A stretch of 64,000 nt of DNA from Nitrospirota bacterium (GTDB lineage Bacteria; Nitrospirota; Thermodesulfovibrionia; Thermodesulfovibrionales; UBA6898), in NCBI GenBank assembly GCA_016214855.1, contig JACRMT010000007.1, forward strand, positions 62,001 through 126,000. The letters run 5' to 3'. The notes below the pieces were generated by a model. The model had not been told where the DNA came from, did not search any database, and was given only the letters and a program-made list of their open reading frames with translations. Below are positions 1-64,000 of this stretch, piece by piece. Position 1 is the stretch's first letter; every line of letters begins with the position of its first letter. The position numbers were made by a program, and so were the translations under genes.

Positions 1-2
1 AC

Positions 3-65
3 AACGCTCATGATCACATTAACCGTGAAAATACGTTTGCGAATCTGAACTATTATCGCGTTTGA
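3..65 (+). CDS. C-terminal end of an unidentified gene cut by the left edge
   Basis: One plus-strand frame is open from base 3 to a TGA at 63-65 and would encode 20 residues ending in NYYRV. The residues look protein-like (a run of N, H, D, R, E, Y), but the fragment is too short to assign a family. A transposase or enzyme tail are both possible. It could also be chance. Bases 66-181, up to the convergent gene, show nothing I recognise. Confidence 0.25.
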   Translation, partial: NAHDHINRENTFANLNYYRV

Positions 66-181
66 GTGATCTTCATGCCTCGTTGACATACCATAACTCT
101 AACCAAGAACATTTCCGATGTCAATCAGGTCCCTCAGAAGAGGGTGCGGGTACCAGGAAAGAAACTTTATATCCGGTGCGA

Positions 182-1366
182 TTACACTGACTTGAGCGCA
201 GTTCTCAGATCATCGATGATATCGGCCGGGTCTTCAAGTCCGGTTGAAACTCTGATCAGCGCAGGATCCATGCCTGCCTTTCGGCATGCAGCGTCTGAAC
301 GATCGCCGTGAAACATGAGGGAACTGTTTAATACTAAAGTTTCTGTATCGCCAAGGCTTACGCCAATTTTACATAATCTGACATTATTCAGAAACCGTTG
401 ACAGGCACTTCTGCTTTCAAGGGTGAATGACAACATCCCGCCATACGCAGCCATCTGCTTTTTTGCGATCTCATGGCCTGGATGTTCTTTCAACCCTGGA
501 TATATGACACGTGTTATTTTCTTATGCCCTGAAAGAAAGCCTGTGATCTTCTCTGCTGACCTGCAGTGGTAGTCCATACGGACATGAAGCGTCTTTAAGC
601 CCCTGATAAAGAGCCACGCGTTGAAGGGGGATATGCATCCGCCCATGCAGAGCAGCATGGTCGCCCTGAGCCGGCCGATGAACTTCGTTGAGCCTGCCAC
701 AATGCCGCCAATGGCGTCGCCATGGCCGCCAATATATTTTGTCGCCGAATGGACAACGCAGTCTATGCCGTCGGACAGGGGATGCTGAAGATAAGGCGTG
801 GCAAACGTGTTGTCAATAACGCTGAAAAGCCTGTATTTTTTTGCCAGGGAAGCGATGGCCCTCATGTCAATAATGCTCAGCTCAGGATTTGACGGTGTTT
901 CAAAGAAAATAAGTTTTGTCTTTCGGTTGACCAGCGATGCTATTTGTTTCTGCACGTTGTCATAGGGATCGAAGAACCGGACCATGCAGCCGCTCTTTTT
1001 CAGGATCTGTTCAAAAAAGCCCTTTGAGCCGCCATAAATGCGGCTGCTCGATATCATCTCATCTCCAGGAGCAAGGACCTCCAGAAAAACGGCAGCCAGG
1101 GCAGCCATGCCGGATGCAAAGGCAACTGCATCCTCAGCTCTTTCAAGCGCTGCAAGCTTCTTCTCAAAGACCTCTACAGTGGGATTGCCTATTCTGGTAT
1201 AGACAAATCCCTTTTGAGCTCCCTGATTGACCCTGCCAGCCTCTTCAATGGTATCAAAGTAAAAGGTGCTGGTCTGAAAGATAGGCGTGCTCGAAGGATG
1301 GTGGGGAAACTGCCCCTCACCCTTGTGGACTGCGTCTGTTCCAAATCCTGTAATATTCTTTTTCAT
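182..1366 (-). CDS. Cys/Met-metabolism PLP-dependent transsulfuration enzyme
   Basis: A 394-residue fold-type I PLP enzyme of the cystathionine gamma-synthase / methionine gamma-lyase / O-acetylhomoserine sulfhydrylase family. The phosphate-binding YTRIGNPT motif is at residues 56-63, DNTFATP at 185-191, and the Schiff-base lysine is Lys210 in SATKYIGGHGD. Length is typical. The loop where methionine gamma-lyases carry a reactive cysteine reads YGGSKGFF, so I do not call it a methionine gamma-lyase specifically. It is the last gene of a minus-strand run recN-ferredoxin-this gene, 55 bp after the ferredoxin. Substrate choice (homocysteine synthesis or cystathionine metabolism) cannot be read from sequence alone; a role in sulfur amino acid metabolism is likely. 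Confidence 0.85.
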   Translation of the reverse strand: MKKNITGFGTDAVHKGEGQFPHHPSSTPIFQTSTFYFDTIEEAGRVNQGAQKGFVYTRIGNPTVEVFEKKLAALERAEDAVAFASGMAALAAVFLEVLAPGDEMISSSRIYGGSKGFFEQILKKSGCMVRFFDPYDNVQKQIASLVNRKTKLIFFETPSNPELSIIDMRAIASLAKKYRLFSVIDNTFATPYLQHPLSDGIDCVVHSATKYIGGHGDAIGGIVAGSTKFIGRLRATMLLCMGGCISPFNAWLFIRGLKTLHVRMDYHCRSAEKITGFLSGHKKITRVIYPGLKEHPGHEIAKKQMAAYGGMLSFTLESRSACQRFLNNVRLCKIGVSLGDTETLVLNSSLMFHGDRSDAACRKAGMDPALIRVSTGLEDPADIIDDLRTALKSV

Positions 1367-1421
1367 GGTTTTCGGGGGATCAAGGCGGGAAGCAGCTGTT
1401 CAGCCTGGTCAGGTAACGTCA

Positions 1422-1634
1422 CTATTCTTCCTGATAGACCGTAATAGCGATCTCCGGGCACATGTTCGCACAGATCGCGCAGCCCGTGCATTTCGCAGTA
1501 TCTATTGGGCTTGCAATAAAATACCCCACCTTGTTAAACTGCTTTGTCATCGCAATGACCTTCAAGGGACAAGCCTCAATGCAGTTGCCGCAGCCTTTGC
1601 ATAATTCCCGGTCAATGACAATGCTGCCTTTCAC
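1422..1634 (-). CDS. Small 2x[4Fe-4S] ferredoxin, oxidoreductase delta-subunit-like
   Basis: A 70-residue ferredoxin with two complete cluster motifs, CKGCGNCIEACP near residue 13 and CTGCAICANMCP near residue 49, enough for two [4Fe-4S] clusters. The length and the insertion between the clusters resemble the delta (ferredoxin) subunit of 2-oxoacid:ferredoxin oxidoreductases. No alpha, beta or gamma subunit lies beside it here, so it may be an orphan or an independent electron carrier. Its start overlaps the end of recN by 4 bp (ATGA-type junction), which implies translational coupling. Confidence 0.85.
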   Translation of the reverse strand: MKGSIVIDRELCKGCGNCIEACPLKVIAMTKQFNKVGYFIASPIDTAKCTGCAICANMCPEIAITVYQEE

Positions 1635-3295
1635 CTCGTTCTCTCCAGAAGCTCTTCAGCGTGCCTGCGGGATATCTCGGTAACTGTTCCGCTCAGCATT
1701 CGCGCGATCTCGTCCTGCCGTTCTGTTCCTGAAAGCTCATGCACGGAAACGGAAACGCCGTTGGCCTTCTGCCTCTTCTCTATCTTCAGGTGATGGTCAG
1801 CCAGACTCGCGATCTGAGGCAGATGAGTAATACAGATGAGCTGGTGCTTCCCGGATATCCTGAGGAGCTTCCTGGCAACACTGTCAGCGGTCCTGCCGCC
1901 AATACCTGCATCCACTTCGTCAAAGATCAGGACAGGAACGTGGTCAACATCAGCCAGAATGCTCTTCAGGCTCAGCATGATCCTTGAGAGCTCACCGCCT
2001 GAAGCTATCTTTGCAAGCGGTTTGAGCGGTTCTCCGCTATTTGCGGAAAAGAGAAAATCGATCCGGTCGATCCCGTTGAAATTGATCCTGCATTTGCCCT
2101 CCTGATCAGTTTCCTGGCTTACCTCGATCCTGAATTGCGTGTTCGAGAAGGCCAGCTCTCTGAGGGTCTTTTCAATCAGGTCTTCTATCTTCTTCGCGGT
2201 TTTTTCCCGCTTTTCTGAAAGGGCACGGGCAACGGTCAGGAGGGCCTCAACATTTTTCTTGAGCTCTTCCTCAACCGCCAAAAGTCGCTCATCAAAGGCT
2301 CCAAGCGACTCCAGCTCCTCAGAAGCAGTTCTCTTATAATCCAGAATTGCCTCTATGCTCTCTCCATATTTTTTCTGCAGCCTCTTTATCTTTTCGAGCC
2401 GATCCTGTACCTCATCTATGCGCTCAGGATCAAGATCGTATTTATCCTTGAATACCCTCAGCGCAATTGCGGCATCTTCAAGAAGCGGCATTGCAGATTC
2501 TACCAGGCTCAGCGTATCAGCGATACTGGGATCAACAGCCTGCATATCCCGCAGTTTGCCGAGAACCTTGGCAAGGTTGTCAGTGCATGCACCGTCCTCC
2601 TCGTAAAGGAGCGCATATGCGGTTTCGGTCAGTTCCTTCAGACGGCTTAGATTAGAGAGGATCTTCCGCTCTTCTTCAAGCGTCTGCTTTTCCTCCGGCA
2701 TCAACCCTGCTGATTCTATTTCATTGATCTGAAAGCTGAGAAGGTCTATTCTGTGAGCCCGCTCCTTGATCTTCTCGGCGAGTGCATTGAACTCTTCCCT
2801 GAGTGACTGCACAACAGCATAGAGCTCCCTCACCTGCTCTATCTCATGCGTATGGCCCCCATAGGAGTCAAGGATAAGCCGCTGCTTATCAGCCGTAAGG
2901 AGACTTTGATGTTCATGCTGACTGTGAATATCAACAAGGGATTTGCCCATCTCTGTCAGGGTCTGGAGCGTGACCATGGAATCGTTAATGTACGCCCTGC
3001 TTTTTCCTGAACTTGAGACGATCCTCCTGAGCACAATGCCCTCTGAAACGTCTATGCCGATCTCCGGCAATTCACTGGTATCTTCCAGTTCGAAGTATGC
3101 CTGAACCGTTGCTTCCTTTTCCCCTGCCTTGATCAGATCATTCTGGGCCCGATCACCCAGGGCAAGACCGAGAGCGTCAACGATGATCGATTTGCCTGCC
3201 CCTGTTTCTCCTGTCAGGACATTGAGCCCTTTTTCGAATCTGACCGTAAGATCATCGATGATCGCAAGGTTCCGGATGTTCAGTTCTTTCAGCAT
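1631..3295 (-). CDS. recN: DNA repair protein RecN
   Basis: A 554-residue SMC-like ATPase acting in double-strand break repair. The N-terminal half carries Walker A (GETGAGKS) near residue 30, followed by a long coiled-coil region. The C-terminal half carries the ABC signature region (ASGGELSR) and Walker B (LIFDEVDAGIGG). Length matches the family. It starts ATG at 3295 and leads a short minus-strand unit with the ferredoxin gene. No SOS box was identified upstream by eye. Confidence 0.95.
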   Translation of the reverse strand: MLKELNIRNLAIIDDLTVRFEKGLNVLTGETGAGKSIIVDALGLALGDRAQNDLIKAGEKEATVQAYFELEDTSELPEIGIDVSEGIVLRRIVSSSGKSRAYINDSMVTLQTLTEMGKSLVDIHSQHEHQSLLTADKQRLILDSYGGHTHEIEQVRELYAVVQSLREEFNALAEKIKERAHRIDLLSFQINEIESAGLMPEEKQTLEEERKILSNLSRLKELTETAYALLYEEDGACTDNLAKVLGKLRDMQAVDPSIADTLSLVESAMPLLEDAAIALRVFKDKYDLDPERIDEVQDRLEKIKRLQKKYGESIEAILDYKRTASEELESLGAFDERLLAVEEELKKNVEALLTVARALSEKREKTAKKIEDLIEKTLRELAFSNTQFRIEVSQETDQEGKCRINFNGIDRIDFLFSANSGEPLKPLAKIASGGELSRIMLSLKSILADVDHVPVLIFDEVDAGIGGRTADSVARKLLRISGKHQLICITHLPQIASLADHHLKIEKRQKANGVSVSVHELSGTERQDEIARMLSGTVTEISRRHAEELLERTR

Positions 3296-3371
3296 GGATA
3301 CCTAAATATAGCACAAACAATGGAGATTATGGTCATAAGCATGTCTGCCTTCAGGCCTCCGCCAGATGCGG

Positions 3372-4574
3372 TTATTGCATGAAAAAATACTGGACAATTG
3401 CTATGGCGAAGACTATTGCGCCGGCAGGGATCGTCTTTCTGTATATCCCGGAAAGGTCTGCCCTAAAATATTCTCTTGTCAGTATCAGACATAGATGTAC
3501 AGGAGAAAGGAGCACGCCGACAAAGCCCGAAACAAAGGCAAGAGACACCAGAGATAGCGGGGCCTGAGAACCGATACTGACAAGCAGGGGGAAGGTACTC
3601 CCCACAAACCCGACCGTATGGCCGGTCAGAAGTCCGGCAAGAAATGGAAGCAGGCAGAATACAGGCACCAAAGGAATACCATGCTCAATAAAAAACCTGC
3701 CCAGATCTTTCACTGCGCCTGAAGCGTCCATGGTTTCTTTGAAGAAAATAATGCCGGCAATCATAATGATCACGTCCCACGAAAAGCCGTATCTCACCGC
3801 AGCAAAGATCTGACGGCCGCTGTACCGACAGAGGATGAAGATAGGGATAAGCACAAGGAGCAAGGCATAATGAAGTTCAATGCCAACAACAATGACCAGG
3901 ATCATCACAACTAAAATCGGCAGGAAATTCAGCCACGCTCTCCTGTTAAGGCGCGACACAGGCTCGTCTCTGTTCTGCAGGGGATGTCCGATACCTCTCA
4001 TGCCATAAATAAATCCTGTCGCTACCAGAGCTGCCGCACAGACAGCATTTGTTATGGCCAGCCTGTTAAGCGGGATATGAGAAACAGCTGAGGCAAAAAC
4101 GATCCCGGGGTACAGCGGGAGAATGCATTCCCAGGGATGCCTGAACCAGTAGTTAATAAAGGCCTTTTCCTCTTGGCTCATCTCCGTATCCCTGGTTGCC
4201 ACCTCAACCATGGGAGCAGAGAAATAAGCGCCGCCAAGGGAAGGGAGCGTTCCTATCAGTAATGGCATCGATATGATGACAGCCTTCCTGGACCTGAAGG
4301 AACTTGTTATCGTATCCATCATGGCATTGAGAATATTTTGTTCCCTGAGAACCAGCTCAAATATCCTGATGAGCGATAAGGAGAGGAGAAGTTTGATGGC
4401 AATACTGCTGGCAACAACATTTCCGGCAATAACAAGGATATCTGACAGACTCATGCGATAGAGCAGGAACAAGGCCACTGAGGCAATGAACATTACATAG
4501 CCTATTCCGATCTTCCTCCTGAGCAGGCCGAGCATGAGGAAAAAAATAAGGGATATTTTTATAAGATCCGGCAT
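3372..4574 (-). CDS. DUF401 family integral membrane protein
   Basis: A hydrophobic protein of about 400 residues with roughly ten predicted membrane segments and short charged loops. It has the recognisable DUF401 sequence around SLGGAYFSAP and the NYWFRHPWE loop. The frame is open to an ATG at 4646, but the internal ATG at 4574 begins the typical MPDLIKISLIFF membrane start and is preferred; neither start has a convincing ribosome binding site. The function of the family is not established and a transport role is only presumed. It is transcribed away from the parS/parA region. Confidence 0.8.
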   Translation of the reverse strand: MPDLIKISLIFFLMLGLLRRKIGIGYVMFIASVALFLLYRMSLSDILVIAGNVVASSIAIKLLLSLSLIRIFELVLREQNILNAMMDTITSSFRSRKAVIISMPLLIGTLPSLGGAYFSAPMVEVATRDTEMSQEEKAFINYWFRHPWECILPLYPGIVFASAVSHIPLNRLAITNAVCAAALVATGFIYGMRGIGHPLQNRDEPVSRLNRRAWLNFLPILVVMILVIVVGIELHYALLLVLIPIFILCRYSGRQIFAAVRYGFSWDVIIMIAGIIFFKETMDASGAVKDLGRFFIEHGIPLVPVFCLLPFLAGLLTGHTVGFVGSTFPLLVSIGSQAPLSLVSLAFVSGFVGVLLSPVHLCLILTREYFRADLSGIYRKTIPAGAIVFAIAIVQYFFMQ

Positions 4575-4792
4575 TGTTAATTGTATCACAATCAGGGAAT
4601 ATGACGGGAGCGGGTCATTATGTAGCTTTGCGCGATATAGAGCCATACTTATGAGCTATTATCTCTGAATTTATCGATTATTCTTTCGTATTCTCAGAAA
4701 ATTGTTATGCATAAGAATACGTGCTATCGCTGAAAAATAGCGGGCCACCCCTCCTTTTTATGCAATCGCAACACACGGCTCCCTAAAGAAAT

Positions 4793-4808
4793 TGTTCCAC
4801 GTGGAACA
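4793..4808. promoter_or_regulatory. parS: parS site 1 (ParB-binding palindrome)
   Basis: TGTTCCACGTGGAACA is a perfect 16-bp palindrome. The symmetry extends to 20 bp (4791-4810) with flanking AT and AT. It matches the conserved chromosomal parS consensus (TGTTNCACGTGAAACA type) and lies just upstream of parA-parB. Confidence 0.95.
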
Positions 4809-4836
4809 ATCCTCGGACATTGACCATCACCCATAA

Positions 4837-4852
4837 TGTTCCACGTGGAACA
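4837..4852. promoter_or_regulatory. parS: parS site 2 (ParB-binding palindrome)
   Basis: A second exact copy of TGTTCCACGTGGAACA lies 44 bp from the first, so the two sites sit on nearly the same face of the helix (about four turns). It is about 40 bp upstream of parA and could let ParB autoregulate the operon as well as nucleate spreading. Confidence 0.95.
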
Positions 4853-4861
4853 AAAAATGCC

Positions 4862-4891
4862 TTAAATTGTCGCCCCTCACTATGCTATAAT
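4862..4891 (+). promoter_or_regulatory. Putative extended -10 promoter of parA
   Basis: TATAAT at 4886-4891 is preceded by TGC, giving an extended -10. A weak -35 (TTAAAT, 4862-4867) lies 18 bp upstream. The expected start site, about 7 nt downstream, falls on or next to the ATG at 4900, and there is no ribosome binding site, so a leaderless parA mRNA is likely. Confidence 0.55.
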
Positions 4892-4899
4892 GCATGCCC

Positions 4900-5670
4900 A
4901 TGAACAAAGTGATATCCATTGTAAATCAAAAGGGCGGGGTAGGAAAAACAACTACAGCAGTTAATCTTGCTGCCTCTCTTGCACTGTCAGGAGAAAAGAT
5001 ACTCCTGATAGACCTTGACCCTCAGGGCAACTCAACCTCAGGGCTTGGCATAGTCAGGGATGAGGTCGAAAAAACCCTGTACAGCGTTATTGCGGGTGAC
5101 TGCTCGCTTGCTGAGGCAGTAGTGCATACGCAGATAGAACAGCTTTTTCTGGTCCCTTCCAGCGCAGATCTGCTCGGAGCAGAAATTGAGCTCATCGAAA
5201 AAGATGGGCGAGAGGGTATTCTGGCCAAGACACTCGAAGACCTGAAGGATAGTTACCGGTACATATTCATAGATTGCCCCCCGTCTCTTGGCCTGCTGAC
5301 CCTGAACGCTCTTGTTGCTTCTGACTCAGTTCTGGTTCCTGTTCAGTGCGAGTATTACGCTCTTGAGGGGTTGAGCATGCTGACAAAGACGATCCGGCGC
5401 ATTCAGGCATCATTCAACCCTCGCCTTGACATCAAGGGCATTGTGCTGACCATGTTTGACACCAGGAACAATCTCGCTCATCAGGTAGTTGAAGAGGTGA
5501 GGAAGCATTTTGGGGATAAGGTATATCAGACGATGATCCCAAGAAATATTGCATTGGGCGAGGCTCCAAGTCATGGGAAGCCGGCAATGCTCTATGATAT
5601 GAAGTCCAGGGGGGCTCAGAGCTATCTTGCCCTGGCAAAGGAGATATTACGTGAAGACAGCACTGGGTAG
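4900..5670 (+). CDS. parA: Chromosome-partitioning ATPase ParA (Soj)
   Basis: A deviant-Walker ParA ATPase of about 256 residues that drives chromosome origin segregation with ParB. It has the KGGVGKTT P-loop near residue 11, FIDCPPSLGLL and the QGNSTSGLG region. Length is typical of chromosomal Soj. The frame also has an ATG at 4894; the ATG at 4900 gives the standard MNKVISIVNQ start and fits the promoter position. Two parS sites lie directly upstream. The gene overlaps parB by 20 bp. Confidence 0.95.
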   Translation: MNKVISIVNQKGGVGKTTTAVNLAASLALSGEKILLIDLDPQGNSTSGLGIVRDEVEKTLYSVIAGDCSLAEAVVHTQIEQLFLVPSSADLLGAEIELIEKDGREGILAKTLEDLKDSYRYIFIDCPPSLGLLTLNALVASDSVLVPVQCEYYALEGLSMLTKTIRRIQASFNPRLDIKGIVLTMFDTRNNLAHQVVEEVRKHFGDKVYQTMIPRNIALGEAPSHGKPAMLYDMKSRGAQSYLALAKEILREDSTG

Positions 5671-6472
5671 AGGGCTCGACGCCCTCATCCCTGATAAGGG
5701 AGAAAATATTACTCATATTGATCTAGATCGAATACTGCCGGGCAAGCAGCAGCCGAGAAAAGTATTCAATGAGAGCGCCTTGAATGAGCTTTCCGCATCT
5801 ATAAAAGAAAAAGGGGTTCTGCAGCCGATCCTTGTTTCGAGGACTGGTGACGGCTCCTTTTATCTGATTGCCGGGGAAAGAAGATGGCGGGCTGCTACAC
5901 TTGCCGGACTGAAAAAAATTCCGGCTATCATAAAGAATGTTGACTCACGAGACTCCCTCGAAATGGCATTGATCGAGAATATTCAGAGGGAGGAACTCAA
6001 TCCGATCGAAACAGCTGAAGGCTTCAACCGCCTGCTGCTTGAGTTCAGCCTGACCCAGGAAGACCTTGCAGATAAGGTCGGCAAGGAAAGAGCAACGGTC
6101 GCAAACTACCTGAGGCTTCTCAAGCTGCCTTCAGAAATAAAGGATATGCTGTACGCAGGAAAGCTGAGCATGGGACATGCCAGGGCATTGCTGGCACTCG
6201 ATGGCAGGATAAATCAGGTAGAAGCAGCCAGAAAGATCATAAAAAATGGGCTCAGCGTAAGAGAGGCAGAATTAATATCCAAAAAAACCAAGAAATCTGC
6301 TAAAATACCTCGCGATAATGACCCCCAGATCGCTTCTCTTGAGGAAAAGCTCTTGAGACACTTGGGAACAAAAGTTCATATTGCTCAGAAAAACAGAAAG
6401 AAGGGGAAAATAGAGATAGAATACTATTCTCTTGAGGAGCTTAACAGACTCCTTGACATATTAATGCAATGA
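5651..6472 (+). CDS. parB: Chromosome-partitioning protein ParB (Spo0J)
   Basis: The centromere-binding CTPase that loads on parS and stimulates ParA. The start is GTG at 5651, within the 3' end of parA, giving 273 residues beginning VKTALGRGLDALIP, the usual ParA-interacting N-terminus. The open frame extends further upstream but only into parA. The CTP-binding GERRWRAA motif, the ENIQREELNPIE motif and the helix-turn-helix (LTQEDLADKVGK) are all present, followed by a C-terminal dimerisation tail. It overlaps the next gene by ATGA. Confidence 0.95.
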   Translation: MKTALGRGLDALIPDKGENITHIDLDRILPGKQQPRKVFNESALNELSASIKEKGVLQPILVSRTGDGSFYLIAGERRWRAATLAGLKKIPAIIKNVDSRDSLEMALIENIQREELNPIETAEGFNRLLLEFSLTQEDLADKVGKERATVANYLRLLKLPSEIKDMLYAGKLSMGHARALLALDGRINQVEAARKIIKNGLSVREAELISKKTKKSAKIPRDNDPQIASLEEKLLRHLGTKVHIAQKNRKKGKIEIEYYSLEELNRLLDILMQ

Positions 6473-6993
6473 ACAACATTCTTATCACAGGTCTTCCCGG
6501 AGCGGGCAAAACAACGCTTATCAAGCGACTTTGTATTATTTTTAAGGAATTTAATCCTGTTGGCTTCGTGACCGATGAGGTTATGGACGAAGGAAGTGTT
6601 GCCGGCTTTGAAGTCAATAATCTCTATGGTGATAATAAGATCTTTGCCCATACAAAACTGAAGAGCAAGGTCAGTGTCGGTAAATATAAGGTTGATATCA
6701 AGGGATTTGAGACCTTTCTCGATCAGACCTTTTCCAGGGAAAAAAAGACCGGCCTCTATTTTATCGATGAGATCGGCAGAGCAGCATCAGAATCAAAAAA
6801 ATTCGGCAAGATCATCCTGTCACTCCTTGACGCAAAAAAACCGGTTATTGCTTCTATTACAGACAAAGGGACCGGCCTCATCAGTGACATCAGGAAAAGG
6901 GAAGATGTCAGAATCTTCGAAGTCACTGAGCAGAACCGTGAGATTCGCCTGAAAGAACTTACCATGGTTATCAGGGACCTTCTGCTGGAATAA
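6469..6993 (+). CDS. THEP1-like nucleoside-triphosphatase (NTPase_1 family)
   Basis: A 174-residue P-loop NTPase with Walker A (GLPGAGKTT) at residues 8-16 and Walker B (LYFIDEIGRAA) near residue 100. This arrangement fits the THEP1/NTPase_1 (DUF265) family, which hydrolyses NTPs in vitro with an unclear cellular role. It is translationally coupled to parB (ATGA, 4-bp overlap) and is followed after 20 bp by the NamZ-like gene, so it sits in the middle of the par/cell-wall operon. Nothing shows whether it serves either neighbour. Confidence 0.75.
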   Translation: MNNILITGLPGAGKTTLIKRLCIIFKEFNPVGFVTDEVMDEGSVAGFEVNNLYGDNKIFAHTKLKSKVSVGKYKVDIKGFETFLDQTFSREKKTGLYFIDEIGRAASESKKFGKIILSLLDAKKPVIASITDKGTGLISDIRKREDVRIFEVTEQNREIRLKELTMVIRDLLLE

Positions 6994-7013
6994 GCAGATA
7001 TTCTGCAGCGTCT

Positions 7014-8192
7014 ATGCCTCCTCTTGTCAGAACAGGAATTGACCTTATAGAAAAAAGATGGCCTGCAAAATTCAGGTATGCGAATATCGGTCTGCTTTTA
7101 CATCCTGCTTCCATAACCAGTAACTTCTCGCATTCTGCTGATATCTGTTTCAGATCAAAGAAACTCAAGGTCTCAGCATTGTTCGGCCCTCAGCATGGCA
7201 TTCGCGGCGAAACGCAGGACAATATGATCGAATGGGACAGTTTCAGGGACAGGAAAACCGGAATTCCTATTTATAGCCTGTACGGCAAAACGCGAAAACC
7301 ATCGCCTGAGATGTTAAAGAATATAGACATTATGGTGATCGATCTTCAGGACGTAGGGGCCCGTTACTACACATTCATATGGACCATGGCGCTGGTTATG
7401 GAAGCCTGCAGGGAGCAGAATAAGGCTGTCGTCATTCTGGACAGGCCCAATCCGATAAACGGAAAAGCTATCGAAGGCCCTGTCCTTAATCCAGAATATT
7501 CATCATTTGTGGGTCTGCAAAGTCTTCCCGTCCGCCATGGCATGACCATCGGCGAATTAGGCCTTTATTTCAAGGATGCCTTTTATCCTGATCTATGCCT
7601 TGACATCCTCCCCATGCAGGGATGGGAAAGAGATATGTGGTTCGATAACACAGGTCTGCCATGGGTTCTCCCTTCGCCCAATATGCCGACATTGGAAACA
7701 GCAGCTGTGTACCCCGGAATGTGTCTGCTTGAAGGAACAAACATAAGCGAGGGAAGGGGAACTACCCGGCCATTCGAGATATTCGGCGCACCCTTTATTG
7801 ACCCTGAAGCGCTGACAGCAGAACTTAAGGCTTTACACCTGCCAGGGGTTATTTTCAGGCCTATGCATTTTCTTCCGACCTTTCAGAAACATGCCGGGAA
7901 GCTTTGCGGCGGAGCCCAGATCCATCTGACAGACAGGGGAAAGTTCAGACCTTTCAAGACAGCTGCCGCAATTCTTAAGACTGTCCATGATCTTTACCCA
8001 GGAAAGTTCAGATGGAACAAGCCTCCCTATGAATACGAAAAAACCCTCCTGCCGATCGATATACTTGCAGGCACAGACCGCCTGAGAAAGGATATTGAAA
8101 ACAGAACGTCCATTGATCAGATGGAGAAATGGTGGAATGATGACCTTCATGAGTTTAACAGTAATATCCGAAAGAACTATCTGATCTATTAG
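7014..8192 (+). CDS. namZ: DUF1343 protein, NamZ-like exo-beta-N-acetylmuramidase
   Basis: 392 residues covering the complete DUF1343 (NamZ) fold. The N-terminal Rossmann-like part has LFGPQHGIRGETQ near residue 60 and MVIDLQDVGARYYT near residue 110. The C-terminal half has LPWVLPSPNMPT and EGTNISEGRGTTRPFE. Characterised NamZ enzymes release MurNAc from the non-reducing ends of peptidoglycan fragments. There is no signal peptide, so it would act in the cytoplasm on imported muropeptides. The motif I recall as PEHG in characterised members reads PQHG here. No clear ribosome binding site is seen. It overlaps by 1 bp the fused MurU-AmgK gene that would use its product, which strongly supports the assignment. 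Confidence 0.8.
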   Translation: MPPLVRTGIDLIEKRWPAKFRYANIGLLLHPASITSNFSHSADICFRSKKLKVSALFGPQHGIRGETQDNMIEWDSFRDRKTGIPIYSLYGKTRKPSPEMLKNIDIMVIDLQDVGARYYTFIWTMALVMEACREQNKAVVILDRPNPINGKAIEGPVLNPEYSSFVGLQSLPVRHGMTIGELGLYFKDAFYPDLCLDILPMQGWERDMWFDNTGLPWVLPSPNMPTLETAAVYPGMCLLEGTNISEGRGTTRPFEIFGAPFIDPEALTAELKALHLPGVIFRPMHFLPTFQKHAGKLCGGAQIHLTDRGKFRPFKTAAAILKTVHDLYPGKFRWNKPPYEYEKTLLPIDILAGTDRLRKDIENRTSIDQMEKWWNDDLHEFNSNIRKNYLIY

Positions 8193-10096
8193 TGACTAAA
8201 CTCAATGCGTTCATATTGGCGGCGGGGTATGGGGAGCGCCTCAAGCCGATCACAGACCACATTCCCAAGCCTCTCCTGCCGATCTGCGGCAAACCCATCA
8301 TCGAAACGGTTCTTGACCGGATATCCTGCCTTTCACCAGACATCATTGCCATCAACACCTATCATAAATCAGAGCAGTTCGAGAACTGGCGATCCAATCA
8401 CTCAACTTATTGTAATATAATCATTTTTAGAGAGACATCCCTGCTTGGCACAGGCGGGGCATTGAAGAATGCCGAGTCAATAGTAAAGAATTCGGTCTTT
8501 ATTGCGCATAATGCAGACATCCTTACTGATATAGATCTTGAGACCCTGGTCAGAAGACATCTCGACTCAAAAAATATTGCGACGCTGGCGGTCCACAATC
8601 ACGATAAATTCAACAATGTCTGGATCGACCATAGGGGCTTTCTCGGTTCTGTCGGAAGGGTGACAAAAGAACAAAACTCAGGATTATGTAAAATTGCATT
8701 CATGGGAATAGCGGTCTATGCCCCTGAGTTCCTCGATCACCTTCCCAAAGGGAATTCAAGTGTGGTTGATGCCTGGCTGAGATCAGTTGCTGCAGGGCAT
8801 TCGATAGGAACAGTGGACTTTTCAGGCGCTGCCTGGACAGATATCGGAACGCCCGATGCATACGCAGCCGCAGTATTCGATGCCTTAAAAAAAGATGGTG
8901 AAACGATCTATCTGCACGGGTCCTTTGACTGCAGCAAGACTGAATTCTGCGGCATTGTAGCAATAGAAGAAGACGTTATCATTCAGGCACCTTCCTGCAT
9001 CAGCAACTGCATTCTCTTGCCAGGAGCAAAGATAGCCACTGATACATCGATTGAGAACGTCATTATAGGCCCGGGATTCTCCATAGCCGTCAGCTCAAAA
9101 CAAAGCAGAGAAACAATTCCCCTTACCCGATCAGTCAAAGACTGGTTTGGCCATAGCGAAGATTCTGCCAGTGTAGTCAGCACAGGTTCAGGGGGATCGG
9201 ACAGGACCTATCACAGGATCAGCCACAACAACAGAACTGCAATACTGATGAACTGCAGAGAAAATGATCCGGATTACATCCGCCATATCACTTACACACA
9301 ATTCTTCAGGACATGCTCACTCCCGGTTCCGGATATGTTCGCTGCTGATGAAGACCATAAGCAGGCTCTTTTTGAAGATCTCGGCGACCTGTCCCTGTAC
9401 TCATGGCTTAAATGCAGAAGATCCCCTGATGAGATCGAAACCATGTACAAGAAGGTCCTCGATATCATTGTTCAGCTGCAGACCGTAGCAGCTGAACGCA
9501 TTGACGAATGTCCGATGCTGAAGGAACGAATCTTTGATTATGAGCATCTCAGATGGGAAACAGGGTATTTCATGGAGCGATTTATTAATGGCATAAGAAA
9601 GATTAATAAGAAAGACCCGGACCTCATAGCCGAATTTGACAGACTTGCAAGAGAAGTTGATGCCTTTCCAAAAACCGTTCTTCACCGAGACTTTCAATCA
9701 CAGAACATAATGGTCACAAAGGGCGGCATACCGCGCCTGATCGACTATCAGGGAGCACGTCTCGGCCCTGCAGCATATGATATAGCCTCCATGCTCTGGG
9801 ACCCCTATTACCGGCTTGAAGACAGGCTGAGAGACAGGCTGATCGAATATTACATCGCGCGCATGGAGCAAGCCCAGACCTCCTTCCGTGAACATGATTT
9901 TAACAGATCGCTTCTTTTCTGCAGACTCCAGCGTCACATGCAGGCATTAGGTGCATACGGTTTTCTTTCCACCGAAAAAAACAAGCTCTATTTTCTCAAA
10001 TATATTCCTCAGACAGTTGATTACCTGCAACAGGAAACCGCTCTGGCAAAAGACATCTTTCCTGCTCTCCATGCCCTGGCAGTGTCTCTATCATGA
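8192..10096 (+). CDS. Fused MurNAc-1-P uridylyltransferase (MurU) and MurNAc/GlcNAc kinase (AmgK)
   Basis: A 634-residue two-enzyme fusion starting GTG at 8192. Residues 1-235 are a sugar-1-phosphate nucleotidyltransferase with LAAGYGERLKPIT near residue 9, the PKPLLP loop, and HNADILTDID at 106-115 (metal-binding aspartates). Residues about 240-300 look like a short left-handed beta-helix (hexapeptide) linker. Residues about 320-634 are an aminoglycoside-phosphotransferase-type kinase with HRD at 498-500 and the IDYQGAR metal site near 517. In Pseudomonas, AmgK makes MurNAc-1-P and MurU converts it to UDP-MurNAc, bypassing MurA/MurB and fosfomycin. The same pair in one chain behind a NamZ-like gene points to this salvage route. 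A generic sugar kinase/nucleotidyltransferase is the alternative. Confidence 0.82.
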   Translation: MTKLNAFILAAGYGERLKPITDHIPKPLLPICGKPIIETVLDRISCLSPDIIAINTYHKSEQFENWRSNHSTYCNIIIFRETSLLGTGGALKNAESIVKNSVFIAHNADILTDIDLETLVRRHLDSKNIATLAVHNHDKFNNVWIDHRGFLGSVGRVTKEQNSGLCKIAFMGIAVYAPEFLDHLPKGNSSVVDAWLRSVAAGHSIGTVDFSGAAWTDIGTPDAYAAAVFDALKKDGETIYLHGSFDCSKTEFCGIVAIEEDVIIQAPSCISNCILLPGAKIATDTSIENVIIGPGFSIAVSSKQSRETIPLTRSVKDWFGHSEDSASVVSTGSGGSDRTYHRISHNNRTAILMNCRENDPDYIRHITYTQFFRTCSLPVPDMFAADEDHKQALFEDLGDLSLYSWLKCRRSPDEIETMYKKVLDIIVQLQTVAAERIDECPMLKERIFDYEHLRWETGYFMERFINGIRKINKKDPDLIAEFDRLAREVDAFPKTVLHRDFQSQNIMVTKGGIPRLIDYQGARLGPAAYDIASMLWDPYYRLEDRLRDRLIEYYIARMEQAQTSFREHDFNRSLLFCRLQRHMQALGAYGFLSTEKNKLYFLKYIPQTVDYLQQETALAKDIFPALHALAVSLS

Positions 10097-10611
10097 GAAG
10101 AACAACAGTCAATTTCGACGATATACAGAAGGCCCAGGAGGACACCGAGCGGGAGGCTTTTGACTATTTTTTGGACAGGAAGACAGGGGAAGTGATCATT
10201 CTTTCGCAGGATATCGTTAATAGGGCCTGGGAAATTCTATCAAGAACCTACGATGACATTGCTGACTTCGAAGATGTTGAACCTGACGAGATCCCTGATA
10301 TCCCTGAATGGATGGAAGACGAGATAGAGCTTGCTCTGGATATTTTCATGAATGAGCACGATCACTATATAAGGATCCCGGAGCGGAACCCTGCGAAGAC
10401 GTACGCTGCCATGACAGAATTCGCTATAACAGTCCGGGACCAGAACCTCAAAACCACTCTCTGCAGCGCGCTGGATGGCCCCGGCTCATTCAGAAAGTTC
10501 AAAGATGCTCTTGCAGCATTTCCAAAGCAAAAGAAGCTCTGGCATGGCTTTAATGCAAAGGCTTCCAGAAAAGAGATAGAGAACTGGCTCGGCATCTGCG
10601 GCATTGACTAA
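10093..10611 (+). CDS. UPF0158 family protein
   Basis: A 172-residue acidic protein matching the UPF0158 family, a group of unknown function. It is rich in D/E in the middle (about residues 50-80) and ends with conserved aromatic and basic residues (KKLWHGFNAKASRKEIENWL). No membrane segment or signal is seen. The start ATG overlaps the MurU-AmgK stop (ATGA), so it is the coupled last gene of the par/cell-wall operon. I assign no function. Confidence 0.75.
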   Translation: MRRTTVNFDDIQKAQEDTEREAFDYFLDRKTGEVIILSQDIVNRAWEILSRTYDDIADFEDVEPDEIPDIPEWMEDEIELALDIFMNEHDHYIRIPERNPAKTYAAMTEFAITVRDQNLKTTLCSALDGPGSFRKFKDALAAFPKQKKLWHGFNAKASRKEIENWLGICGID

Positions 10612-10704
10612 CCCGCCTGCAAATGCCGCTTCTCCATTACCTGACTTTCAATCCTTACTCCTTATGCCTTACTATAGAACATACCATACTATTTCCGAAT
10701 AACA

Positions 10705-11958
10705 ATGAATTCCCTAAATGAAATAACTATATATAAAAGATTCGTAATAAGCATCAGCCTGATCGTTGTTCTGTCCTTTGTTGCTATCTTTACCGCTGCG
10801 ACCCTGACAAACAGAACGCTTATCTATGAGCAGGCAGGCGCCGAAGCACGCGCACTCTTCACCAGTATTGTGATGGCCAGAAAATGGAACTCTCATTATG
10901 GCGGGGTCTATGTAGAGAAAACTCCCGGCATGCAATCAAATCCCTATCTTGTCAATCCTGACCTTACGACCACAGACGGTCGCGTATTCACCAAGAAAAA
11001 TCCTGCCCTGATGACTCGCGAGATATCTGAGTTGGCGGACAAAGAAGGACTGTTCAGTTTCCATATCACAAGCCTCAAACCTCTCAATCCTGAAAATAGA
11101 GCCGATGCCTTTGAGCAGGAGGCACTGAAGGGCTTTTCGCAGGGAATAACAGAATATTTCCGTGATGAACAGAAACCGGGAAAAACCCTGTTCAGGTATA
11201 TGGCCCCTCTCTATGTAGAATCGTCCTGTCTTGAATGCCACGCTCAGGAGGGGTATAAAGTCGGGGAAGTAAGGGGAGGCATCAGCGTTACCTTTGACAT
11301 CTCTACCCTCCATCGCCTCAGAAAACTGAATACGCTGATTACCCTTTCTCTTGGCGCGGCAAGCACAGCTCTTCTGCTCGCTCTCGTCTTTGTCTTCACA
11401 AACAGACTGATGAAACAGATCGCACAAGCCCGTCAAAAGATAGAGACCATGGCAATCATTGATGAACTGACCAGCCTCTTTAATCGAAGGCATGTTCTCA
11501 CCAGATTTAAGGAAGAGCTGGAAAGGGCTCAACGACTGAAAAAAGACATCGCCTGCATGATGATAGACATTGATCACTTTAAAGAAGTAAACGATACGTA
11601 CGGCCATATGATAGGAGACAAGATATTGAAAGAGGCTGCTGCACTGATCATGGACTCGATACGGACCTATGATATCGCAGGCCGCTACGGCGGCGAGGAA
11701 TTCCTTGTGGTACTTCCGGATACGGCCGCTGAACATGCTCTATCGCTTGCCGAAAGGCTCAGAATAAATGTTGAAGAAAACCTGTGCCTCCGCGCAGGCA
11801 TAGTGGTCAAGAAACCGATAACGGTCAGCCTCGGTATTGCATCCCTGCGCTCAACAGACAAGACCGTTGACGATCTGCTGATGCGTTCCGATGACAGCCT
11901 TTACAAGGCAAAAAGGGAAGGCAGGAACAGAGTTGCCTGCATTATCATCGACGATTAA
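10705..11958 (+). CDS. Membrane diguanylate cyclase with Tll0287-like (DUF3365) heme-sensor domain
   Basis: 417 residues. TM helix at about 13-35, periplasmic Tll0287-like/DUF3365 sensor at about 38-200 with a covalent-heme motif CLECH at 175-179, TM helix at about 209-233, then a GGDEF domain. The active site GGEEF is at 329-333, and an RxxD product-inhibition site (R320, D323) lies the standard five residues before it, so it should be active and c-di-GMP-inhibited. A c-type heme sensor could read redox state or gases. It converges with cysK, sharing 4 bp at the stop codons. It is preceded by a 93-bp gap with no recognised signal. Confidence 0.88.
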   Translation: MNSLNEITIYKRFVISISLIVVLSFVAIFTAATLTNRTLIYEQAGAEARALFTSIVMARKWNSHYGGVYVEKTPGMQSNPYLVNPDLTTTDGRVFTKKNPALMTREISELADKEGLFSFHITSLKPLNPENRADAFEQEALKGFSQGITEYFRDEQKPGKTLFRYMAPLYVESSCLECHAQEGYKVGEVRGGISVTFDISTLHRLRKLNTLITLSLGAASTALLLALVFVFTNRLMKQIAQARQKIETMAIIDELTSLFNRRHVLTRFKEELERAQRLKKDIACMMIDIDHFKEVNDTYGHMIGDKILKEAAALIMDSIRTYDIAGRYGGEEFLVVLPDTAAEHALSLAERLRINVEENLCLRAGIVVKKPITVSLGIASLRSTDKTVDDLLMRSDDSLYKAKREGRNRVACIIIDD

Positions 11959-12884
11959 GGCGACTCGGGCGAAAACAGCCCTGTGCTGAGATACCGCTCT
12001 CCCCTGTCCGGGATGATCACAACGATCTTCTTTCCTCTGCCGAGCTTCCGTGCCACCCTGAGCGCGCCCCATATTGCAGCGCCAGAGGATATGCCGGGAA
12101 GGATCCCCTCTTTTATGGCCAGAGCCCTGGCGGTCCCGGCAGCGTCGCTGTCAGCAACTGCGATCACTTCATCATAGATCTTTGTATTCAGAACCCCGGG
12201 CACAAAACCTGCCCCTATGCCGGCAATCTTGTGCGGTCCGGCACTCCCGCCTGACAGCACAGGAGATGCAGCCGGCTCGACAGCAGCGATCCAGACATCC
12301 TGCTTCTTCTCTCTGAAAACCATGCCGACGCCTGTGATCGTACCTCCTGTCCCAACCCCTGCAACAAATCCGTCCGGAACGCAGCCCAGATCGTTCAGGA
12401 TCTCGACTGCAGTTGTCTTCATATGAACATCAGGATTGGCGCAATTCTCAAATTGCTGCGGCATGAAATAAGACCGGTTTTCAACGCTTATCTCTGTTGC
12501 CCTGTCTACCGCCCCTTTCATGCCCTTTTTCCCCTCAGTAAGAACAAGCTCTGCTCCGTAAGCCTGGAGAAGCTGCCTCCGCTCCATGGACATTGTTTCC
12601 GGCATCGTCAGAATAAGCTTGTACCCTTTGACCGCAGCAACCATGGCAAGCCCTATGCCTGTATTCCCGCTCGTAGGTTCAATAATGGTCCCGCCCGGCT
12701 TAAGCTTTCCCTCACGCTCAGCCGTCTCGACCATGGCAAGCGCAATCCTGTCCTTGACAGATCCCCCTGGATTGAATCCTTCAAGCTTGGCCCATATCTC
12801 AGCATCATCAGGCCCTGTCATTCTGCTAATCTTCACCAAGGGTGTATTACCGATCATCGAAAGAACTTCACTATGCAGCTTCAT
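11955..12884 (-). CDS. cysK: Cysteine synthase (O-acetylserine sulfhydrylase)
   Basis: About 309 residues of a fold-type II PLP enzyme that condenses O-acetylserine with sulfide to make cysteine. The PLP lysine lies in NPGGSVKDRIAL, the substrate loop is EPTSGNTGIGLA, and the phosphate-binding loop is GVGTGGTITGVG. The frame opens at 12902, but the ATG at 12884 is chosen because a strong AGGGAGG lies 4-5 nt upstream and the protein then begins MKLHSEVLSMIGNTPLVK as usual. It is transcribed divergently from the ATP-cone nuclease. Confidence 0.95.
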   Translation of the reverse strand: MKLHSEVLSMIGNTPLVKISRMTGPDDAEIWAKLEGFNPGGSVKDRIALAMVETAEREGKLKPGGTIIEPTSGNTGIGLAMVAAVKGYKLILTMPETMSMERRQLLQAYGAELVLTEGKKGMKGAVDRATEISVENRSYFMPQQFENCANPDVHMKTTAVEILNDLGCVPDGFVAGVGTGGTITGVGMVFREKKQDVWIAAVEPAASPVLSGGSAGPHKIAGIGAGFVPGVLNTKIYDEVIAVADSDAAGTARALAIKEGILPGISSGAAIWGALRVARKLGRGKKIVVIIPDRGERYLSTGLFSPESP

Positions 12885-12998
12885 GTTTCCTCCCTGCTCC
12901 ATACGGTCTATTTATTATTGCCGATCAGCGCCAAGCCTGATTATATCACAGGAAATAACCCCTATTCTCAGAATGACAACAATAAGGTAGAATCAACT

Positions 12999-13895
12999 AT
13001 GGCAAAACGGATCATAAAATCCTCCGGCATGAATGAGGACTTTGAGATCAGCAAACTGATCAACTCCCTTATACGTTCAGGCGCTCCTTCTGAAGTCGCC
13101 TTTGAGATAGCCAAAGAAATAGAAAAAGAGCTCCCGCCGAAAGCACGTACCGAAGAGATCTTCAGACAGGCGAGAAAGCTGCTGCGAAAACACAATGTTG
13201 CATCAGGCATGCGGTACTCAATAAAGAAAGCGATATTCGCTCTCGGTCCCTCAGGATATCCCTTTGAGCGGTATTTTGGAAAGATCATGGCACACCACGG
13301 GTACACGGTTGAAACTAACCGGATCGTCAAGGGGTACTGTGTAGATCATGAGGTCGACGTTATTGCCCGCACCAACAATGCCTATTCTGTCATTGAATGC
13401 AAATACCACAGTGACGCGGGCAAGGCTACGGACGTCAAGATAGCACTCTACGTTCATGCCCGTTTTATGGATATCAAAAAAGCTGCGGATATGCGCTCAG
13501 AAAAGCGCATGGCATTTCATAACGGCTGGCTTGTTACCAACACCCGCTGTACGATAGATGCCATACGCTATGCCGAATGTGTTGGTCTTAAGATCGTAAG
13601 CTGGAGGTATCCTGAGAAAAACAGTCTTGAACGAATGATCGAGGACAAGAGGCTCTACCCGGTCACGATCCTGCATTCTGTCCGAAAAAACATGCTCGAC
13701 ACCCTTTTCAGGGCAGATATTATACTTGCGCAGGATATCGCGGACATGCCTGAGGAGGTCTTTGCAAATAAGAGCGGACTGGATCAGCAGACCGCAACGG
13801 TCCTAAAGCGCGAAGCCGATGAGATCTGCCCATGCACGAATGCAGATAACGTCGTAACATTGGGAACACGAGGGCAATATGAGAAGGGTTTGTAA
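12999..13895 (+). CDS. ATP-cone domain fused to Mrr/RecB-like nuclease
   Basis: 298 residues from the ATG at 12999; the frame is open upstream only because it runs antisense to cysK. Residues 1-90 form an ATP-cone (ISKLINSLIRSGAP through KKAIFALGPSG), the nucleotide-binding regulatory domain known from ribonucleotide reductases and NrdR. Residues about 90-200 look like a PD-(D/E)xK nuclease: YPFERYFGKIMAHHGY, then D120 and E133-x-K135 (IECKYH). The C-terminus (about 230-290) has helix-hairpin-helix-like character. Proteins of this layout occur in databases as restriction-endonuclease-like; the biological target is unknown. It is a solitary gene with no methyltransferase partner. Confidence 0.75.
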   Translation: MAKRIIKSSGMNEDFEISKLINSLIRSGAPSEVAFEIAKEIEKELPPKARTEEIFRQARKLLRKHNVASGMRYSIKKAIFALGPSGYPFERYFGKIMAHHGYTVETNRIVKGYCVDHEVDVIARTNNAYSVIECKYHSDAGKATDVKIALYVHARFMDIKKAADMRSEKRMAFHNGWLVTNTRCTIDAIRYAECVGLKIVSWRYPEKNSLERMIEDKRLYPVTILHSVRKNMLDTLFRADIILAQDIADMPEEVFANKSGLDQQTATVLKREADEICPCTNADNVVTLGTRGQYEKGL

Positions 13896-14051
13896 TAACT
13901 TTCGGAGGCAAGGCGTGCCTACAGGCACGTCGCAGTGACGAATTTTGAAGCGCAACGAAGCGTACGGTCTTTTTACGAAGCCTTCAACTCTTGATAAGAT
14001 TTTGCCCTGCATGCATAATGTCATATCATACTTTTTGAAAGGGGTACAATA

Positions 14052-14762
14052 ATGAAACTTTTTCTCACCGCATTAAGTCTTCTTCTCCTTGCTGGCTTTG
14101 CCTCCGCAGAATCTCAGGAACTGAAAACCGATAAGGACAAGCTCAGCTACAGCATGGGAGTTGCCACAGGCATACAGATGAAACGGCAGTCTGTCGATGT
14201 TGATGTTGATATGTTCGCAAAAGGCCTCAGAGATTTTGTGTCGGGGAGCAAGCTCCAGATGACAGAACAGCAGGTTCAGGAGACCCTGATGAAGTTCCAG
14301 CAGGAAATGACTGCCAGGCAGGCAGAAAAGAATAAACTGCTTGCGGAAAACAACAAAAAAGAGGGAGAAGCCTTCCTCGCTGAAAACAGGAAAAAAGATG
14401 GGGTGAAAACCCTGCCAAGCGGTCTTCAGTACAAAGTCATCACAGAAGGATCAGGCAAAATGCCAAAGGAAAGTGATACCATTACAGCCCATTATCGCGG
14501 AACCCTGATCGACGGCACTGAGTTCGACAGCTCCCTCAAACGCGGGCAGCCCGTAACGTTTCCGGTAAAGGGTGTTATCAAGGGATGGACAGAGGCATTA
14601 CAGCTCATGAAAGTAGGCTCAAAATGGCAGCTCTTTATTCCTTCTGAACTTGCCTATGGGGAACGCGCCGCAGGACAGCAAATCGGCCCGAATGCTGCCC
14701 TGATATTCGACGTTGAGCTAATTTCGATCAGCGATCCTGCTGAAAAGAAAGAGACCAAGTAA
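14052..14762 (+). CDS. Periplasmic FKBP-type peptidyl-prolyl isomerase (FkpA/Mip-like)
   Basis: 236 residues: a signal peptide (residues 1-19, cut after AGFASA), an N-terminal helical dimerisation domain (about 25-110) and a C-terminal FKBP domain (about 115-225) with TAHYRGTLIDGTEFDSS and the IPSELAYGERAAG loop. It catalyses proline isomerisation and acts as a chaperone for exported proteins. A good ribosome site (GAAAGGGG) precedes the ATG, and a strong terminator follows. Confidence 0.93.
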   Translation: MKLFLTALSLLLLAGFASAESQELKTDKDKLSYSMGVATGIQMKRQSVDVDVDMFAKGLRDFVSGSKLQMTEQQVQETLMKFQQEMTARQAEKNKLLAENNKKEGEAFLAENRKKDGVKTLPSGLQYKVITEGSGKMPKESDTITAHYRGTLIDGTEFDSSLKRGQPVTFPVKGVIKGWTEALQLMKVGSKWQLFIPSELAYGERAAGQQIGPNAALIFDVELISISDPAEKKETK

Positions 14763-14792
14763 CAAAAAGACAACCCCGGGGAGCGGATACAG

Positions 14793-14830
14793 ACAGGGGG
14801 ACTGGCAGATAAAGCCAGTCCCCCTGTTTT
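14793..14830 (+). terminator. Rho-independent terminator after the FKBP gene
   Basis: A perfect 14-bp stem (ACAGGGGGACTGGC at 14793-14806, complement at 14814-14827) with a 7-nt loop and a TTTT run. It is read on the plus strand. The minus-strand side lacks a U-run. Confidence 0.92.
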
Positions 14831-14880
14831 CATTCATAATGTCTCCACTAATCAGCAGTTGTCCCGCCTGGAAGACCGGC

Positions 14881-15840
14881 CTACGTTATCTTCTCCCCGA
14901 TCACCAGCACCGTCTCAGGGAGGTCTTTTACCTGAATATTCTTGTACCCGGTCTCTTTCAGCCATTTCTTTATTTCAGCAGGGCTGTAACAGCGTCCCGA
15001 CTCAGTGCCGACCAGCATATTCACAGAAAAAAGTGCGCTCTGCGGAGGCCGGGTCAGTTCATCGTTGATCAGAAACTCCTGGACAACAACGCGCCCCCGT
15101 GGATTCAGGGCAGCATGACATTTGCGCAATAGGCTGAGATTCTCCTGAGCAGAAAAGGCATGAAAGATCTGGCTCAGCAGGACCAGATCATACCCGGAAC
15201 CAATAGCATCTGCATGGAAATTACCCGCAATGAACCTGATACCCTTTGCCCCTTCTCTCCGCACGACCTTTCTGGCAATGCGTATCGTCTCAGGGAGATC
15301 GAATATGGTTGCCTTGACACCTCTCTTTGTCATGGCAATTGCGTTCGTGCCCGGCCCGCCGCCAAGATCCAGCATACTCTTAACACCCCTGACTCCTGCA
15401 GCCCTGATAAGACCCTCTGCCCTCAGGACCGTCAGGTTATGCATGCCCAGTATGAACGACTCATGATCAAAACCGCGGCGCGCAGGACGCCCGGTACTGA
15501 CAACCTCATCAAGGGCCGAGAAGTTCTGCCACATCGTAGAGGCATGGCGCACAATATCCCCCTGATACAGGCGGCTCCCCCTGACAAGAAAGCTGTTTGC
15601 TGCCGGGCTATTGCGGTAAATACCCTTCAGGCTCTTGCGTATAAGCCCGAGCCCGGTGAGCGCATCGAGGAGTATCTTTGTAGCACGGAGGTCGGTTCCA
15701 AGTCTCCCTGCCACAGCAGCTCCTGACAGCGGCCTCCTGAGTTGCTCAAACAGCCCGATATTATTCGCGGTCAGAACAACACGCGCTGAAGTAAATCCCA
15801 GATACAACTTTCTCAGAGCAGCAAGATCGTCAGTTATCAT
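14881..15840 (-). CDS. SAM-dependent methyltransferase, O-methyltransferase family 2-like
   Basis: 319 residues. An N-terminal winged-helix dimerisation domain (about 10-95) is followed by a Rossmann methyltransferase domain with motif I MLDLGGGPGTNAIAM near 157 and the FDLPE acidic loop near 180. This layout fits the plant/bacterial O-methyltransferase group (hydroxyneurosporene / acetylserotonin type). The substrate is not evident, and no pigment or quinone gene sits beside it. No signal or membrane segment. Confidence 0.8.
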   Translation of the reverse strand: MITDDLAALRKLYLGFTSARVVLTANNIGLFEQLRRPLSGAAVAGRLGTDLRATKILLDALTGLGLIRKSLKGIYRNSPAANSFLVRGSRLYQGDIVRHASTMWQNFSALDEVVSTGRPARRGFDHESFILGMHNLTVLRAEGLIRAAGVRGVKSMLDLGGGPGTNAIAMTKRGVKATIFDLPETIRIARKVVRREGAKGIRFIAGNFHADAIGSGYDLVLLSQIFHAFSAQENLSLLRKCHAALNPRGRVVVQEFLINDELTRPPQSALFSVNMLVGTESGRCYSPAEIKKWLKETGYKNIQVKDLPETVLVIGEKIT

Positions 15841-15935
15841 TGATCAATTATATCACGGCAGACGAATAAGGGATTGCAAAGACTTCGAATGGAGAGTTAG
15901 GTGAGAAGTAAGAGAAGACCGTCAAATAATGTTCG

Positions 15936-17201
15936 CTATCCGATCTTCTCCTTCCCCATATATGACCGCAGCACCTCAGGTATGATCACAGAACCGTCTT
16001 TCTGCTGATAATTTTCGAGTATGGCAACAAGCGTCCTTCCGATCGCAAGGCCTGAACCATTCAGGGTATGCACGAACTCGGTGCCCTTTTTCCCTTCGCG
16101 CTTGAAGCGGATACCTGCCCTGCGTGCCTGAAAATCAACAAAGTTAGAACACGACGATATTTCCCTGTACCTGTTCTGACCGGGAAGCCAAACTTCAATA
16201 TCATAGGTCTTTGCAGAGGAAAAGCCGAGGTCACCTGAACATAAGGCTACAACCCTGTACGGAAGCCCCAGGGCCTGAAGGATCTCCTCTGCATTGTTTG
16301 TCAGCTTTTCAAGTTCGCCAAAGGAATCTTCCGGCTTCGCGAACTTGACCAGCTCAACCTTGTTGAACTGATGCTGCCGTATTAGACCTCTCGTATCCTT
16401 GCCATGGGAGCCGGCCTCTCTTCTAAAGCAGGGTGTATATGCCGTGTAGTAGATCGGCAGGTCTGCCTCCTGAAGAATCTCGTCGCGATGGATATTGGTC
16501 ACCGGCACCTCTGCAGTCGGAATGAGGTAAAATTCAGGGTCAGATATCCTGAAAAGCTCAGCCTCGAACTTCGGAAGCTGGCCGGTCCCGGTCATGCTTT
16601 CCCGGTTCACCAAAATAGGAGGAAAGATCTCCCTATATCCCTTGCCGGTATGAGTATCGAGCATGAAGTTCATCAGAGAGCGCTCAAGCCTGGCGCCAGC
16701 TCCCTTCATGACCGAAAAGCGGGCCCCTGATATCTTCGCTCCTCTTTCAAAATCAATGATATCCAGAGGCTCCGCAATATCCCAGTGGTTCAATGGCTCG
16801 AAATCAAACTGGCGTACTGCACCCCATTTTCTGATCTCGACATTCTCGTTCTCATCCTTGCCAAGGGGAACTGATTCGTCAGGGATATTGGGTATGGTAA
16901 GAAGCAGTGCCCTTGTTTCCGCCTCAAGGTCTTTTAGCCGCTCATCCAGATCTTTCAGGCGATCTGAAACACCCTTCATCTCTTCAAGTTGAGCTGCTGC
17001 ATCTTCCTTCCGGCGCTTAAGCTTTCCTATTTCCTCAGAGACGACATTCCGTCTGTTTCTGAGGTCCTCTGTCTCCTTGAGCACCGCCATCCTCTTTTCG
17101 TCTATGGCAAGAAATGCAGCGAGCGGGAATTCATAGCCTCTTTTTTTCAGGCCATCCCCGACAGATTCAACGTTCTCCCTTACAAAGCGTGCATCAAGCA
17201 T
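15936..17201 (-). CDS. serS: Seryl-tRNA synthetase
   Basis: 421 residues, class II synthetase charging tRNA-Ser. The N-terminal long coiled-coil arm (about 30-100) contacts the tRNA. Motif 2 is [15 protein letters not shown], and motif 3 is [17 protein letters not shown] near the C-terminus. Complete, of usual length, beginning [12 protein letters not shown]. Confidence 0.97.
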
Positions 17202-17221
17202 GAGAAATGCGCTCCAACAGC

Positions 17222-17575
17222 TTACTTAACTACGCCGTCAGAAAATACGATGCTGTCAAACTTCCTTTTGAGTGTTTTGCTCTCAAAATTTTTCATCTCC
17301 ATGCCCGGACGAAAGGTCATGGTCTTCCCTTTTGTAACTTTCATCTCAGGGACAGCCACCCAGGTCTTCTTTCCTCCCTGCTCAAGCTGAACATAGGTAT
17401 ACCCCGCACTGTCCATGGTATCGACAACCTTGCCGGTCAATCCTGCAGGCTCTTCCGAGGCCTTCTTCTCTGTTTTTGCCTTCTTTGCAGCAGGCTTGGG
17501 ATCAGCAGCTCCTGACAACCCTGCCACCGAAAATAAAAACGATACAACACAAACTGCTGTTAAAATCTTCTTCAT
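17222..17575 (-). CDS. Exported NrfJ-like small protein
   Basis: 117 residues: a signal peptide (1-23, cleavage after GLSGA), a Lys/Ala/Glu-rich linker (25-45), and a C-terminal OB-like domain containing [20 protein letters not shown] and [11 protein letters not shown]. This domain resembles NrfJ-type periplasmic proteins found near c-type cytochrome nitrite reductases and in many anaerobes; its molecular role is not settled. It sits 20 bp upstream of serS on the same strand. No nrf gene is nearby. Confidence 0.65.
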
Positions 17576-17772
17576 GATTTCTCCTTATCCAAGACGGTGA
17601 TAGAAGGGAGCTACGCAGAGACTGGCCGCACAAGCCTGAGTATTTCTGTCAAGACAAGCCCTTCCCGACATTACGAAATATTATACCATAGATATGGGAC
17701 AGCAGTTTGCCATGGCAAGTTGCCTTTACCATGTCCGAAAATGTCCGACAAAGATGGTATAGTATCAAAATC

Positions 17773-18192
17773 ATGAGCATCTTTTCTGTTTCGTCCGCAA
17801 AGGAAAAAACCCTCAGGGAAAGTATGGAAGCTCTTCATATCCGTGAAGAGGATATCGAGGAGTCGTTTATCCGCTCCAGCGGGAAAGGCGGCCAGCATGT
17901 AAACAAGACCTCCACCTGTGTGTATCTTAAGCACCTGCCGACAGGCATAGAGGTCAAATGCCAGGAAGCGCGGTCCCAGGCACTGAACCGCTATCGCGCC
18001 CGTCTCCTGCTCATACAGAAAATTGATGAACTGATCAGAGGGAAGGAAAGCGCTGAACAACAGCGCATAGAGAAGATCCGGAGACAGAAGAGAAAACGGT
18101 CTAAACGGTCCAAGGAAAAGATGCTGGCCGATAAAAAGATCGTCTCGAAAAAGAAAGAGTTCCGCTCTCCGGTGAGAAACAATGAAGCATGA
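17773..18192 (+). CDS. Release-factor-like GGQ protein (ArfB/RF-H type)
   Basis: About 139 residues from the ATG at 17773; the frame extends to 17707 but the added residues are not conserved-looking. The catalytic GGQ is in SSGKGGQHVNKTSTCVYL near residue 40, followed by a basic tail (RRQKRKRSKRSKEKM). It lacks the codon-recognition domain of RF1/RF2, so it is likely a ribosome-rescue peptidyl-tRNA hydrolase or an RF-H-like factor. It overlaps the next gene, a DNA glycosylase, by 11 bp. Confidence 0.78.
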   Translation: MSIFSVSSAKEKTLRESMEALHIREEDIEESFIRSSGKGGQHVNKTSTCVYLKHLPTGIEVKCQEARSQALNRYRARLLLIQKIDELIRGKESAEQQRIEKIRRQKRKRSKRSKEKMLADKKIVSKKKEFRSPVRNNEA

Positions 18193-18817
18193 TCTTCTCA
18201 ATATATACCGAAAACTCTTTGCAGCCTTCGGTCACCAGCACTGGTGGCCGGGAGACTCTCCTTTCGAGGTCGCCGTAGGGGCAATTCTAACCCAGAATAC
18301 CAATTGGTCCAATGTAGAAAAAGCAATTGCAAATCTGAAGAGAGAAAAAGCGCTTTCTGCAGAAAAGCTCCATCGTATGCCTGCTTTGCATCTTGCCGGT
18401 CTTATTCGGCCCGCAGGATATTTCAATGTCAAGGCAAAGCGCCTGAAAAACTTTATAGATCTTCTGCATGAGGAATATCAGGGAAGCATGACAGGGATGG
18501 CGGCAGAAACACTTCCGGCTATAAGAAAAAAACTCCTGTCCGTCAACGGCATTGGACCTGAAACCGCTGATTCAATTATTCTCTATGCCCTTGAAAAGCC
18601 GGTTTTTGTGATCGATGCCTATACAAAAAGAATCCTTTCCCGCCATGCTATAATACACAATGCTGAATCCTATGAAACCTGTCAGGAGTTGTTTCATACA
18701 AAGCTCCGGAACGATGTATCCCTGTTCAATGAATACCATGCACTTATTGTCAGGCTTGCCAAGGATTTCTGCAGACCTGATCCCCGCTGTTCAGGCTGTC
18801 CGCTCGAAAGGATATAA
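18182..18817 (+). CDS. HhH-GPD DNA glycosylase, endonuclease III-like (MagIII/MIG-like)
   Basis: 211 residues of the HhH-GPD superfamily: ILTQNTNWSNVEKAI near residue 35, the helix-hairpin-helix VNGIGPETADSI near 122, and the catalytic aspartate in VIDAYTKR near 142. The lysine that gives Nth its lyase activity (in GVGRKTAN) is glutamate here (GIGPETAD), predicting a monofunctional glycosylase. At the C-terminus three cysteines cluster (C-x5-C-x2-C), fewer than the Nth [4Fe-4S] pattern. The target base (3-methyladenine or mismatched T) is not determined. Confidence 0.82.
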   Translation: MKHDLLNIYRKLFAAFGHQHWWPGDSPFEVAVGAILTQNTNWSNVEKAIANLKREKALSAEKLHRMPALHLAGLIRPAGYFNVKAKRLKNFIDLLHEEYQGSMTGMAAETLPAIRKKLLSVNGIGPETADSIILYALEKPVFVIDAYTKRILSRHAIIHNAESYETCQELFHTKLRNDVSLFNEYHALIVRLAKDFCRPDPRCSGCPLERI

Positions 18818-18819
18818 CA

Positions 18820-19014
18820 GTGGTTAGGATAGTGACTCAGCTGCTGGTAGGCCTTATGCTTCTGTTTGCCGTGCTTACACTCTTTCCTAAGGCCTATATC
18901 GAATTCAAGGCCGGGAAACAGGGAAAGGGAATACTGTCACTATTGCTCGGTTTCGCTGCTGCCTTCTTCTCCCTGATGGCCTTTTATCATGCCTATCTGA
19001 TTGTCAGTCAGTAA
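18820..19014 (+). CDS. Small two-TM membrane protein, unknown
   Basis: 64 residues from a GTG two bases after the glycosylase stop. Two hydrophobic helices (about 3-24 and 38-60) are joined by a basic loop (EFKAGKQGKG). Family not recognised. Its 3' end overlaps the convergent divIVA gene by 75 bp, so one of the two ends may be less constrained. Confidence 0.55.
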   Translation: MVRIVTQLLVGLMLLFAVLTLFPKAYIEFKAGKQGKGILSLLLGFAAAFFSLMAFYHAYLIVSQ

Positions 19015-19545
19015 CGATTCGTCGGCCTCGGCCTCAAACTTCATCGTCTGATCCGTTCCTGAAGCAAGGGCAATTTTATCATGCAATAGCGCGCTTTGAG
19101 GCAGAGCCCCACCTTCAATGACTGTTTCAAAACGGCTGAGAATATTCCTTATTCCATCGTCAAACTCTTTTCGATTCATCTTCAGCTCTGCGATCTCTTC
19201 ATTGATCTGAAGCGCTCTGTCATGAGCTTCCTTGAGCAGGTCCCGCACACTCTCCCCTGCCTTCTCTATCAGATTATCGGCCTCTCTTCGTGCAAGGATC
19301 TTGTATTCCTCTGACATCTGATGGGCATCCTGAACCGTTCTGCTCAAGAGATTCCGCATCTCCCAAAATCGTTGTACCTCAGCATCGGCCTTATGGATCT
19401 GCTCCTTAAGCGCCGCATTCTCCCTCAGCAGATCTTCGAGCTCTTCCCGGATCTGCTCAAGAAAACTTGAGACCTCTTCAGGATGAAATCCCCTGAATTG
19501 CATCGGGAAGCGCCTTGTTTCTATGTCTATCGGCGTTATTCTCAT
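18940..19545 (-). CDS. divIVA: DivIVA domain protein
   Basis: 201 residues beginning MRITPIDIETRRF, the classical DivIVA N-terminus (membrane-curvature binding, with MQFRGFHPEEVSSFLEQI). A long coiled coil (about 30-150) follows, then a variable acidic tail. DivIVA proteins mark poles or septa and scaffold growth and chromosome anchoring. Upstream, 40 bp away, is rsmG on the same strand. Confidence 0.87.
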   Translation of the reverse strand: MRITPIDIETRRFPMQFRGFHPEEVSSFLEQIREELEDLLRENAALKEQIHKADAEVQRFWEMRNLLSRTVQDAHQMSEEYKILARREADNLIEKAGESVRDLLKEAHDRALQINEEIAELKMNRKEFDDGIRNILSRFETVIEGGALPQSALLHDKIALASGTDQTMKFEAEADESLLTDNQIGMIKGHQGEEGSSETEQ

Positions 19546-19585
19546 CGTGCCCTATTATAATACAAATCCCGCGGCTTGACCGCCC

Positions 19586-20224
19586 TCATTGCAGAGCACT
19601 CTTATCAACGATCACCAGATGTCTGATGCTCTGCTCAAAGGGCAGGACCAGATCCTCTATCGTTAGGGCAGATCTTTCAAGACCCCTGAGCTCATCTTCC
19701 AGCTTCGGTCCTTTGCTCAGAATAAGAACGCCCCTCTGATCCAGGAGCCTCTCCGCCTTTTTTATAAACTCACCCACGCTGAAGAGCGCTCTTGTGACCG
19801 CTGCGTCAACAAGCAGATCGCGAACGTCCTCAACCCTCATGTTCATTATTTTCGTATTTCTCAACATGAGCACCCGCTGCATATGTTCAAGGAAGAGAGC
19901 TTTTTTTTGCACAGGCTCGATAAGAACCATCTCTATATCAGACCTCATGATCCTGATCGGCAGACCGGGAAACCCTGCGCCGCTGCCTATATCCGCAATG
20001 CTCTTTACCGAGGGAGGAAGAATTTTCAGAAAGAGGAGTGAGTCAAGAAAATGCTTTACGACAATATCAACATCTGTCTTCAGGGCTGTGAGGTTATAGG
20101 CCCGATTCCATTTCTTGAGTTCTGACAGGTAGATGAGAAATTGGGTTATCTGCTTTTCGGTAAAGGGAATATCGAGAATCTTAAGCCCATCTCTCAAGAG
20201 AACGTCAGCGGCTTCTTTAGACAT
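19586..20224 (-). CDS. rsmG: 16S rRNA m7G527 methyltransferase RsmG (GidB)
   Basis: 212 residues. The N-terminal helix has KWNRAYNLTALK, followed by HFLDSLLFL and the SAM-binding IADIGSGAGFPGLPIRI near residue 78. It methylates G527 of 16S rRNA. rsmG is commonly origin-linked, and here it lies between parAB and dnaA. It starts 2 bp after the stop of a short remnant gene. Confidence 0.93.
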   Translation of the reverse strand: MSKEAADVLLRDGLKILDIPFTEKQITQFLIYLSELKKWNRAYNLTALKTDVDIVVKHFLDSLLFLKILPPSVKSIADIGSGAGFPGLPIRIMRSDIEMVLIEPVQKKALFLEHMQRVLMLRNTKIMNMRVEDVRDLLVDAAVTRALFSVGEFIKKAERLLDQRGVLILSKGPKLEDELRGLERSALTIEDLVLPFEQSIRHLVIVDKSALQ

Positions 20225-20226
20225 GA

Positions 20227-20373
20227 TTACTCTCTGAAATCTGACCGACCGGCCCAGACCAGTTTCACTTCCCGCTTGTCATCGAACAACAAAAAGCGAT
20301 ACTTGTCAGGCAAAGGCTTGTCTGTCTCAATAAGCTTCAGTATCTCCCATTTTACGTTGTTAGTGAGTTCCAT
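20227..20373 (-). pseudogene. Possible N-terminal remnant of a DNA methyltransferase
   Basis: A 48-codon frame from the ATG at 20373 to a TAA at 20227-20229, directly before rsmG. Its middle reads LPDKYRFLLFDDKREVKL. From memory this resembles the start of certain site-specific DNA methyltransferases, then it stops. No rest of a methyltransferase is present. It borders the repeat/DUF559 island, so a truncated restriction-modification gene is plausible. It could instead be a genuine small protein. Confidence 0.4.
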
Positions 20374-20410
20374 AATATTGCCAGAATTCTATCATAACGG
20401 CGCTTCCTTT

Positions 20411-20533
20411 CCCCCTCACCCCTACCCTCTCCCTCATGGCGAGGGTAAAACATGGGAGCCAGAAAATCCTGCTTCAATTTAGTCAATTTCTTCTTCGATT
20501 CCCTCTACCTCTGGGAAAGGGTTAGGGTGAGGG
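20411..20533. repeat. Inverted-repeat doublet left of the DUF559 gene
   Basis: The first arm (20411-20446) reads CCCTCACCCCTACCCTCTCC and continues into a GAGGG fold-back. The second arm (20501-20533) is the opposite orientation, ending GGGTTAGGGTGAGGG, and abuts the DUF559 stop codon. The same pair of arms recurs on the other side of that gene. Confidence 0.8.
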
Positions 20534-20875
20534 TCATTCTTCTGTCTTTTCAAGAACCTGCTTAATAGCCTCCAGAACTCCATCCATATTGCCCATAACT
20601 TCATTGTTCCAAAATCGCACAACCTCATATCCGTTCGTTCGAAGAAAATCATCGCGATATTGATCGTAATCTTTCCTCTCCGCATGCTGGCCACCGTCAA
20701 CCTCGACAATCAGCTTAGAGCCTTCACATAGAAAGTCTGCTACATACGGCCCAACCGGCACCTGCCTGCGAAACTTCAAACCTTGCTGCCCTCTGTTTCT
20801 TAGTTTCTGCCAAAGGATTTTTTCAGCGTCGGTCTGATTCCTTCGCAGCAGGCGTGCCTTTTGAGTATTATTCAC
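20534..20875 (-). CDS. DUF559 (Vsr/endonuclease-like) protein
   Basis: 113 residues of the DUF559 family, a very-short-patch-repair/PD-(D/E)xK-like nuclease fold. It starts MNNTQKARLLRRNQTDAEK and contains FRRQVPVGPYVADFLC, LIVEVDGGQH (candidate catalytic D and E) and GYEVVRFWN. The exact biological role of these small proteins is unknown. It is bracketed on both sides by the same GC-rich inverted repeats, as if it travelled as a cassette. Confidence 0.85.
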   Translation of the reverse strand: MNNTQKARLLRRNQTDAEKILWQKLRNRGQQGLKFRRQVPVGPYVADFLCEGSKLIVEVDGGQHAERKDYDQYRDDFLRTNGYEVVRFWNNEVMGNMDGVLEAIKQVLEKTEE

Positions 20876-20923
20876 CCCTCACCTTACTCCACAAGAATTG
20901 GTAGAACTTGCAGCCAACCGTTC

Positions 20924-21049
20924 TCCCCTCACCCCTACCCTCTCCCTCATGGAGAGGGTGCAGAGAATCCAAATCAACTTCAATGCCGCTCCTTCTTTCC
21001 CTCTTTTTTTAGTCCCCTCGCCCTTTGGGAGAGGGTTAGGGTAAGGGGC
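20924..21049. repeat. Inverted-repeat doublet right of the DUF559 gene
   Basis: Arm one at 20924-20959 contains a 9-bp hairpin (ACCCTCTCC at 20937-20945, complement at 20951-20959). Arm two at 21013-21049 is in the opposite orientation (GGGAGAGGGTTAGGGTAAGG). Same family as the doublet at 20411-20533. Confidence 0.8.
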
Positions 21050-21105
21050 GCTAAAACTGGCAATGAAACTGCTTTTATCTATAGTTGAAGGCGTTACGGT
21101 AAATT

Positions 21106-23511
21106 TCAGACCTTCTCAACAACCTTTGCTATGCTGGATATCTTTTCATCGGCAGTCTTCATGAGTGTAACACCCTGGGTATTTCTGCCGTGGATCGAAA
21201 TATTCTCTGCCGCTGTTCTTATGAGCTTGCCTGCCCCGGTAACCATAACTACCTCGTCTTCGTCCCTCACCTGAAGAAGGCCTACTACCTTTCCGCCTTT
21301 CTCCGTAAGTTTGATGGATATGACCCCTTTGCCTCCCCTTGCCTGAAGCGGATAGTCTTCTATCTTTGTTCTTTTCCCAAAACCATTCTCCGCAACAGTC
21401 AAAATGGCGGTCTTCTCTTCCGCAACTTCAGCGGCTACCACCTCATCGCCTTTCATCAGGCGTATGCCGCGGACTCCTCTTGCCGTGCGTCCTGTCTCCC
21501 TGACGTCTTCTTCATTAAATTTTATGGACAGGCCGTTGCGTGTCCCGATTATCAGATCGTTGTTTCCACTGGTCTTTCTGACATCGATCAGTTCGTCACC
21601 CTCATCGAGGGATATCGCGATAATGCCTTTCGCTCTTGGATTGCTGTATGCCGTCAGCAAGGTCTTTTTGACCGTGCCGCTCTTGGTGAACATCACGAGG
21701 TACCCGTCCTTGAAATCACGGACAGGCAATGCCGTCGAGACCCGCTCTCCTTCAGACAGCTGCAGAAGATTTATCATCGCCTTGCCCTTTGCTGTCCTGC
21801 CTGCTTCGGGCAATTGATAGGTCTTGAGCCAGTACAGTCTCCCAAAGTTCGTAAAGAAGAGCATATAGTCATGCGTGGAACCGATAAACAGCTGTTCTAC
21901 AAAGTCCTCTTCCTTTGTCTCCATACTCATCCCGCCTGTGCCGCCGCGGCGCTGGCTCCGGTACGCGCTCAGGGGATTCCGCTTGATATACCCGGTATGA
22001 GAGAGCGTAATGACCATTTCCTCCTCAGAGATGAGATCTTCTATGGATATCTCTCCGGTATCCTCGGTTATCTCGGTCCTTCTCTCGTCAGTATATTTCT
22101 CCCTGATCTCAAGGAACTCATCTCTGATGATCTTTGATACCAGCTTCTCGCTTTCTAAAATTGCCTTGAGTTTCGCAATCTCTTTCAATATCTCCTTATA
22201 CTCATTCACGATCTTATCGCGTTCAAGACCGGTAAGTCTCTGCAGTCTCATCTCCAAAATGGCCTGGGCCTGGAGCTCCGAAAGCTGATATCCTTCCATC
22301 AGGCCGTTCTTTGCCTCTTCCGGATTCTTTGATGCTCTGATAAGCGCAATGATCTGATCCAGATGATCAAGGGCTATCTTGAGCCCTTCCAGAATATGGG
22401 CCCGCTCCTGAGCCTTTCTGAGCTCGAATCGGGTCCTTCTCATGATCACGTCGCGCCGGTGCTGGATAAAATGGCCGAGCATGGCCTTAAGGCTGAGCAC
22501 ACGGGGCTGGCCACTTACTATGGCTAACATGATGATGCCAAAGGTCGTCTGCATCTGGGTATGCTTATAGAGGTTATTCAGCACCACCTCTGCCATGGCG
22601 CTCCTCTTCAGCACAATAACAACCCTGATGCCGTCCCGGTCAGATTCGTCCCTTATGTCCGAGATGTCTTCGATCTGTTTTTCTCTCACCAGCTGGGCCA
22701 TCTTCTCAATCAGCCTGGCCTTGTTCACCTGGTAGGGCATCTCGGTAATGATGATGCTCTCTATACCGCCGTGCTCTTTCTCTATTTTTGCCTTCGCCCT
22801 GATCCTGACCAGCCCCCTGCCGGTTGCGTACGCATCCCTGATGCCGGCAGTCCCATAAATAAACCCGCCGGTCGGAAAATCAGGTCCTTTGATGGATGTC
22901 ATGAGCTGTTCGACCGTAGTATCGGGATCATCAAGCAACATCACCAGACCGTCAATAACCTCGCCGAGGTTATGTGGCGGTATGTTCGTTGCCATACCAA
23001 CCGCAATACCGGCAGCACCGTTAATGATAAGGTTCGGGATCTTGGACGGAAGCACTTTCGGCTCGACGGTTGTCTCATCAAAGTTGGCTATAAAATCGAC
23101 CGTCTCCTTGTCAATATCAGCAAGCAGTTCTTCGGCGATCTTTGCCATTCTTGCCTCTGTATACCGGTAAGCTGCAGCCCGGTCCCCGTCTATGGACCCG
23201 AAATTGCCCTGACCGTCAACAAGCATGTAACGAAGGTTAAAGTCCTGTGCAAGCCTCACCATGGCGTCATAAACAGCAGTATCGCCGTGAGGATGGTATT
23301 TCTTGAGCACCTCGCCCACGACACCGGCGCTCTTGGAATATTTTTTGTTCGGGAGCAGTCCCTCCCTGAACATGGCGTACAGGATCCTTCTCTGCACAGG
23401 CTTCAGCCCGTCCCTCACCTCAGGCAGTGCCCTGCCTATGATCACGCTCATCGCATAATCGAGATAACTGATCTTCATCTCTTCTTCGATATTTATTGGC
23501 AGCTTTGACAT
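21106..23511 (-). CDS. gyrA: DNA gyrase subunit A
   Basis: 801 residues. The N-terminal breakage-reunion domain carries the quinolone region ([13 protein letters not shown]) and the catalytic tyrosine in [10 protein letters not shown]. The GyrA box is present in the second half (QRRGGTGG) ahead of six beta-pinwheel repeats ([10 protein letters not shown] type). With GyrB it introduces negative supercoils. The residue at the E. coli Ser83 position is threonine, a common natural variant. It lies downstream of gyrB, separated by a lipoprotein gene. Confidence 0.97.
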
Positions 23512-23563
23512 ATATGGTTAACCCTTTCTCCTTTGCCGGCAGGCACCTGCGTTCGGCAGCATG

Positions 23564-26489
<2,926 letters not shown>

Positions 26490-26521
26490 CTATCCTTATT
26501 TTCCCGAATTCTCTCTGTACG

Positions 26522-27640
26522 TTATATCCTCATCGGCATGATAACACACCGGTAATCGGCATCCTGCTCGTCCCGTATCAGCACAGGACTAAGCGCACCC
26601 TGAAATTCCATGATCACGCGGTCCGATGACATCACCTCTATGATATCCAGCAGATACCGGGCATTAAGGCCCAGGGCTGTCTTTTCTCCTGTATAATCGA
26701 CCGCGATCTCGTCAGTTGCCTCCCCCATGTCCGGGTTTGACGTTGTTACGGTCAGCTTATTATCGCCAAGGTCCATCTTCACGGCATTGGTCTTGTCCTT
26801 TGCCATAAGGGAAACCCTGCGAAGCGCCTTTGCAAAAGCCCCACGCTCGATGACTATCCGCTTTTCATTCGCAGCCGGTATCACCTGTTCATAGTTGGGG
26901 TATGTGCCTTCGATCAGGCGCGTAAGGAACTGGATATCACCAATGCTGAAGAGCACATGGTTCTTGCTGAGCACCATCCTGACAGAGTCTTCCCTTTTTT
27001 CGAGAATTTTTCTGAGCTCTGCTGCAGCCTTCTTCGGCACGATCAACTTCTTCTCTTCAGAGAGCTTCCCCTGTGCCCCAGAGGGTACCTCGAACTGTTT
27101 GGACATAGCTGCCAGCCGGTGACCGTCTGTGCCGACCATCGAAAGCCTGCCGTCAGTCGTTATATGGAAAAGAAGGCCGTTGAGGGTGTACCGGGTGTCA
27201 CTGTCACCTGCGGCAAAAACCGTCTTCTCAATGAGACCTGCCATGGTCTTTGCTTCCAGGGATATCTCTTCCATGTCCTCCATGCCGGGCCAGGCAGGAA
27301 ATTCCCTGGATGAAAGGCAGGCAAGCCGAAAGTTGCTCGCACCGGTCTTTATCCTCAGCCACTGCTCATCAATGGATTCAAGGGAAAGATCGCCGTCCAC
27401 TTCTCTGACGATTTCAAACATCTTCCGCGCAGGAATGCAGATCTTCCCTTCTTTCTCTACCTTCAAGGCAAGGGGTTCCCGAAGAGCGGTCTCAAGGTCG
27501 GTAGCGGTAATGAAAGAACCGTTCTTGCCGGCCTCCAGAAGGAAATGGCTCAGGATCGGCATGGTATTTCTCTTTTCAACTATGTTCTGTATGTTCGACA
27601 GCTTCTCCTGCAGTTCATCTTTGGAAACTATTAGCTTCAT
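26522..27640 (-). CDS. dnaN: DNA polymerase III beta sliding clamp
   Basis: 372 residues with three repeated clamp domains, beginning MKLIVSKDELQEKL and ending in the conserved VMPMRI. It clamps the polymerase on DNA. It follows dnaA by 9 bp on the same strand, the classical dnaA-dnaN arrangement. Confidence 0.97.
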   Translation of the reverse strand: MKLIVSKDELQEKLSNIQNIVEKRNTMPILSHFLLEAGKNGSFITATDLETALREPLALKVEKEGKICIPARKMFEIVREVDGDLSLESIDEQWLRIKTGASNFRLACLSSREFPAWPGMEDMEEISLEAKTMAGLIEKTVFAAGDSDTRYTLNGLLFHITTDGRLSMVGTDGHRLAAMSKQFEVPSGAQGKLSEEKKLIVPKKAAAELRKILEKREDSVRMVLSKNHVLFSIGDIQFLTRLIEGTYPNYEQVIPAANEKRIVIERGAFAKALRRVSLMAKDKTNAVKMDLGDNKLTVTTSNPDMGEATDEIAVDYTGEKTALGLNARYLLDIIEVMSSDRVIMEFQGALSPVLIRDEQDADYRCVIMPMRI

Positions 27641-27649
27641 GACCCCTCC

Positions 27650-28981
27650 TTAGTGTTTTATCTTCTGAAGAAGATTTTCTATCATCCTGTTAAAGGTCTC
27701 GTCCTTTGACCTGCGTTCCTCCACCTGCTTGCAGGCATAGATGACCGTTGCATGGTCTTTGCCGCCGCAGGCCTTGCCGATATCGCTCAGGGAAGATTCC
27801 GTAACCTGTTTTGCGACGTACATGACCGTATGCCGGGCAAGAACCAGATCCTTGGTCCGCCTCTTGAGCTTGATCTCGGAAGGTTTCAGATTATAGAACT
27901 CGCAGACCGCCTTGATGACAGCATCCACGGTAACGGGCCGGTGTTCATCGTGGATAATGTCCTTGAGGACCTTTTTTGTTGTCTCTACGGTTATCTCCTC
28001 GCCGGTGAGTGCGGACTGCGCTGCGATGCGCATGAGACTGCCTTCAAGTTCCCGAATATTCGATTTGATCCTGCTTGCAAGGAGATGCACGACATCCTCA
28101 GGAAGTTTTCGAATGTTCATCATCTCCGCTTTCTTGTGGATAATGGCGATCTTTGTCTCAATATCAGGCGGCTGAATATCGACAATAAGGCCCATCGTAA
28201 ACCGCGACCGCAGACGGTCGGTAATATCGTTTATCTCTCTTGGCGAACGGTCGCAGGAAATAATGATCTGCTTCTGTTTCTCATACAATGAATTAAAGGT
28301 ATGGAACAGCTCATCCTGTGTCTTTTCTCCCCTGATGAACTGAACATCGTCGATCAGCAACAGATCGAGATTGCGATATTTGTCTTTTAACTCGGCCATC
28401 TTGTCGTACCGCAGCGCTGTTACTATCTCCGTGATCAACTGATCGGTCGGGACATAGAGGATGGAGAAGTCATGCTTTTTCTCAAGCACCATATTGCCGA
28501 CTGCATTCATAAGATGGGTCTTGCCCAGACCAGCGCCTCCGTATATATATAGAGGGTTATATATCTTCCCCGGCGCCTCGGCAACGGCTATTGCTGCGGC
28601 ATGGGCAAGCTGATTGCTGACGCCCGGCACGAAATTCTCAAACGTATAGCGGGGATTGAGGTAAATCCCCCTGTTGGCAAGTTTCTGTCTTTTGTTTTCT
28701 ATCCGGTCACTGCTTTTCTTCAGCGAAAGGTCCTGCGGGTCCTCGATCTTGTATTTCAGTGTTACAGGATGGCCCACGACAGCTTCAAGGGATTCCTTTA
28801 TAAGGTTCGGATAGGCATCTTCTATCCATTCCTTGAAAAATCTGTTCGGTATCTCAAGAGTGACTGCCTGCTCTTTTAATGATACTGTTTTGATCGGCTT
28901 GAACCATAAGTCAAAGGCACCGCCATCAACCTTCTGCTCGATCTTGGAGAGACTCTTATTCCATATTTCTTCTATAGTCAT
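27650..28981 (-). CDS. dnaA: Chromosomal replication initiator DnaA
   Basis: 443 residues. Domain I is at about 1-90, with a short linker. The AAA+ domain has Walker A in GGAGLGKTHLMNAV and Walker B LLLIDDVQF. The C-terminal DNA-binding domain carries the signature GKACGGKDHATVIYACK. It opens the origin by binding DnaA boxes. The 300 bp upstream contain box-like motifs. The codon before the start lacks a strong ribosome site (AAAGGCG only). Confidence 0.97.
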   Translation of the reverse strand: MTIEEIWNKSLSKIEQKVDGGAFDLWFKPIKTVSLKEQAVTLEIPNRFFKEWIEDAYPNLIKESLEAVVGHPVTLKYKIEDPQDLSLKKSSDRIENKRQKLANRGIYLNPRYTFENFVPGVSNQLAHAAAIAVAEAPGKIYNPLYIYGGAGLGKTHLMNAVGNMVLEKKHDFSILYVPTDQLITEIVTALRYDKMAELKDKYRNLDLLLIDDVQFIRGEKTQDELFHTFNSLYEKQKQIIISCDRSPREINDITDRLRSRFTMGLIVDIQPPDIETKIAIIHKKAEMMNIRKLPEDVVHLLASRIKSNIRELEGSLMRIAAQSALTGEEITVETTKKVLKDIIHDEHRPVTVDAVIKAVCEFYNLKPSEIKLKRRTKDLVLARHTVMYVAKQVTESSLSDIGKACGGKDHATVIYACKQVEERRSKDETFNRMIENLLQKIKH

Positions 28982-29281
28982 GCCGCGCCTTTGCTAACAA
29001 GTTATTCACATTTGTTAATAACTAACCGTGTGGGAGGTCACATATTATATCTGAAAAACGAATACCAAACAACATTCCTGTTACATATCGGTGAGTACCT
29101 CGTAAGATAGTTTCCTATGTCAGGTCCGTCAATAAGACCTCAGTGTTCCCGACCAACTTGCTGAATCTTTTTATTTATATATTTCAATACGTTAAGACGT
29201 TATTAACATCCTGACAGCTCCTATTACTACTACTGCTTTCTTGTACATTATAATAAATAGAAAAAACACCACAGAAAGCTT
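28982..29281. other. oriC: Candidate replication origin (oriC) between prfB and dnaA
   Basis: A 300-bp gene-free, AT-rich gap upstream of dnaA. TTATTCACA at 29002-29010 fits the DnaA-box consensus. TGTTAATAA at 29013-29021 and TTATTAACA at 29200-29208 are one-mismatch boxes in opposite orientations. An AT-only run near 29168-29185 could be the unwinding element. The nearby dnaA-dnaN-gyrB, rsmG and parS-parAB support origin proximity. Only one box is a clean match, so this remains a prediction. Confidence 0.45.
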
Positions 29282-30404
29282 TTATCTTTCAGATACACCC
29301 CTGGAAAGAGATAATTTCAAAAATTCCTTCAGAAACCGGTCTATAGAACCGTCAATAACAGAATTAATATCCCCGCTTTCGATTCCTGTTCTGTGATCTT
29401 TAACCATTTGATACGGCTGCATAACATAAGAGCGTATCTGGCTTCCCCAGGCAATATCTTTTTTATCCCCGATAATATCTTCCATCTTCTTTTCTTTGGC
29501 CTTCAGCTGCAATTCGTATAGCCTGGCCTTGATGATCTTCAAGGCAACAGCCTTATTGGCATGCTGGGAACGTTCGTTCTGACATGCGACAATGATTCCG
29601 GTCGGCATATGGGTCAAACGGACAGCTGAAGATGTCTTATTAACATGCTGACCTCCGGCACCTGACGCCCGGTATACATCCATCTTAATATCTTCATCTC
29701 TCAGATCAACCTTAACGTCATCCTCGATCTCAGGGCTCACAATAACGGAAGCGAACGAAGTATGTCTTCTCTTATTGGCATCAAAGGGTGAAATCCTCAC
29801 CAGTCTATGGACACCTGCTTCTGAACGAAGATAGCCGTATGCATAATCGCCGTTGATCGTCAGCGTGGCATTTTTAATTCCAGCCTCATCGCCTGGCTGA
29901 AGATCAACTACCTGAGCGTTATAACCGCGGCGCTCAGCCCAGCGGAGATACATCCTCATGAGCATTTGAGCCCAATCCTGGCTCTCTACACCTCCTGCAC
30001 CCGGATGGATGGTGAGAATTGCGTTATTTTTATCTAATTCACCGGAAAGCAGGTTCTGAAGTTCAAGGTTCTCTATCTCTTCCCTGAGACCGTCTATCTC
30101 ATGCTTAAGTTCCTTCAGAAAAAGTTCACCGCCCTCCTCATCGAGGATGCCGATAGATTCTTCTGCATAAAGAAGTTTCTGGGTGAGCTGCTCAAATGGC
30201 GTTACCGTGTTTTCGAGTCTTGCCTTTTCCTTGAGAAGTTTCTTTGACTTCTCGGGTGATGACCAGACATGTTCTAATGCGAGATCCTCGGTTATTCGTT
30301 CGAGTTCTTCTTTTTTCCTGCTGATATCAAAGATAACCTCTTAAGGTATCGATCTTGGTCCTGATAAGAGAGAGAGCTTCTTTAAGTTCAGCCTGTATAA
30401 GCAC
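29282..30404 (-). CDS. prfB: Peptide chain release factor 2, with programmed +1 frameshift
   Basis: RF2 terminates at UGA and UAA. Zero frame starts GTG at 30404, with AAGGAGGT 4 nt upstream, and reads 25 codons to an in-frame TGA at 30329-30327. The main frame (+1) then continues to 29282, giving about 373 residues in total. The catalytic GGQ lies in ASGAGGQHVNKTSSAVRL. The slip site CTT-TGA, preceded by an AGAGG Shine-Dalgarno-like element, matches the autoregulatory frameshift known for E. coli prfB, down to the UGA at codon 26. A simple ORF call would miss the first third of the protein. It begins 2 bp after lnt. Confidence 0.95.
30327..30345 (-). promoter_or_regulatory. prfB programmed +1 frameshift signal
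   Basis: Read on the minus strand: TTAAGAGGTTATCTTTGA. The AGAGG acts as internal Shine-Dalgarno, CTT is the slippery codon 25 and TGA is codon 26. Low RF2 slows termination and favours the slip, which restores RF2. Confidence 0.92.
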
Positions 30405-30406
30405 AA

Positions 30407-31954
30407 TTACCTCCTTGGCACAATAGTGCCCAATAAAATAATAGAAATAACAATACAGAAGAAAGAGAAGAGATCACCGAAACGCGTATAAAACGTCATA
30501 GTGGAATCAGTTTTCAGCGTATGAGTCAGAACGCGCCGGTCAAAAAGTCCGGACTGCACAAGGATCTTGCCGTTACTGTCAATAAATCCTGATATGCCGG
30601 TATTTGCTGCACGTACGATCGGCTTTCTGTTCTCAACTGCCCGAAAAACAGCCATACTAAAATGCTGATAGGGACCGGCAGTCTTTCCGAACCAGGCATC
30701 ATTGGTTATTGTCACCATAAAATCGCCGCCGCCCGTGTAGAATTTTCTTACCAGGCCGGGGAAAATGATCTCATAGCAGACAAGGGTGCTGAATCTCCCC
30801 ATCTCAGTATCTGCCTGCAGATACTGGCTGCCGGGGATGTAGTCACCAATACCGGCAACCAGCTTATCTAGAAAGAAAAACACTTTTCTCAAAGGAACAT
30901 ATTCGCCGAACGGAACGAGATGTATCTTATCATAGACATAGGATTTTTCCCCTTCATTTTCCAGAAGAACCGCGCTGTTGGTCAAGTCAGAAGATCCGGC
31001 AGAATGCTTCTTTACCATAACAGCGCCAAAGAGAAGGGACGTTCTGCTCTGCTTCTGGAACTGGCTCAGCCGCTCGGTATTGACCATATCCGAGCCGAAC
31101 AAAAAGGGCACCGCGGTCTCGGGCCAGATGATCAGGGCAGGGTGTTCCTTTAAAGCTTCCCCGGAAAGTTTGGTATAAATATCGATAACTTCATTTTGAA
31201 ATGCAGGCTCCCATTTTTTATCCTGTTCGATATTTCCCTGGATAACACTTATTGGCAGATCCTTGCCGGCCCTGTTTTGATGAAGCCGCCAGAAGCCGTA
31301 TCCAAATGAAGTAATGATCACCATAAGGAGAAGGGCAGATCCGGCCATGAAGTAGGAAAGCGGGAACAGGGGCATTTCCTTCAACCGTTTTTGTATCAGC
31401 AGGAGATCGGCAATAAAACCATTAACCGCAAGCACCAAAAAAGATATACCGTAGATCCCGGTGACGTCAGAGATCTGAATAAGGGAAAGAAAGCGATACT
31501 GACTATATCCGACGCTCGCCCAGGGAAACCCGGTCAGGGCATAGGAGCGGATATATTCAATGCAGACCCACAACACAGGAGCGATAAAGAGCGCCGGCAG
31601 CCTGCTCTTTTTGTACACCTGCGAGAAGAGCATCGAAAAGAGAGCAGGGAAAAGGCTTAGGTATGCAGAGAAAAAAAGAACGATGATAATGCTCGACAAA
31701 AACGATATGCCGCCAAAATGGTTTATTGAATGATAGACCCAGTAAAGCGTTCCGAAGAAATAGACCATGCCAAAGACAAAGCCTGATACAAAAGACTCTT
31801 TCCAGTCCTTCTTCCAGAGAGAGAAAAGAAGGGGAACAAAACTGATCCATGCCAGAAAAGAGAGATCAAAGCGCGGAAAGGAGATTACCAGCATGATGCC
31901 TGATAGCAGCGGCAGCAGAAAAGGGTAAATTTTTTTTAGAAAAGTTTTTTCCAT
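30407..31954 (-). CDS. lnt: Apolipoprotein N-acyltransferase
   Basis: 515 residues. Several TM helices in the first 200 residues are followed by a nitrilase-like periplasmic domain with the triad Glu (IIWPETAVPFL), Lys (YDKIHLVPFGEYVP) and Cys (LVCYEIIFPGLV), then a final TM. It adds the third acyl chain to lipoproteins, implying a diderm envelope. It is directly upstream of prfB. Its start is divergent from tRNA-Phe, with the tRNA promoter beginning within 4 bp of the lnt start. Confidence 0.95.
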   Translation of the reverse strand: MEKTFLKKIYPFLLPLLSGIMLVISFPRFDLSFLAWISFVPLLFSLWKKDWKESFVSGFVFGMVYFFGTLYWVYHSINHFGGISFLSSIIIVLFFSAYLSLFPALFSMLFSQVYKKSRLPALFIAPVLWVCIEYIRSYALTGFPWASVGYSQYRFLSLIQISDVTGIYGISFLVLAVNGFIADLLLIQKRLKEMPLFPLSYFMAGSALLLMVIITSFGYGFWRLHQNRAGKDLPISVIQGNIEQDKKWEPAFQNEVIDIYTKLSGEALKEHPALIIWPETAVPFLFGSDMVNTERLSQFQKQSRTSLLFGAVMVKKHSAGSSDLTNSAVLLENEGEKSYVYDKIHLVPFGEYVPLRKVFFFLDKLVAGIGDYIPGSQYLQADTEMGRFSTLVCYEIIFPGLVRKFYTGGGDFMVTITNDAWFGKTAGPYQHFSMAVFRAVENRKPIVRAANTGISGFIDSNGKILVQSGLFDRRVLTHTLKTDSTMTFYTRFGDLFSFFCIVISIILLGTIVPRR

Positions 31955-31957
31955 ATA

Positions 31958-31987
31958 TTGACAATCAAAAAACGTAATAGGTATAGT
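31958..31987 (+). promoter_or_regulatory. Sigma70-type promoter of tRNA-Phe
   Basis: TTGACA at 31958-31963 and TATAGT at 31982-31987 are spaced 18 bp. The predicted start is about 4 nt before the mature tRNA. Confidence 0.75.
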
Positions 31988-31997
31988 TATTGTCCGG

Positions 31998-32073
31998 GGG
32001 CAGTTAGCTCAGTTGGTAGAGCACGGGTCTGAAAAACCCGGTGTCCGCAGTTCAATTCTGCGACTGCCCACCA
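31998..32073 (+). tRNA. tRNA-Phe (anticodon GAA)
   Basis: A 76-nt cloverleaf: acceptor GGGCAGT pairs with ACTGCCC, the D-arm has TAGCTCAGTTGGTAGAGCA, the anticodon stem is CGGGT/ACCCG with loop CTGAAAA (anticodon GAA), and the T-arm contains TTCAATTC. The CCA tail is encoded (32071-32073). Confidence 0.97.
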
Positions 32074-32155
32074 TGATTTTATTTGTCTTCCTGCAGAGAG
32101 TCAAGCCAAAAAGCCTTCCGCAGGTAACCATTCAGTTATGAGTGGACAGTTTCAA

Positions 32156-32243
32156 GATCCCCTCCTTACCAAGGAGGGGCATGGGGAGGTTTTGGTTCAT
32201 ATTCCAATACCCCTCCCGACCTCCCCTTGGAAAGGGGAGGAGG
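32156..32243. repeat. Two-hairpin palindromic repeat element
   Basis: A stem CCCCTCCTT-ACC-AAGGAGGGG and, about 50 bp on, CCTCCCCTT-GGA-AAGGGGAGG. A further copy-like block occurs at 35691-35766, and a related sequence is inside cbiA near 58431-58482. The open frame of the next gene runs into it only by chance. Confidence 0.75.
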
Positions 32244-32269
32244 ATTACCCCTTACAACTGAATTCTATA

Positions 32270-32680
32270 ATGAACTTCATGGAAAAGCATAAGCCCCATA
32301 CGGTTCCCAAATATGTGATCTATGCCTTCTTTATTCTCGGTCTTGTTTCCGCGATTGCCTTCAGGGGAATCATCATCTTCCAGCACCTTGAGCCCACGTG
32401 GGTCAGGCCTGTCTGGTACATCGGCACCATAGGCTATTTCTTTTTTTTCCTGTACCGGTACATGATAACGAAGAAGAGGAAACATGCTATCGAGCAGTAT
32501 CAGCTTATCGAAAAACTGAAGGCAAATGCCTGCCTTGAGGAGCAGGACCGGGAGGCAGTGCTCTATCTCCTCTCTTCCATCAAGTTCTCTCTTGAGGACA
32601 TCAACTACGCGCTTATCTTTATCCTCTCAGTCCTTGCGATCGTGGCAGACATGGTCCTGACCATGATGAAGTCAGGATAG
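32270..32680 (+). CDS. Small membrane protein, unknown
   Basis: About 136 residues from the ATG at 32270. The frame opens at 32138, but the added 44 residues are translated palindromic repeat, so I reject them. Three hydrophobic segments: about 15-35, 45-65 and 108-132. A charged helical part (KRKHAIEQYQLIEKLKANA) lies between. Family not recognised. A diverged copy of its last 43 codons lies at 33402-33533, beyond a toxin-antitoxin pair. Confidence 0.6.
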   Translation: MNFMEKHKPHTVPKYVIYAFFILGLVSAIAFRGIIIFQHLEPTWVRPVWYIGTIGYFFFFLYRYMITKKRKHAIEQYQLIEKLKANACLEEQDREAVLYLLSSIKFSLEDINYALIFILSVLAIVADMVLTMMKSG

Positions 32681-32775
32681 TGTTCTTTGCGGAGTTCCTT
32701 TTGTTATCAACGCCCCGACAGCATATTGTAATAGTGAGGCCTCTTACGTTAAGAGACATTCAAATCCGAAAGTAT

Positions 32776-32814
32776 TTGACATGGCTTCGCCTTTTGTATA
32801 TATTGGTAATATAC
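32776..32814 (+). promoter_or_regulatory. Promoter and putative operator of brnTA
   Basis: TTGACA (32776-32781) and TATATT (32799-32804) are spaced 17 bp. An inverted repeat GTATAT-7-ATATAC (32796-32814) overlaps the -10 and fits autorepression by the CopG-type antitoxin. The leader to the ATG is very short. Confidence 0.55.
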
Positions 32815-32818
32815 ATTT

Positions 32819-33142
32819 ATGAATGATTGGGCTGACATATTATCTCGCGCTGAAGGCTTTGAATGGGATGAGGGGAATATCAAGAAAAACTGGGAGAAGC
32901 ATCAAGTTTCCCATATCGAGTGCGAGGAGATTTTTTTTAACTCTCCAATCATAGTAAGGAAGGATGATCCGCACTCAACACGGGAAGATCGATACTTCGT
33001 CTTAGGCAAAACAGACACTGATAGATTGCTTTTCCTTGTTTTTACTATGAGGAGTAATAAGATAAGAATAATCTCAGCTCGTAACATGAACCGGAAAGAG
33101 AGAAGAATATATGAACAGGCTCAAGAAGATACCCAAGTTTAA
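32819..33142 (+). CDS. brnT: BrnT family toxin
   Basis: 107 residues of the BrnT ribonuclease-toxin family. Diagnostic features are GFEWDEGNIKKNWEKHQVS at residues 13-31, the DDPHSTREDRYFVLG region near 50, and RIISARNMNRKERRIYE near 85. In the family it cleaves RNA and is neutralised by BrnA. It overlaps the antitoxin gene by 32 bp in the usual toxin-first order. Confidence 0.9.
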   Translation: MNDWADILSRAEGFEWDEGNIKKNWEKHQVSHIECEEIFFNSPIIVRKDDPHSTREDRYFVLGKTDTDRLLFLVFTMRSNKIRIISARNMNRKERRIYEQAQEDTQV

Positions 33143-33392
33143 AAGCGAAGCAGAGGAGTCTGCGTTCTGGGCAATGCATGATTCCACTGAGTACGTTGAC
33201 TACTCGACGGCAAAACGGGTTGTTTTCCCCAATTTAAGACCGACCACCAGGACTATTTCGATTCGTCTGCCCGAATCACTTATTGAACATCTTAAGTTGC
33301 TTGCGAACAAGCGGGATGTTCCCTATCAGTCGCTCTTGAAAATTTTCCTGTCTGAGAAAGTCGAAGAAGAGCTGCACGGGGCAGTTAAGTAA
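33111..33392 (+). CDS. brnA: BrnA/CopG-type antitoxin
   Basis: 93 residues. The N-terminal half (KIPKFKSEAEESAFW) is the toxin-binding segment typical of antitoxins paired with BrnT. The C-terminal half is a ribbon-helix-helix domain (TISIRLPESLIEHLKLLANK). It likely represses its own promoter through the inverted repeat at 32796-32814. Translation is coupled by the overlap with brnT. Confidence 0.88.
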   Translation: MNRLKKIPKFKSEAEESAFWAMHDSTEYVDYSTAKRVVFPNLRPTTRTISIRLPESLIEHLKLLANKRDVPYQSLLKIFLSEKVEEELHGAVK

Positions 33393-33401
33393 GTAGTTGC
33401 C

Positions 33402-33533
33402 CAGAACCGGGAGGTGGTGCTTTATCTCCTCTCTTCCATCAAGTTTTCCCTTGAGGACATCAACTACGCGCTGATCTTTATCCTCTCGGTTCTTGCGATT
33501 GCGGCAGATATTGTGCTGACGATGATGAAGTAA
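33402..33533 (+). pseudogene. Truncated paralogue of the 32270-32680 membrane protein
   Basis: 129 nt align without gaps to 32543-32671. I count 15 differences, about 88% identity, and they change only 4 of 43 residues. The reading frame is kept to a TAA at 33531-33533. The 5' two-thirds of this copy is missing and brnT/brnA stand in its place. The excess of silent changes suggests it was a functional gene before truncation. Confidence 0.85.
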
Positions 33534-33534
33534 T

Positions 33535-34599
33535 ATGCTGAGATTATTAATGAATATGAAACTCATAATTTTGATATTCGCTGGATTAATCACTGGAATT
33601 ATTGATCCCATGGTTATTTTTGCGTTTCAAACAAGTTATCTGCCACTTGGCCAGGGTGAGTTGAAAACGCGAGTTAATCTTATTTCAGTAAAAAATGACG
33701 ATGATACGTGGCTCGAAGAGACAATTCGCATTCCATCTGCTGGAGTTAACGGGGTTGTTATTCATCCTCAAGATTCGGAGAATGACGCTACTATTATAAT
33801 TGAGGGTAAGGATCAAAAGGGTGATCCCTGGACCTTTTTTACGGAATACGCAGGGCAGGGCTTTTCTGTATGGCGAGCGGATCTTGATAATGATGGTCGT
33901 GAAGATATAGTACTGTTGGGGTACACTGGTGGTGTTGGCCTTGCACCAACGATGCATATGACTGTATTGCTTTTCGACAAACAGGGCCGGCCGGTTCCGT
34001 GGTCAATTGAGGGGTACTTTGGGAAGGATGAACATGGAATAGAGGACCTGTTAGATTTGAATCGAGATAAACGAGCTGAAATAGTTCGGATGGCCTACGA
34101 TGAGGGGTATTGGATAACTTCATTATATGAGGCTCGATCGGGGTACTGGCATCAGATTCATAGTAAACATGGTAAGTCATCTTTCCCTCTATATACACGT
34201 TTTACAAATCGCGCAAACAGGAAAGCTACCAAACCTGAGCAGAAGCGTGCTCCGCTTGAAGATAAACTTGGTTCTTCAGGGATTTCGAAGAGCGTGCAGC
34301 TAAATATTACTTCCCTTCAAAGATGGATCGAAAATTATGAAGATGCAATATTTTTGCTCTCTGATGGACGGACTTGTAGGCTTGCTTATTGGTATTCCAC
34401 TGCTGCTGTCGTAATTGATCGACCACACCGTCGAGATTCGGCCTTATTAGAGGCTTCCAAAGAAGCCAGAAAATTAGTTGAAGAAATAATTCAGCGTAAG
34501 CTGCCTGTAAAGATCACTGGTTGGAGGCGATTAAATTATATTAACAACCGCAAAGATGCATGTGTGCCTGAACTTATTTGGGCAGTGGATCATAATTGA
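33535..34599 (+). CDS. Exported protein of unknown function, AT-rich
   Basis: 354 residues from the ATG at 33535; ATGs at 33550 and 33556 would give cleaner signal peptides. The signal (about residues 8-31) is followed by a mature part with an FG-GAP/calcium-loop-like stretch (WRADLDNDGREDIVLLG) and a second DLNRDKRAEIVRM, resembling VCBS-type repeats. The C-terminal 100 residues have no recognised domain. Codon usage is visibly AT-richer than neighbours, which with the adjacent TA pair suggests acquisition by transfer. Confidence 0.6.
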   Translation: MLRLLMNMKLIILIFAGLITGIIDPMVIFAFQTSYLPLGQGELKTRVNLISVKNDDDTWLEETIRIPSAGVNGVVIHPQDSENDATIIIEGKDQKGDPWTFFTEYAGQGFSVWRADLDNDGREDIVLLGYTGGVGLAPTMHMTVLLFDKQGRPVPWSIEGYFGKDEHGIEDLLDLNRDKRAEIVRMAYDEGYWITSLYEARSGYWHQIHSKHGKSSFPLYTRFTNRANRKATKPEQKRAPLEDKLGSSGISKSVQLNITSLQRWIENYEDAIFLLSDGRTCRLAYWYSTAAVVIDRPHRRDSALLEASKEARKLVEEIIQRKLPVKITGWRRLNYINNRKDACVPELIWAVDHN

Positions 34600-34677
34600 G
34601 CCGTGCAATGTTAGGCAACCGCAGTTTCACGTTGAGATACGATCTGGGACCTGCACGATAGCATAAAAAAACAAACA

Positions 34678-34707
34678 AAAAAGGCCCGCACACAGGCGGG
34701 CCTTTTT
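34678..34707. terminator. Bidirectional Rho-independent terminator
   Basis: A 12-bp stem AAAAAGGCCCGC/GCGGGCCTTTTT with a 6-nt loop. It has an A-run on one side and a T-run on the other, placed between two convergent genes. Confidence 0.9.
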
Positions 34708-34739
34708 ACTCCCATGGAGGGGCATGGGAGGGTTGGAGT

Positions 34740-35120
34740 TTACTTTACCTTTGACATCTCTGTGCCGCAGGTGCACTTGCCGGGATTCTGGCTGATCGTG
34801 TCGCACTTGCAGGTTGGGCCGCAGGCGCATGCATACTGGCCGGTTGTCTTGAATGACCGCTCTTTTTCCCAGCCTGCTGCCTTCAATGAGGCCTTGCCTT
34901 CCTCGACCTTTGTCACCTGAGCCTTGACCATATCCTTGCCGCAGGTGCATTTGCCGGCATTGTTCGACATGGTGTCGCACTTGCAGGCCTCTCCGCAGTT
35001 ACAGGCATAGACCTCAGCTCCTGCCTTGAGCTCCATTGTTGACTTCAAACCTGCGTATGCGACTGCAAAGAGCCCTAATGCAAGCACTGCGCTGAATACG
35101 ATCATAACGGTTCTTTTCAT
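34740..35120 (-). CDS. Exported protein with duplicated twelve-cysteine metal-binding-like motif
   Basis: 126 residues: a signal peptide (1-23), then two copies of C-x-C-x3-C-x-C-x9-C-x-C (Cys40-60 and Cys98-118) in near-identical contexts (CKCDTxSxNxGKCTCG). A lysine-rich spacer lies between. The pattern suggests binding of several soft metal ions, or metal clusters, in the periplasm. I know no named family for it. Gene order on this strand is DUF2892, zinc-ribbon protein, then this one. Confidence 0.7.
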   Translation of the reverse strand: MKRTVMIVFSAVLALGLFAVAYAGLKSTMELKAGAEVYACNCGEACKCDTMSNNAGKCTCGKDMVKAQVTKVEEGKASLKAAGWEKERSFKTTGQYACACGPTCKCDTISQNPGKCTCGTEMSKVK

Positions 35121-35139
35121 ATGCTTTCTCCTTTTTTTG

Positions 35140-35349
35140 TTAATTGACGGTTATCCGTATATCCGGACAACTCATCAGGTTATATTTTCTGTATCTCTCC
35201 AGGCAGGGCAGACAGAGCCCATCATTTTCTGTCCAGCCGGAAAAATCATACTTCACCTGCTCTACTGCGAATTTATCGGTCATGTTATGCAGGTGATGTA
35301 CAAGGTAAAAAACCTCTTTTCTGCATACCGGACAACGATTTTTTTGCAT
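35140..35349 (-). CDS. Small CxxC zinc-ribbon-like protein
   Basis: 69 residues from the ATG at 35349, chosen because AGGGGG lies just upstream; the frame extends further only as a shadow of the DUF2892 gene. Two CxxC pairs (CPVC at the start, CLPC near 47) and several histidines suggest a zinc ribbon or rubredoxin-like knot. Function unknown. Confidence 0.55.
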   Translation of the reverse strand: MQKNRCPVCRKEVFYLVHHLHNMTDKFAVEQVKYDFSGWTENDGLCLPCLERYRKYNLMSCPDIRITVN

Positions 35350-35387
35350 ACACAACCCCCTTTCGAGGCTGTTTATGAAACAGCCTC

Positions 35388-35579
35388 TTACTGACAGCTC
35401 TTGCAGGTTTTGACGCCCAGCAACGCATAGGGAGGGCAGAAACCGGTCAACCCTGTTATCAGGGGAATTATGCCGAGATAAGCCCACGCGGTCTGCGGCC
35501 CTATGAATGCCAGGGAAAGAATGCCCAGACCTGCTGCGGTCCTGAAGATCCTTTCTATGCTGCCAACATTTTTTTTCAT
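35388..35579 (-). CDS. DUF2892 inner-membrane protein
   Basis: 63 residues starting MKKNVGSIERIFRTAAGLGIL with two hydrophobic segments and ending CPPYALLGVKTCKSC, the usual DUF2892 (YgaP C-terminal-like) layout. Two cysteines at the end could bind or transfer sulfur. The family often sits beside rhodanese-type sulfur genes; here it is near dsr. It is first in a run of three small minus-strand genes. Confidence 0.8.
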   Translation of the reverse strand: MKKNVGSIERIFRTAAGLGILSLAFIGPQTAWAYLGIIPLITGLTGFCPPYALLGVKTCKSCQ

Positions 35580-35641
35580 CTATCTTCACCTCCTCTTTTG
35601 TTTGGTCTGATAGTATGTTAAGACAATATCGTCAGCAAGTA

Positions 35642-35656
35642 TGTGACTAAGTCACA
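35642..35656. promoter_or_regulatory. CRP/FNR-like palindrome
   Basis: TGTGACTAAGTCACA is a 15-bp palindrome with 7-bp arms and resembles CRP/FNR-family (including HcpR-type) sites. It lies 63 bp upstream of the DUF2892 start on one side and about 225 bp upstream of dsrN on the other. The spacing between half-sites is one shorter than the usual TGTGA-N6-TCACA. Confidence 0.4.
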
Positions 35657-35690
35657 GAGTAACTATTCAGTAAATAGGGGAAGAATCATA

Positions 35691-35766
35691 ACCCCTCCTT
35701 CCCTCCCCTTATCTTAAGTGGAGGAATATGACCCCCCTCTTGAGGTAAGAGGGAGATGGGGGAGTT
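35691..35766. repeat. GC-rich palindromic repeat, related to 32156-32243
   Basis: CCCTCC-type blocks and a hairpin CCCTCTT-GAGGT-AAGAGGG, ending GGGGGAG. Similar in arrangement to the two-hairpin element near tRNA-Phe, but degenerate. It occupies much of the gap between the DUF2892 and dsrN genes. Confidence 0.6.
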
Positions 35767-35880
35767 ATTAACTCCAGTCGACTGAAGCCGTAAGTCACAA
35801 AATGTCAGTCTCCGACGGTTGTCTGTTAATGGGCTAAACAGGTAGAATAAAAAAACTTTGTTACAGAGTTTTTTAACTTA

Positions 35881-37287
35881 TTGATGAAACCGAACTATCC
35901 ACGAATAATCGTTGCAGGCATGAAGGGCGGGGCTGGCAAGACAACAGTCAGCCTGGGCATTATCGCTGCATGGGAAAAGCAGGGCCTGTCAATCGTTCCC
36001 TTTAAAAAGGGGCCTGATTATATCGATGCCGGCTGGCTGTCGTCAGCTGCAGAATATGCCTGTTTCAACCTTGACCCGTTTCTGATAACAAAGGAAAAGA
36101 TCCTCTCGTCCTTTGTCAGTCATTACGGTGATGCTGATTGCGCTGTTATCGAGGGGAACAGGGGCCTGTATGACGGCATGGACGCAGCAGGGACGTACAG
36201 CACTGCAGAGCTTGCAAAGACCCTGCAGGCGCCGGTGATCCTGGTGCTCGACTGCACCAAGGTGACACGGACAGCAGCAGCAATGCTCCTTGGCATGCTG
36301 AAGTTCGATCCAAAGGTGAAGATCAGCGGCGTGGTTCTGAACCAGATCGCAGGCAAACGGCATGAGAAGGTGATCAGGGAAGCGATCGCCAAATACTGTA
36401 AGGTGCCGGTTGTGGGTGCGATACCGAAACTGCGGGGCGAGCAGCTCTCTGAGCGGCATATGGGCCTTACGCCGTTCCAGGAGCATCCAGAGGTCAAAAA
36501 GGCCATTGCCGCCTGCGCTGATATTGCGGAGAAATACCTTGATCTTGATGCGATACGGAAAATAGCGAATAAAGCAGGGGTTAGGGATTGGGGATTAGGG
36601 ATCGGAAATACTCATCACTCATCACCCATTACCCATCACGGCTTGCGTATCGGCATTATCCGTGACTCTGCTTTCCAGTTCTACTACCCTGAGAATTTTG
36701 AGGAGCTTCAGAAGCGCGGGGCAGAGCTTGTCGAGATCAGTGCGCTCAGGGCAAAGAAACTGCCTGATGTAGATGCGCTTTATATTGGCGGAGGTTTTCC
36801 TGAAACGCATGCTATTGCTCTTGCGAAGAATAAGAACTTCAGGAATGCGCTGAAGGCGGCGGTTGAACAGGGGCTGCCGGTCTATGCCGAATGCGGCGGC
36901 CTGATGTATCTTGGCGAAGCACTGGTGCTGGATCGTAAGACCTATCCCATGGCAGGGATCTTCCCTCTCAGGTTCAGTCTCGAAAAAAAGCCCCAGGCAC
37001 ATGGTTACACCATAGTAAGGGTGGCGAAGGCCAATCCTTTTTATAAGAGAGGGACCCTGATCAGGGGACACGAGTTCCATTACTCCCGCGTGATCAGCCC
37101 TGTGAAGCAAAGTAACCTGCAGTTTGCATTCAGCATGGAGCGCGGTGAGGGTATTCTGGATGGCAAGGACGGCATCTGTTATAAGAATGTACTGGCAACC
37201 TATACACACCTGCATGCTCTGGGCTGTCCTGAATGGGCAGAGGGAATGATACAACAGGCAGTTGCATACCAAAAAGGCAGGAAATAG
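35881..37287 (+). CDS. dsrN: DsrN-type cobyrinate a,c-diamide synthase homologue (putative siroheme amidase)
   Basis: 468 residues of the CobB/CbiA family: an N-terminal dethiobiotin-synthetase-like ATPase with P-loop KGGAGKTT near residue 14, then a class I glutamine amidotransferase domain with the nucleophile in YAECGGLMYLG near 338 and HLHALG near the end. A second CbiA (57468-58877) sits in the cobalamin operon. This copy heads the dsr cluster and is therefore probably DsrN, proposed to amidate siroheme for dissimilatory sulfite reductase. A 63-bp in-frame heptamer insertion (36577-36639) lies between the domains. Confidence 0.8.
   Translation: MMKPNYPRIIVAGMKGGAGKTTVSLGIIAAWEKQGLSIVPFKKGPDYIDAGWLSSAAEYACFNLDPFLITKEKILSSFVSHYGDADCAVIEGNRGLYDGMDAAGTYSTAELAKTLQAPVILVLDCTKVTRTAAAMLLGMLKFDPKVKISGVVLNQIAGKRHEKVIREAIAKYCKVPVVGAIPKLRGEQLSERHMGLTPFQEHPEVKKAIAACADIAEKYLDLDAIRKIANKAGVRDWGLGIGNTHHSSPITHHGLRIGIIRDSAFQFYYPENFEELQKRGAELVEISALRAKKLPDVDALYIGGGFPETHAIALAKNKNFRNALKAAVEQGLPVYAECGGLMYLGEALVLDRKTYPMAGIFPLRFSLEKKPQAHGYTIVRVAKANPFYKRGTLIRGHEFHYSRVISPVKQSNLQFAFSMERGEGILDGKDGICYKNVLATYTHLHALGCPEWAEGMIQQAVAYQKGRK
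36577..36639 (+). repeat. In-frame heptamer repeat inside dsrN (9 x 7 nt)
   Basis: Nine consecutive 7-nt units: four of the GGGATTG/GGGATTA type, one transition unit, and four of the TCATCAC/CCATCAC type. The total, 63 nt, is 21 codons, so the frame is kept. It encodes a Gly-rich then His/Ser/Thr/Pro-rich loop between the two domains. Confidence 0.85.
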
Positions 37288-37941
37288 ATGCAGAAATCAG
37301 AGATCAGGGAATGCCTGGGGCAGTATCAGCTCCAGCCGATAATAGAAGCAGCGCAGAAGAACCGAAGTGTGATCAGAATGCTCATATCCCTTGTTTATGA
37401 CAAGGAGAACCTCGAGAGCTGGCGGGCCATAGAAGCGATCGGGCTTGTTGCGGGCGAGATCGCAAAGACGAACGTTGACGTTGTCAGAAACCTGAGCCAG
37501 AGATTCCTCTGGATGATGCGGGATGAGTCAGGGAACGGTCCTGGAAGCGCGCCCGAGCTCTTAGGAGAGATCGTAAGAAGCACGCCTGATGCCTTTGCTG
37601 ACATCGGACAGGTTGTTACATCTTTTCATGATGAGAAGATGCTCAGGAGCGGCGTTATGCGTGCGATCTGGAGGATTGCTGACAGACGGCCCGGCCTGTT
37701 GACCATAACGCAGGAACTTATGGACCAGAAGCTCTATCTTGAGGACGATGACCCCCAGGTGAGGGCCTATGCCCTGATGACAGCAGCGGCACTGGGGCTG
37801 AAAGAGTTTCAGCCGCTTGTAGAGGGGCGTTTGGGCGATATGAGCCCTGTAACTATATATAATAAAGGAGAGTTTATGAATACAACGCTGTCCGAGATCG
37901 CAAAAAATGCTGCTGCCGGACTCCAGGGCAGGGAGAACTGA
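37288..37941 (+). CDS. HEAT-like helical repeat protein linked to dsr
   Basis: 217 residues, all-helical, with repeated pairs (ESWRAIEAIGLVAGEIAK, DDPQVRAYALMTAAALG) typical of HEAT/PBS-lyase repeats. No catalytic motif. It starts the base after the dsrN stop, so it is co-transcribed. Similar proteins are, from memory, carried by sulfate reducers (a DVU0298-like group), but no function is known. Likely a binding scaffold. Confidence 0.65.
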   Translation: MQKSEIRECLGQYQLQPIIEAAQKNRSVIRMLISLVYDKENLESWRAIEAIGLVAGEIAKTNVDVVRNLSQRFLWMMRDESGNGPGSAPELLGEIVRSTPDAFADIGQVVTSFHDEKMLRSGVMRAIWRIADRRPGLLTITQELMDQKLYLEDDDPQVRAYALMTAAALGLKEFQPLVEGRLGDMSPVTIYNKGEFMNTTLSEIAKNAAAGLQGREN

Positions 37942-37946
37942 TAATA

Positions 37947-38303
37947 ATGAATGCAGGCAGAAGAGACAGTAATCCTATTCTGGGCTGCCCATTCTGTGAG
38001 CGGCCGCTTAAAGAGCTTGAGGAGATCACAACCAGGTTCGGGAATGTGATCAGCGGGGGGAGATGCGAATGCGGCTCAGCCTATGTTTATGACGGCTCAG
38101 GCCATAATATAGGCGATGCCTATGTTGATGCCCTGACCCTTCTCTGCAACGGGGATCTGGACAAGGCATGGGCCATGACACCCGAAGAAGACTATGAGGT
38201 GAAAGAGTTTAACTATGATTCAAGGAAGAATCGGTTCAGCTCGGAATCGCTCGGCAGGGGCAAACGTTCTCCGGTCTATCTCTTCGTAAAACTGAAAAAA
38301 TGA
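37947..38303 (+). CDS. Zinc-ribbon-like protein of unknown function
   Basis: 118 residues. The N-terminal part has CPFC (near 14) and CECG (near 41), a probable four-cysteine zinc site. The central region has the conserved-looking GDAYVDALTLLCNGDLDKAW, followed by a charged tail. It follows the HEAT-like gene by 5 bp in the dsrN unit. Not a family I can name; the constant company of dsr genes here suggests an accessory role in sulfite reduction or siroheme handling. Confidence 0.55.
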   Translation: MNAGRRDSNPILGCPFCERPLKELEEITTRFGNVISGGRCECGSAYVYDGSGHNIGDAYVDALTLLCNGDLDKAWAMTPEEDYEVKEFNYDSRKNRFSSESLGRGKRSPVYLFVKLKK

Positions 38304-38553
38304 GATTCAGGCCTCATATCTTTGCAAAACTCCCTCCCCCTATGCTTATATATTGAGTTTCGAATTCAGGCAACCCTGTTTGCCAAAAAATAAAGAAGAG
38401 TCATCTTCTGATAAGATTTTTTTATTTGACCGGGGGGCAGGTTCTGTATTACTGTTTATAGCTCATAACAGAGCTTTTTTATGCAAGCATTCATGATGTT
38501 GGGAGCGATCCCTTCGAATGTATTTTGAACCTAAGTGAAAGGGGGAAGAAAGC
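38304..38553 (+). promoter_or_regulatory. Leader region upstream of dsrC
   Basis: 250 bp without a gene. A possible -35 (TTGACC, 38426-38431) lacks a well-placed -10. A small hairpin AGCTC-ATAACA-GAGCT with six T (38460-38480) could be an attenuator or a weak terminator for the dsrN unit. AAAGGGGG stands before the dsrC ATG. Nothing else recognised. Confidence 0.35.
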
Positions 38554-38889
38554 ATGGCAACAATGGATTTTCAGGGTAAGTCAATCGAGGTAGATGATGA
38601 TGGATATCTTCTGAACCTTGATGATTGGACAAAGGAGCTTGCAGATGTTCTTGCAAGCCAGGACGGAGTTACTCTCTCTCCTGCGCACTGGGAAGTTATC
38701 AATTTCCTGCGCGATTACTACAAACAGTATCAGATAGCCCCGATGATCAAGATCCTCGTTAAGGAGATCGGCAAGGCTATGGGTCCTGAAAAAGGCAACA
38801 CCAAGTATCTGTATGAGCTCTATCCGGGCGGTCCTGCAAAGCAGGCATGTAAGTATGCAGGGCTTCCGAAGCCTACAGGCTGCGTATAG
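38554..38889 (+). CDS. dsrC: DsrC sulfur carrier protein
   Basis: 111 residues of the DsrC/TusE family. Both redox cysteines are present, Cys110 (second to last residue) and Cys99, eleven positions apart, in KQACKYAGLPKPTGCV. That pair separates true DsrC from TusE-like homologues. DsrC takes the trisulfide from sulfite reductase and passes electrons and sulfur to DsrMKJOP, encoded just downstream. Own leader and own terminator, so it can be expressed at high level independently. Confidence 0.96.
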   Translation: MATMDFQGKSIEVDDDGYLLNLDDWTKELADVLASQDGVTLSPAHWEVINFLRDYYKQYQIAPMIKILVKEIGKAMGPEKGNTKYLYELYPGGPAKQACKYAGLPKPTGCV

Positions 38890-38918
38890 CCCTTTGGCTG
38901 CAGAGGCGGCTGACAATA

Positions 38919-38957
38919 ACAGTACCCCATTGAGCATTCTTTGGGGTATTGTTTTTT
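38919..38957 (+). terminator. Rho-independent terminator after dsrC
   Basis: An 11-bp stem (38919-38929 with 38942-38952, one G-T pair, four C-G pairs at the tip) and a T6 run. It would separate dsrC from the RsbRD-dsrM genes. Confidence 0.82.
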
Positions 38958-39036
38958 GTGCTGCTGCAGCGAAAGCATCTTTCCATAACAACACGAGTTC
39001 TCTATCTGCCGGTATGAGGGGAGAATTTTTCATCAG

Positions 39037-39600
39037 ATGAGACTGAAGCATATCCTTTCAGAAAAAAAAGACGTTATTCTTGCCTCGTGGTTCGACCGCA
39101 TTCTCGACACCTATCCTGCCGAGACTGCCAGGTTCCTTAAGAACCAGAAGGACAGATTTGCCAATCCGGTAGGTCAGACCATCCATGAGGGGATAGAGGG
39201 TATTTTTCAGGAGCTTGTCCAGGGCGGCGAGGTCGAAAAGGTCTCAGGGTTCCTTGATGCCATGATCAGAGTAAGGGCGATCCAGGAATTTACTGCGGCC
39301 CAGGCAGTGGCATTCATCTTCTTTCTCAAGAGCATTATCAGGGAGGGGATCAAAGATATCCCCCTTACGTCAGAACTTGCCGAAGAACTCGCAGCCCTCG
39401 AATCACAGATCGATTCCCTTGTCCTTATCGCCTTTGATATCTTCATGCAGTGCCGCGAAAAGCTCTACGACATCAAGGCGAACGAGATGAGGAACATGAC
39501 CTACCGGCTCCTCCAGCAGGCGAATCTGGTCACCGAGGTCGAGGGGGCGAAGCAGGAAACCATGTTCATTTCAATACCAAAGAAAGAGGTAAACACATGA
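39037..39600 (+). CDS. RsbRD N-terminal-domain protein ahead of dsrM
   Basis: 187 residues, mostly helical, resembling the RsbRD N-terminal (globin-like, PF14361) domain: ILSEKKDVILASWFDRILDTYP at 6-27 (shown split: ILSEKKDVI, LASWFDRILDTYP) and VRAIQEFTAAQAVAFIF near 80. No STAS domain. A gene of this type commonly precedes dsrMKJOP in sulfate reducers, where it may be regulatory. Coupled to dsrM by a 4-bp overlap (ATGA). Confidence 0.8.
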   Translation: MRLKHILSEKKDVILASWFDRILDTYPAETARFLKNQKDRFANPVGQTIHEGIEGIFQELVQGGEVEKVSGFLDAMIRVRAIQEFTAAQAVAFIFFLKSIIREGIKDIPLTSELAEELAALESQIDSLVLIAFDIFMQCREKLYDIKANEMRNMTYRLLQQANLVTEVEGAKQETMFISIPKKEVNT

Positions 39601-40589
39601 AAGTTGTATTGCCCTTCATTGCAGTTGTGGGACTCGCGCTGCTTGCATTGGTCGGGGTGACAGTGGCACATCAGGTGGAATTCTTCTTCGGGGTCATAGT
39701 TCCCTATGCAGCGGTTGCGGTCTTCATTTTCGGGTTCATGTACCGCGTTCTGCAGTGGGCGAAGTCACCGGTGCCATTCTGTATTCCGACTACCTGCGGG
39801 CAGCAAAAGACGCTTCCGTGGATCAAACATGACAAACTTGAGAACCCTGTGACGACCCTGCAGGTTGTCGGCAGGATGCTTCTTGAAGTGCTTGTCTTCC
39901 GTTCTCTCTTCAGGAACCTGAAGACAGAGATGAAGGATGGCAAGATCGTTTACGGTTCCGAGAAATTGCTCTGGCTCGCAGGCCTGGCATTTCACTGGAC
40001 ATTCTTTTTTATTTTTGCAAGGCACTTCCGCTTCTTTTTTCAGGATGTGCCGACGCTCCTCAGAATGATGGAAGGAGTGGACAGCTTTTTCCAGGTTGGA
40101 GCCCCGCTCTTCTATATGACTGATGCCGTGATCCTCGGTGCAGTGACGTTCCTCATCTTCCGGAGGGTCTATCTGCCGCAGATCAGGTACATTTCCCTTG
40201 CATCTGATTTTTTCCCGCTCTTCCTTATTCTCGGCATTGCGCTGTCAGGCATTCTTATGAGATATATCTTTAAAGTGCATATTGTCGCCGTGAAGCAGTT
40301 TGCCATGGGCCTGGTCAGCCTGAGTCCGGTCATACCTCAGGGGATAGGAGCCATATTCTATGTACATCTCTTTCTGATCTGTACGCTTCTGATCTATTTC
40401 CCGTTCAGCAAGCTGATGCATATGGGAGGGGTATTCCTGAGCCCGACAAGGAATATGGCGAATGACAGCAGAATGGTCCGGCATATCAACCCCTGGAACT
40501 ATCCCGTCCATGTCCATACGTATGAAGAATATGAAGACGACTTCAGGGAGAAGATGAAGAAGGCCGGGCTGCCGGTCGAAAAGGAGTAG
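39597..40589 (+). CDS. dsrM: DsrM, membrane cytochrome b subunit
   Basis: 330 residues from the ATG at 39597; the frame is open to 39450 but that part is antisense-free shadow of the preceding gene. A NarI-type heme b membrane protein with about six TM helices and conserved histidines (LAGLAFHWTFFFIFARHF; YVHLFLICTLLIYFPFSK). It exchanges quinol electrons and passes them to DsrK. Short cytoplasmic tail. Confidence 0.94.
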   Translation: MKVVLPFIAVVGLALLALVGVTVAHQVEFFFGVIVPYAAVAVFIFGFMYRVLQWAKSPVPFCIPTTCGQQKTLPWIKHDKLENPVTTLQVVGRMLLEVLVFRSLFRNLKTEMKDGKIVYGSEKLLWLAGLAFHWTFFFIFARHFRFFFQDVPTLLRMMEGVDSFFQVGAPLFYMTDAVILGAVTFLIFRRVYLPQIRYISLASDFFPLFLILGIALSGILMRYIFKVHIVAVKQFAMGLVSLSPVIPQGIGAIFYVHLFLICTLLIYFPFSKLMHMGGVFLSPTRNMANDSRMVRHINPWNYPVHVHTYEEYEDDFREKMKKAGLPVEKE

Positions 40590-40591
40590 TC

Positions 40592-42205
40592 ATGGCAAAA
40601 CTTCCAACACCAGAAGAACTCTTAAAGATTCATTACAACCCTCCCCAGGATGAAAACTGGATGGATAAGCCGGCAGAGCTGAAGCAGGGCAATATCTGCT
40701 GGGGAGCAAAAGGAAAGAACCTCAAGATCGTTGAATTCCCCAATGCGCGTGACTGGTCTCCTGTTGAGGAGGACTGGAAGCTGCCGCAGGACTGGGAAGG
40801 AACGGTCCTTGAGGCAATGGCTGACAGACTTTCCAAATACCGTTCGTTCAAGATATTCATGGACATATGCGTCAGGTGCGGGGCCTGCGCAGACAAGTGT
40901 CATTTTTTTATCGGCGGCGGCGATCCCAAGAATATGCCTGTTCTGAGAGCCGAGCTGATGCGGTCTGTGTACAGAAAGTATTTTACGAACTCGGGCAAGT
41001 ACCTCGGCAAACTGGCTGGCGCCCGTGAGCTTGACCTTGGTGTTCTGAAGGAGTGGTGGTACTACTTCTATCAGTGCACAGAGTGCAGGCGCTGCTCGGT
41101 CTTCTGCCCGTACGGCATAGACACGGCCGAGATCACGATGATGGCAAGGGAATTCACCAATCTCCTCGGCCTGAACACGGACTGGATATCCGGACCGGTC
41201 GCAAATTGCTACATGAAGGGCAACCACCTCGGCCTTGAGCCGCATGCCATCATGAACAGCGTTGAAGGCATGGTCGACGACATCGAGACCATCACCGGCA
41301 TCAGGATCAATCCTTCGTTCAACAGAAAGGGCGCAGAGATCCTTTTTGTGACCCCGTCGGGTGATCTCTTCGCAGACCCCGGCACATTCACTGCCATGGG
41401 ATATATGATGCTCTTCCACGAATTAGGGCTTGATTACACCTGGTCAACCTATGCATCCGAAGGCGGCAATTTCGGTTTGTTCACTTCGAACGAAATGGCC
41501 AAGAGGCTGAACTCGAAGATCTACGCCGAGGCCAAAAGGCTTGGCGTGAAATATATCATCGGCGGAGAATGCGGCCATATGTGGAGGGTCCTGAACCAGT
41601 ACATGGATACCTGGAACGGGCCGGCTGACTTTATGGAAGTGCCGAAGTCCCCTATCACCGGGACGGTCTTTGATAACGCTGCCTCGACCAAGATGATCCA
41701 TGTCACCGAGTTTACGGCTGACCTTATCAAGAACGGCAAACTGAAACTTGATCCGACCCGAAACGACGATCTTGTTGTAACGTACCATGACTCCTGCAAT
41801 ACGGCCAGGGGTATGGGTCTTCTTGAGGAGCCGCGCTATATCATTAACAACGTATGCAACAAGTTCCATGAGATGCCTGATAATACGATCAGGGAGCGGA
41901 CATTCTGCTGCGGCAGCGGAACCGGCCTGAATGCCAGCGAGAATATGGAGCTGAGGATGCGCGGCGGCCTGCCAAGGGCGAATGCCGTGAAGCATGTTAC
42001 CGAAAAATATGGTGTGAATACGCTTGCAAATATCTGCGCCATTGACCGGGCAACGCTCTCTGCTTCCATGGACTACTGGGTCCCGGGAACACGGGTTGCC
42101 GGTGTGCATGAGCTTGTGGCGAATGCCATGATCATGACAGGAGAGAAGGAGAGGGAGACGAACCTGCGCGGCGAACCGCTCCCCGGGAAGGGAGGTAACG
42201 AATAA
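40592..42205 (+). CDS. dsrK: DsrK, HdrD-like iron-sulfur subunit
   Basis: 537 residues. Ferredoxin motifs CVRCGACADKCHF and CTECRRCSVFCPYG are followed by two CCG-type domains, with EFTADLI, HDSCNTARGMG and the ERTFCCGSGTGLN cysteines that bind the noncubane [4Fe-4S] centre of HdrB/D-type enzymes. Predicted to reduce the DsrC trisulfide in the cytoplasm. Stop overlaps the dsrJ start (TAATG). Confidence 0.95.
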   Translation: MAKLPTPEELLKIHYNPPQDENWMDKPAELKQGNICWGAKGKNLKIVEFPNARDWSPVEEDWKLPQDWEGTVLEAMADRLSKYRSFKIFMDICVRCGACADKCHFFIGGGDPKNMPVLRAELMRSVYRKYFTNSGKYLGKLAGARELDLGVLKEWWYYFYQCTECRRCSVFCPYGIDTAEITMMAREFTNLLGLNTDWISGPVANCYMKGNHLGLEPHAIMNSVEGMVDDIETITGIRINPSFNRKGAEILFVTPSGDLFADPGTFTAMGYMMLFHELGLDYTWSTYASEGGNFGLFTSNEMAKRLNSKIYAEAKRLGVKYIIGGECGHMWRVLNQYMDTWNGPADFMEVPKSPITGTVFDNAASTKMIHVTEFTADLIKNGKLKLDPTRNDDLVVTYHDSCNTARGMGLLEEPRYIINNVCNKFHEMPDNTIRERTFCCGSGTGLNASENMELRMRGGLPRANAVKHVTEKYGVNTLANICAIDRATLSASMDYWVPGTRVAGVHELVANAMIMTGEKERETNLRGEPLPGKGGNE

Positions 42206-42606
42206 TGTACAATTCCGGAAAGATCATAGCAGGGCTTGCAGTCTTCTTTATCCTGGCTGCATTACCGTTCCTGCTGAACCTCGGAAAGGCAAACGCGAAG
42301 ATCGAACCGAGCATTAACACGCCGGAGATAAACGCCATGCCGGTGAAGCAGTGCGTAGAGAGCAAGGAGTTCATGAGGGCAGAGCATATGCAGCTTCTGA
42401 ACGACTGGCGGGACGAGGTCGTCCGCAACGGCAACCGGATCTATACCAGCAGGTCTAACGGTAAACAGTATGCCATCAGTCTCCAGAATACCTGCATGAA
42501 ATGTCACTCGAACAAAAAAGAGTTCTGCGACAAGTGTCATAACTACATGGCCGTGAAACCCTATTGCTGGAGCTGCCATATCGCACCGAAGGAGGAAAAG
42601 TCATGA
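42205..42606 (+). CDS. dsrJ: DsrJ, periplasmic triheme cytochrome c
   Basis: 133 residues with an uncleaved N-terminal hydrophobic segment (about 7-25) and three CxxCH sites at residues 97-101, 108-112 and 121-125. Cys50 in PVKQCVESKEFM could be the unusual His/Cys heme ligand described for DsrJ. It transfers electrons on the periplasmic side with DsrO. Confidence 0.94.
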   Translation: MYNSGKIIAGLAVFFILAALPFLLNLGKANAKIEPSINTPEINAMPVKQCVESKEFMRAEHMQLLNDWRDEVVRNGNRIYTSRSNGKQYAISLQNTCMKCHSNKKEFCDKCHNYMAVKPYCWSCHIAPKEEKS

Positions 42607-43412
42607 GCATAAACAGGAGACAGTTCCTGAAATTAGCAAGTGTTTCCACGATCCTTGGTGTCGGCAGTGCTGCGGCAATTACGAGCATCAGCAGGAGCGG
42701 TCTTGAGGCGTCACAGTCCTCACCTGACCCGAAGGGTCTCAAGGCAAAGCGTTGGGGATTTGTGGTCGATGTCAGCAAGCTCAAAACAGAAGAGGATTAT
42801 CAGAAGTGTATTGACGCCTGCCATAACATCCACAATGTTCCGACACTCAAAAATCCGAAGCATGAGATCAAATGGATATGGAAGGATGACTATGAGCATA
42901 CCTTCCCCAATATGGCAGAGGACAAGATCATGAACAAGGAACTGCAGGAGAAGAATTTTCTGCTCTTCTGCAACCATTGCGCTAACCCTGCCTGCGTCCG
43001 GGTCTGTCCGACCCAGGCGACCTTCAAGCGCAAGTCTGACGGCATCGTTATGCAGGATATGCATCGCTGCATCGGCTGCAGGTTCTGCATGGCAGCCTGC
43101 CCGTTCGGCGCCAGAAGCTTCAATTATGTTGACCCGAGGAAGGACAATGCCATCAAGGTCGAGAACAAGGAATTCCCGACCCGCATGATCGGTGTTGTCG
43201 AAAAATGCACTGCCTGCTATGAACGGCTTGCAGTCGGCAAGCAGCCTGCCTGCGCCGAGGCGTCTGACGGCGCGATCGTGTTCGGTGATCTTGAAGATCC
43301 GAAGTCTGAGGTCAGAAGGCTGATCGCGGAGAAATACACGATCCGGCGCAAGCCTGAGCTCGGAACACAGCCGGGCATTTACTATGTGATTGGAGGTGGC
43401 GAGCATGTTTGA
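42603..43412 (+). CDS. dsrO: DsrO, periplasmic ferredoxin-like subunit with Tat signal
   Basis: 269 residues from the ATG at 42603 (ATGA overlap with dsrJ). Twin-arginine signal [10 protein letters not shown] at the start, then four cysteine clusters of the NrfC/DmsB type, e.g. [31 protein letters not shown] and [11 protein letters not shown]. Couples DsrJ to DsrP. It overlaps dsrP by 8 bp. Confidence 0.95.
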
Positions 43413-44571
43413 AAGGGCCCTTAGCGGCAGCAACAGATACTGGGCATGGATATTCTTCCTTCTTGCAGTGATAGGCGTCGGCTTTTTAGCGTACATGAAA
43501 CAGCTCAACGAAGGTCTTGGCATTACCGGACTGAGCAGGGATGTTTCCTGGGGTTTCTATATTGCCCAGTTTACGTTCCTTGTCGGCGTGGCAGCATCAG
43601 CGGTCATGCTTGTTATACCTTACTATCTGCATAATTTCAAAAAGTTCGGCAAGATCGTGATCCTTGGTGAGTTCCTTGCCGTTTCTGCGGTAACCATGTG
43701 CATGCTCTTCATCCTGGTCGACATGGGTCAGCCGATGAGGGTCCTGAACGTTGTTCTGCATCCAACGCTGAACTCGGTCATGTTCTGGGATGCGCTCGTG
43801 CTGAACGGGTACCTCTTCCTGAACATTATCATCGGCTGGACAACACTGGCTGCTGACCAGAAACAGGTGGCTCCGCCCCAGTGGGTCAAGCCGCTGATCT
43901 ATCTTTCGATCCCCTGGGCAGTCAGTATTCATACGGTAACGGCGTTTCTCTATGCAGGTCTTCCCGGCAGGCACCTCTGGCTTACCGCTATCATGGCAGC
44001 CAGGTTCCTTGCCTCAGCTTTTGCAGGCGGACCTGCAATCCTTGTGCTTCTTGCCCTTCTGGTGAGGAAGTTCAGCAAGTTTGATCCTGGACAGGAGGCC
44101 ATCCAGGCACTGGCCAAGATCGTTACGTATGCAATGTGTGCGAATGTCTTTTTCTTCCTGCTTGAGGTGTTTACGGCCTTCTATAGCGGTATCCCGGGCC
44201 ATGCGCATCCGCTTGTTTATCTCTTTGCCGGACTTGACGGCCATACCAAGCTTGTGCCCTGGATGTGGACCGCTGCAGTGCTTGCCTTTGCCAGCATAGC
44301 ACTTCTCGTAAACCCGTCCACCCGCCAGAACGAAGGGACATTGAAGCTCGCGCTTGTGGGGGTTATTATCGCTGCATGGATAGACAAGGGCATGGGTCTT
44401 GTTATCGGCGGCTTTGTGCCGAACCCTTTCGAGCGGGTGACGGAATATGCGCCGACCATGCCTGAGCTTGCGATCACCTTTGGCGTTTATGCTGTTGGAT
44501 TATTGGTCCTGACGCTGCTCTATAAGGTTGCGATAGGGGTCAGGGAAGAAAATGGTGCGGTTGAGCACTGA
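43405..44571 (+). CDS. dsrP: DsrP, NrfD-like membrane quinone-interacting subunit
   Basis: 388 residues from the ATG at 43405 (GGAGG 9 nt upstream). About ten TM helices of the NrfD/PsrC family with no cofactor-binding histidine pattern. Characteristic [19 protein letters not shown] near 30 and [20 protein letters not shown] near 190. Exchanges electrons between DsrO and the quinone pool. Last gene of dsrMKJOP; no terminator is evident after it. Confidence 0.94.
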
Positions 44572-44605
44572 TGTCACGGTAATCTTGTAGATGCCGTTGT
44601 ATACA

Positions 44606-44619
44606 AATAACACGTTATT
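44606..44619. promoter_or_regulatory. Palindrome upstream of the ferredoxin gene
   Basis: AATAAC-AC-GTTATT, 6-bp arms, in the 72-bp gap between dsrP and the ferredoxin gene. It could be an operator. Such short AT palindromes also occur by chance. Confidence 0.25.
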
Positions 44620-44643
44620 AATTTAAAAAAGGAGGAAATACCT

Positions 44644-44829
44644 ATGTATCTTTTAGCGGTGAATGCTGATACCTGCACCGGTTGTGAAGAATGCTCAAAT
44701 AACTGCCCTGTCAGCGTGTTTGACATGGTAGACGGCAAGGCTTCTGCAACGCGGGCTGATGATTGCGAAGGCTGTCAGACCTGCACGAGCGTCTGTCCGT
44801 CAGGCGCAGTGACACTTACCGAGATGTAA
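44644..44829 (+). CDS. 2x[4Fe-4S] ferredoxin
   Basis: 61 residues with CTGCEECSNNCP near residue 11 and CEGCQTCTSVCP near 43, two [4Fe-4S] clusters. It is preceded by AAAAAAGGAGG, a very strong ribosome site. Placed between dsrMKJOP and the dsrH/E/F set, it probably supplies low-potential electrons for sulfur metabolism. Confidence 0.93.
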   Translation: MYLLAVNADTCTGCEECSNNCPVSVFDMVDGKASATRADDCEGCQTCTSVCPSGAVTLTEM

Positions 44830-44912
44830 GAGCCTTTTTCGCTGCCGCAGCATCCGGCGACCCGGGATGTGTCGGGAAGCGAACGTTGGCAGCAGGAGAG
44901 CGGGCTATTATC

Positions 44913-44942
44913 TTGACCCAATTTGCTGCTAACTGGTATAAA
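44913..44942 (+). promoter_or_regulatory. Promoter of the tusB-dsrE-dsrF-tusA genes
   Basis: TTGACC (44913-44918) and TATAAA (44937-44942) with 18-bp spacing, followed after about 37 nt by the tusB start with AAGGAGG. This makes the sulfur-carrier genes a separate unit. Confidence 0.7.
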
Positions 44943-44978
44943 ACAGAACTTTTCACAACCCTATTAAGGAGGTTCCTA

Positions 44979-45275
44979 ATGAAATTAGCTGTACTCATGA
45001 GCGACTACAGGACAGGATCCGACATCATAGACAGGCTCAGTGCTGAAAAGCTCGGCATCATCCTTGTCGGCAATGGTGTTTATCATGCTGCAGCAAAAGA
45101 AGACGGCAAGGCATGTGCCATCCTTGACAAGAAGGCTGAATTCTTTGCCTTGACCGAGGACTTCGAGAGCAGAGGTTTTACTGCGGACAAGCTCGACAGC
45201 CGCGTAAAGGCTGTCAACTACAGCGATGTGGTTGATCTTATCTTTAACGATTACGAAAAAGTAATCTGGTTATAG
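44979..45275 (+). CDS. TusB/DsrH-like sulfurtransferase subunit
   Basis: 98 residues from the ATG at 44979 (AAGGAGG upstream; the longer open frame is spurious). A small alpha/beta DsrE-fold protein beginning MKLAVLMSDYRTGSD and ending KVIWL. DsrH binds with DsrE and DsrF to form a hexamer for sulfur transfer. One cysteine (GKACAIL), not in the DsrE active-site position. Confidence 0.72.
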   Translation: MKLAVLMSDYRTGSDIIDRLSAEKLGIILVGNGVYHAAAKEDGKACAILDKKAEFFALTEDFESRGFTADKLDSRVKAVNYSDVVDLIFNDYEKVIWL

Positions 45276-45284
45276 GAGGGTACT

Positions 45285-45647
45285 ATGGGTAAATTGACAA
45301 TCGGCACATTTTCATCACTGGTAGGCTCAATGTCACTTGATTTTGCCGTAAAGCTTGCAGAAGCTGCCGTGAAAAAAGGACATAACGTTGATTTCTGGAT
45401 GTCCGGTAATGCTACCATGCTTGCGAAAAAAGGACAGAAGGCCTTTAAAGATTATTCTTTTCTCTCAAAGACCCTTCAGGAAATGTTAGCAACCGGTAAT
45501 TTCAATATCACGGCATGCGAAGCCTGCGCAGAGGCAAGGGGCTACCATAAGGAAGACTGCCCTGAGGGGTTCCAGCGGAAGAGTATGGACTGGTATCTTG
45601 CGAGCACCTTTGAAGCAGATAGAGTCCTGCATATAGGAGGAGACTAA
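45285..45647 (+). CDS. dsrE: DsrE/TusD-like sulfurtransferase
   Basis: 120 residues of the DsrE/DsrF fold. ITACEACAEARG carries Cys78 and Cys81, matching the position of the active-site cysteine of DsrE, with Cys92 nearby. Such proteins accept persulfide sulfur and pass it to DsrC. Located 9 bp after the tusB-like gene; the next gene starts 1 bp after its stop. Confidence 0.8.
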   Translation: MGKLTIGTFSSLVGSMSLDFAVKLAEAAVKKGHNVDFWMSGNATMLAKKGQKAFKDYSFLSKTLQEMLATGNFNITACEACAEARGYHKEDCPEGFQRKSMDWYLASTFEADRVLHIGGD

Positions 45648-45648
45648 T

Positions 45649-46062
45649 ATGGCGACCAGGAAACTTGCATTTGTTGTCCGTTCACTTCCCTATAAAACAG
45701 AGGCATCACGGCTTGCTCTGACCCATGCGATCTCAAGTCAGACCGTCGAGATCTACCTTAATGACGGAGACCTTGTCGAGGCCTCTATTTCCTATGTCGG
45801 TGACGGCGTATTCAACGTTATGAAGAACCAGCAGGCCGGCAAGCATTATGGCATCACAACGAACGAGGGACATGCGAAGAATACCCTTCTTCTTGATCTG
45901 AAGGTCCTTATCTGCAAGGAAGATCTTGACAAGTTCGGCCTTACCGAGGAGAACCTGGTCATGGATGCCGATGATCTCGGTGGTGATATGAAAGCGAACA
46001 TTGTATCCTATAGTGAAATACAGAAGGAGATGGAGACGGCTGATCATCTCCTCTTCTGCTAA
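45649..46062 (+). CDS. DsrF/TusC-like protein
   Basis: 137 residues, DsrE/F fold, starting MATRKLAFVVRSLPYKTEASR. Contains SSQTVEIYLNDGDLVEASISYVG (residues 29-51, cited here as SSQTVEIYLND then GDLVEAS) and ends in cysteine (HLLFC). It fits the DsrF/TusC role of partner subunit. Assignment between DsrF and a further DsrE paralogue is uncertain. Confidence 0.7.
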   Translation: MATRKLAFVVRSLPYKTEASRLALTHAISSQTVEIYLNDGDLVEASISYVGDGVFNVMKNQQAGKHYGITTNEGHAKNTLLLDLKVLICKEDLDKFGLTEENLVMDADDLGGDMKANIVSYSEIQKEMETADHLLFC

Positions 46063-46079
46063 ATTAAGGAGGAAGAAAA

Positions 46080-46325
46080 ATGGCAGATTTAAAAGCACAG
46101 ACACCGACACAGGTTTTGGATGTATTGGGCCGCGTATGCCCTTATCCCCTTGTTCTTACCAAGAAGGCACTTGAAAAGCTTCCCAACGGCGGCATTCTCA
46201 AGATCCTTTGCGATGCCCCTGCATCAGCCGAGGATTCGCTCCCGAGATTTGCAGAGAGCAAGGGAATGGCTTTTGAAGTTGTGAAGACCGGTGAAAGCTG
46301 GGATATCTATATCCAGAAGCCCTAA
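46080..46325 (+). CDS. tusA: TusA family sulfur carrier
   Basis: 81 residues with the signature RVCPYPLVLTKKAL, Cys20 being the persulfide-carrying residue. TusA relays sulfur to the TusBCD/DsrEFH complex, encoded directly upstream, and then to TusE/DsrC. Good ribosome site (AAGGAGG) 17-18 bp after dsrF. It is the last gene before the terminator at 46343. Confidence 0.93.
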   Translation: MADLKAQTPTQVLDVLGRVCPYPLVLTKKALEKLPNGGILKILCDAPASAEDSLPRFAESKGMAFEVVKTGESWDIYIQKP

Positions 46326-46342
46326 GCGCCGATTGATTATGC

Positions 46343-46373
46343 AAAAAAGCCCCCGCAAACCGGGGGCTTTTTT
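46343..46373. terminator. Strong bidirectional terminator
   Basis: A 13-bp perfect stem AAAAAAGCCCCCG/CGGGGGCTTTTTT with loop CAAAC. It ends both the tusA unit (plus) and the cobalamin operon (minus), whose last gene stops at 46388. Confidence 0.95.
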
Positions 46374-46387
46374 ATTGGCAGCTGGAA

Positions 46388-47653
46388 TCAATCATCCTGC
46401 TCTTCTTTGATTACCATATAGAGGAGCGCATCAATACGGTCAATTATCTTCTTAAACAGTCCTCCGTAGCTCTTTGATGAAGAAAAGAGCTCTTCCCGGA
46501 TCTTACGTATTTCAGGGTCATCGCACCGCTCATAAGTGATATACCCGCTCTGCATTGCAAGCCTTTCGAGGACCAGCAATCTCTTTGCCTTTTCCGAAAA
46601 ATAAACAAGCTGCCTGTTGATAGCTTTCAAGTTATTTTCCATATTTCCGTTCTTTGCAGCCGGACGACTTCCAAGCCTTGCAGCAATTTCCCTGACCATG
46701 ATAGAAAGCGTGCAATATTCGAGTCCCCTGACGCCCCTTCGCCACTGAAGAAGCATGGGGTTTCGCCAGAACCAGAGGAAATTTCTGATGCCGAGATCGA
46801 TTATGTCTGATACTGCAGATTCAAGAATACTGATCTCAGATGCAGCTGGTAACGGGAAAGGCGTCTCTGACGACTCCTTATGCCCCATGGTCCTTGACCG
46901 ACAGCCCTGATGACCTTTGAGATATTCCCATAGATTTTTCAGTATCTGAGAGCCATTATTATCATCCAATGTGTCGAAATGCACAAGTGAGAGTAGCACC
47001 CTTCCGCGGCCATAACTCCCCTCTACAACAGCAGGGTCATTAAGGAGTTTTTTGGGGTCGAGGTTGATTTGATAAAGCTTCTCAAGATCTGCCCAGCCAC
47101 CACTGCTTTCTACATCGCCAATATTCAGGTCAGAGCTGAATGCATCCGGCATTGGTTCCCCATATGAGGCGATTACGCTTACGGAATTGTCCTCAACAGT
47201 GAACTGAGGAGGCCACCAGGCATGAAATACAGGCGTCTCAAGGTCAATACCGTGAAAAGCAGGGTGGTCAGATGTTTTAAGAGCAATCCTTCCGCTAAAG
47301 CTCGGGATTCTATTCCTTGTGGGCTTTCGTCTGATCTTTAAAAGACCGATACCATCAAGTGTCGCAAGACCTGCTCCACCGCAGAAGCCGAGATAACTCC
47401 CTCCCTCATGAACAAATCTCTTTACCTCACCAACCCCGATTTCACCCAATGCCTTCATCTTGTTTGATGACCATCCGCCAGGGACAAAGAGCAGAGAATA
47501 CTTATTAAGCTGGCCCTGTTGAATTTCATCAGCCCGAATAAGGTCGAAAGCAAGTCCAGCGCTCTGCAGAGCCTTCAGTGCCATAACTCCCCAGAGAAAT
47601 GATTCGTCCCATAATAGTGCTGCTGCACTTTTCCCGGACACGTTGCTACGCAT
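46388..47653 (-). CDS. BPL_N-type amidotransferase-like protein at the end of the cob operon
   Basis: About 421 residues from the ATG at 47653; an earlier ATG (47686) would overlap cbiG-cbiH by 41 bp. Residues about 10-240 form a class I glutamine-amidotransferase-like fold (biotin-protein-ligase N-terminal type), with LLFVPGGWSSNKM and a possible nucleophile in LGFCGGAGLATLDG. The C-terminal 160 residues are helical and unknown. No ATP-grasp or ligase domain is attached, so biotinylation is unlikely. Its position suggests a cobalamin role, but none is established. Confidence 0.6.
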   Translation of the reverse strand: MRSNVSGKSAAALLWDESFLWGVMALKALQSAGLAFDLIRADEIQQGQLNKYSLLFVPGGWSSNKMKALGEIGVGEVKRFVHEGGSYLGFCGGAGLATLDGIGLLKIRRKPTRNRIPSFSGRIALKTSDHPAFHGIDLETPVFHAWWPPQFTVEDNSVSVIASYGEPMPDAFSSDLNIGDVESSGGWADLEKLYQINLDPKKLLNDPAVVEGSYGRGRVLLSLVHFDTLDDNNGSQILKNLWEYLKGHQGCRSRTMGHKESSETPFPLPAASEISILESAVSDIIDLGIRNFLWFWRNPMLLQWRRGVRGLEYCTLSIMVREIAARLGSRPAAKNGNMENNLKAINRQLVYFSEKAKRLLVLERLAMQSGYITYERCDDPEIRKIREELFSSSKSYGGLFKKIIDRIDALLYMVIKEEQDD

Positions 47654-49430
47654 TATCCCGGAACTGGCGTTTTTTCTCATATCCACGCGGCGTGATCATC
47701 AGATGGTTCCATGTCAGGGTTTTGGAGTTTCCTATGATTATCGTAGTCTGCATATCTATGTCATGCTCAAGCATATGCTCAAGATCAGTAACAACGACAG
47801 ACTCATTCTCTCTCATCGCGGCCTTTACAATGCCGACCGGCGTATCAGGGCGCCGATGCTGCATAATGATCTGACGCGCCCTGCTGATATGCTCAGCCCG
47901 CCCCTTGCTCTTTGGGTTGTACAGTGCAATAACAAAATCTGCTGCTGCCGCAGCATCAAGCCTTTTTTCTATAGTTTCCCAGGGAGTCAGTCTGTCAGAG
48001 AGGCTGACAGAGGCAAAGTCATGCATCAGCGGAGCGCCCAGGCGTGATGCACAGGCATTAAGCGCGGATATACCGGGAATAACCTCAACTTCCAGCTTTT
48101 GAATTCCGGCTTCAGAATTTCGGTTCATCAGCAGTTCGAGCACAAGGCCGGCCATGGCATAAATTCCGGGATCACCCCCGCTGATAACGGCAACTGTTTT
48201 TCCTTCGGTGGCCAGATCTATGGCCTTTCTGCAGCGATCTATCTCCTGCGTCATGCCGGTAGAGACGATCTCTTTATCGGCTGTCAGGGCCTGAATGAGT
48301 TCGAGATACGTTCCGTATCCCACGATCGCATCAGAATCCATAATCGCCTTCTGCGCATAAGGAGTTATGTGATCTATTCTGCCGGGGCCTGTTCCAACAA
48401 TAAATATTTTTCCGTATTCCATTTTCTGCCTTCCTTCTGATTTCCTGGCAACCGCTACGGTAACATTACCGATCTTCTGCTTAGGCACGAGCAGTTGTCC
48501 GCTTCCTGCTGCAAGGAGGGCCGAAGGCTCTGCAACAGCCTGTGCTCCTGTAGCCTTTCTTGCTGCATGCGATGGAGTAACACCTTTAACGGTATTCAGC
48601 TCGTCCGCACTGAAAGCATGAAGATCAAGCCCGCATTTCTCTGTAAATAAGACCAATCCGGGTTCCCTCATCTTAATATCTATCGTTGATATACAACGAA
48701 CAGAAAGAAAGCTCAGGTTATGATCAGCAAGCGTCTTTTTGACGGCAGCGTCGATCTCCTGCGCTGAGGTGCCGCTGTTGCAGCCAATACCGAGCACCAG
48801 ATTCCTGGGCCTCAGATACAAAGCCTGCTTTTTCCCGCCTGCTGTTATTGCTTTAGATGAAATTATCATGTCAGCAGTCCCTGCATCTTCCGTCCAGATA
48901 AATGCCTCCGGCAGCTCGACTTCCACCTCTGCAAGGACAGAGATACTTCCCCTGTTCAGCAGCCTTGTCCCGGTCTTTGAAAGCAGGTCCCAGTTTTCTA
49001 TCACAAGACCGTTTGCCTTGGCCCAGAGATCGATTGAGGGAAGCTTATTCAGATCAGAGGCAGTCGTTATAACCGCCTTCCCTCCGAGATAACCGGCGAT
49101 TTCTTCTGCCTTCTGATTCGCACCGCCAAGATGGCCGGACAACAGACTGATGACATACTGCCCCTTTTCATCCATAACAATGACAGCAGGGTCAGTCTTC
49201 TTATCCCTCATATAAGGCGCAATTGTCCTGATCACAATGCCTGATGCCATAATAAATATAAGGGTATTGTCCTTCTTCCACAGTTGAGATGAAAACGTAG
49301 AAGTATATTTTCTGATGTCTGCTCCCAAGTAATGACCGGCGAGTCTTTCTGCCAGCCCCCGGCCTCTGTTTGTTACATAAAATATCGCAACCTCACCTGT
49401 TTCAGTCTGGTTATTACTTCCTGAACTCAT
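47646..49430 (-). CDS. Fused CbiG (cobalt-precorrin-5A hydrolase) and CbiH (precorrin-3B C17-methyltransferase)
   Basis: 594 residues. Residues 1-335 are CbiG: IFIMASGIVIRTIAPYMRDK near 55, LLSGHLGGAN near 97, and the C-terminal CbiG domain around GIGCNSGTSAQEID. Residues about 345-594 are a tetrapyrrole methyltransferase (IVGTGPGRIDHITPYA; VISGGDPGIYAMAGLV) of the CbiH/CobJ group. They perform ring contraction and then removal of C20. Starts 17 bp inside the 3' end of cbiF. Confidence 0.93.
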   Translation of the reverse strand: MSSGSNNQTETGEVAIFYVTNRGRGLAERLAGHYLGADIRKYTSTFSSQLWKKDNTLIFIMASGIVIRTIAPYMRDKKTDPAVIVMDEKGQYVISLLSGHLGGANQKAEEIAGYLGGKAVITTASDLNKLPSIDLWAKANGLVIENWDLLSKTGTRLLNRGSISVLAEVEVELPEAFIWTEDAGTADMIISSKAITAGGKKQALYLRPRNLVLGIGCNSGTSAQEIDAAVKKTLADHNLSFLSVRCISTIDIKMREPGLVLFTEKCGLDLHAFSADELNTVKGVTPSHAARKATGAQAVAEPSALLAAGSGQLLVPKQKIGNVTVAVARKSEGRQKMEYGKIFIVGTGPGRIDHITPYAQKAIMDSDAIVGYGTYLELIQALTADKEIVSTGMTQEIDRCRKAIDLATEGKTVAVISGGDPGIYAMAGLVLELLMNRNSEAGIQKLEVEVIPGISALNACASRLGAPLMHDFASVSLSDRLTPWETIEKRLDAAAAADFVIALYNPKSKGRAEHISRARQIIMQHRRPDTPVGIVKAAMRENESVVVTDLEHMLEHDIDMQTTIIIGNSKTLTWNHLMITPRGYEKKRQFRDNA

Positions 49431-50214
49431 GCCTGAAATCCTTATGGTAGAGCTTCGACTCTTTTCCCATTGCCTGCTCAGAGGCCTTCAAAGATTTTCC
49501 GACGTATATCAGCGCCGTTTTTTTGATCTTTGCCTCTTCCACAAGATCTGCAATGTTCTTCAGAGTCCCCCTGACAATCTTCTGTTCCGGCCAGGAGGCC
49601 TTCTCAATAACCACAACAGGGGTATTTTTTTGGTACCCCTGCATTAATTCAGCAACAACATTTTTAATCATTCCTACGCTCAGGAAAATGACAAGGGTTG
49701 CCTGATGTTTCGCAAGTCCTGAAAGCCGCTCTTTTTTTGGCACAGGCGTCCTGCCCTCAAGTCTCGTAAATATAACGGTCTGGCTGATCTCAGGTATTGT
49801 GAGTTCCTGCCCCATGGCTGCTGCACCTGCCAGGGCAGATGATACTCCGGGCACCACTTCATAGCTGATGCCCAGTTCCTGCAGGCGCTCTATCTGCTCG
49901 GTTATGGCGCTATAAAAAGAGGTGTCGCCGGTATGCAGCCTCACAACACGTTTTCTTTGTTTAATCGCCCTTCTGATAACGCCGACTATTTCATCAAGAT
50001 CCATCGACGCAGAATCAAAAACCTTCGCCTTCAAACCCTTCAAAAGAGCAGGATTTACCAGGCTTCCGGCATAGATCACCACATCTGCCTTCTTAAGGAG
50101 TTTCTGCCCCTTAACCGTAAGAAGCTCGGGATCGCCAGGACCTGCCCCGACAAAATAAACCTGTTGCTGTTTAAGAGATGGGGAGAGATTCTGTTTTCCA
50201 TTATTGTTTTTCAT
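49414..50214 (-). CDS. cbiF: Cobalt-precorrin-4 C11-methyltransferase
   Basis: 266 residues, tetrapyrrole methylase family: VYFVGAGPGDPELLTVKG near 19, the YAGSLVNPALL loop, HTGDTSFYSAITEQIERL and GVSSALAGAAAMGQELT, all typical of CbiF/CobM. SAM-dependent methylation at C11. Overlaps cbiL by 4 bp and the cbiG-cbiH gene by 17 bp. Confidence 0.93.
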   Translation of the reverse strand: MKNNNGKQNLSPSLKQQQVYFVGAGPGDPELLTVKGQKLLKKADVVIYAGSLVNPALLKGLKAKVFDSASMDLDEIVGVIRRAIKQRKRVVRLHTGDTSFYSAITEQIERLQELGISYEVVPGVSSALAGAAAMGQELTIPEISQTVIFTRLEGRTPVPKKERLSGLAKHQATLVIFLSVGMIKNVVAELMQGYQKNTPVVVIEKASWPEQKIVRGTLKNIADLVEEAKIKKTALIYVGKSLKASEQAMGKESKLYHKDFRHEFRK

Positions 50215-50927
50215 TTCTTCACTATCACCATAGAAAAATAGTTGAGGTCATTATCTGTTACGTCTTTCAGGCTGCGGAATATCTTTTCGTCTTCCATTCC
50301 TGCCCGCACTATATAGACAGCCTTGTCTGTCAGCTGCATTTCACTGAGCTTCTGCCTGATCTGCTCGAAAACCTTATTCACCTTCATCAGCACAACCGTG
50401 TCAAACTTCTGAAGTGTGTCATTGAGGTTTGCTAAATAATTTGCGGGAAGCACCGCGATCCGTTCATCCGCAATCCCGAGATAGACACCAGCCCTGGCAG
50501 CAGATGCCATAATGGACGAGACACCGGGAATGATCTCTACGGTGATGTCAGGATTCAGCGCGAGCAGTCTTTCATGCAGATAGTAAAAAGTGCTGTAAAC
50601 AGTAGGGTCCCCGATCGTGATAAAGACAACATCAATGCCGCTATCGAGCCTGACGAGAACATTCTCGACAGTTTTCTGCCACTGGGCATCAAGATCACCC
50701 TGTTCTGCAGAGCCTCTTGTTTTCCTCATCGGGAAGTAAGCTTCAATAACCTCCTTGCCGGAGAGGTCCAGCAGACTGCTGATTATTGACAATGCAAGGC
50801 TGCTTCCCTCCTCACGTCCCTTCGGCACAAAAATACAGGTTGCAGCCTTCAGTATCCTCAGCCCCTTTAAGGTCAGAAGTTCAGGATCTCCAGGGCCTAC
50901 ACCTATCACAGTCAGTTTTCCGGGCAT
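50211..50927 (-). CDS. cbiL: Cobalt-precorrin-2 C20-methyltransferase
   Basis: 238 residues. Begins MPGKLTVIGVGPGDPELL, with the CbiL/CobI-specific FVPKGREEGSSLALSI and FITIGDPTVYSTFYYLHERL. First methylation of the corrin branch. The start is adjacent to the cbiE-cbiT stop. Confidence 0.93.
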   Translation of the reverse strand: MPGKLTVIGVGPGDPELLTLKGLRILKAATCIFVPKGREEGSSLALSIISSLLDLSGKEVIEAYFPMRKTRGSAEQGDLDAQWQKTVENVLVRLDSGIDVVFITIGDPTVYSTFYYLHERLLALNPDITVEIIPGVSSIMASAARAGVYLGIADERIAVLPANYLANLNDTLQKFDTVVLMKVNKVFEQIRQKLSEMQLTDKAVYIVRAGMEDEKIFRSLKDVTDNDLNYFSMVIVKK

Positions 50928-52193
50928 TTACTTTTTTTCTCCTTTGATTATAAAGACAGGATTCAGCGCGCTCATATGCTGTTTGCTGCCGACTTTTTTA
51001 GACCGGGATACGGAGACCTCTGAAACTTCTGTTTCCAATCCATTATCTGCAAGGGCTTTCATCGCTTCGTTCAGAGTCTCAAGTGTCGCAGCATTGATCA
51101 CGATTATACCTTTTGACATGGCGTTGTTTATCAGGCCCACGAGTTTGGCCATATGTCCGCTGCTGCCGCCGATAAAGACACTGTCAGGACTGGGCAGATC
51201 TTTTAAAGCATCAGGAGCTTCACCTGATATTATTCCGACATTGGATAATCCGAAGTGTGCAACATTCTCCCTGATATTTCCGATCTGCTCTTCATTCTTC
51301 TCTATTGAATAGACCTTTAATTCAGGATAGAGCCTGGCAATCTCGATCGAGACCGATCCCGATCCTGCCCCTATGTCCCAGAATACGCCTTTTTGCGGAA
51401 GCCTCAACTTGTGGATCGATACTGCCCTGACCTCATCTTTTGTTATAAGACCCCTTGAGTGGACAATATCACTCTCCCTCAGACCGAAGATCGGGTCGGA
51501 TGTTTCCGTCTGCCCGCGATCTTTTCTGACTATCACAACATTTGGATCGCTGAAAGACATTTCTGCTATCTCTGCCGGTCTGCCGCTACGGACCTTTTCA
51601 TCATCATATCCCAATCTTTCACAGACATACAGGGTAAGTTCCGGATCAGAATCAAGATACCGGGCAATCACTGACGGATTGTTTTCCCTGTCGGTAAGTA
51701 TAGCGATCTTTTTATGCTTCTTAAGCAGCATCGGCAGGTCTTTCAGTTCGTAAGGCAGTCTTCTTCTTTTTTCAGGATCAGGGCCTCCGTGCAGGCTCAT
51801 CAGAAACGCATCATCCCATGGCTCTCCGATCCCGGCAAAGGCAAGCTGAATGCTCGAAAGATCAGGGAGTATCTCAACATGGGCATGACCAAATTCCTCC
51901 AGCACCTTCCTTCCGATGCCGAAGAAGAGCGGATCGCCTGATGCGAGGAGGACGAGAGGCTGTGACGAGAGATGCGTGATGAGAGATGCGTGAAGAAATG
52001 AAATAGTTTCATCAACCTTATTGATCACCCTTATTTTGTCTTTGACCGCATCGAATTCCGCATATCTCTGAAAAACTTCATAGAGCCTTTTTGATGCAAG
52101 AATCACCTCTGAATTTAAAATCAGCTCCTTTGCTTTTGCATTCAGGGGCCGGTAACCCAAGCCGATGACATATACCTTATTCACTCTCTGCAA
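50928..52193 (-). CDS. Fused CbiE-CbiT (precorrin-6Y C5,15-methyltransferase / C12-decarboxylase)
   Basis: 421 residues. The N-terminal CbiE methylase (1-210; VYVIGLGYRPLNAKA, LLASGDPLFFGIGRKV) is fused to the Rossmann-type CbiT (about 225-421; FWDIGAGSGSVSIEIARLYP). Equivalent to CobL. A 42-nt heptamer repeat (51963-52004) is in frame and encodes about 14 residues (FLHASLITHLSSQP) before the LLASGDP motif. Confidence 0.93.
   Translation of the reverse strand: MQRVNKVYVIGLGYRPLNAKAKELILNSEVILASKRLYEVFQRYAEFDAVKDKIRVINKVDETISFLHASLITHLSSQPLVLLASGDPLFFGIGRKVLEEFGHAHVEILPDLSSIQLAFAGIGEPWDDAFLMSLHGGPDPEKRRRLPYELKDLPMLLKKHKKIAILTDRENNPSVIARYLDSDPELTLYVCERLGYDDEKVRSGRPAEIAEMSFSDPNVVIVRKDRGQTETSDPIFGLRESDIVHSRGLITKDEVRAVSIHKLRLPQKGVFWDIGAGSGSVSIEIARLYPELKVYSIEKNEEQIGNIRENVAHFGLSNVGIISGEAPDALKDLPSPDSVFIGGSSGHMAKLVGLINNAMSKGIIVINAATLETLNEAMKALADNGLETEVSEVSVSRSKKVGSKQHMSALNPVFIIKGEKK
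51963..52004 (-). repeat. In-frame heptamer repeat in cbiE-cbiT (6 x 7 nt)
   Basis: Units TGACGAG, AGATGCG, TGATGAG, AGATGCG, TGAAGAA, ATGAAAT in succession; 42 nt is 14 codons. Confidence 0.7.
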
Positions 52194-53295
52194 TTATCTC
52201 CCCTTCGTATGATACAAGATATGCAACAACCGGGATGCCTGCGGCAATATCTTCGGCATATTCCTTTGCCTTAATGCATACCATTGATAAGAGTTCTGTG
52301 CTCCGCGTTCCCAGTTTTGAGCTGATTTCATCATACATCTGACGCGCGGTGTTGAAATCGCAGGTCGTATCCAAAAGTCCGGGGATCAAATTATTCAAAA
52401 AAAGAGCTGCCTGATGCAGGTCAATAGCACCATGCCTCACATGTGTATGCGGAATACGCATAGCGATCTTCAGCATCTTCGCCCAATGAGCGCTTAGATG
52501 GATCCCTTTAAAATCATGTTTTTTTGCGTCGTTGAGAGAGAACTCGACGTAATCTCCCATCATCACATAGGCCTCTACCGGCAGGTTGCAGCGTTTCATA
52601 TGAGCCTTCTCGGATACTCTCCCGGTAGACAGAACTATCACCTTGCGCCCGGTTGCCCTTGCCACATCCATTGACGCAGTAATACTTGCTGTCCAGGCCT
52701 CTGCCGAAAGAGGTCTCACAATGCCTGAGGTGCCGAGGATCGATATGCCGCCGATAATGCCGAGCCTCGCATTGAGCGTCTTCGTTGCCAGATCCTCCCC
52801 ATTTGGCACTGTAATCGTGATCTCGATGTTTCTGCTGTCCGGCACTTCGTATGCCTTGACAGCTTCTGCCACTGCCGCCCTGATCATCTTCCTCGGCACC
52901 GGATTAATGGCAGGTTCTCCGACAGGAACCGAAAGACCGGGTTTGGTGACTACGCCTACGCCATTGCCGCCTTTGATCACTACTCCGCCATTATCGTTTT
53001 CCATTACATCGACGGTCTTTGCATATGCAACAATTTCAGCATTGTTCGTCACGTCAGGATCGTCACCTGCATCCTTGATTACCGATGCTTCAGCAATCGT
53101 GTTCCCATCCTGAATTCTAAGCCCGGAATTCTGAATTTTGAACGCATGCCTGGTTCCATCAGGAAACGGGATTTCAACATCCGCAACCCCTGCCACCTGC
53201 CCCTGTAACAATATTGTCGCAGCCGCCTTTGCCGCAGCAGCAGCGCATGCACCGGTTGTGTATCCTGACCTCAAAGTACTATTTTTCGATTCCAA
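52177..53295 (-). CDS. cbiD: Cobalt-precorrin-5B C1-methyltransferase CbiD
   Basis: 372 residues. Starts with LRSGYTTGACAAAAAKAA, the CbiD signature, and continues GGNGVGVVTKPGLSVPVGEPAINP. Methylates C1 in the anaerobic route, so the pathway is the oxygen-independent one. A heptamer-like insertion (53111-53145) encodes QNSGLRIQDGN near residue 57. Overlaps cobO by 17 bp. Confidence 0.95.
   Translation of the reverse strand: MESKNSTLRSGYTTGACAAAAAKAAATILLQGQVAGVADVEIPFPDGTRHAFKIQNSGLRIQDGNTIAEASVIKDAGDDPDVTNNAEIVAYAKTVDVMENDNGGVVIKGGNGVGVVTKPGLSVPVGEPAINPVPRKMIRAAVAEAVKAYEVPDSRNIEITITVPNGEDLATKTLNARLGIIGGISILGTSGIVRPLSAEAWTASITASMDVARATGRKVIVLSTGRVSEKAHMKRCNLPVEAYVMMGDYVEFSLNDAKKHDFKGIHLSAHWAKMLKIAMRIPHTHVRHGAIDLHQAALFLNNLIPGLLDTTCDFNTARQMYDEISSKLGTRSTELLSMVCIKAKEYAEDIAAGIPVVAYLVSYEGEIIAESE
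53111..53145 (-). repeat. Heptamer-like insertion in cbiD
   Basis: Five imperfect units of the TGAATTC type. Confidence 0.55.
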
Positions 53296-53797
53296 TTCGT
53301 GCCTTTATGCCTTTCTTTGCATAGTGCTTCACATCCTTCATTTCGGTCACAAGGTCCGCCTTTTCAATAATCCTCTCGTCCGCATACCTTCCGGTTATAA
53401 CCAGTTCGACAGTAGCAGGCTTCATCTCCATAACTTCTATAAGCTCCTCAGTGCTGATAAGGTCACGGTTGACCGCAACATTTGCTTCATCAAGGATGAT
53501 CAGATCATAATCACACGACTGCATGATCATCTTCGCCTCCTCAAGCCCCAGCCTGGCTGCTTCCCTGTCAGATGCATTTGCCTTCTTTTTCAGGATAAAG
53601 CCTTTGCCTGACTGCTTAATGGTTATCAGGTCATCAAAACGCTCGAGCGCCTTATGTTCACTGCACCTGCGTTTTTTTATGAACTGCATGATATATACCC
53701 TCAGTCCTGCTCCGGCAGCCCTCAGAGCAAGACCCAATGCCGCAGTTGTCTTGCCTTTGCCGTTTCCTGTATATACCTGAACATACCCTTTACGCAT
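53279..53797 (-). CDS. cobO: Cob(I)yrinic acid a,c-diamide adenosyltransferase
   Basis: 172 residues of the CobO/BtuR family: P-loop in YTGNGKGKTTAALG near residue 8 and the LIILDEANVAVNRDLI motif near 105. Transfers the adenosyl group from ATP to the corrinoid cobalt. Preceded by cbiO at 53801; overlaps the cbiD start. Confidence 0.94.
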   Translation of the reverse strand: MRKGYVQVYTGNGKGKTTAALGLALRAAGAGLRVYIMQFIKKRRCSEHKALERFDDLITIKQSGKGFILKKKANASDREAARLGLEEAKMIMQSCDYDLIILDEANVAVNRDLISTEELIEVMEMKPATVELVITGRYADERIIEKADLVTEMKDVKHYAKKGIKARIGIEK

Positions 53798-53800
53798 AAT

Positions 53801-54655
53801 TCAGTCTTCCTTTGTATCTTCCATTATTTTTAATATTTCTCTTCTCGCCTCGCCAACCGTAAGAGGCAGCTTTCCAAAGGCGATCTTGTCTTCATGCTTC
53901 AGCCTATAGATCATCTCAGCAATATGCGGCAGCCTCAGTTTCACATGCTCCATGTCGTGAGGCGCGGTAAAGACATCTTCAGGCGTTCCGCCCCTCATGA
54001 TCCGGCCTTTGCTCAGGATATAAAGCCTGTCAAGAAACAGGGGGACAAGATCCACGCTATGCGTTGCCATCACAATGGTCACACCATTTTTCTGATTCAG
54101 ACTCTTCAGCAGATTCATCATTTTATACTCACCCATAGGGTCAAGACCTGCAGTCGGTTCGTCAAGGAGGAGTATCTCATGTCCCATCGCAAGCAGTCCG
54201 GCAATGCATACTCTTTTTTTCTGTCCAAAGCTGAGGTTATGGATAGCCTTGTTGCCATACTCCTGCATTTCGACATCCCTCAGGGCCTTCTTGATCATCT
54301 CATGGGTTTCAAGCCGGCTGAACCCCATATTAAGCGGTCCGAAGGAAACATCTTCAGCCACGGTCGCTGCAAAAAGCTGCTCATCCGGGTTTTGAAAAAC
54401 AAGACCCACCTTCCGGTAGATTTCCCTCGGCGCGAGTTTTCTTATGTCTATGCCATCGAGATGCACGCTGCCTGCAATATCCTGGATCAGTCCGTCCATG
54501 ATCTTGAGGAGCGTGGTCTTGCCGGAACCATTCGACCCGAGGATACCTGCAAACTCACCCTTGCGGATATCAAGATCTACTGCCGACATCGCCTTTGTCC
54601 CGTCAGGATACTTAAATGCCTCTAAACGTACTGCCAGCCTGACTACATCTTCCAT
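53801..54655 (-). CDS. cbiO: Cobalt ECF transporter ATPase CbiO
   Basis: 284 residues, ABC ATPase: Walker A GSNGSGKTTLLK near 36, Q-loop QNPDEQLF, signature LSFGQKKRV, Walker B ILLLDEPTAGLDP, and the ECF-type H-loop ATHSVDLVPL. Energises CbiMNQ uptake of Co2+. Overlaps cbiQ by 13 bp. Confidence 0.94.
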   Translation of the reverse strand: MEDVVRLAVRLEAFKYPDGTKAMSAVDLDIRKGEFAGILGSNGSGKTTLLKIMDGLIQDIAGSVHLDGIDIRKLAPREIYRKVGLVFQNPDEQLFAATVAEDVSFGPLNMGFSRLETHEMIKKALRDVEMQEYGNKAIHNLSFGQKKRVCIAGLLAMGHEILLLDEPTAGLDPMGEYKMMNLLKSLNQKNGVTIVMATHSVDLVPLFLDRLYILSKGRIMRGGTPEDVFTAPHDMEHVKLRLPHIAEMIYRLKHEDKIAFGKLPLTVGEARREILKIMEDTKED

Positions 54656-55401
54656 AGTAATCCCATCACAACCACGAGGGCAACCGATACGGCGATCTCC
54701 GAAGGCTTAAAGGGCTTATGCTGCAGCGAAGGCATGGTGCCGTCATATCCTCTCTGGACCATGGCGACTGTTGCCTTCTGGCTATGCTCAAAGGCCTTGA
54801 GTATCAGGGACCCGGCCAGCACACCGAAGGAGTTCATTCCGCGCCTGACACTCGAATATCCGAGCCTGTTCTTCTGGGCATTATAGATGACCAATGCGTC
54901 TTCGAGGAGCATAAAGATATATCGATAGGCAAACAGCAATATCTCGATCAGCGTTTTCGGAAATCTGAACCAGGCGAGGCCGGTTATCAGGTCTGTAAAT
55001 GAGGTGGCAAAGCCGAGCACTGCAATAACCGAGACTGCTCCGACTATCCGTGCAGCAACCAGCAGTCCGGCTATCAGTCCGTCCCGATAACCTGTTATCT
55101 CAAGACCGAATACCGAAAACGTGAAAAAAACGTCCCTGCCGGAGAAGAAGAATTTTATCAGGACCAGCACACAGGCAATAAAGACAGGCTCCGAAAATCT
55201 CAGCATAAAGACCTTCAGGGATACCCTCATCATTATGCAGAGCAGCAGGCTCATGGCCAGGACAACAAGGGGAAATCCGAATCCCTTGTGGCTCAAAACG
55301 AGGAGAAGAAGAGCAACGGAAACAAGAAGCTTCAGCCTCGCATCGATCTCCGAAAAGATATGCCCTTGCCTCATATGTTCAGATAACAGATGCATGGTCA
55401 T
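54643..55401 (-). CDS. cbiQ: Cobalt ECF transporter membrane subunit CbiQ
   Basis: 252 residues with five or six TM helices and the coupling-helix motifs ending KAFEHSQKATVAMVQRGYDG (A-R-G type). Scaffold subunit linking CbiO to CbiM. ATGA overlap with the CbiN-like gene. Confidence 0.92.
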   Translation of the reverse strand: MTMHLLSEHMRQGHIFSEIDARLKLLVSVALLLLVLSHKGFGFPLVVLAMSLLLCIMMRVSLKVFMLRFSEPVFIACVLVLIKFFFSGRDVFFTFSVFGLEITGYRDGLIAGLLVAARIVGAVSVIAVLGFATSFTDLITGLAWFRFPKTLIEILLFAYRYIFMLLEDALVIYNAQKNRLGYSSVRRGMNSFGVLAGSLILKAFEHSQKATVAMVQRGYDGTMPSLQHKPFKPSEIAVSVALVVVMGLLWKM

Positions 55402-55688
55402 TCTCCGTCCCTGTTTTTCCTTTCTACCAGGACTCTCCAGTAATATCCTGCCATAAATCCGCCAATAGTTCCCGCAAGCAGAAATACAAAAAGCAGGAGA
55501 TCGCCCTGATCTGTGTTGATAAGGGGTTCCCTGGCTTCCCTGCCGTGCTCTTTGGCAAATTTATTGACAACCGACTCATCAACCCCGGACCATTTCTCAG
55601 TGGCCGTAACAAGTGATGAGTAAAGAGTGACGAGCAGGAGAACTCCTATGAAGCATAGAACTTTGAACTTTGAACCTTGAACTCTCAT
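55398..55688 (-). CDS. CbiN-like small membrane subunit of the cobalt transporter
   Basis: 96 residues: an N-terminal TM/signal (about 9-29), a periplasmic loop (WSGVDESVVNKFAKEHGREA) and a second TM (about 66-85). Size, two-TM layout and place between cbiM and cbiQ match CbiN, although the sequence is not the classic CbiN. The N-terminus is encoded by heptamer repeats (55658-55685). Confidence 0.72.
   Translation of the reverse strand: MRVQGSKFKVLCFIGVLLLVTLYSSLVTATEKWSGVDESVVNKFAKEHGREAREPLINTDQGDLLLFVFLLAGTIGGFMAGYYWRVLVERKNRDGE
55658..55685 (-). repeat. Heptamer repeat at the start of the cbiN-like gene (4 x 7 nt)
   Basis: Units GAACTTT, GAACTTT, GAACCTT, GAACTCT on the plus strand. They cover the first codons of the gene and reach within 3 bp of the cbiM stop. 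A further set of units (TGATGAG type) is at 55614-55634. Confidence 0.8.
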
Positions 55689-56467
55689 CCTGTTACCTCT
55701 TCAGGCTTCAATACTCTCATTTTCACCAGCAGATCAGGCCTCTTCTTATAAAGCAGCATGACCATCCCTGCGGTCATCGCGCCTTCAAGAAGCCCAAGAG
55801 GAAGCTGTGTAGGGATAAAGGCGATAACTATCTTCCAGAATAGAGGGGCAAACGGCGAGTCTCCTTTGATCCCGGATGCAAGCTCGACAGCGGTCATGAA
55901 ATAGGTTGCCCAATCGGCAATAAGGCCGGCCAGAAAGGCGGCGATTGCCATATTCACTTTTATCAGCCGGAAAGCCCTGAAGACAAGAAATCCGGCAACA
56001 GACCCCATCACACCCATTGAGACAATATCTGCGCCCCAGGTACTGAGTCCTCCGTGAGCAAGAAAAAGTGCCTGAATAAGGAGGGCGACAGTGGCTATGA
56101 TAATGCTTATTGCCGGACCTAACAGAATCGCTGATATGCCGGTCCCGCACGGATGCGAGCACGTCCCTGCCGTGGGGACAGGGATAGGCATACAGGAGAT
56201 GATAAAGACAACCGCTGCCATCAGTCCGACAAGGGGTTTAAATGACAGGTCAAGGACTGAGCGTTTCTTGAGCCGGTAGATGCCAAAGGCGACAAAAGGG
56301 GCTGCGACCAGATACCATAGCGCTGCCCAGTTGAATGGAAGAATCCCTTCTGAAATATGCATTGCGTACACATTGGGAGTAAAAAGCAGAGAGTAGAGAA
56401 CAACGGATAACGCGATGAGCGTTTTATTGCACCTCTGACCCTTGACCCTTGACCCTTGACCCTTCAT
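55685..56467 (-). CDS. cbiM: Cobalt ECF transporter substrate-specific subunit CbiM
   Basis: 260 residues. A signal peptide (about 15-35) would release a mature N-terminus MHISEGILP, where the His serves in Co2+ binding as in CbiM/NikM. Seven TM helices and the CSHPCGTGISAILLGP motif near 103. The first 10 or so residues (GQGSRVKGQR) are encoded by CCCTTGA heptamers, so the true start may lie after them. Confidence 0.93.
   Translation of the reverse strand: MKGQGSRVKGQRCNKTLIALSVVLYSLLFTPNVYAMHISEGILPFNWAALWYLVAAPFVAFGIYRLKKRSVLDLSFKPLVGLMAAVVFIISCMPIPVPTAGTCSHPCGTGISAILLGPAISIIIATVALLIQALFLAHGGLSTWGADIVSMGVMGSVAGFLVFRAFRLIKVNMAIAAFLAGLIADWATYFMTAVELASGIKGDSPFAPLFWKIVIAFIPTQLPLGLLEGAMTAGMVMLLYKKRPDLLVKMRVLKPEEVTG
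56432..56459 (-). repeat. Heptamer repeat at the start of cbiM (4 x 7 nt)
   Basis: One CCTCTGA and three exact CCCTTGA units on the plus strand, at the cbiM 5' end. Confidence 0.85.
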
Positions 56468-57459
56468 TTATCTTCCTCTGCTGCCATCTTCAAAATTGCA
56501 TTAACAATAGCCACGGCCACCGGTGTGCCGCCTTTTCTGGCCAAGTTCGTTATGAACGGAAATGGCTGCGTGGCAAGAAGTGCCTTTGATTCAAGCGCCT
56601 TTACGAAGCCGACGGGGACTCCGACCACAAGGGGCAAGGAGCGCGGGGCAAGAGGTGAATTAAACAGCTCGATAATTTTCAATAACGCAGTCGGGGCATT
56701 TCCGATAGCGATAATGCCGATATTTTCATCAAGTCCCTTTTCCATCGCAATTTCCGAGCGGGTCCTTCCGGTCTCTTCAGATATTCTGACAACCTCGTCA
56801 TCTGTAATATTGCAGATAACCCTCCCTCCCCACTTGCCCAGGAGCTTCTTGTTGATTCCGGCTCTCACCATCTCTATATCAGTCAGGATATTCCGGCCTG
56901 CCCTGATAGCATCCAGACCGGCCTTCACTGCGCCAGGATGAAAGACCAGGGTTTTTTTGAACTCAAAATCGGCGGTTGAATGTATTACCCTTTTTACGAT
57001 CGGCACCTGTTCAGCGGGAAAATCGCTGAGGTCAGTCTCCTCAGATATTATCTCGAAACTCCTCTTCTCGATATCAAGAGGAACTGCAAATTTTACATTT
57101 TGTATGCGCTCTATCACGATTTCTACCAGCTTATCGTGAATGCCGAGCGGCTCTGTATAGACCAGTTCAACAGCAGGAAATCTCTCCCGAGCCCTGCTGA
57201 TTATTTCAGGAATATCCTTTGTAACATGCATACCCGAGCTGAGAAAATAGGGATGGACAACAATCTTTGTTGCCCCGTCTTCAACGCTCTGCCTGATTGC
57301 AGTCATAATGTCTGGCTTACCGAATTCAAGGTAAGCCGATCTTACGCATGCAGATGAACAGTCCCGGTGAATGGCGTTATGCAGCAGCGTGCCGACAATA
57401 TCAATATTGTTTGCCTCTTTTTTTGGGCTTCCGTGTCCGATGAGTATGATATGTTCCAT
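56464..57459 (-). CDS. Fused CbiX (sirohydrochlorin cobaltochelatase) and CbiC (precorrin-8X methylmutase)
   Basis: 331 residues. Residues 1-120 are a short CbiX (IILIGHGSPKKEAN, with His9, and VVHPYFLSSGMHVTKDIP with further metal-binding histidines). Residues about 130-331 are CbiC (RVIHSTADFEF, VRAGINKKLL, GNAPTALLKIIE, RKGGTPVAVAIVNA). Combines the first (Co insertion) and a late (methyl migration) step. A heptamer set at 56628-56662 encodes SPLAPRSLPL between the GNAPTAL and GVPVGFV motifs. Confidence 0.93.
   Translation of the reverse strand: MEHIILIGHGSPKKEANNIDIVGTLLHNAIHRDCSSACVRSAYLEFGKPDIMTAIRQSVEDGATKIVVHPYFLSSGMHVTKDIPEIISRARERFPAVELVYTEPLGIHDKLVEIVIERIQNVKFAVPLDIEKRSFEIISEETDLSDFPAEQVPIVKRVIHSTADFEFKKTLVFHPGAVKAGLDAIRAGRNILTDIEMVRAGINKKLLGKWGGRVICNITDDEVVRISEETGRTRSEIAMEKGLDENIGIIAIGNAPTALLKIIELFNSPLAPRSLPLVVGVPVGFVKALESKALLATQPFPFITNLARKGGTPVAVAIVNAILKMAAEEDK
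56628..56662 (-). repeat. In-frame heptamer repeat in the cbiC part
   Basis: Units CAAGGGG, CAAGGAG, CGCGGGG, CAAGAGG, TGAATTA on the plus strand. Confidence 0.7.
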
Positions 57460-57467
57460 CTTTTTTA

Positions 57468-58877
57468 TTACCTTTTATCCTTGCAGGAATTGATAAACGC
57501 CTTTGGTATAGTCGGATTGCTTCCGAAGTGGAGATGAATATAACTGGCAAGGGTCTTTTTATAAGAATACCCTTCTGCCGGAAGTGTATCCCCCGAGCCG
57601 TTCTTCACGAAATAAGCCCGTGCCACACCCTGATCCTGACCTTCCATAATCTCAGAATAGTGGAATTCATGCCCCCTGGCAACAGTAGTGCTGCCCCCGA
57701 GGATGCATTCATTGATCAGGGCTGTCTCACGATATCCAAGACGCGACCTGCCTTTTTTCATTGCAGTCTCAAAGGGGAAAACTCCGGACATCTCATATCT
57801 GTCGGTTTCGGATTTCCAGATTCCTTTTGACAGATACATCAGTCCGCCGCATTCTGCATACATCGCGCCGTCTGATTCTGCAAAATCCCTGACTGACCCG
57901 AGCATGGATCTGTTTTGGGAAAGCTGCTCAGCATGGAGTTCAGGATACCCTCCGCCGATATAGATACCGCCAATATCAGCAGGCAACTGTGCGTCCTCCA
58001 GAGGGCTGAAAAAGATCAGCTCTGCACCCGCCTCTCTCAGAAGATCAAGATTGTCCTCGTAATAAAAGCAGAAGGCCCTGTCACGGGCAACTGCAATACG
58101 ACACGTGGGGGGCACGTCGCATGGAGCAGAGAATTGATCCTTGCTATCCCTTATCCCTGATCCTTGATGCCTCATGCTCGATCCGCTCTTCATGATGCAA
58201 TCGATATCAATGTGCTGAATAACCGTATCCGCAAGTCTTTCGAGATTTTCCCGAGCAATAGGTTCATCCTCCGCAGTTGTCAGCCCCAGATGCCTGTGCG
58301 GTATCTCAAAGTTCAGGTCTCTTGGCAGATAGCCCATCACCGGCATATCCGTAATACTTTCCTTAAGCCGCTTATAATGATTTTCCGATGCTACCCGGTT
58401 AAAGACGACACCGGCGAAATTAAGGGACAACTCCACCTTCCCCATCCCCTCTTTGCCAAGGAGGGGAGAGAGGGGAGGTCTAAAATCTCTTATACCTTTT
58501 ACAATCGCTCCTGCAGTTTCTGCCATGCCATACGCATCAACAACGAGGACAACAGGAAGACCGAGGCAGCCGGCAAGCGCGGCAGTACTCAAGCTGCCGT
58601 CATACAGACCCATCACCCCTTCGACCACTGCAATATCTGAATCACGCAGATGTCTTCTGAAACAGTTCTGCACAAAGTCTTCTCCGCACATCCAGAGGTC
58701 GAGGTTTCTCGAACGCCTTCCGGTCACAAGCCCATGAAGACCGGTATCGATAAAGTCAGGCCCTGACTTGAACGGCTGGACGCGAAGTCCTTTCTTCCGA
58801 AACGCAGCCATAAGACCGAGCGTTATGGTTGTCTTGCCGCAACCGCTATGTGTACCTGCCACTACGATGCCTGACAT
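57468..58877 (-). CDS. cbiA: Cobyrinic acid a,c-diamide synthase CbiA
   Basis: 469 residues: P-loop GTHSGCGKTTITLG near 8, glutamine amidotransferase nucleophile in MYAECGGLMYLSKG, and YIHLHFGSNP near the end. Amidates the a and c side chains. This is the cobalamin-operon copy; the other CbiA homologue is dsrN. Two repeat-derived insertions are in frame: palindromic element (58431-58482; PPLSPLLGKEGMGKV) and a heptamer run (58135-58183; SSMRHQGSGIRDSKD). Confidence 0.94.
   Translation of the reverse strand: MSGIVVAGTHSGCGKTTITLGLMAAFRKKGLRVQPFKSGPDFIDTGLHGLVTGRRSRNLDLWMCGEDFVQNCFRRHLRDSDIAVVEGVMGLYDGSLSTAALAGCLGLPVVLVVDAYGMAETAGAIVKGIRDFRPPLSPLLGKEGMGKVELSLNFAGVVFNRVASENHYKRLKESITDMPVMGYLPRDLNFEIPHRHLGLTTAEDEPIARENLERLADTVIQHIDIDCIMKSGSSMRHQGSGIRDSKDQFSAPCDVPPTCRIAVARDRAFCFYYEDNLDLLREAGAELIFFSPLEDAQLPADIGGIYIGGGYPELHAEQLSQNRSMLGSVRDFAESDGAMYAECGGLMYLSKGIWKSETDRYEMSGVFPFETAMKKGRSRLGYRETALINECILGGSTTVARGHEFHYSEIMEGQDQGVARAYFVKNGSGDTLPAEGYSYKKTLASYIHLHFGSNPTIPKAFINSCKDKR
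58135..58183 (-). repeat. In-frame heptamer repeat in cbiA (7 x 7 nt)
   Basis: Seven units of the TGATCCT/CCTGATC type, 49 nt, between the two domains of CbiA, the same place as in dsrN. Confidence 0.75.
58431..58482 (-). repeat. Palindromic GC-rich element translated within cbiA
   Basis: Core CCCCTCTTTGCCAAGGAGGGG (21 nt, split as CCCCTCTTTG and CCAAGGAGGGG), related to the element beside tRNA-Phe. It adds about 17 residues to a CbiA loop. Confidence 0.75.
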
Positions 58878-59923
58878 AATTTTGACAACTCCTTCAGCAG
58901 GATTTTATTCTCTTTTCTTGAACGAACCGCAATTCTCATGTATGTTTCGGCGAGGCCATCGAAGTTGGAGCAGTCCCTCAAAAGAATACCTTTTTTTGAG
59001 AGATCACGAATAACCTTCTGCGCATATTTCATTTCGAGAAGATAATAGTTCGCAACCGAACGGATATGGTTAATGCCAAGTCTTTCGAGGCCCGCTTCGA
59101 GAAACTGTTTCTCACCATGCATCATTTCGAGCGATCTTGACCGATATCCGGTGTCATTGAGTACAGCCCTGCCGGCAGCATCAGCCAGACAATTTATTGT
59201 CCAGGGCTCTTTCTGTATTTTCATCCTCTGCGCAAAAGGCAGGGGAAAGACGCCAAATCCGATCCTGAGCCCGGCAAGCGCATAAAACTTGGTCAAGGAC
59301 CTGAGCACAATAAGATACGGATTTCTGCTTACATACTTCATAACCGTCTCATCAGGACAGAAATCCATAAACGCCTCATCCACTGCAAGATAGCAGCCGA
59401 ACTCTCTGGCCGCGTCTGCGATCTTTAGAACATCCTTTCTCTTTATAAGCCTGCCTGTTGGATTATTCGGATTGCAGAGAAATGCAAGATCGCAGCCATG
59501 CATCGATTTAATAAATGCTTCAGGGTTGATATCAAATCTGCTTTCGGGTCTCAGCTTCAGTTTTCTGACTTCCGACTTCTGAATGCTTTTGCATGCCCTT
59601 TCGTATTCAGAAAATGTAGGAGCAGCAACAAGTATCCTTTTTGGTTTCAGAACCCTCGGAATCAGATATATAAGTTCAGTACTGCCGTTGCCGCAGATCA
59701 GAGACTCGGGAGGAAGACTGTAGTGCAGCGCAATACGGGAGGCAAGCGAATCTGCAAAAGGCTCCGGATAGTGTGGCAGAAGACTTATAGCCTTTCTTAT
59801 TGCAGCAATTGCAGTCTTCGGCAGCCCAAGAGGATTAATGGATGCACTGAAATCAAGAATCTGTTTCAGGGGCAGGCCTGATATCTGCGAAGCCTTATGG
59901 ATGTTCCCGCCGTGTCCTGTCAT
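58862..59923 (-). CDS. cobD: L-threonine-O-3-phosphate decarboxylase, CobD type
   Basis: 353 residues, aminotransferase-fold PLP enzyme: DFSASINPLGLPK near 24 and NGSTELIYLIPR near 80, and the PLP lysine in VLRSLTKFYALAGLRIG near 215. Makes aminopropanol phosphate for the nucleotide loop; distinguished from HisC by its place between cbiA and cbiB. A heptamer-like run (59558-59585) encodes KSEVRKLKLR. Confidence 0.9.
   Translation of the reverse strand: MTGHGGNIHKASQISGLPLKQILDFSASINPLGLPKTAIAAIRKAISLLPHYPEPFADSLASRIALHYSLPPESLICGNGSTELIYLIPRVLKPKRILVAAPTFSEYERACKSIQKSEVRKLKLRPESRFDINPEAFIKSMHGCDLAFLCNPNNPTGRLIKRKDVLKIADAAREFGCYLAVDEAFMDFCPDETVMKYVSRNPYLIVLRSLTKFYALAGLRIGFGVFPLPFAQRMKIQKEPWTINCLADAAGRAVLNDTGYRSRSLEMMHGEKQFLEAGLERLGINHIRSVANYYLLEMKYAQKVIRDLSKKGILLRDCSNFDGLAETYMRIAVRSRKENKILLKELSKLCQAS
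59558..59585 (-). repeat. Heptamer-like run in cobD
   Basis: Four imperfect units of the CTGACTT type. Confidence 0.5.
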
Positions 59924-60897
59924 AACATAGTCCTTAATCCGACAATAACCGCTGCGGCGGCAACAGACAGGACAGACGCCTGAAGGACAAGCAAAATGGC
60001 CTGACCGGATGCTGCACGGTAATCCCCGGCCACATCATCTCCGATATAGGGTTTATCTACAAGCAGACACCCATAGGTCGAAGGCCCTCCGAGCCTGACG
60101 CCAAGTGCCCCAGCCATGGCAGCTTCAGGAACTCCACTGTTCGGGCTTGTATGATTCCTGCCGTCCCGGAGCATGATATTCAATGATGCTCTGCTACAGG
60201 ACAAAGAACAACCAAAGATAAGAGACGCGATGGCCATAAGCACACCAGTTATTCTTGCGGGAATATAATTTGCGACATCGTCGAGCCTTGCCGCAGCCCA
60301 GCCAAAACGGACATATCTTTCGTTCTTATAGCCGACCATGGAGTCTAATGTGTTGATCGCCTTGTATGCGATTGCAAGCGGCAGTCCGCCGATAGCGAGA
60401 TAGAAAAGCGGTGCAATCACGCCGTCAGAGAGGTTTTCAGCAAGCGTCTCGATCGTTGCGCGCAGGATACCCTTTTCAGAAAGGTCTGCAGTATCCCGTC
60501 CGACGATCATGCTCAGATGCTGTCTGGCATCATCAAGCATGCCAGCCTTTACGGAGTCGATCACCTGTTTTGCTGAGGAGATAAGCTCCCGCAGGGCAAT
60601 CGTCGTTCCGATAAGATATATCAGGAGCGCATTGCCGATGACAAAAAGCAATCCAGAGGCTGGCCGCCTCAGCAGCTCTGAAACAAAAAATGCGATCAGG
60701 GCCGACGGAACCACGATCAAAATCACAAGCATTATCCCCGCAGCCTTTTCCCCTCTTCCGTCAAATATAGCCCGCAATAACCTTTCCGTATGAGTTATTG
60801 CATTCCCGATCATCCTTACAGGATGGGGCAGCCATCGAGGGTCTCCTATCGCGAGGTCCAGAATAAATGCAAGAATAAGTTCAAGAGGTCCTATCAC
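59920..60897 (-). CDS. cbiB: Adenosylcobinamide-phosphate synthase CbiB
   Basis: 325 residues, integral membrane protein with motifs IGDPRWLPHPVRMIG near 17, GRDTADLSEKGILRATIETLAEN near 130 (cited as GRDTADLSEKGIL then RATIETLAEN) and NTLDSMVGYKNERY. Attaches aminopropanol phosphate to cobyric acid. ATGA overlaps with both neighbours. Confidence 0.94.
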   Translation of the reverse strand: MIGPLELILAFILDLAIGDPRWLPHPVRMIGNAITHTERLLRAIFDGRGEKAAGIMLVILIVVPSALIAFFVSELLRRPASGLLFVIGNALLIYLIGTTIALRELISSAKQVIDSVKAGMLDDARQHLSMIVGRDTADLSEKGILRATIETLAENLSDGVIAPLFYLAIGGLPLAIAYKAINTLDSMVGYKNERYVRFGWAAARLDDVANYIPARITGVLMAIASLIFGCSLSCSRASLNIMLRDGRNHTSPNSGVPEAAMAGALGVRLGGPSTYGCLLVDKPYIGDDVAGDYRAASGQAILLVLQASVLSVAAAAVIVGLRTML

Positions 60898-62426
60898 GGG
60901 TTCAGAACCCTCCTGACGAATTCCATGTCGATATTCTCTTTGACCATGGCGGCAAGGCTGTCAAGGGCCTTTTCCTTCATACCTGTATAGTCGACCGAAA
61001 CCGGCAGGACAGGCAGGCCCTTCTTCTCCCTGATCCGGTTGATCAGATCACGCCTGAATTCATTGTTGTCGAAAATGCCGTGCAGATAGGTGCCCCAGCA
61101 GTTTTTATTGAGTGAGCCGTCAAAAAGAGGTGATGAGTTATGAGTGATGGGTGACGAGTCAGAGGACAATCTACTAATTCTGAACAGGCCGATATCGCCA
61201 GCACTCCTGCCCATATGTATTTCATAGCCTTTCAAAGGTTGATAGTTGATGGCTGATAGCTGATGGCTGGTATTTACCATCTGCATCTCTGCCTCCACCT
61301 GACAGGTGATCTTCTCTTTTTCAAAGACAGTTTCTATATTAAGGAGCCCGAGGCCTTCTACTTCTGCGTGTGTGCTTTCTGCGTGATATGGATCGAGGAT
61401 CCTGTTGCCTAACATCTGATATCCTCCGCACATGCCCATAACATCAATACCCTTCGCAAATGCCCTGCTTATGCTCTGATCAAGGCCCTGGTTCCTCAGA
61501 AGCAGCAGATCCTTAACGGTATTTTTCGACCCGGGGACGATCACCATATCTGCGTTTTCGATCTCGACAGGATTAGTAGAGTATACGAGTTCCACATCCG
61601 GCTCCTGCGCAAGCGGATCAAAGTCTGTAAAGTTGGAGATATATTTCAGCCTGACTATGACTATTTTGATCTCCCTTGACCCCTGCCCCCTGACCCTTGG
61701 CCCTTGCGATAAAGCCATGCCGTCTTCTTCAGGCAGCCCCAGATCATGAACATAGGGAAGCACACCGATAACCGGTTTCCCTGTCCTGTCCTGAATCATC
61801 TGGAGTCCGGGTCGAAGAATCTCCATATCACCGCGGAACTTGTTGATAATAAATCCCTTGATATGCCTGCTGTCCCTGCCCAAAAGTTTAACGGTGCCAT
61901 AAAGCGATGCAAATACACCGCCCTTATCGATATCGCCAACAAGAAACACATGCGCCTTTGCCATCTTTGCAGCAGACATGTTCACAATGTCCACATTCAT
62001 AAGGTTTATCTCTGCAGGACTGCCGGCGCCTTCCATGATAATCAGGTCATAATCCCTTGCGAGTTTGTCATACGATGCGGTAACTGCCTTCCATGCCTCT
62101 TTTTTGAAGGTGTAGTATTCCTGTGCCTTCATATAGCGAAATGCCCTGCCATGGATGATCACCTGCGAGCCCATCTCTCCAGAGGCCTTCAGCAGTATAG
62201 GGTTCATATCAACGGTCGGCTCCACCCTTGATGCCTCAGCCTGCAGAGCCTGAGCCCTTCCGATCTCGCCGCCCTCCCGGGTAATAAATGAGTTCAACGC
62301 CATATTTTGGGCCTTGAATGGAGCGACTTTTATTCCTGCGTCAGAAAAGATCCTGCATAGCGCTGCTGCGATCAGGCTCTTGCCTGCGCCTGAACCCGTG
62401 CCCTGTATCATAAGAGCTTTAGCCAT
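60894..62426 (-). CDS. cbiP: Cobyric acid synthase CbiP/CobQ
   Basis: 510 residues, with P-loop GTGSGAGKSLIAAALC near 9, PFKAQNMALNSF, amidotransferase Cys in VMGMCGGYQMLGN, and the catalytic His in GTYLHGIFDN. Amidates four side chains (b, d, e, g). Four heptamer runs occur in or beside the gene, three of them in frame, explaining its slight excess length and the low-complexity loops (GPRVRGQGSREIK; SSDSSPITHNSS). Confidence 0.94.
   Translation of the reverse strand: MAKALMIQGTGSGAGKSLIAAALCRIFSDAGIKVAPFKAQNMALNSFITREGGEIGRAQALQAEASRVEPTVDMNPILLKASGEMGSQVIIHGRAFRYMKAQEYYTFKKEAWKAVTASYDKLARDYDLIIMEGAGSPAEINLMNVDIVNMSAAKMAKAHVFLVGDIDKGGVFASLYGTVKLLGRDSRHIKGFIINKFRGDMEILRPGLQMIQDRTGKPVIGVLPYVHDLGLPEEDGMALSQGPRVRGQGSREIKIVIVRLKYISNFTDFDPLAQEPDVELVYSTNPVEIENADMVIVPGSKNTVKDLLLLRNQGLDQSISRAFAKGIDVMGMCGGYQMLGNRILDPYHAESTHAEVEGLGLLNIETVFEKEKITCQVEAEMQMVNTSHQLSAINYQPLKGYEIHMGRSAGDIGLFRISRLSSDSSPITHNSSPLFDGSLNKNCWGTYLHGIFDNNEFRRDLINRIREKKGLPVLPVSVDYTGMKEKALDSLAAMVKENIDMEFVRRVLNP
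61131..61158 (-). repeat. In-frame heptamer repeat in cbiP (4 x 7 nt)
   Basis: TGATGAG, TTATGAG, TGATGGG, TGACGAG on the plus strand. Confidence 0.8.
61239..61273 (-). repeat. In-frame heptamer repeat in cbiP (5 x 7 nt)
   Basis: TTGATAG, TTGATGG, CTGATAG, CTGATGG, CTGGTAT on the plus strand. Confidence 0.8.
61674..61708 (-). repeat. In-frame heptamer repeat in cbiP (5 x 7 nt)
   Basis: CCTTGAC, CCCTGCC, CCCTGAC, CCTTGGC, CCTTGCG on the plus strand. Confidence 0.75.
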
Positions 62427-62434
62427 GGAGACAG

Positions 62435-62462
62435 CTATCAGTTATCAGTGAATAGTGATCAG
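62435..62462. repeat. Intergenic heptamer repeat between cobC and cbiP (4 x 7 nt)
   Basis: CTATCAG, TTATCAG, TGAATAG, TGATCAG. It occupies part of the 57-bp gap upstream of cbiP. Confidence 0.75.
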
Positions 62463-62483
62463 AAAAGACAAACAGAGAAAAGT

Positions 62484-63173
62484 TCACCTAAACACGCCTC
62501 CATTCAGTAATTTAACAACAGGGTATTTATCCCAGAACTCGATAATATTCACAGCAGCATAATCCTGTTCTATTCTGAAGATGTTTTCGAAAGGTATACC
62601 AAGTATATGGCAGAGGATAATCCTGTTGACCCCGCCATGCGCAACAACAGCGATGCATCCTCCGGCATGGCCTGACAGTACGTTATTCAGAGCCTTTATC
62701 GTTCTTTCTTTCACCTCAAGTGTGCTCTCACCGTCTACCGGACTGTATTTCAGCGGGTTGCCAGCCCAGGCATTAAACTCCTCAGGATACTGCTCCCTGA
62801 TCTCTGTAAAGCTCATGCCTTCCCAGATGCCGAAGTTCCGTTCCCTGAGTTCAGGGACCTCAATAGGAACAATGCCGTGAGGAGCAGCAACAATCTCTCC
62901 GCTTTTGACTGCCCTGCCCAGATCAGATGTATAGACAGCCTTCAGCCTGTCAGAAATCCCGGACAGGGTCGCCTGTGTGCCATGGATATCCTTGAGATAG
63001 CTCGCATGTTTTGAAGACGAGGCGCCTCTTACATGTGCGGCCACAAACGCAGCTGTCCTTTCTACCTGCCGTATGCCGTTTTCTGACAACGGCACATCCA
63101 TGCTGCCCTTGTAGCGCTTTGTCTCGCTGCCTTCTGTTTCGCCGTGTCTTATGAGGTAGAGTGTCGTAACCAT
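62484..63173 (-). CDS. cobC: Histidine phosphatase, probable alpha-ribazole phosphatase CobC
   Basis: 229 residues: RHG catalytic motif LYLIRHGETEGSE near 6, GSMDVPLSENG near 23, the RERNFGIWEGM loop, and the second catalytic histidine in VVAHGGVNRI near 180. Placed next to cobS, so dephosphorylation of the lower-ligand nucleotide is likely. An insert near residue 52-65 (SKHASYLKDIHGTQ) is unusual. Overlaps cobS by 25 bp. Confidence 0.85.
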   Translation of the reverse strand: MVTTLYLIRHGETEGSETKRYKGSMDVPLSENGIRQVERTAAFVAAHVRGASSSKHASYLKDIHGTQATLSGISDRLKAVYTSDLGRAVKSGEIVAAPHGIVPIEVPELRERNFGIWEGMSFTEIREQYPEEFNAWAGNPLKYSPVDGESTLEVKERTIKALNNVLSGHAGGCIAVVAHGGVNRIILCHILGIPFENIFRIEQDYAAVNIIEFWDKYPVVKLLNGGVFR

Positions 63174-63964
63174 ACGTATGTCACCATTAAAAAGATTATC
63201 TCTGAAGCCTCACTCAATGCGCCGAGCGTATCGCCGGTCATTCCGTTGAACCTCATTCTGAAGAACTGAATTGCTGAAAAAGAAAAAAGATATTGTGATA
63301 CAGCGAGCAGAGCAAACAAAATCGCATAGTTTGCCTGGAATCTGCCCTGCAGAAGCGCAAAAAAAGAGACAGCAAAAAGCATGATCAGGACCAGCGTCGA
63401 TCCCATCAGATGACCCGCCCTGACATTATCGATAAAGATCCTTCCGAGGCCGTCCTGTCGCGCAGAGTCCGCATGCAGCATTGCAGGGACTGTTACCCAC
63501 TTGGAAAATACGGTCATCATAACTATGGCTGCAAGAAATACAGAAAAAGAAACCGCATGAAACAGACTGGTCAGAAGCAGAAATTTAAGCAGAAGCGACA
63601 TCATGATTGCAGTGGCCCCTGAAGCGCCTATTGCGCTGTCTTTCATGACCAGCAGCCGTTTTTCGATATCTGCAGCAGCGTCACCCGAAGCTTTCACAAA
63701 CAGGCCATCAGCCGTATCTGCGAGGCCGTCCAGGTCAAATCCTCCGTTGGACATGATATGCGCCAGAATAATAAAACCGCATACAACCTCTGCATCGAAA
63801 AGCCGAACCATTATTGCCGCTGTCAAGGCTATCATCAGCCCCTGACATGCTCCTGCTATCGGGAAAAAGACGGTCGAATCAACCATATCTTCTTCAGATA
63901 CGCTGCCGTTCACCTTCACAGGAAAAACGGTCAGAAATTGTATTGCAAGCAGCACTTTTTTCAT
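63149..63964 (-). CDS. cobS: Adenosylcobinamide-GDP ribazoletransferase CobS
   Basis: 271 residues, membrane enzyme with GGFDLDGLADTADGLF near 88 (Mg-binding aspartates) and about six TM helices. Joins adenosylcobinamide-GDP to alpha-ribazole. It starts within the stop of cobT (TAATG). Confidence 0.93.
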   Translation of the reverse strand: MKKVLLAIQFLTVFPVKVNGSVSEEDMVDSTVFFPIAGACQGLMIALTAAIMVRLFDAEVVCGFIILAHIMSNGGFDLDGLADTADGLFVKASGDAAADIEKRLLVMKDSAIGASGATAIMMSLLLKFLLLTSLFHAVSFSVFLAAIVMMTVFSKWVTVPAMLHADSARQDGLGRIFIDNVRAGHLMGSTLVLIMLFAVSFFALLQGRFQANYAILFALLAVSQYLFSFSAIQFFRMRFNGMTGDTLGALSEASEIIFLMVTYVWLRHSTS

Positions 63965-64000
63965 TAGTTGATTATCTCGTCCGACACGCCGGCTTCCTGA
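63964..64000 (-). CDS. cobT: C-terminal end of probable CobT, cut by the right edge
   Basis: The last 11 residues (QEAGVSDEIIN) and a TAA sharing a base with the cobS ATG. The EAGVS ending resembles nicotinate-nucleotide-dimethylbenzimidazole phosphoribosyltransferase (CobT), the expected partner of cobS. Too short for certainty. Confidence 0.6.
   Translation of the reverse strand, partial: QEAGVSDEIIN

Follow-up and report, generated by a model that had tools for sequence, protein, structure and literature searches.

A HEAT-repeat protein and a four-cysteine protein encoded between dsrN and dsrC form a conserved, often fused pair linked to dissimilatory sulfite reductase

The stretch of DNA analyzed here, 64,000 nucleotides from a Nitrospirota bacterium (hereafter the window), carries part of a dsr cluster. 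The dsrN gene (35881-37287, + strand) encodes a CbiA/CobB-like siroheme amidase and ends in a TAG stop. The ATG of the gene directly downstream begins at base 37288, the first base past that stop, and its 217 aa product (37288-37941, +) is a HEAT-repeat protein of the DVU0298 family (NF045662). According to the ORF coordinates, the next gene starts 5 bases past the HEAT gene and before dsrC; it encodes a 118 aa protein (37947-38303, +; hereafter ZnR) that has four invariant cysteines (CPFC...GGRCECG in the window, CPFC ... CxCG in general) and an alpha/beta part, and that belongs to no named family. After a 250-base gap 3' of ZnR lies dsrC (38554-38889, +; TIGR03342 with 159.7 bits, PF04358). 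The cluster continues with genes at 39597-44571 (+) that, from their order and content, we take to encode the dsrMKJOP membrane complex. Between these and dsrC, a gene for an RsbRD_N-domain protein (39037-39600, +; PF14361) was named dsrT by its position and from excerpts of PMC5812927. A previous sequence-only reading had placed a HEAT-like protein directly after dsrN and a four-cysteine protein next, before dsrC, and the coordinates confirm this arrangement. The tight spacing suggests that both genes are co-transcribed with dsrN. A promoter and terminator scan found the surroundings of these genes to be about as rich in signals as shuffled sequence, and an Rfam search of window positions 30000-64000 returned one tRNA and no match near dsrC.

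The top-scoring NCBIfam models for the gene at 35881 are general CobB/CbiA ones. Its assignment as dsrN is supported because all 58 dsrN-labelled genes in the loci we fetched (56 distinct) score higher against this copy than against the CbiA gene at 57468-58877; the latter, a second CbiA/CobB gene on the minus strand, lies in a cobalamin cluster and is distinct from dsrN. In the same genome, dsrA and dsrB are on another contig, adjoining a dsrD-like gene and a gene read as siroheme synthase. Past the 3' end of dsrP (44925-46322), the window also holds TusB/DsrH-, TusD/DsrE- and TusC/DsrF-like genes, all scoring below cut-off, and a TusA/YedF-like gene; a novel DsrEFH has been reported in sulfate reducers (PMC13293266, in excerpt).

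By score, the window HEAT protein is a member of NF045662 (139.4 bits, with the cut-off at 75; residues 6-209 on profile positions 2-212), a family that is named and has no stated function. The earlier statement that neither protein has an assigned function thus holds for both as far as function goes, but the HEAT protein does have a family name. In Pfam, HEAT_2 fell below its cut-off (20.7 against 27.7 bits) and PF03130 (PBS lyase HEAT-like) gave no match at E<=1; a sequence search of the PDB returned one chance-level match (E 0.4). The fold was modelled on a fused homologue, L119 (365 aa, 37-row alignment; pLDDT 89.2, pTM 0.62), rather than on the window copy. Residues 156-364 of this model are almost all helix and match HEAT and armadillo proteins at up to Z 16, among them the HEAT protein CAND1 (Z 16.0 over 203 residues, rmsd 4.3), a match that speaks to fold class only because solenoids match each other readily. 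The window HEAT protein is accordingly predicted, from the model of its homologue and at the level of fold class, to be an alpha-solenoid. The pTM of 0.62 leaves the packing of the two domains of the fused protein unfixed. All six fused or TPR-bearing proteins that were scanned have HEAT halves that are NF045662 members by score. In a broad 39-row alignment of fused proteins, one Gly and one Ile are the only invariant positions of the HEAT half, and conservation stays below 90% for every His, Cys, Met and Tyr; in a narrower 37-row alignment of Desulfobacterota-Firmicutes sequences, without Nitrospirota rows, two Tyr attain that level. The HEAT half therefore appears to have few conserved polar positions and nothing resembling an active site.

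The four cysteines of ZnR are invariant in all 47 rows of a 47-row alignment, and the CPFC/CxCG pattern is present in 110 of 111 ZnR rows (107 distinct); the sole exception, L090, still has four cysteines in two pairs. These cysteines probably bind zinc or another metal at a putative structural site. ZnR had no NCBIfam match at E<=1 and reached no Pfam or NCBIfam cut-off, the best Pfam family being Lar_restr_allev at a sub-threshold 13.8 bits (cut-off 28.6, E 0.071). Against the PDB, the sequence gave one chance-level match (E 0.99), and the profile gave three weak matches, of which the best was a zinc finger (E 0.013). A model of the window protein (40 rows; pLDDT 78.1, pTM 0.71) has strands around the cysteine pairs, then two helices and further strands. 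With this model at pLDDT 78.1, a fold search of the PDB returned a best Foldseek E of 0.34 and a best Z of 3.7, and because nothing rose above Z 3.7 we neither claim nor exclude a fold family.

Four invariant cysteines could also belong to a regulator, in which the ZnR thiolates would sense redox state, sulfide or a metal and the HEAT protein would dock on a partner, so as to tune dsr expression or DsrAB activity. Small regulators are already present in dsr clusters: DsrD is an allosteric activator and DsrT is thought to be regulatory (excerpts of PMC13047784). However, no DNA-binding domain was matched in the HEAT protein or ZnR in Pfam or NCBIfam, and the TPR proteins and TPR parts found with the pair (see below) suggest scaffolding, so that a regulatory role seems to us somewhat unlikely.

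Nitrospirota relatives repeat the order dsrA-dsrB-dsrD-dsrN-HEAT-ZnR-dsrC-dsrT-dsrMKJOP. Because a few regions were fetched twice, distinct counts are given beside raw counts. Where HEAT and ZnR are split genes in Nitrospirota, they lie side by side at this same place; of the 15 dsrN-to-HEAT gaps (14 distinct), 14 fall within -38 to +52 bases, and of the 14 HEAT-to-ZnR gaps (13 distinct), 13 fall within -7 to +75 bases. Since the order and the small gaps recur in relatives, the dsrN-HEAT-ZnR arrangement is not due to chance. For Nitrospirae and T. yellowstonii (Nbg-4 480008/480005; THEYE_A0001/A0003), excerpts of PMC5812927 tabulate locus tags of dsrN and dsrC that are separated by unnamed tags, and excerpts of PMC6018796 point out four functionally uncharacterized genes with conserved synteny in the dsr clusters of Acidobacteriota.

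ZnR lies directly 5' of dsrC in 46 loci (42 distinct), with a gap of 21 to 280 bases. This position would suit a relay in which the ZnR thiols pass sulfur or electrons to or from DsrC, and at one locus (L072) the HEAT gene is found beside DsrE2 and TusA. But that HEAT gene has no adjoining ZnR, the near-universal CPFC/CxCG pattern resembles a structural metal site, and a locus with canonical dsrEFH (L193) comes from a genome without the pair. A relay function is decidedly unlikely on this evidence.

The ZnR alignment was used to scan one genome each of 84,980 species, which yielded 284 loci; the best 80 were kept. Among these 80, 47 have a single ORF in which ZnR precedes HEAT and whose product usually measures some 360-380 aa; 9 have split, adjacent genes, one (L104) has the two genes 5.8 kb apart and 23 have no HEAT gene in the stretch examined. 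At least one other dsr gene lies within the stretch examined in 68 of the 80. Among the best 80 loci, the ZnR-HEAT fusion is typical of Desulfobacterota and Firmicutes, with named strains in Desulfofundulus, Desulfovirgula, Desulfocucumis, Desulfotomaculum and Moorella, and in these phyla the fused gene lies near dsrABD, with dsrN at a varying distance. ZnR-HEAT proteins also occur within Nitrospirota (L027, L028, L030 and others), and three Nitrospirota genomes encode the opposite order, HEAT-ZnR (L005/L053, L022/L063 and L029/L084). The existence of two fusion orders calls for either a rearrangement or two or more joining events.

In a tree of 84 HEAT domains (out of 97 rows, the rest being near-copies), the window copy clusters with L052, where the pair is split, and L053, where it is fused as HEAT-ZnR, with support of 95. 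Thirteen of the 16 HEAT copies that stand alone fall apart from split and fused ones, and three fall among the Nitrospirota rows. A single HEAT-ZnR clade was rejected on the HEAT tree (AU p 0.0008) and not on the ZnR tree (p 0.083), where too few columns are available to decide such tests. A single ZnR-HEAT clade was rejected on neither the HEAT tree (AU p 0.148) nor the ZnR tree (p 0.446). The HEAT tree draws two origins for the ZnR-HEAT order, but as a single origin was not rejected we do not claim them.

Co-occurrence was profiled in 545 genomes from three phyla: 198 Nitrospirota, 198 on the Desulfobacterota side (centered on an uncultured Desulfobacterium, L133) and 149 on the Bacillota side (centered on Desulfofundulus, L119). 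ZnR was sought with the 47-row profile in the latter two phyla and with one protein in Nitrospirota, so the Nitrospirota ZnR count may be low. When the genomes were pooled, dsrA was present in 123 of the 129 with ZnR and 172 of the 180 with HEAT. Profiling against dsrAB had been proposed by the sequence-only reading, and the distribution that it named as refuting its idea, mainly among genomes lacking dsrAB, was not found. Conversely, of 212 dsrA genomes, HEAT was found in 172 and ZnR in 123, leaving 40 without HEAT over the cut-off and 89 without ZnR.

Within Nitrospirota, ZnR was found in 77 genomes and HEAT over the cut-off in 79 (98 at E<=0.001, the extras being weak), and dsrA was over the cut-off in 84 with three more judged split or fragmentary (G046, G052 and G136). 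dsrA accompanied ZnR in 73 of 77 genomes and HEAT in 76 of 79. All four ZnR exceptions (G064, G068, G076 and G182) have other dsr genes on the contig that carries ZnR (L058, L215-L217); two of the three HEAT exceptions are among them, and on the contig of the third (G084, L220) no dsr gene is seen. On the Desulfobacterota side, ZnR was found in 48 genomes (46 with dsrA), HEAT in 87 (82 with dsrA) and dsrA in 99; in the short stretches that were read, no dsr gene accompanied the two exceptions for ZnR (G287, G323) or the other three for HEAT (G302, G358, G408). On the Bacillota side, ZnR was found in 4 genomes, HEAT over the cut-off in 14 (15 at E<=1e-12) and dsrA in 26; all 4 ZnR genomes and all 15 HEAT genomes were among the 26, of which only 4 thus have ZnR. 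For 50 of the best-80 scan loci the underlying genomes were checked, and 48 of the 50 had dsrA over the cut-off, the exceptions being those of L154 and L166. We place weight on these counts and not on Fisher p values because Fisher tests treat related genomes as independent. HEAT and ZnR occur in dsr genomes and hardly elsewhere, and their link to Dsr is well supported; the pair is dsr-bound yet not universal in dsr genomes.

Two functionally unrelated genes could be kept together through operon inertia, as passengers of the cluster. The genes can be unlinked (L072, L104 and L059), and some dsr genomes lack them; however, passengers would not be expected to fuse in both orders or to be nearly restricted to dsr genomes in three phyla, which makes this explanation highly improbable. 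From the fusions in both orders, the shared position and the shared near-restriction to dsr genomes, we conclude that HEAT and ZnR very likely form one functional unit tied to Dsr.

This unit is not indispensable for every Dsr, since 40 of the 212 dsrA genomes lack HEAT and 89 lack ZnR. Six Nitrospirota dsrA genomes (198 sampled) lack both. Loci of three of them (G006, G012 and G016) contain a protein of the NF009410 family, which we take to be DsrL; these three were read out of five such genomes, the other two being G025 and G038. In G012, canonical dsrE, dsrF and dsrH additionally score above cut-off. By their marker genes the three loci appear to be oxidative-type, in a sample that lies outside the sulfur-oxidizing phyla. 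DsrL is no proof of direction, because it has been found together with DsrD in Acidobacteriota (PMC8528874, in excerpt). G142 (97% complete; L082) is of the reductive type, with dsrD and dsrN present and HEAT and ZnR absent. Among 17 Desulfobacterota-side dsrA genomes without HEAT, at least 13 have dsrD next to dsrA within the portion examined; one of the 13, G435, has ZnR and HEAT fragments below cut-off. The absence of HEAT is therefore not simply a sign of oxidation. We considered whether a missing pair generally signals oxidative-type Dsr; by their markers, the three Nitrospirota loci read are consistent with this, but the 13 of 17 genomes with dsrD led us to reject it.

In four HEAT-less Desulfobacterota-side genomes (L175, L182, L183 and L190), a carbon-nitrogen hydrolase-like gene lies 3' of dsrN, and before dsrC where the contig reaches dsrC; the two that were run, L175 and L190, match PF00795.

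The sequence-only reading had suggested that the two proteins are chaperones or delivery factors for the insertion of siro(heme)amide into sulfite reductase. The pairing of the genes (through the fusions) and their link to Dsr stand, and a helper or chaperone remains the leading idea, but siroheme-amide delivery in particular fared less well. PBS-lyase-type HEAT proteins handle tetrapyrroles, and those of the CpcE/F type handle bilins. By analogy, HEAT-ZnR might take the cofactor from DsrN and hand it to apo-DsrAB, for which one could cite the near-zero spacing of dsrN and HEAT in split-type Nitrospirota, the sub-threshold matches of one homologue (L137) to PBS-lyase HEAT and NblB, and the two near-invariant tyrosines of the narrower alignment. 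Yet no such residue reaches 90% in the broad alignment, the window HEAT protein lacks a PF03130 match, and the fused gene of Desulfobacterota and Firmicutes keeps near dsrABD while its distance from dsrN varies. The idea is further weakened because dsrN occurs without the pair, both in L192 and L193, Nitrospirota loci whose markers are of the oxidative type, and in reductive-type loci such as L082 and L175-L178. We regard siroheme-amide delivery as unlikely. DsrN and siroheme amide are themselves known from a sulfur oxidizer (PMC10504309, in excerpt).

Several copies lie outside the usual setting. In L059, ZnR is found outside the dsr cluster, between argJ and def-fmt genes (Pfam), and L060, judged by comparable gene lengths, appears to share this setting, except that a gene on the opposite strand intervenes. 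In L072 (6791-11336), the HEAT gene, which has no ZnR partner, is flanked by a multiheme cytochrome gene on one side and the DsrE2/TusA genes on the other. In seven loci (L070, L077, L078, L124, L150, L161 and L168), the dsrA side of the dsr cluster carries a further HEAT gene that lacks an accompanying ZnR; the same stretch contains a ZnR-HEAT fusion in six of them, L077 being the one without. In nine Desulfobacterota-side stretches (L206-L214), a stand-alone HEAT gene was found apart from dsr, so that the DVU0298 family includes members with no visible positional link to dsr.

Other genes recur near the fused gene. Where dsrD is visible in a fused-type locus, a TPR protein of about 208 aa is encoded 24-266 bases past it in 31 of 33 cases. 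In six other loci a TPR gene abuts ZnR-HEAT (L115, L117, L128 and L137), ZnR (L080) or HEAT (L081), and L117, L128 and L137 encode three-part ZnR-HEAT-TPR proteins of 553-599 aa. A CxxCxxCC protein (PF03692; ~216 aa) is encoded nearby in 28 of 47 fused-type loci. The TPR and PF03692 genes 3' of dsrABD (within L113-L170, such as L131, L133 and L142) mostly point toward ZnR-HEAT. On the 5' side of ZnR-HEAT, 21 loci encode a small zinc ribbon of the FmdB type (PF09723) and 20 loci a 92-aa protein without a Pfam family, as in L136, L141 and about 20 loci in all.

Repeat scaffolds are typical of assembly factors. Because the pair combines a repeat scaffold with an apparently structural metal site, has a TPR companion and shows no enzyme-like residues, we favor an assembly factor over a regulator, cofactor delivery or a thiol relay. 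Our tentative reading, which we hold with a little less than even confidence, is that HEAT and ZnR serve as an assembly or maturation scaffold, or accessory, of reductive-type Dsr. The alpha-solenoid HEAT protein and the small four-cysteine ZnR would act together, presumably as a physical complex in the window organism. The HEAT arch may hold a Dsr client, either DsrAB or DsrC (the product of the gene after ZnR), and ZnR, its four thiolates locked on a metal, could provide a second contact. In a bolder form that we consider doubtful, HEAT and ZnR, together with the TPR protein past dsrD in many lineages, would be machinery devoted to assembling reductive-type DsrAB and loading its cofactor, and lineages without them would use a replacement.

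Dissimilatory sulfite reductase is a major driver of the anaerobic sulfur cycle. In a literature search covering titles and the starts of abstracts, we found no named factor that assembles the coupled siroheme and iron-sulfur cofactor of DsrAB, and a dedicated assembly and cofactor-loading machine, if real, would fill a step for which the literature searched describes no factor. The search, outside whose scope lay supplements and most subscription papers, likewise returned no description of the HEAT/ZnR pair, its fusion, or any HEAT or zinc-ribbon protein encoded in a dsr cluster; queries for "HEAT repeat" with dsrAB and sulfite reductase, and for "PBS lyase" with sulfate-reducing and dsr, returned none. 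In one paper, the DVU0298 tag appears within a table of CO dehydrogenase genes. A conserved, dsr-bound pair that is naturally fused in both orders is a concrete candidate for a Dsr helper, and the fused form is present in cultured hosts (Desulfofundulus, Desulfotomaculum and Moorella). The pair may also serve as an additional, only partial, marker of reductive Dsr.

The two proteins can be compared with several known systems. The window HEAT protein belongs by score to the DVU0298 family, but whereas Desulfobacterota-side stand-alone copies lie apart from dsr in the nine stretches read, the window copy lies in a dsr operon beside ZnR. ZnR resembles small zinc-ribbon proteins of the Lar and LysW type in its N-terminal pairs of cysteines, with sub-threshold matches; it differs in scoring far below their cut-offs, in a second pair that is mostly C-x-C and in a conserved alpha/beta part without a clear PDB match. 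The HEAT protein probably shares a HEAT-type alpha-solenoid with the PBS-lyase HEAT proteins (CpcE/F and NblB), and L137 has sub-threshold matches to PF03130 (18.9 against 20.9 bits) and NblB (E 0.012), unlike the window protein, which has none to PF03130; any likeness in role to the handling of bilins by these lyases is our assumption. Like the reductive Dsr accessories DsrD and DsrT, HEAT and ZnR lie in the dsr cluster, are dsr-tied and have no enzyme signature. Unlike them, HEAT and ZnR form a two-part system, have no family match in common with DsrD or DsrT and are absent from 40 to 89 of the 212 dsrA genomes.
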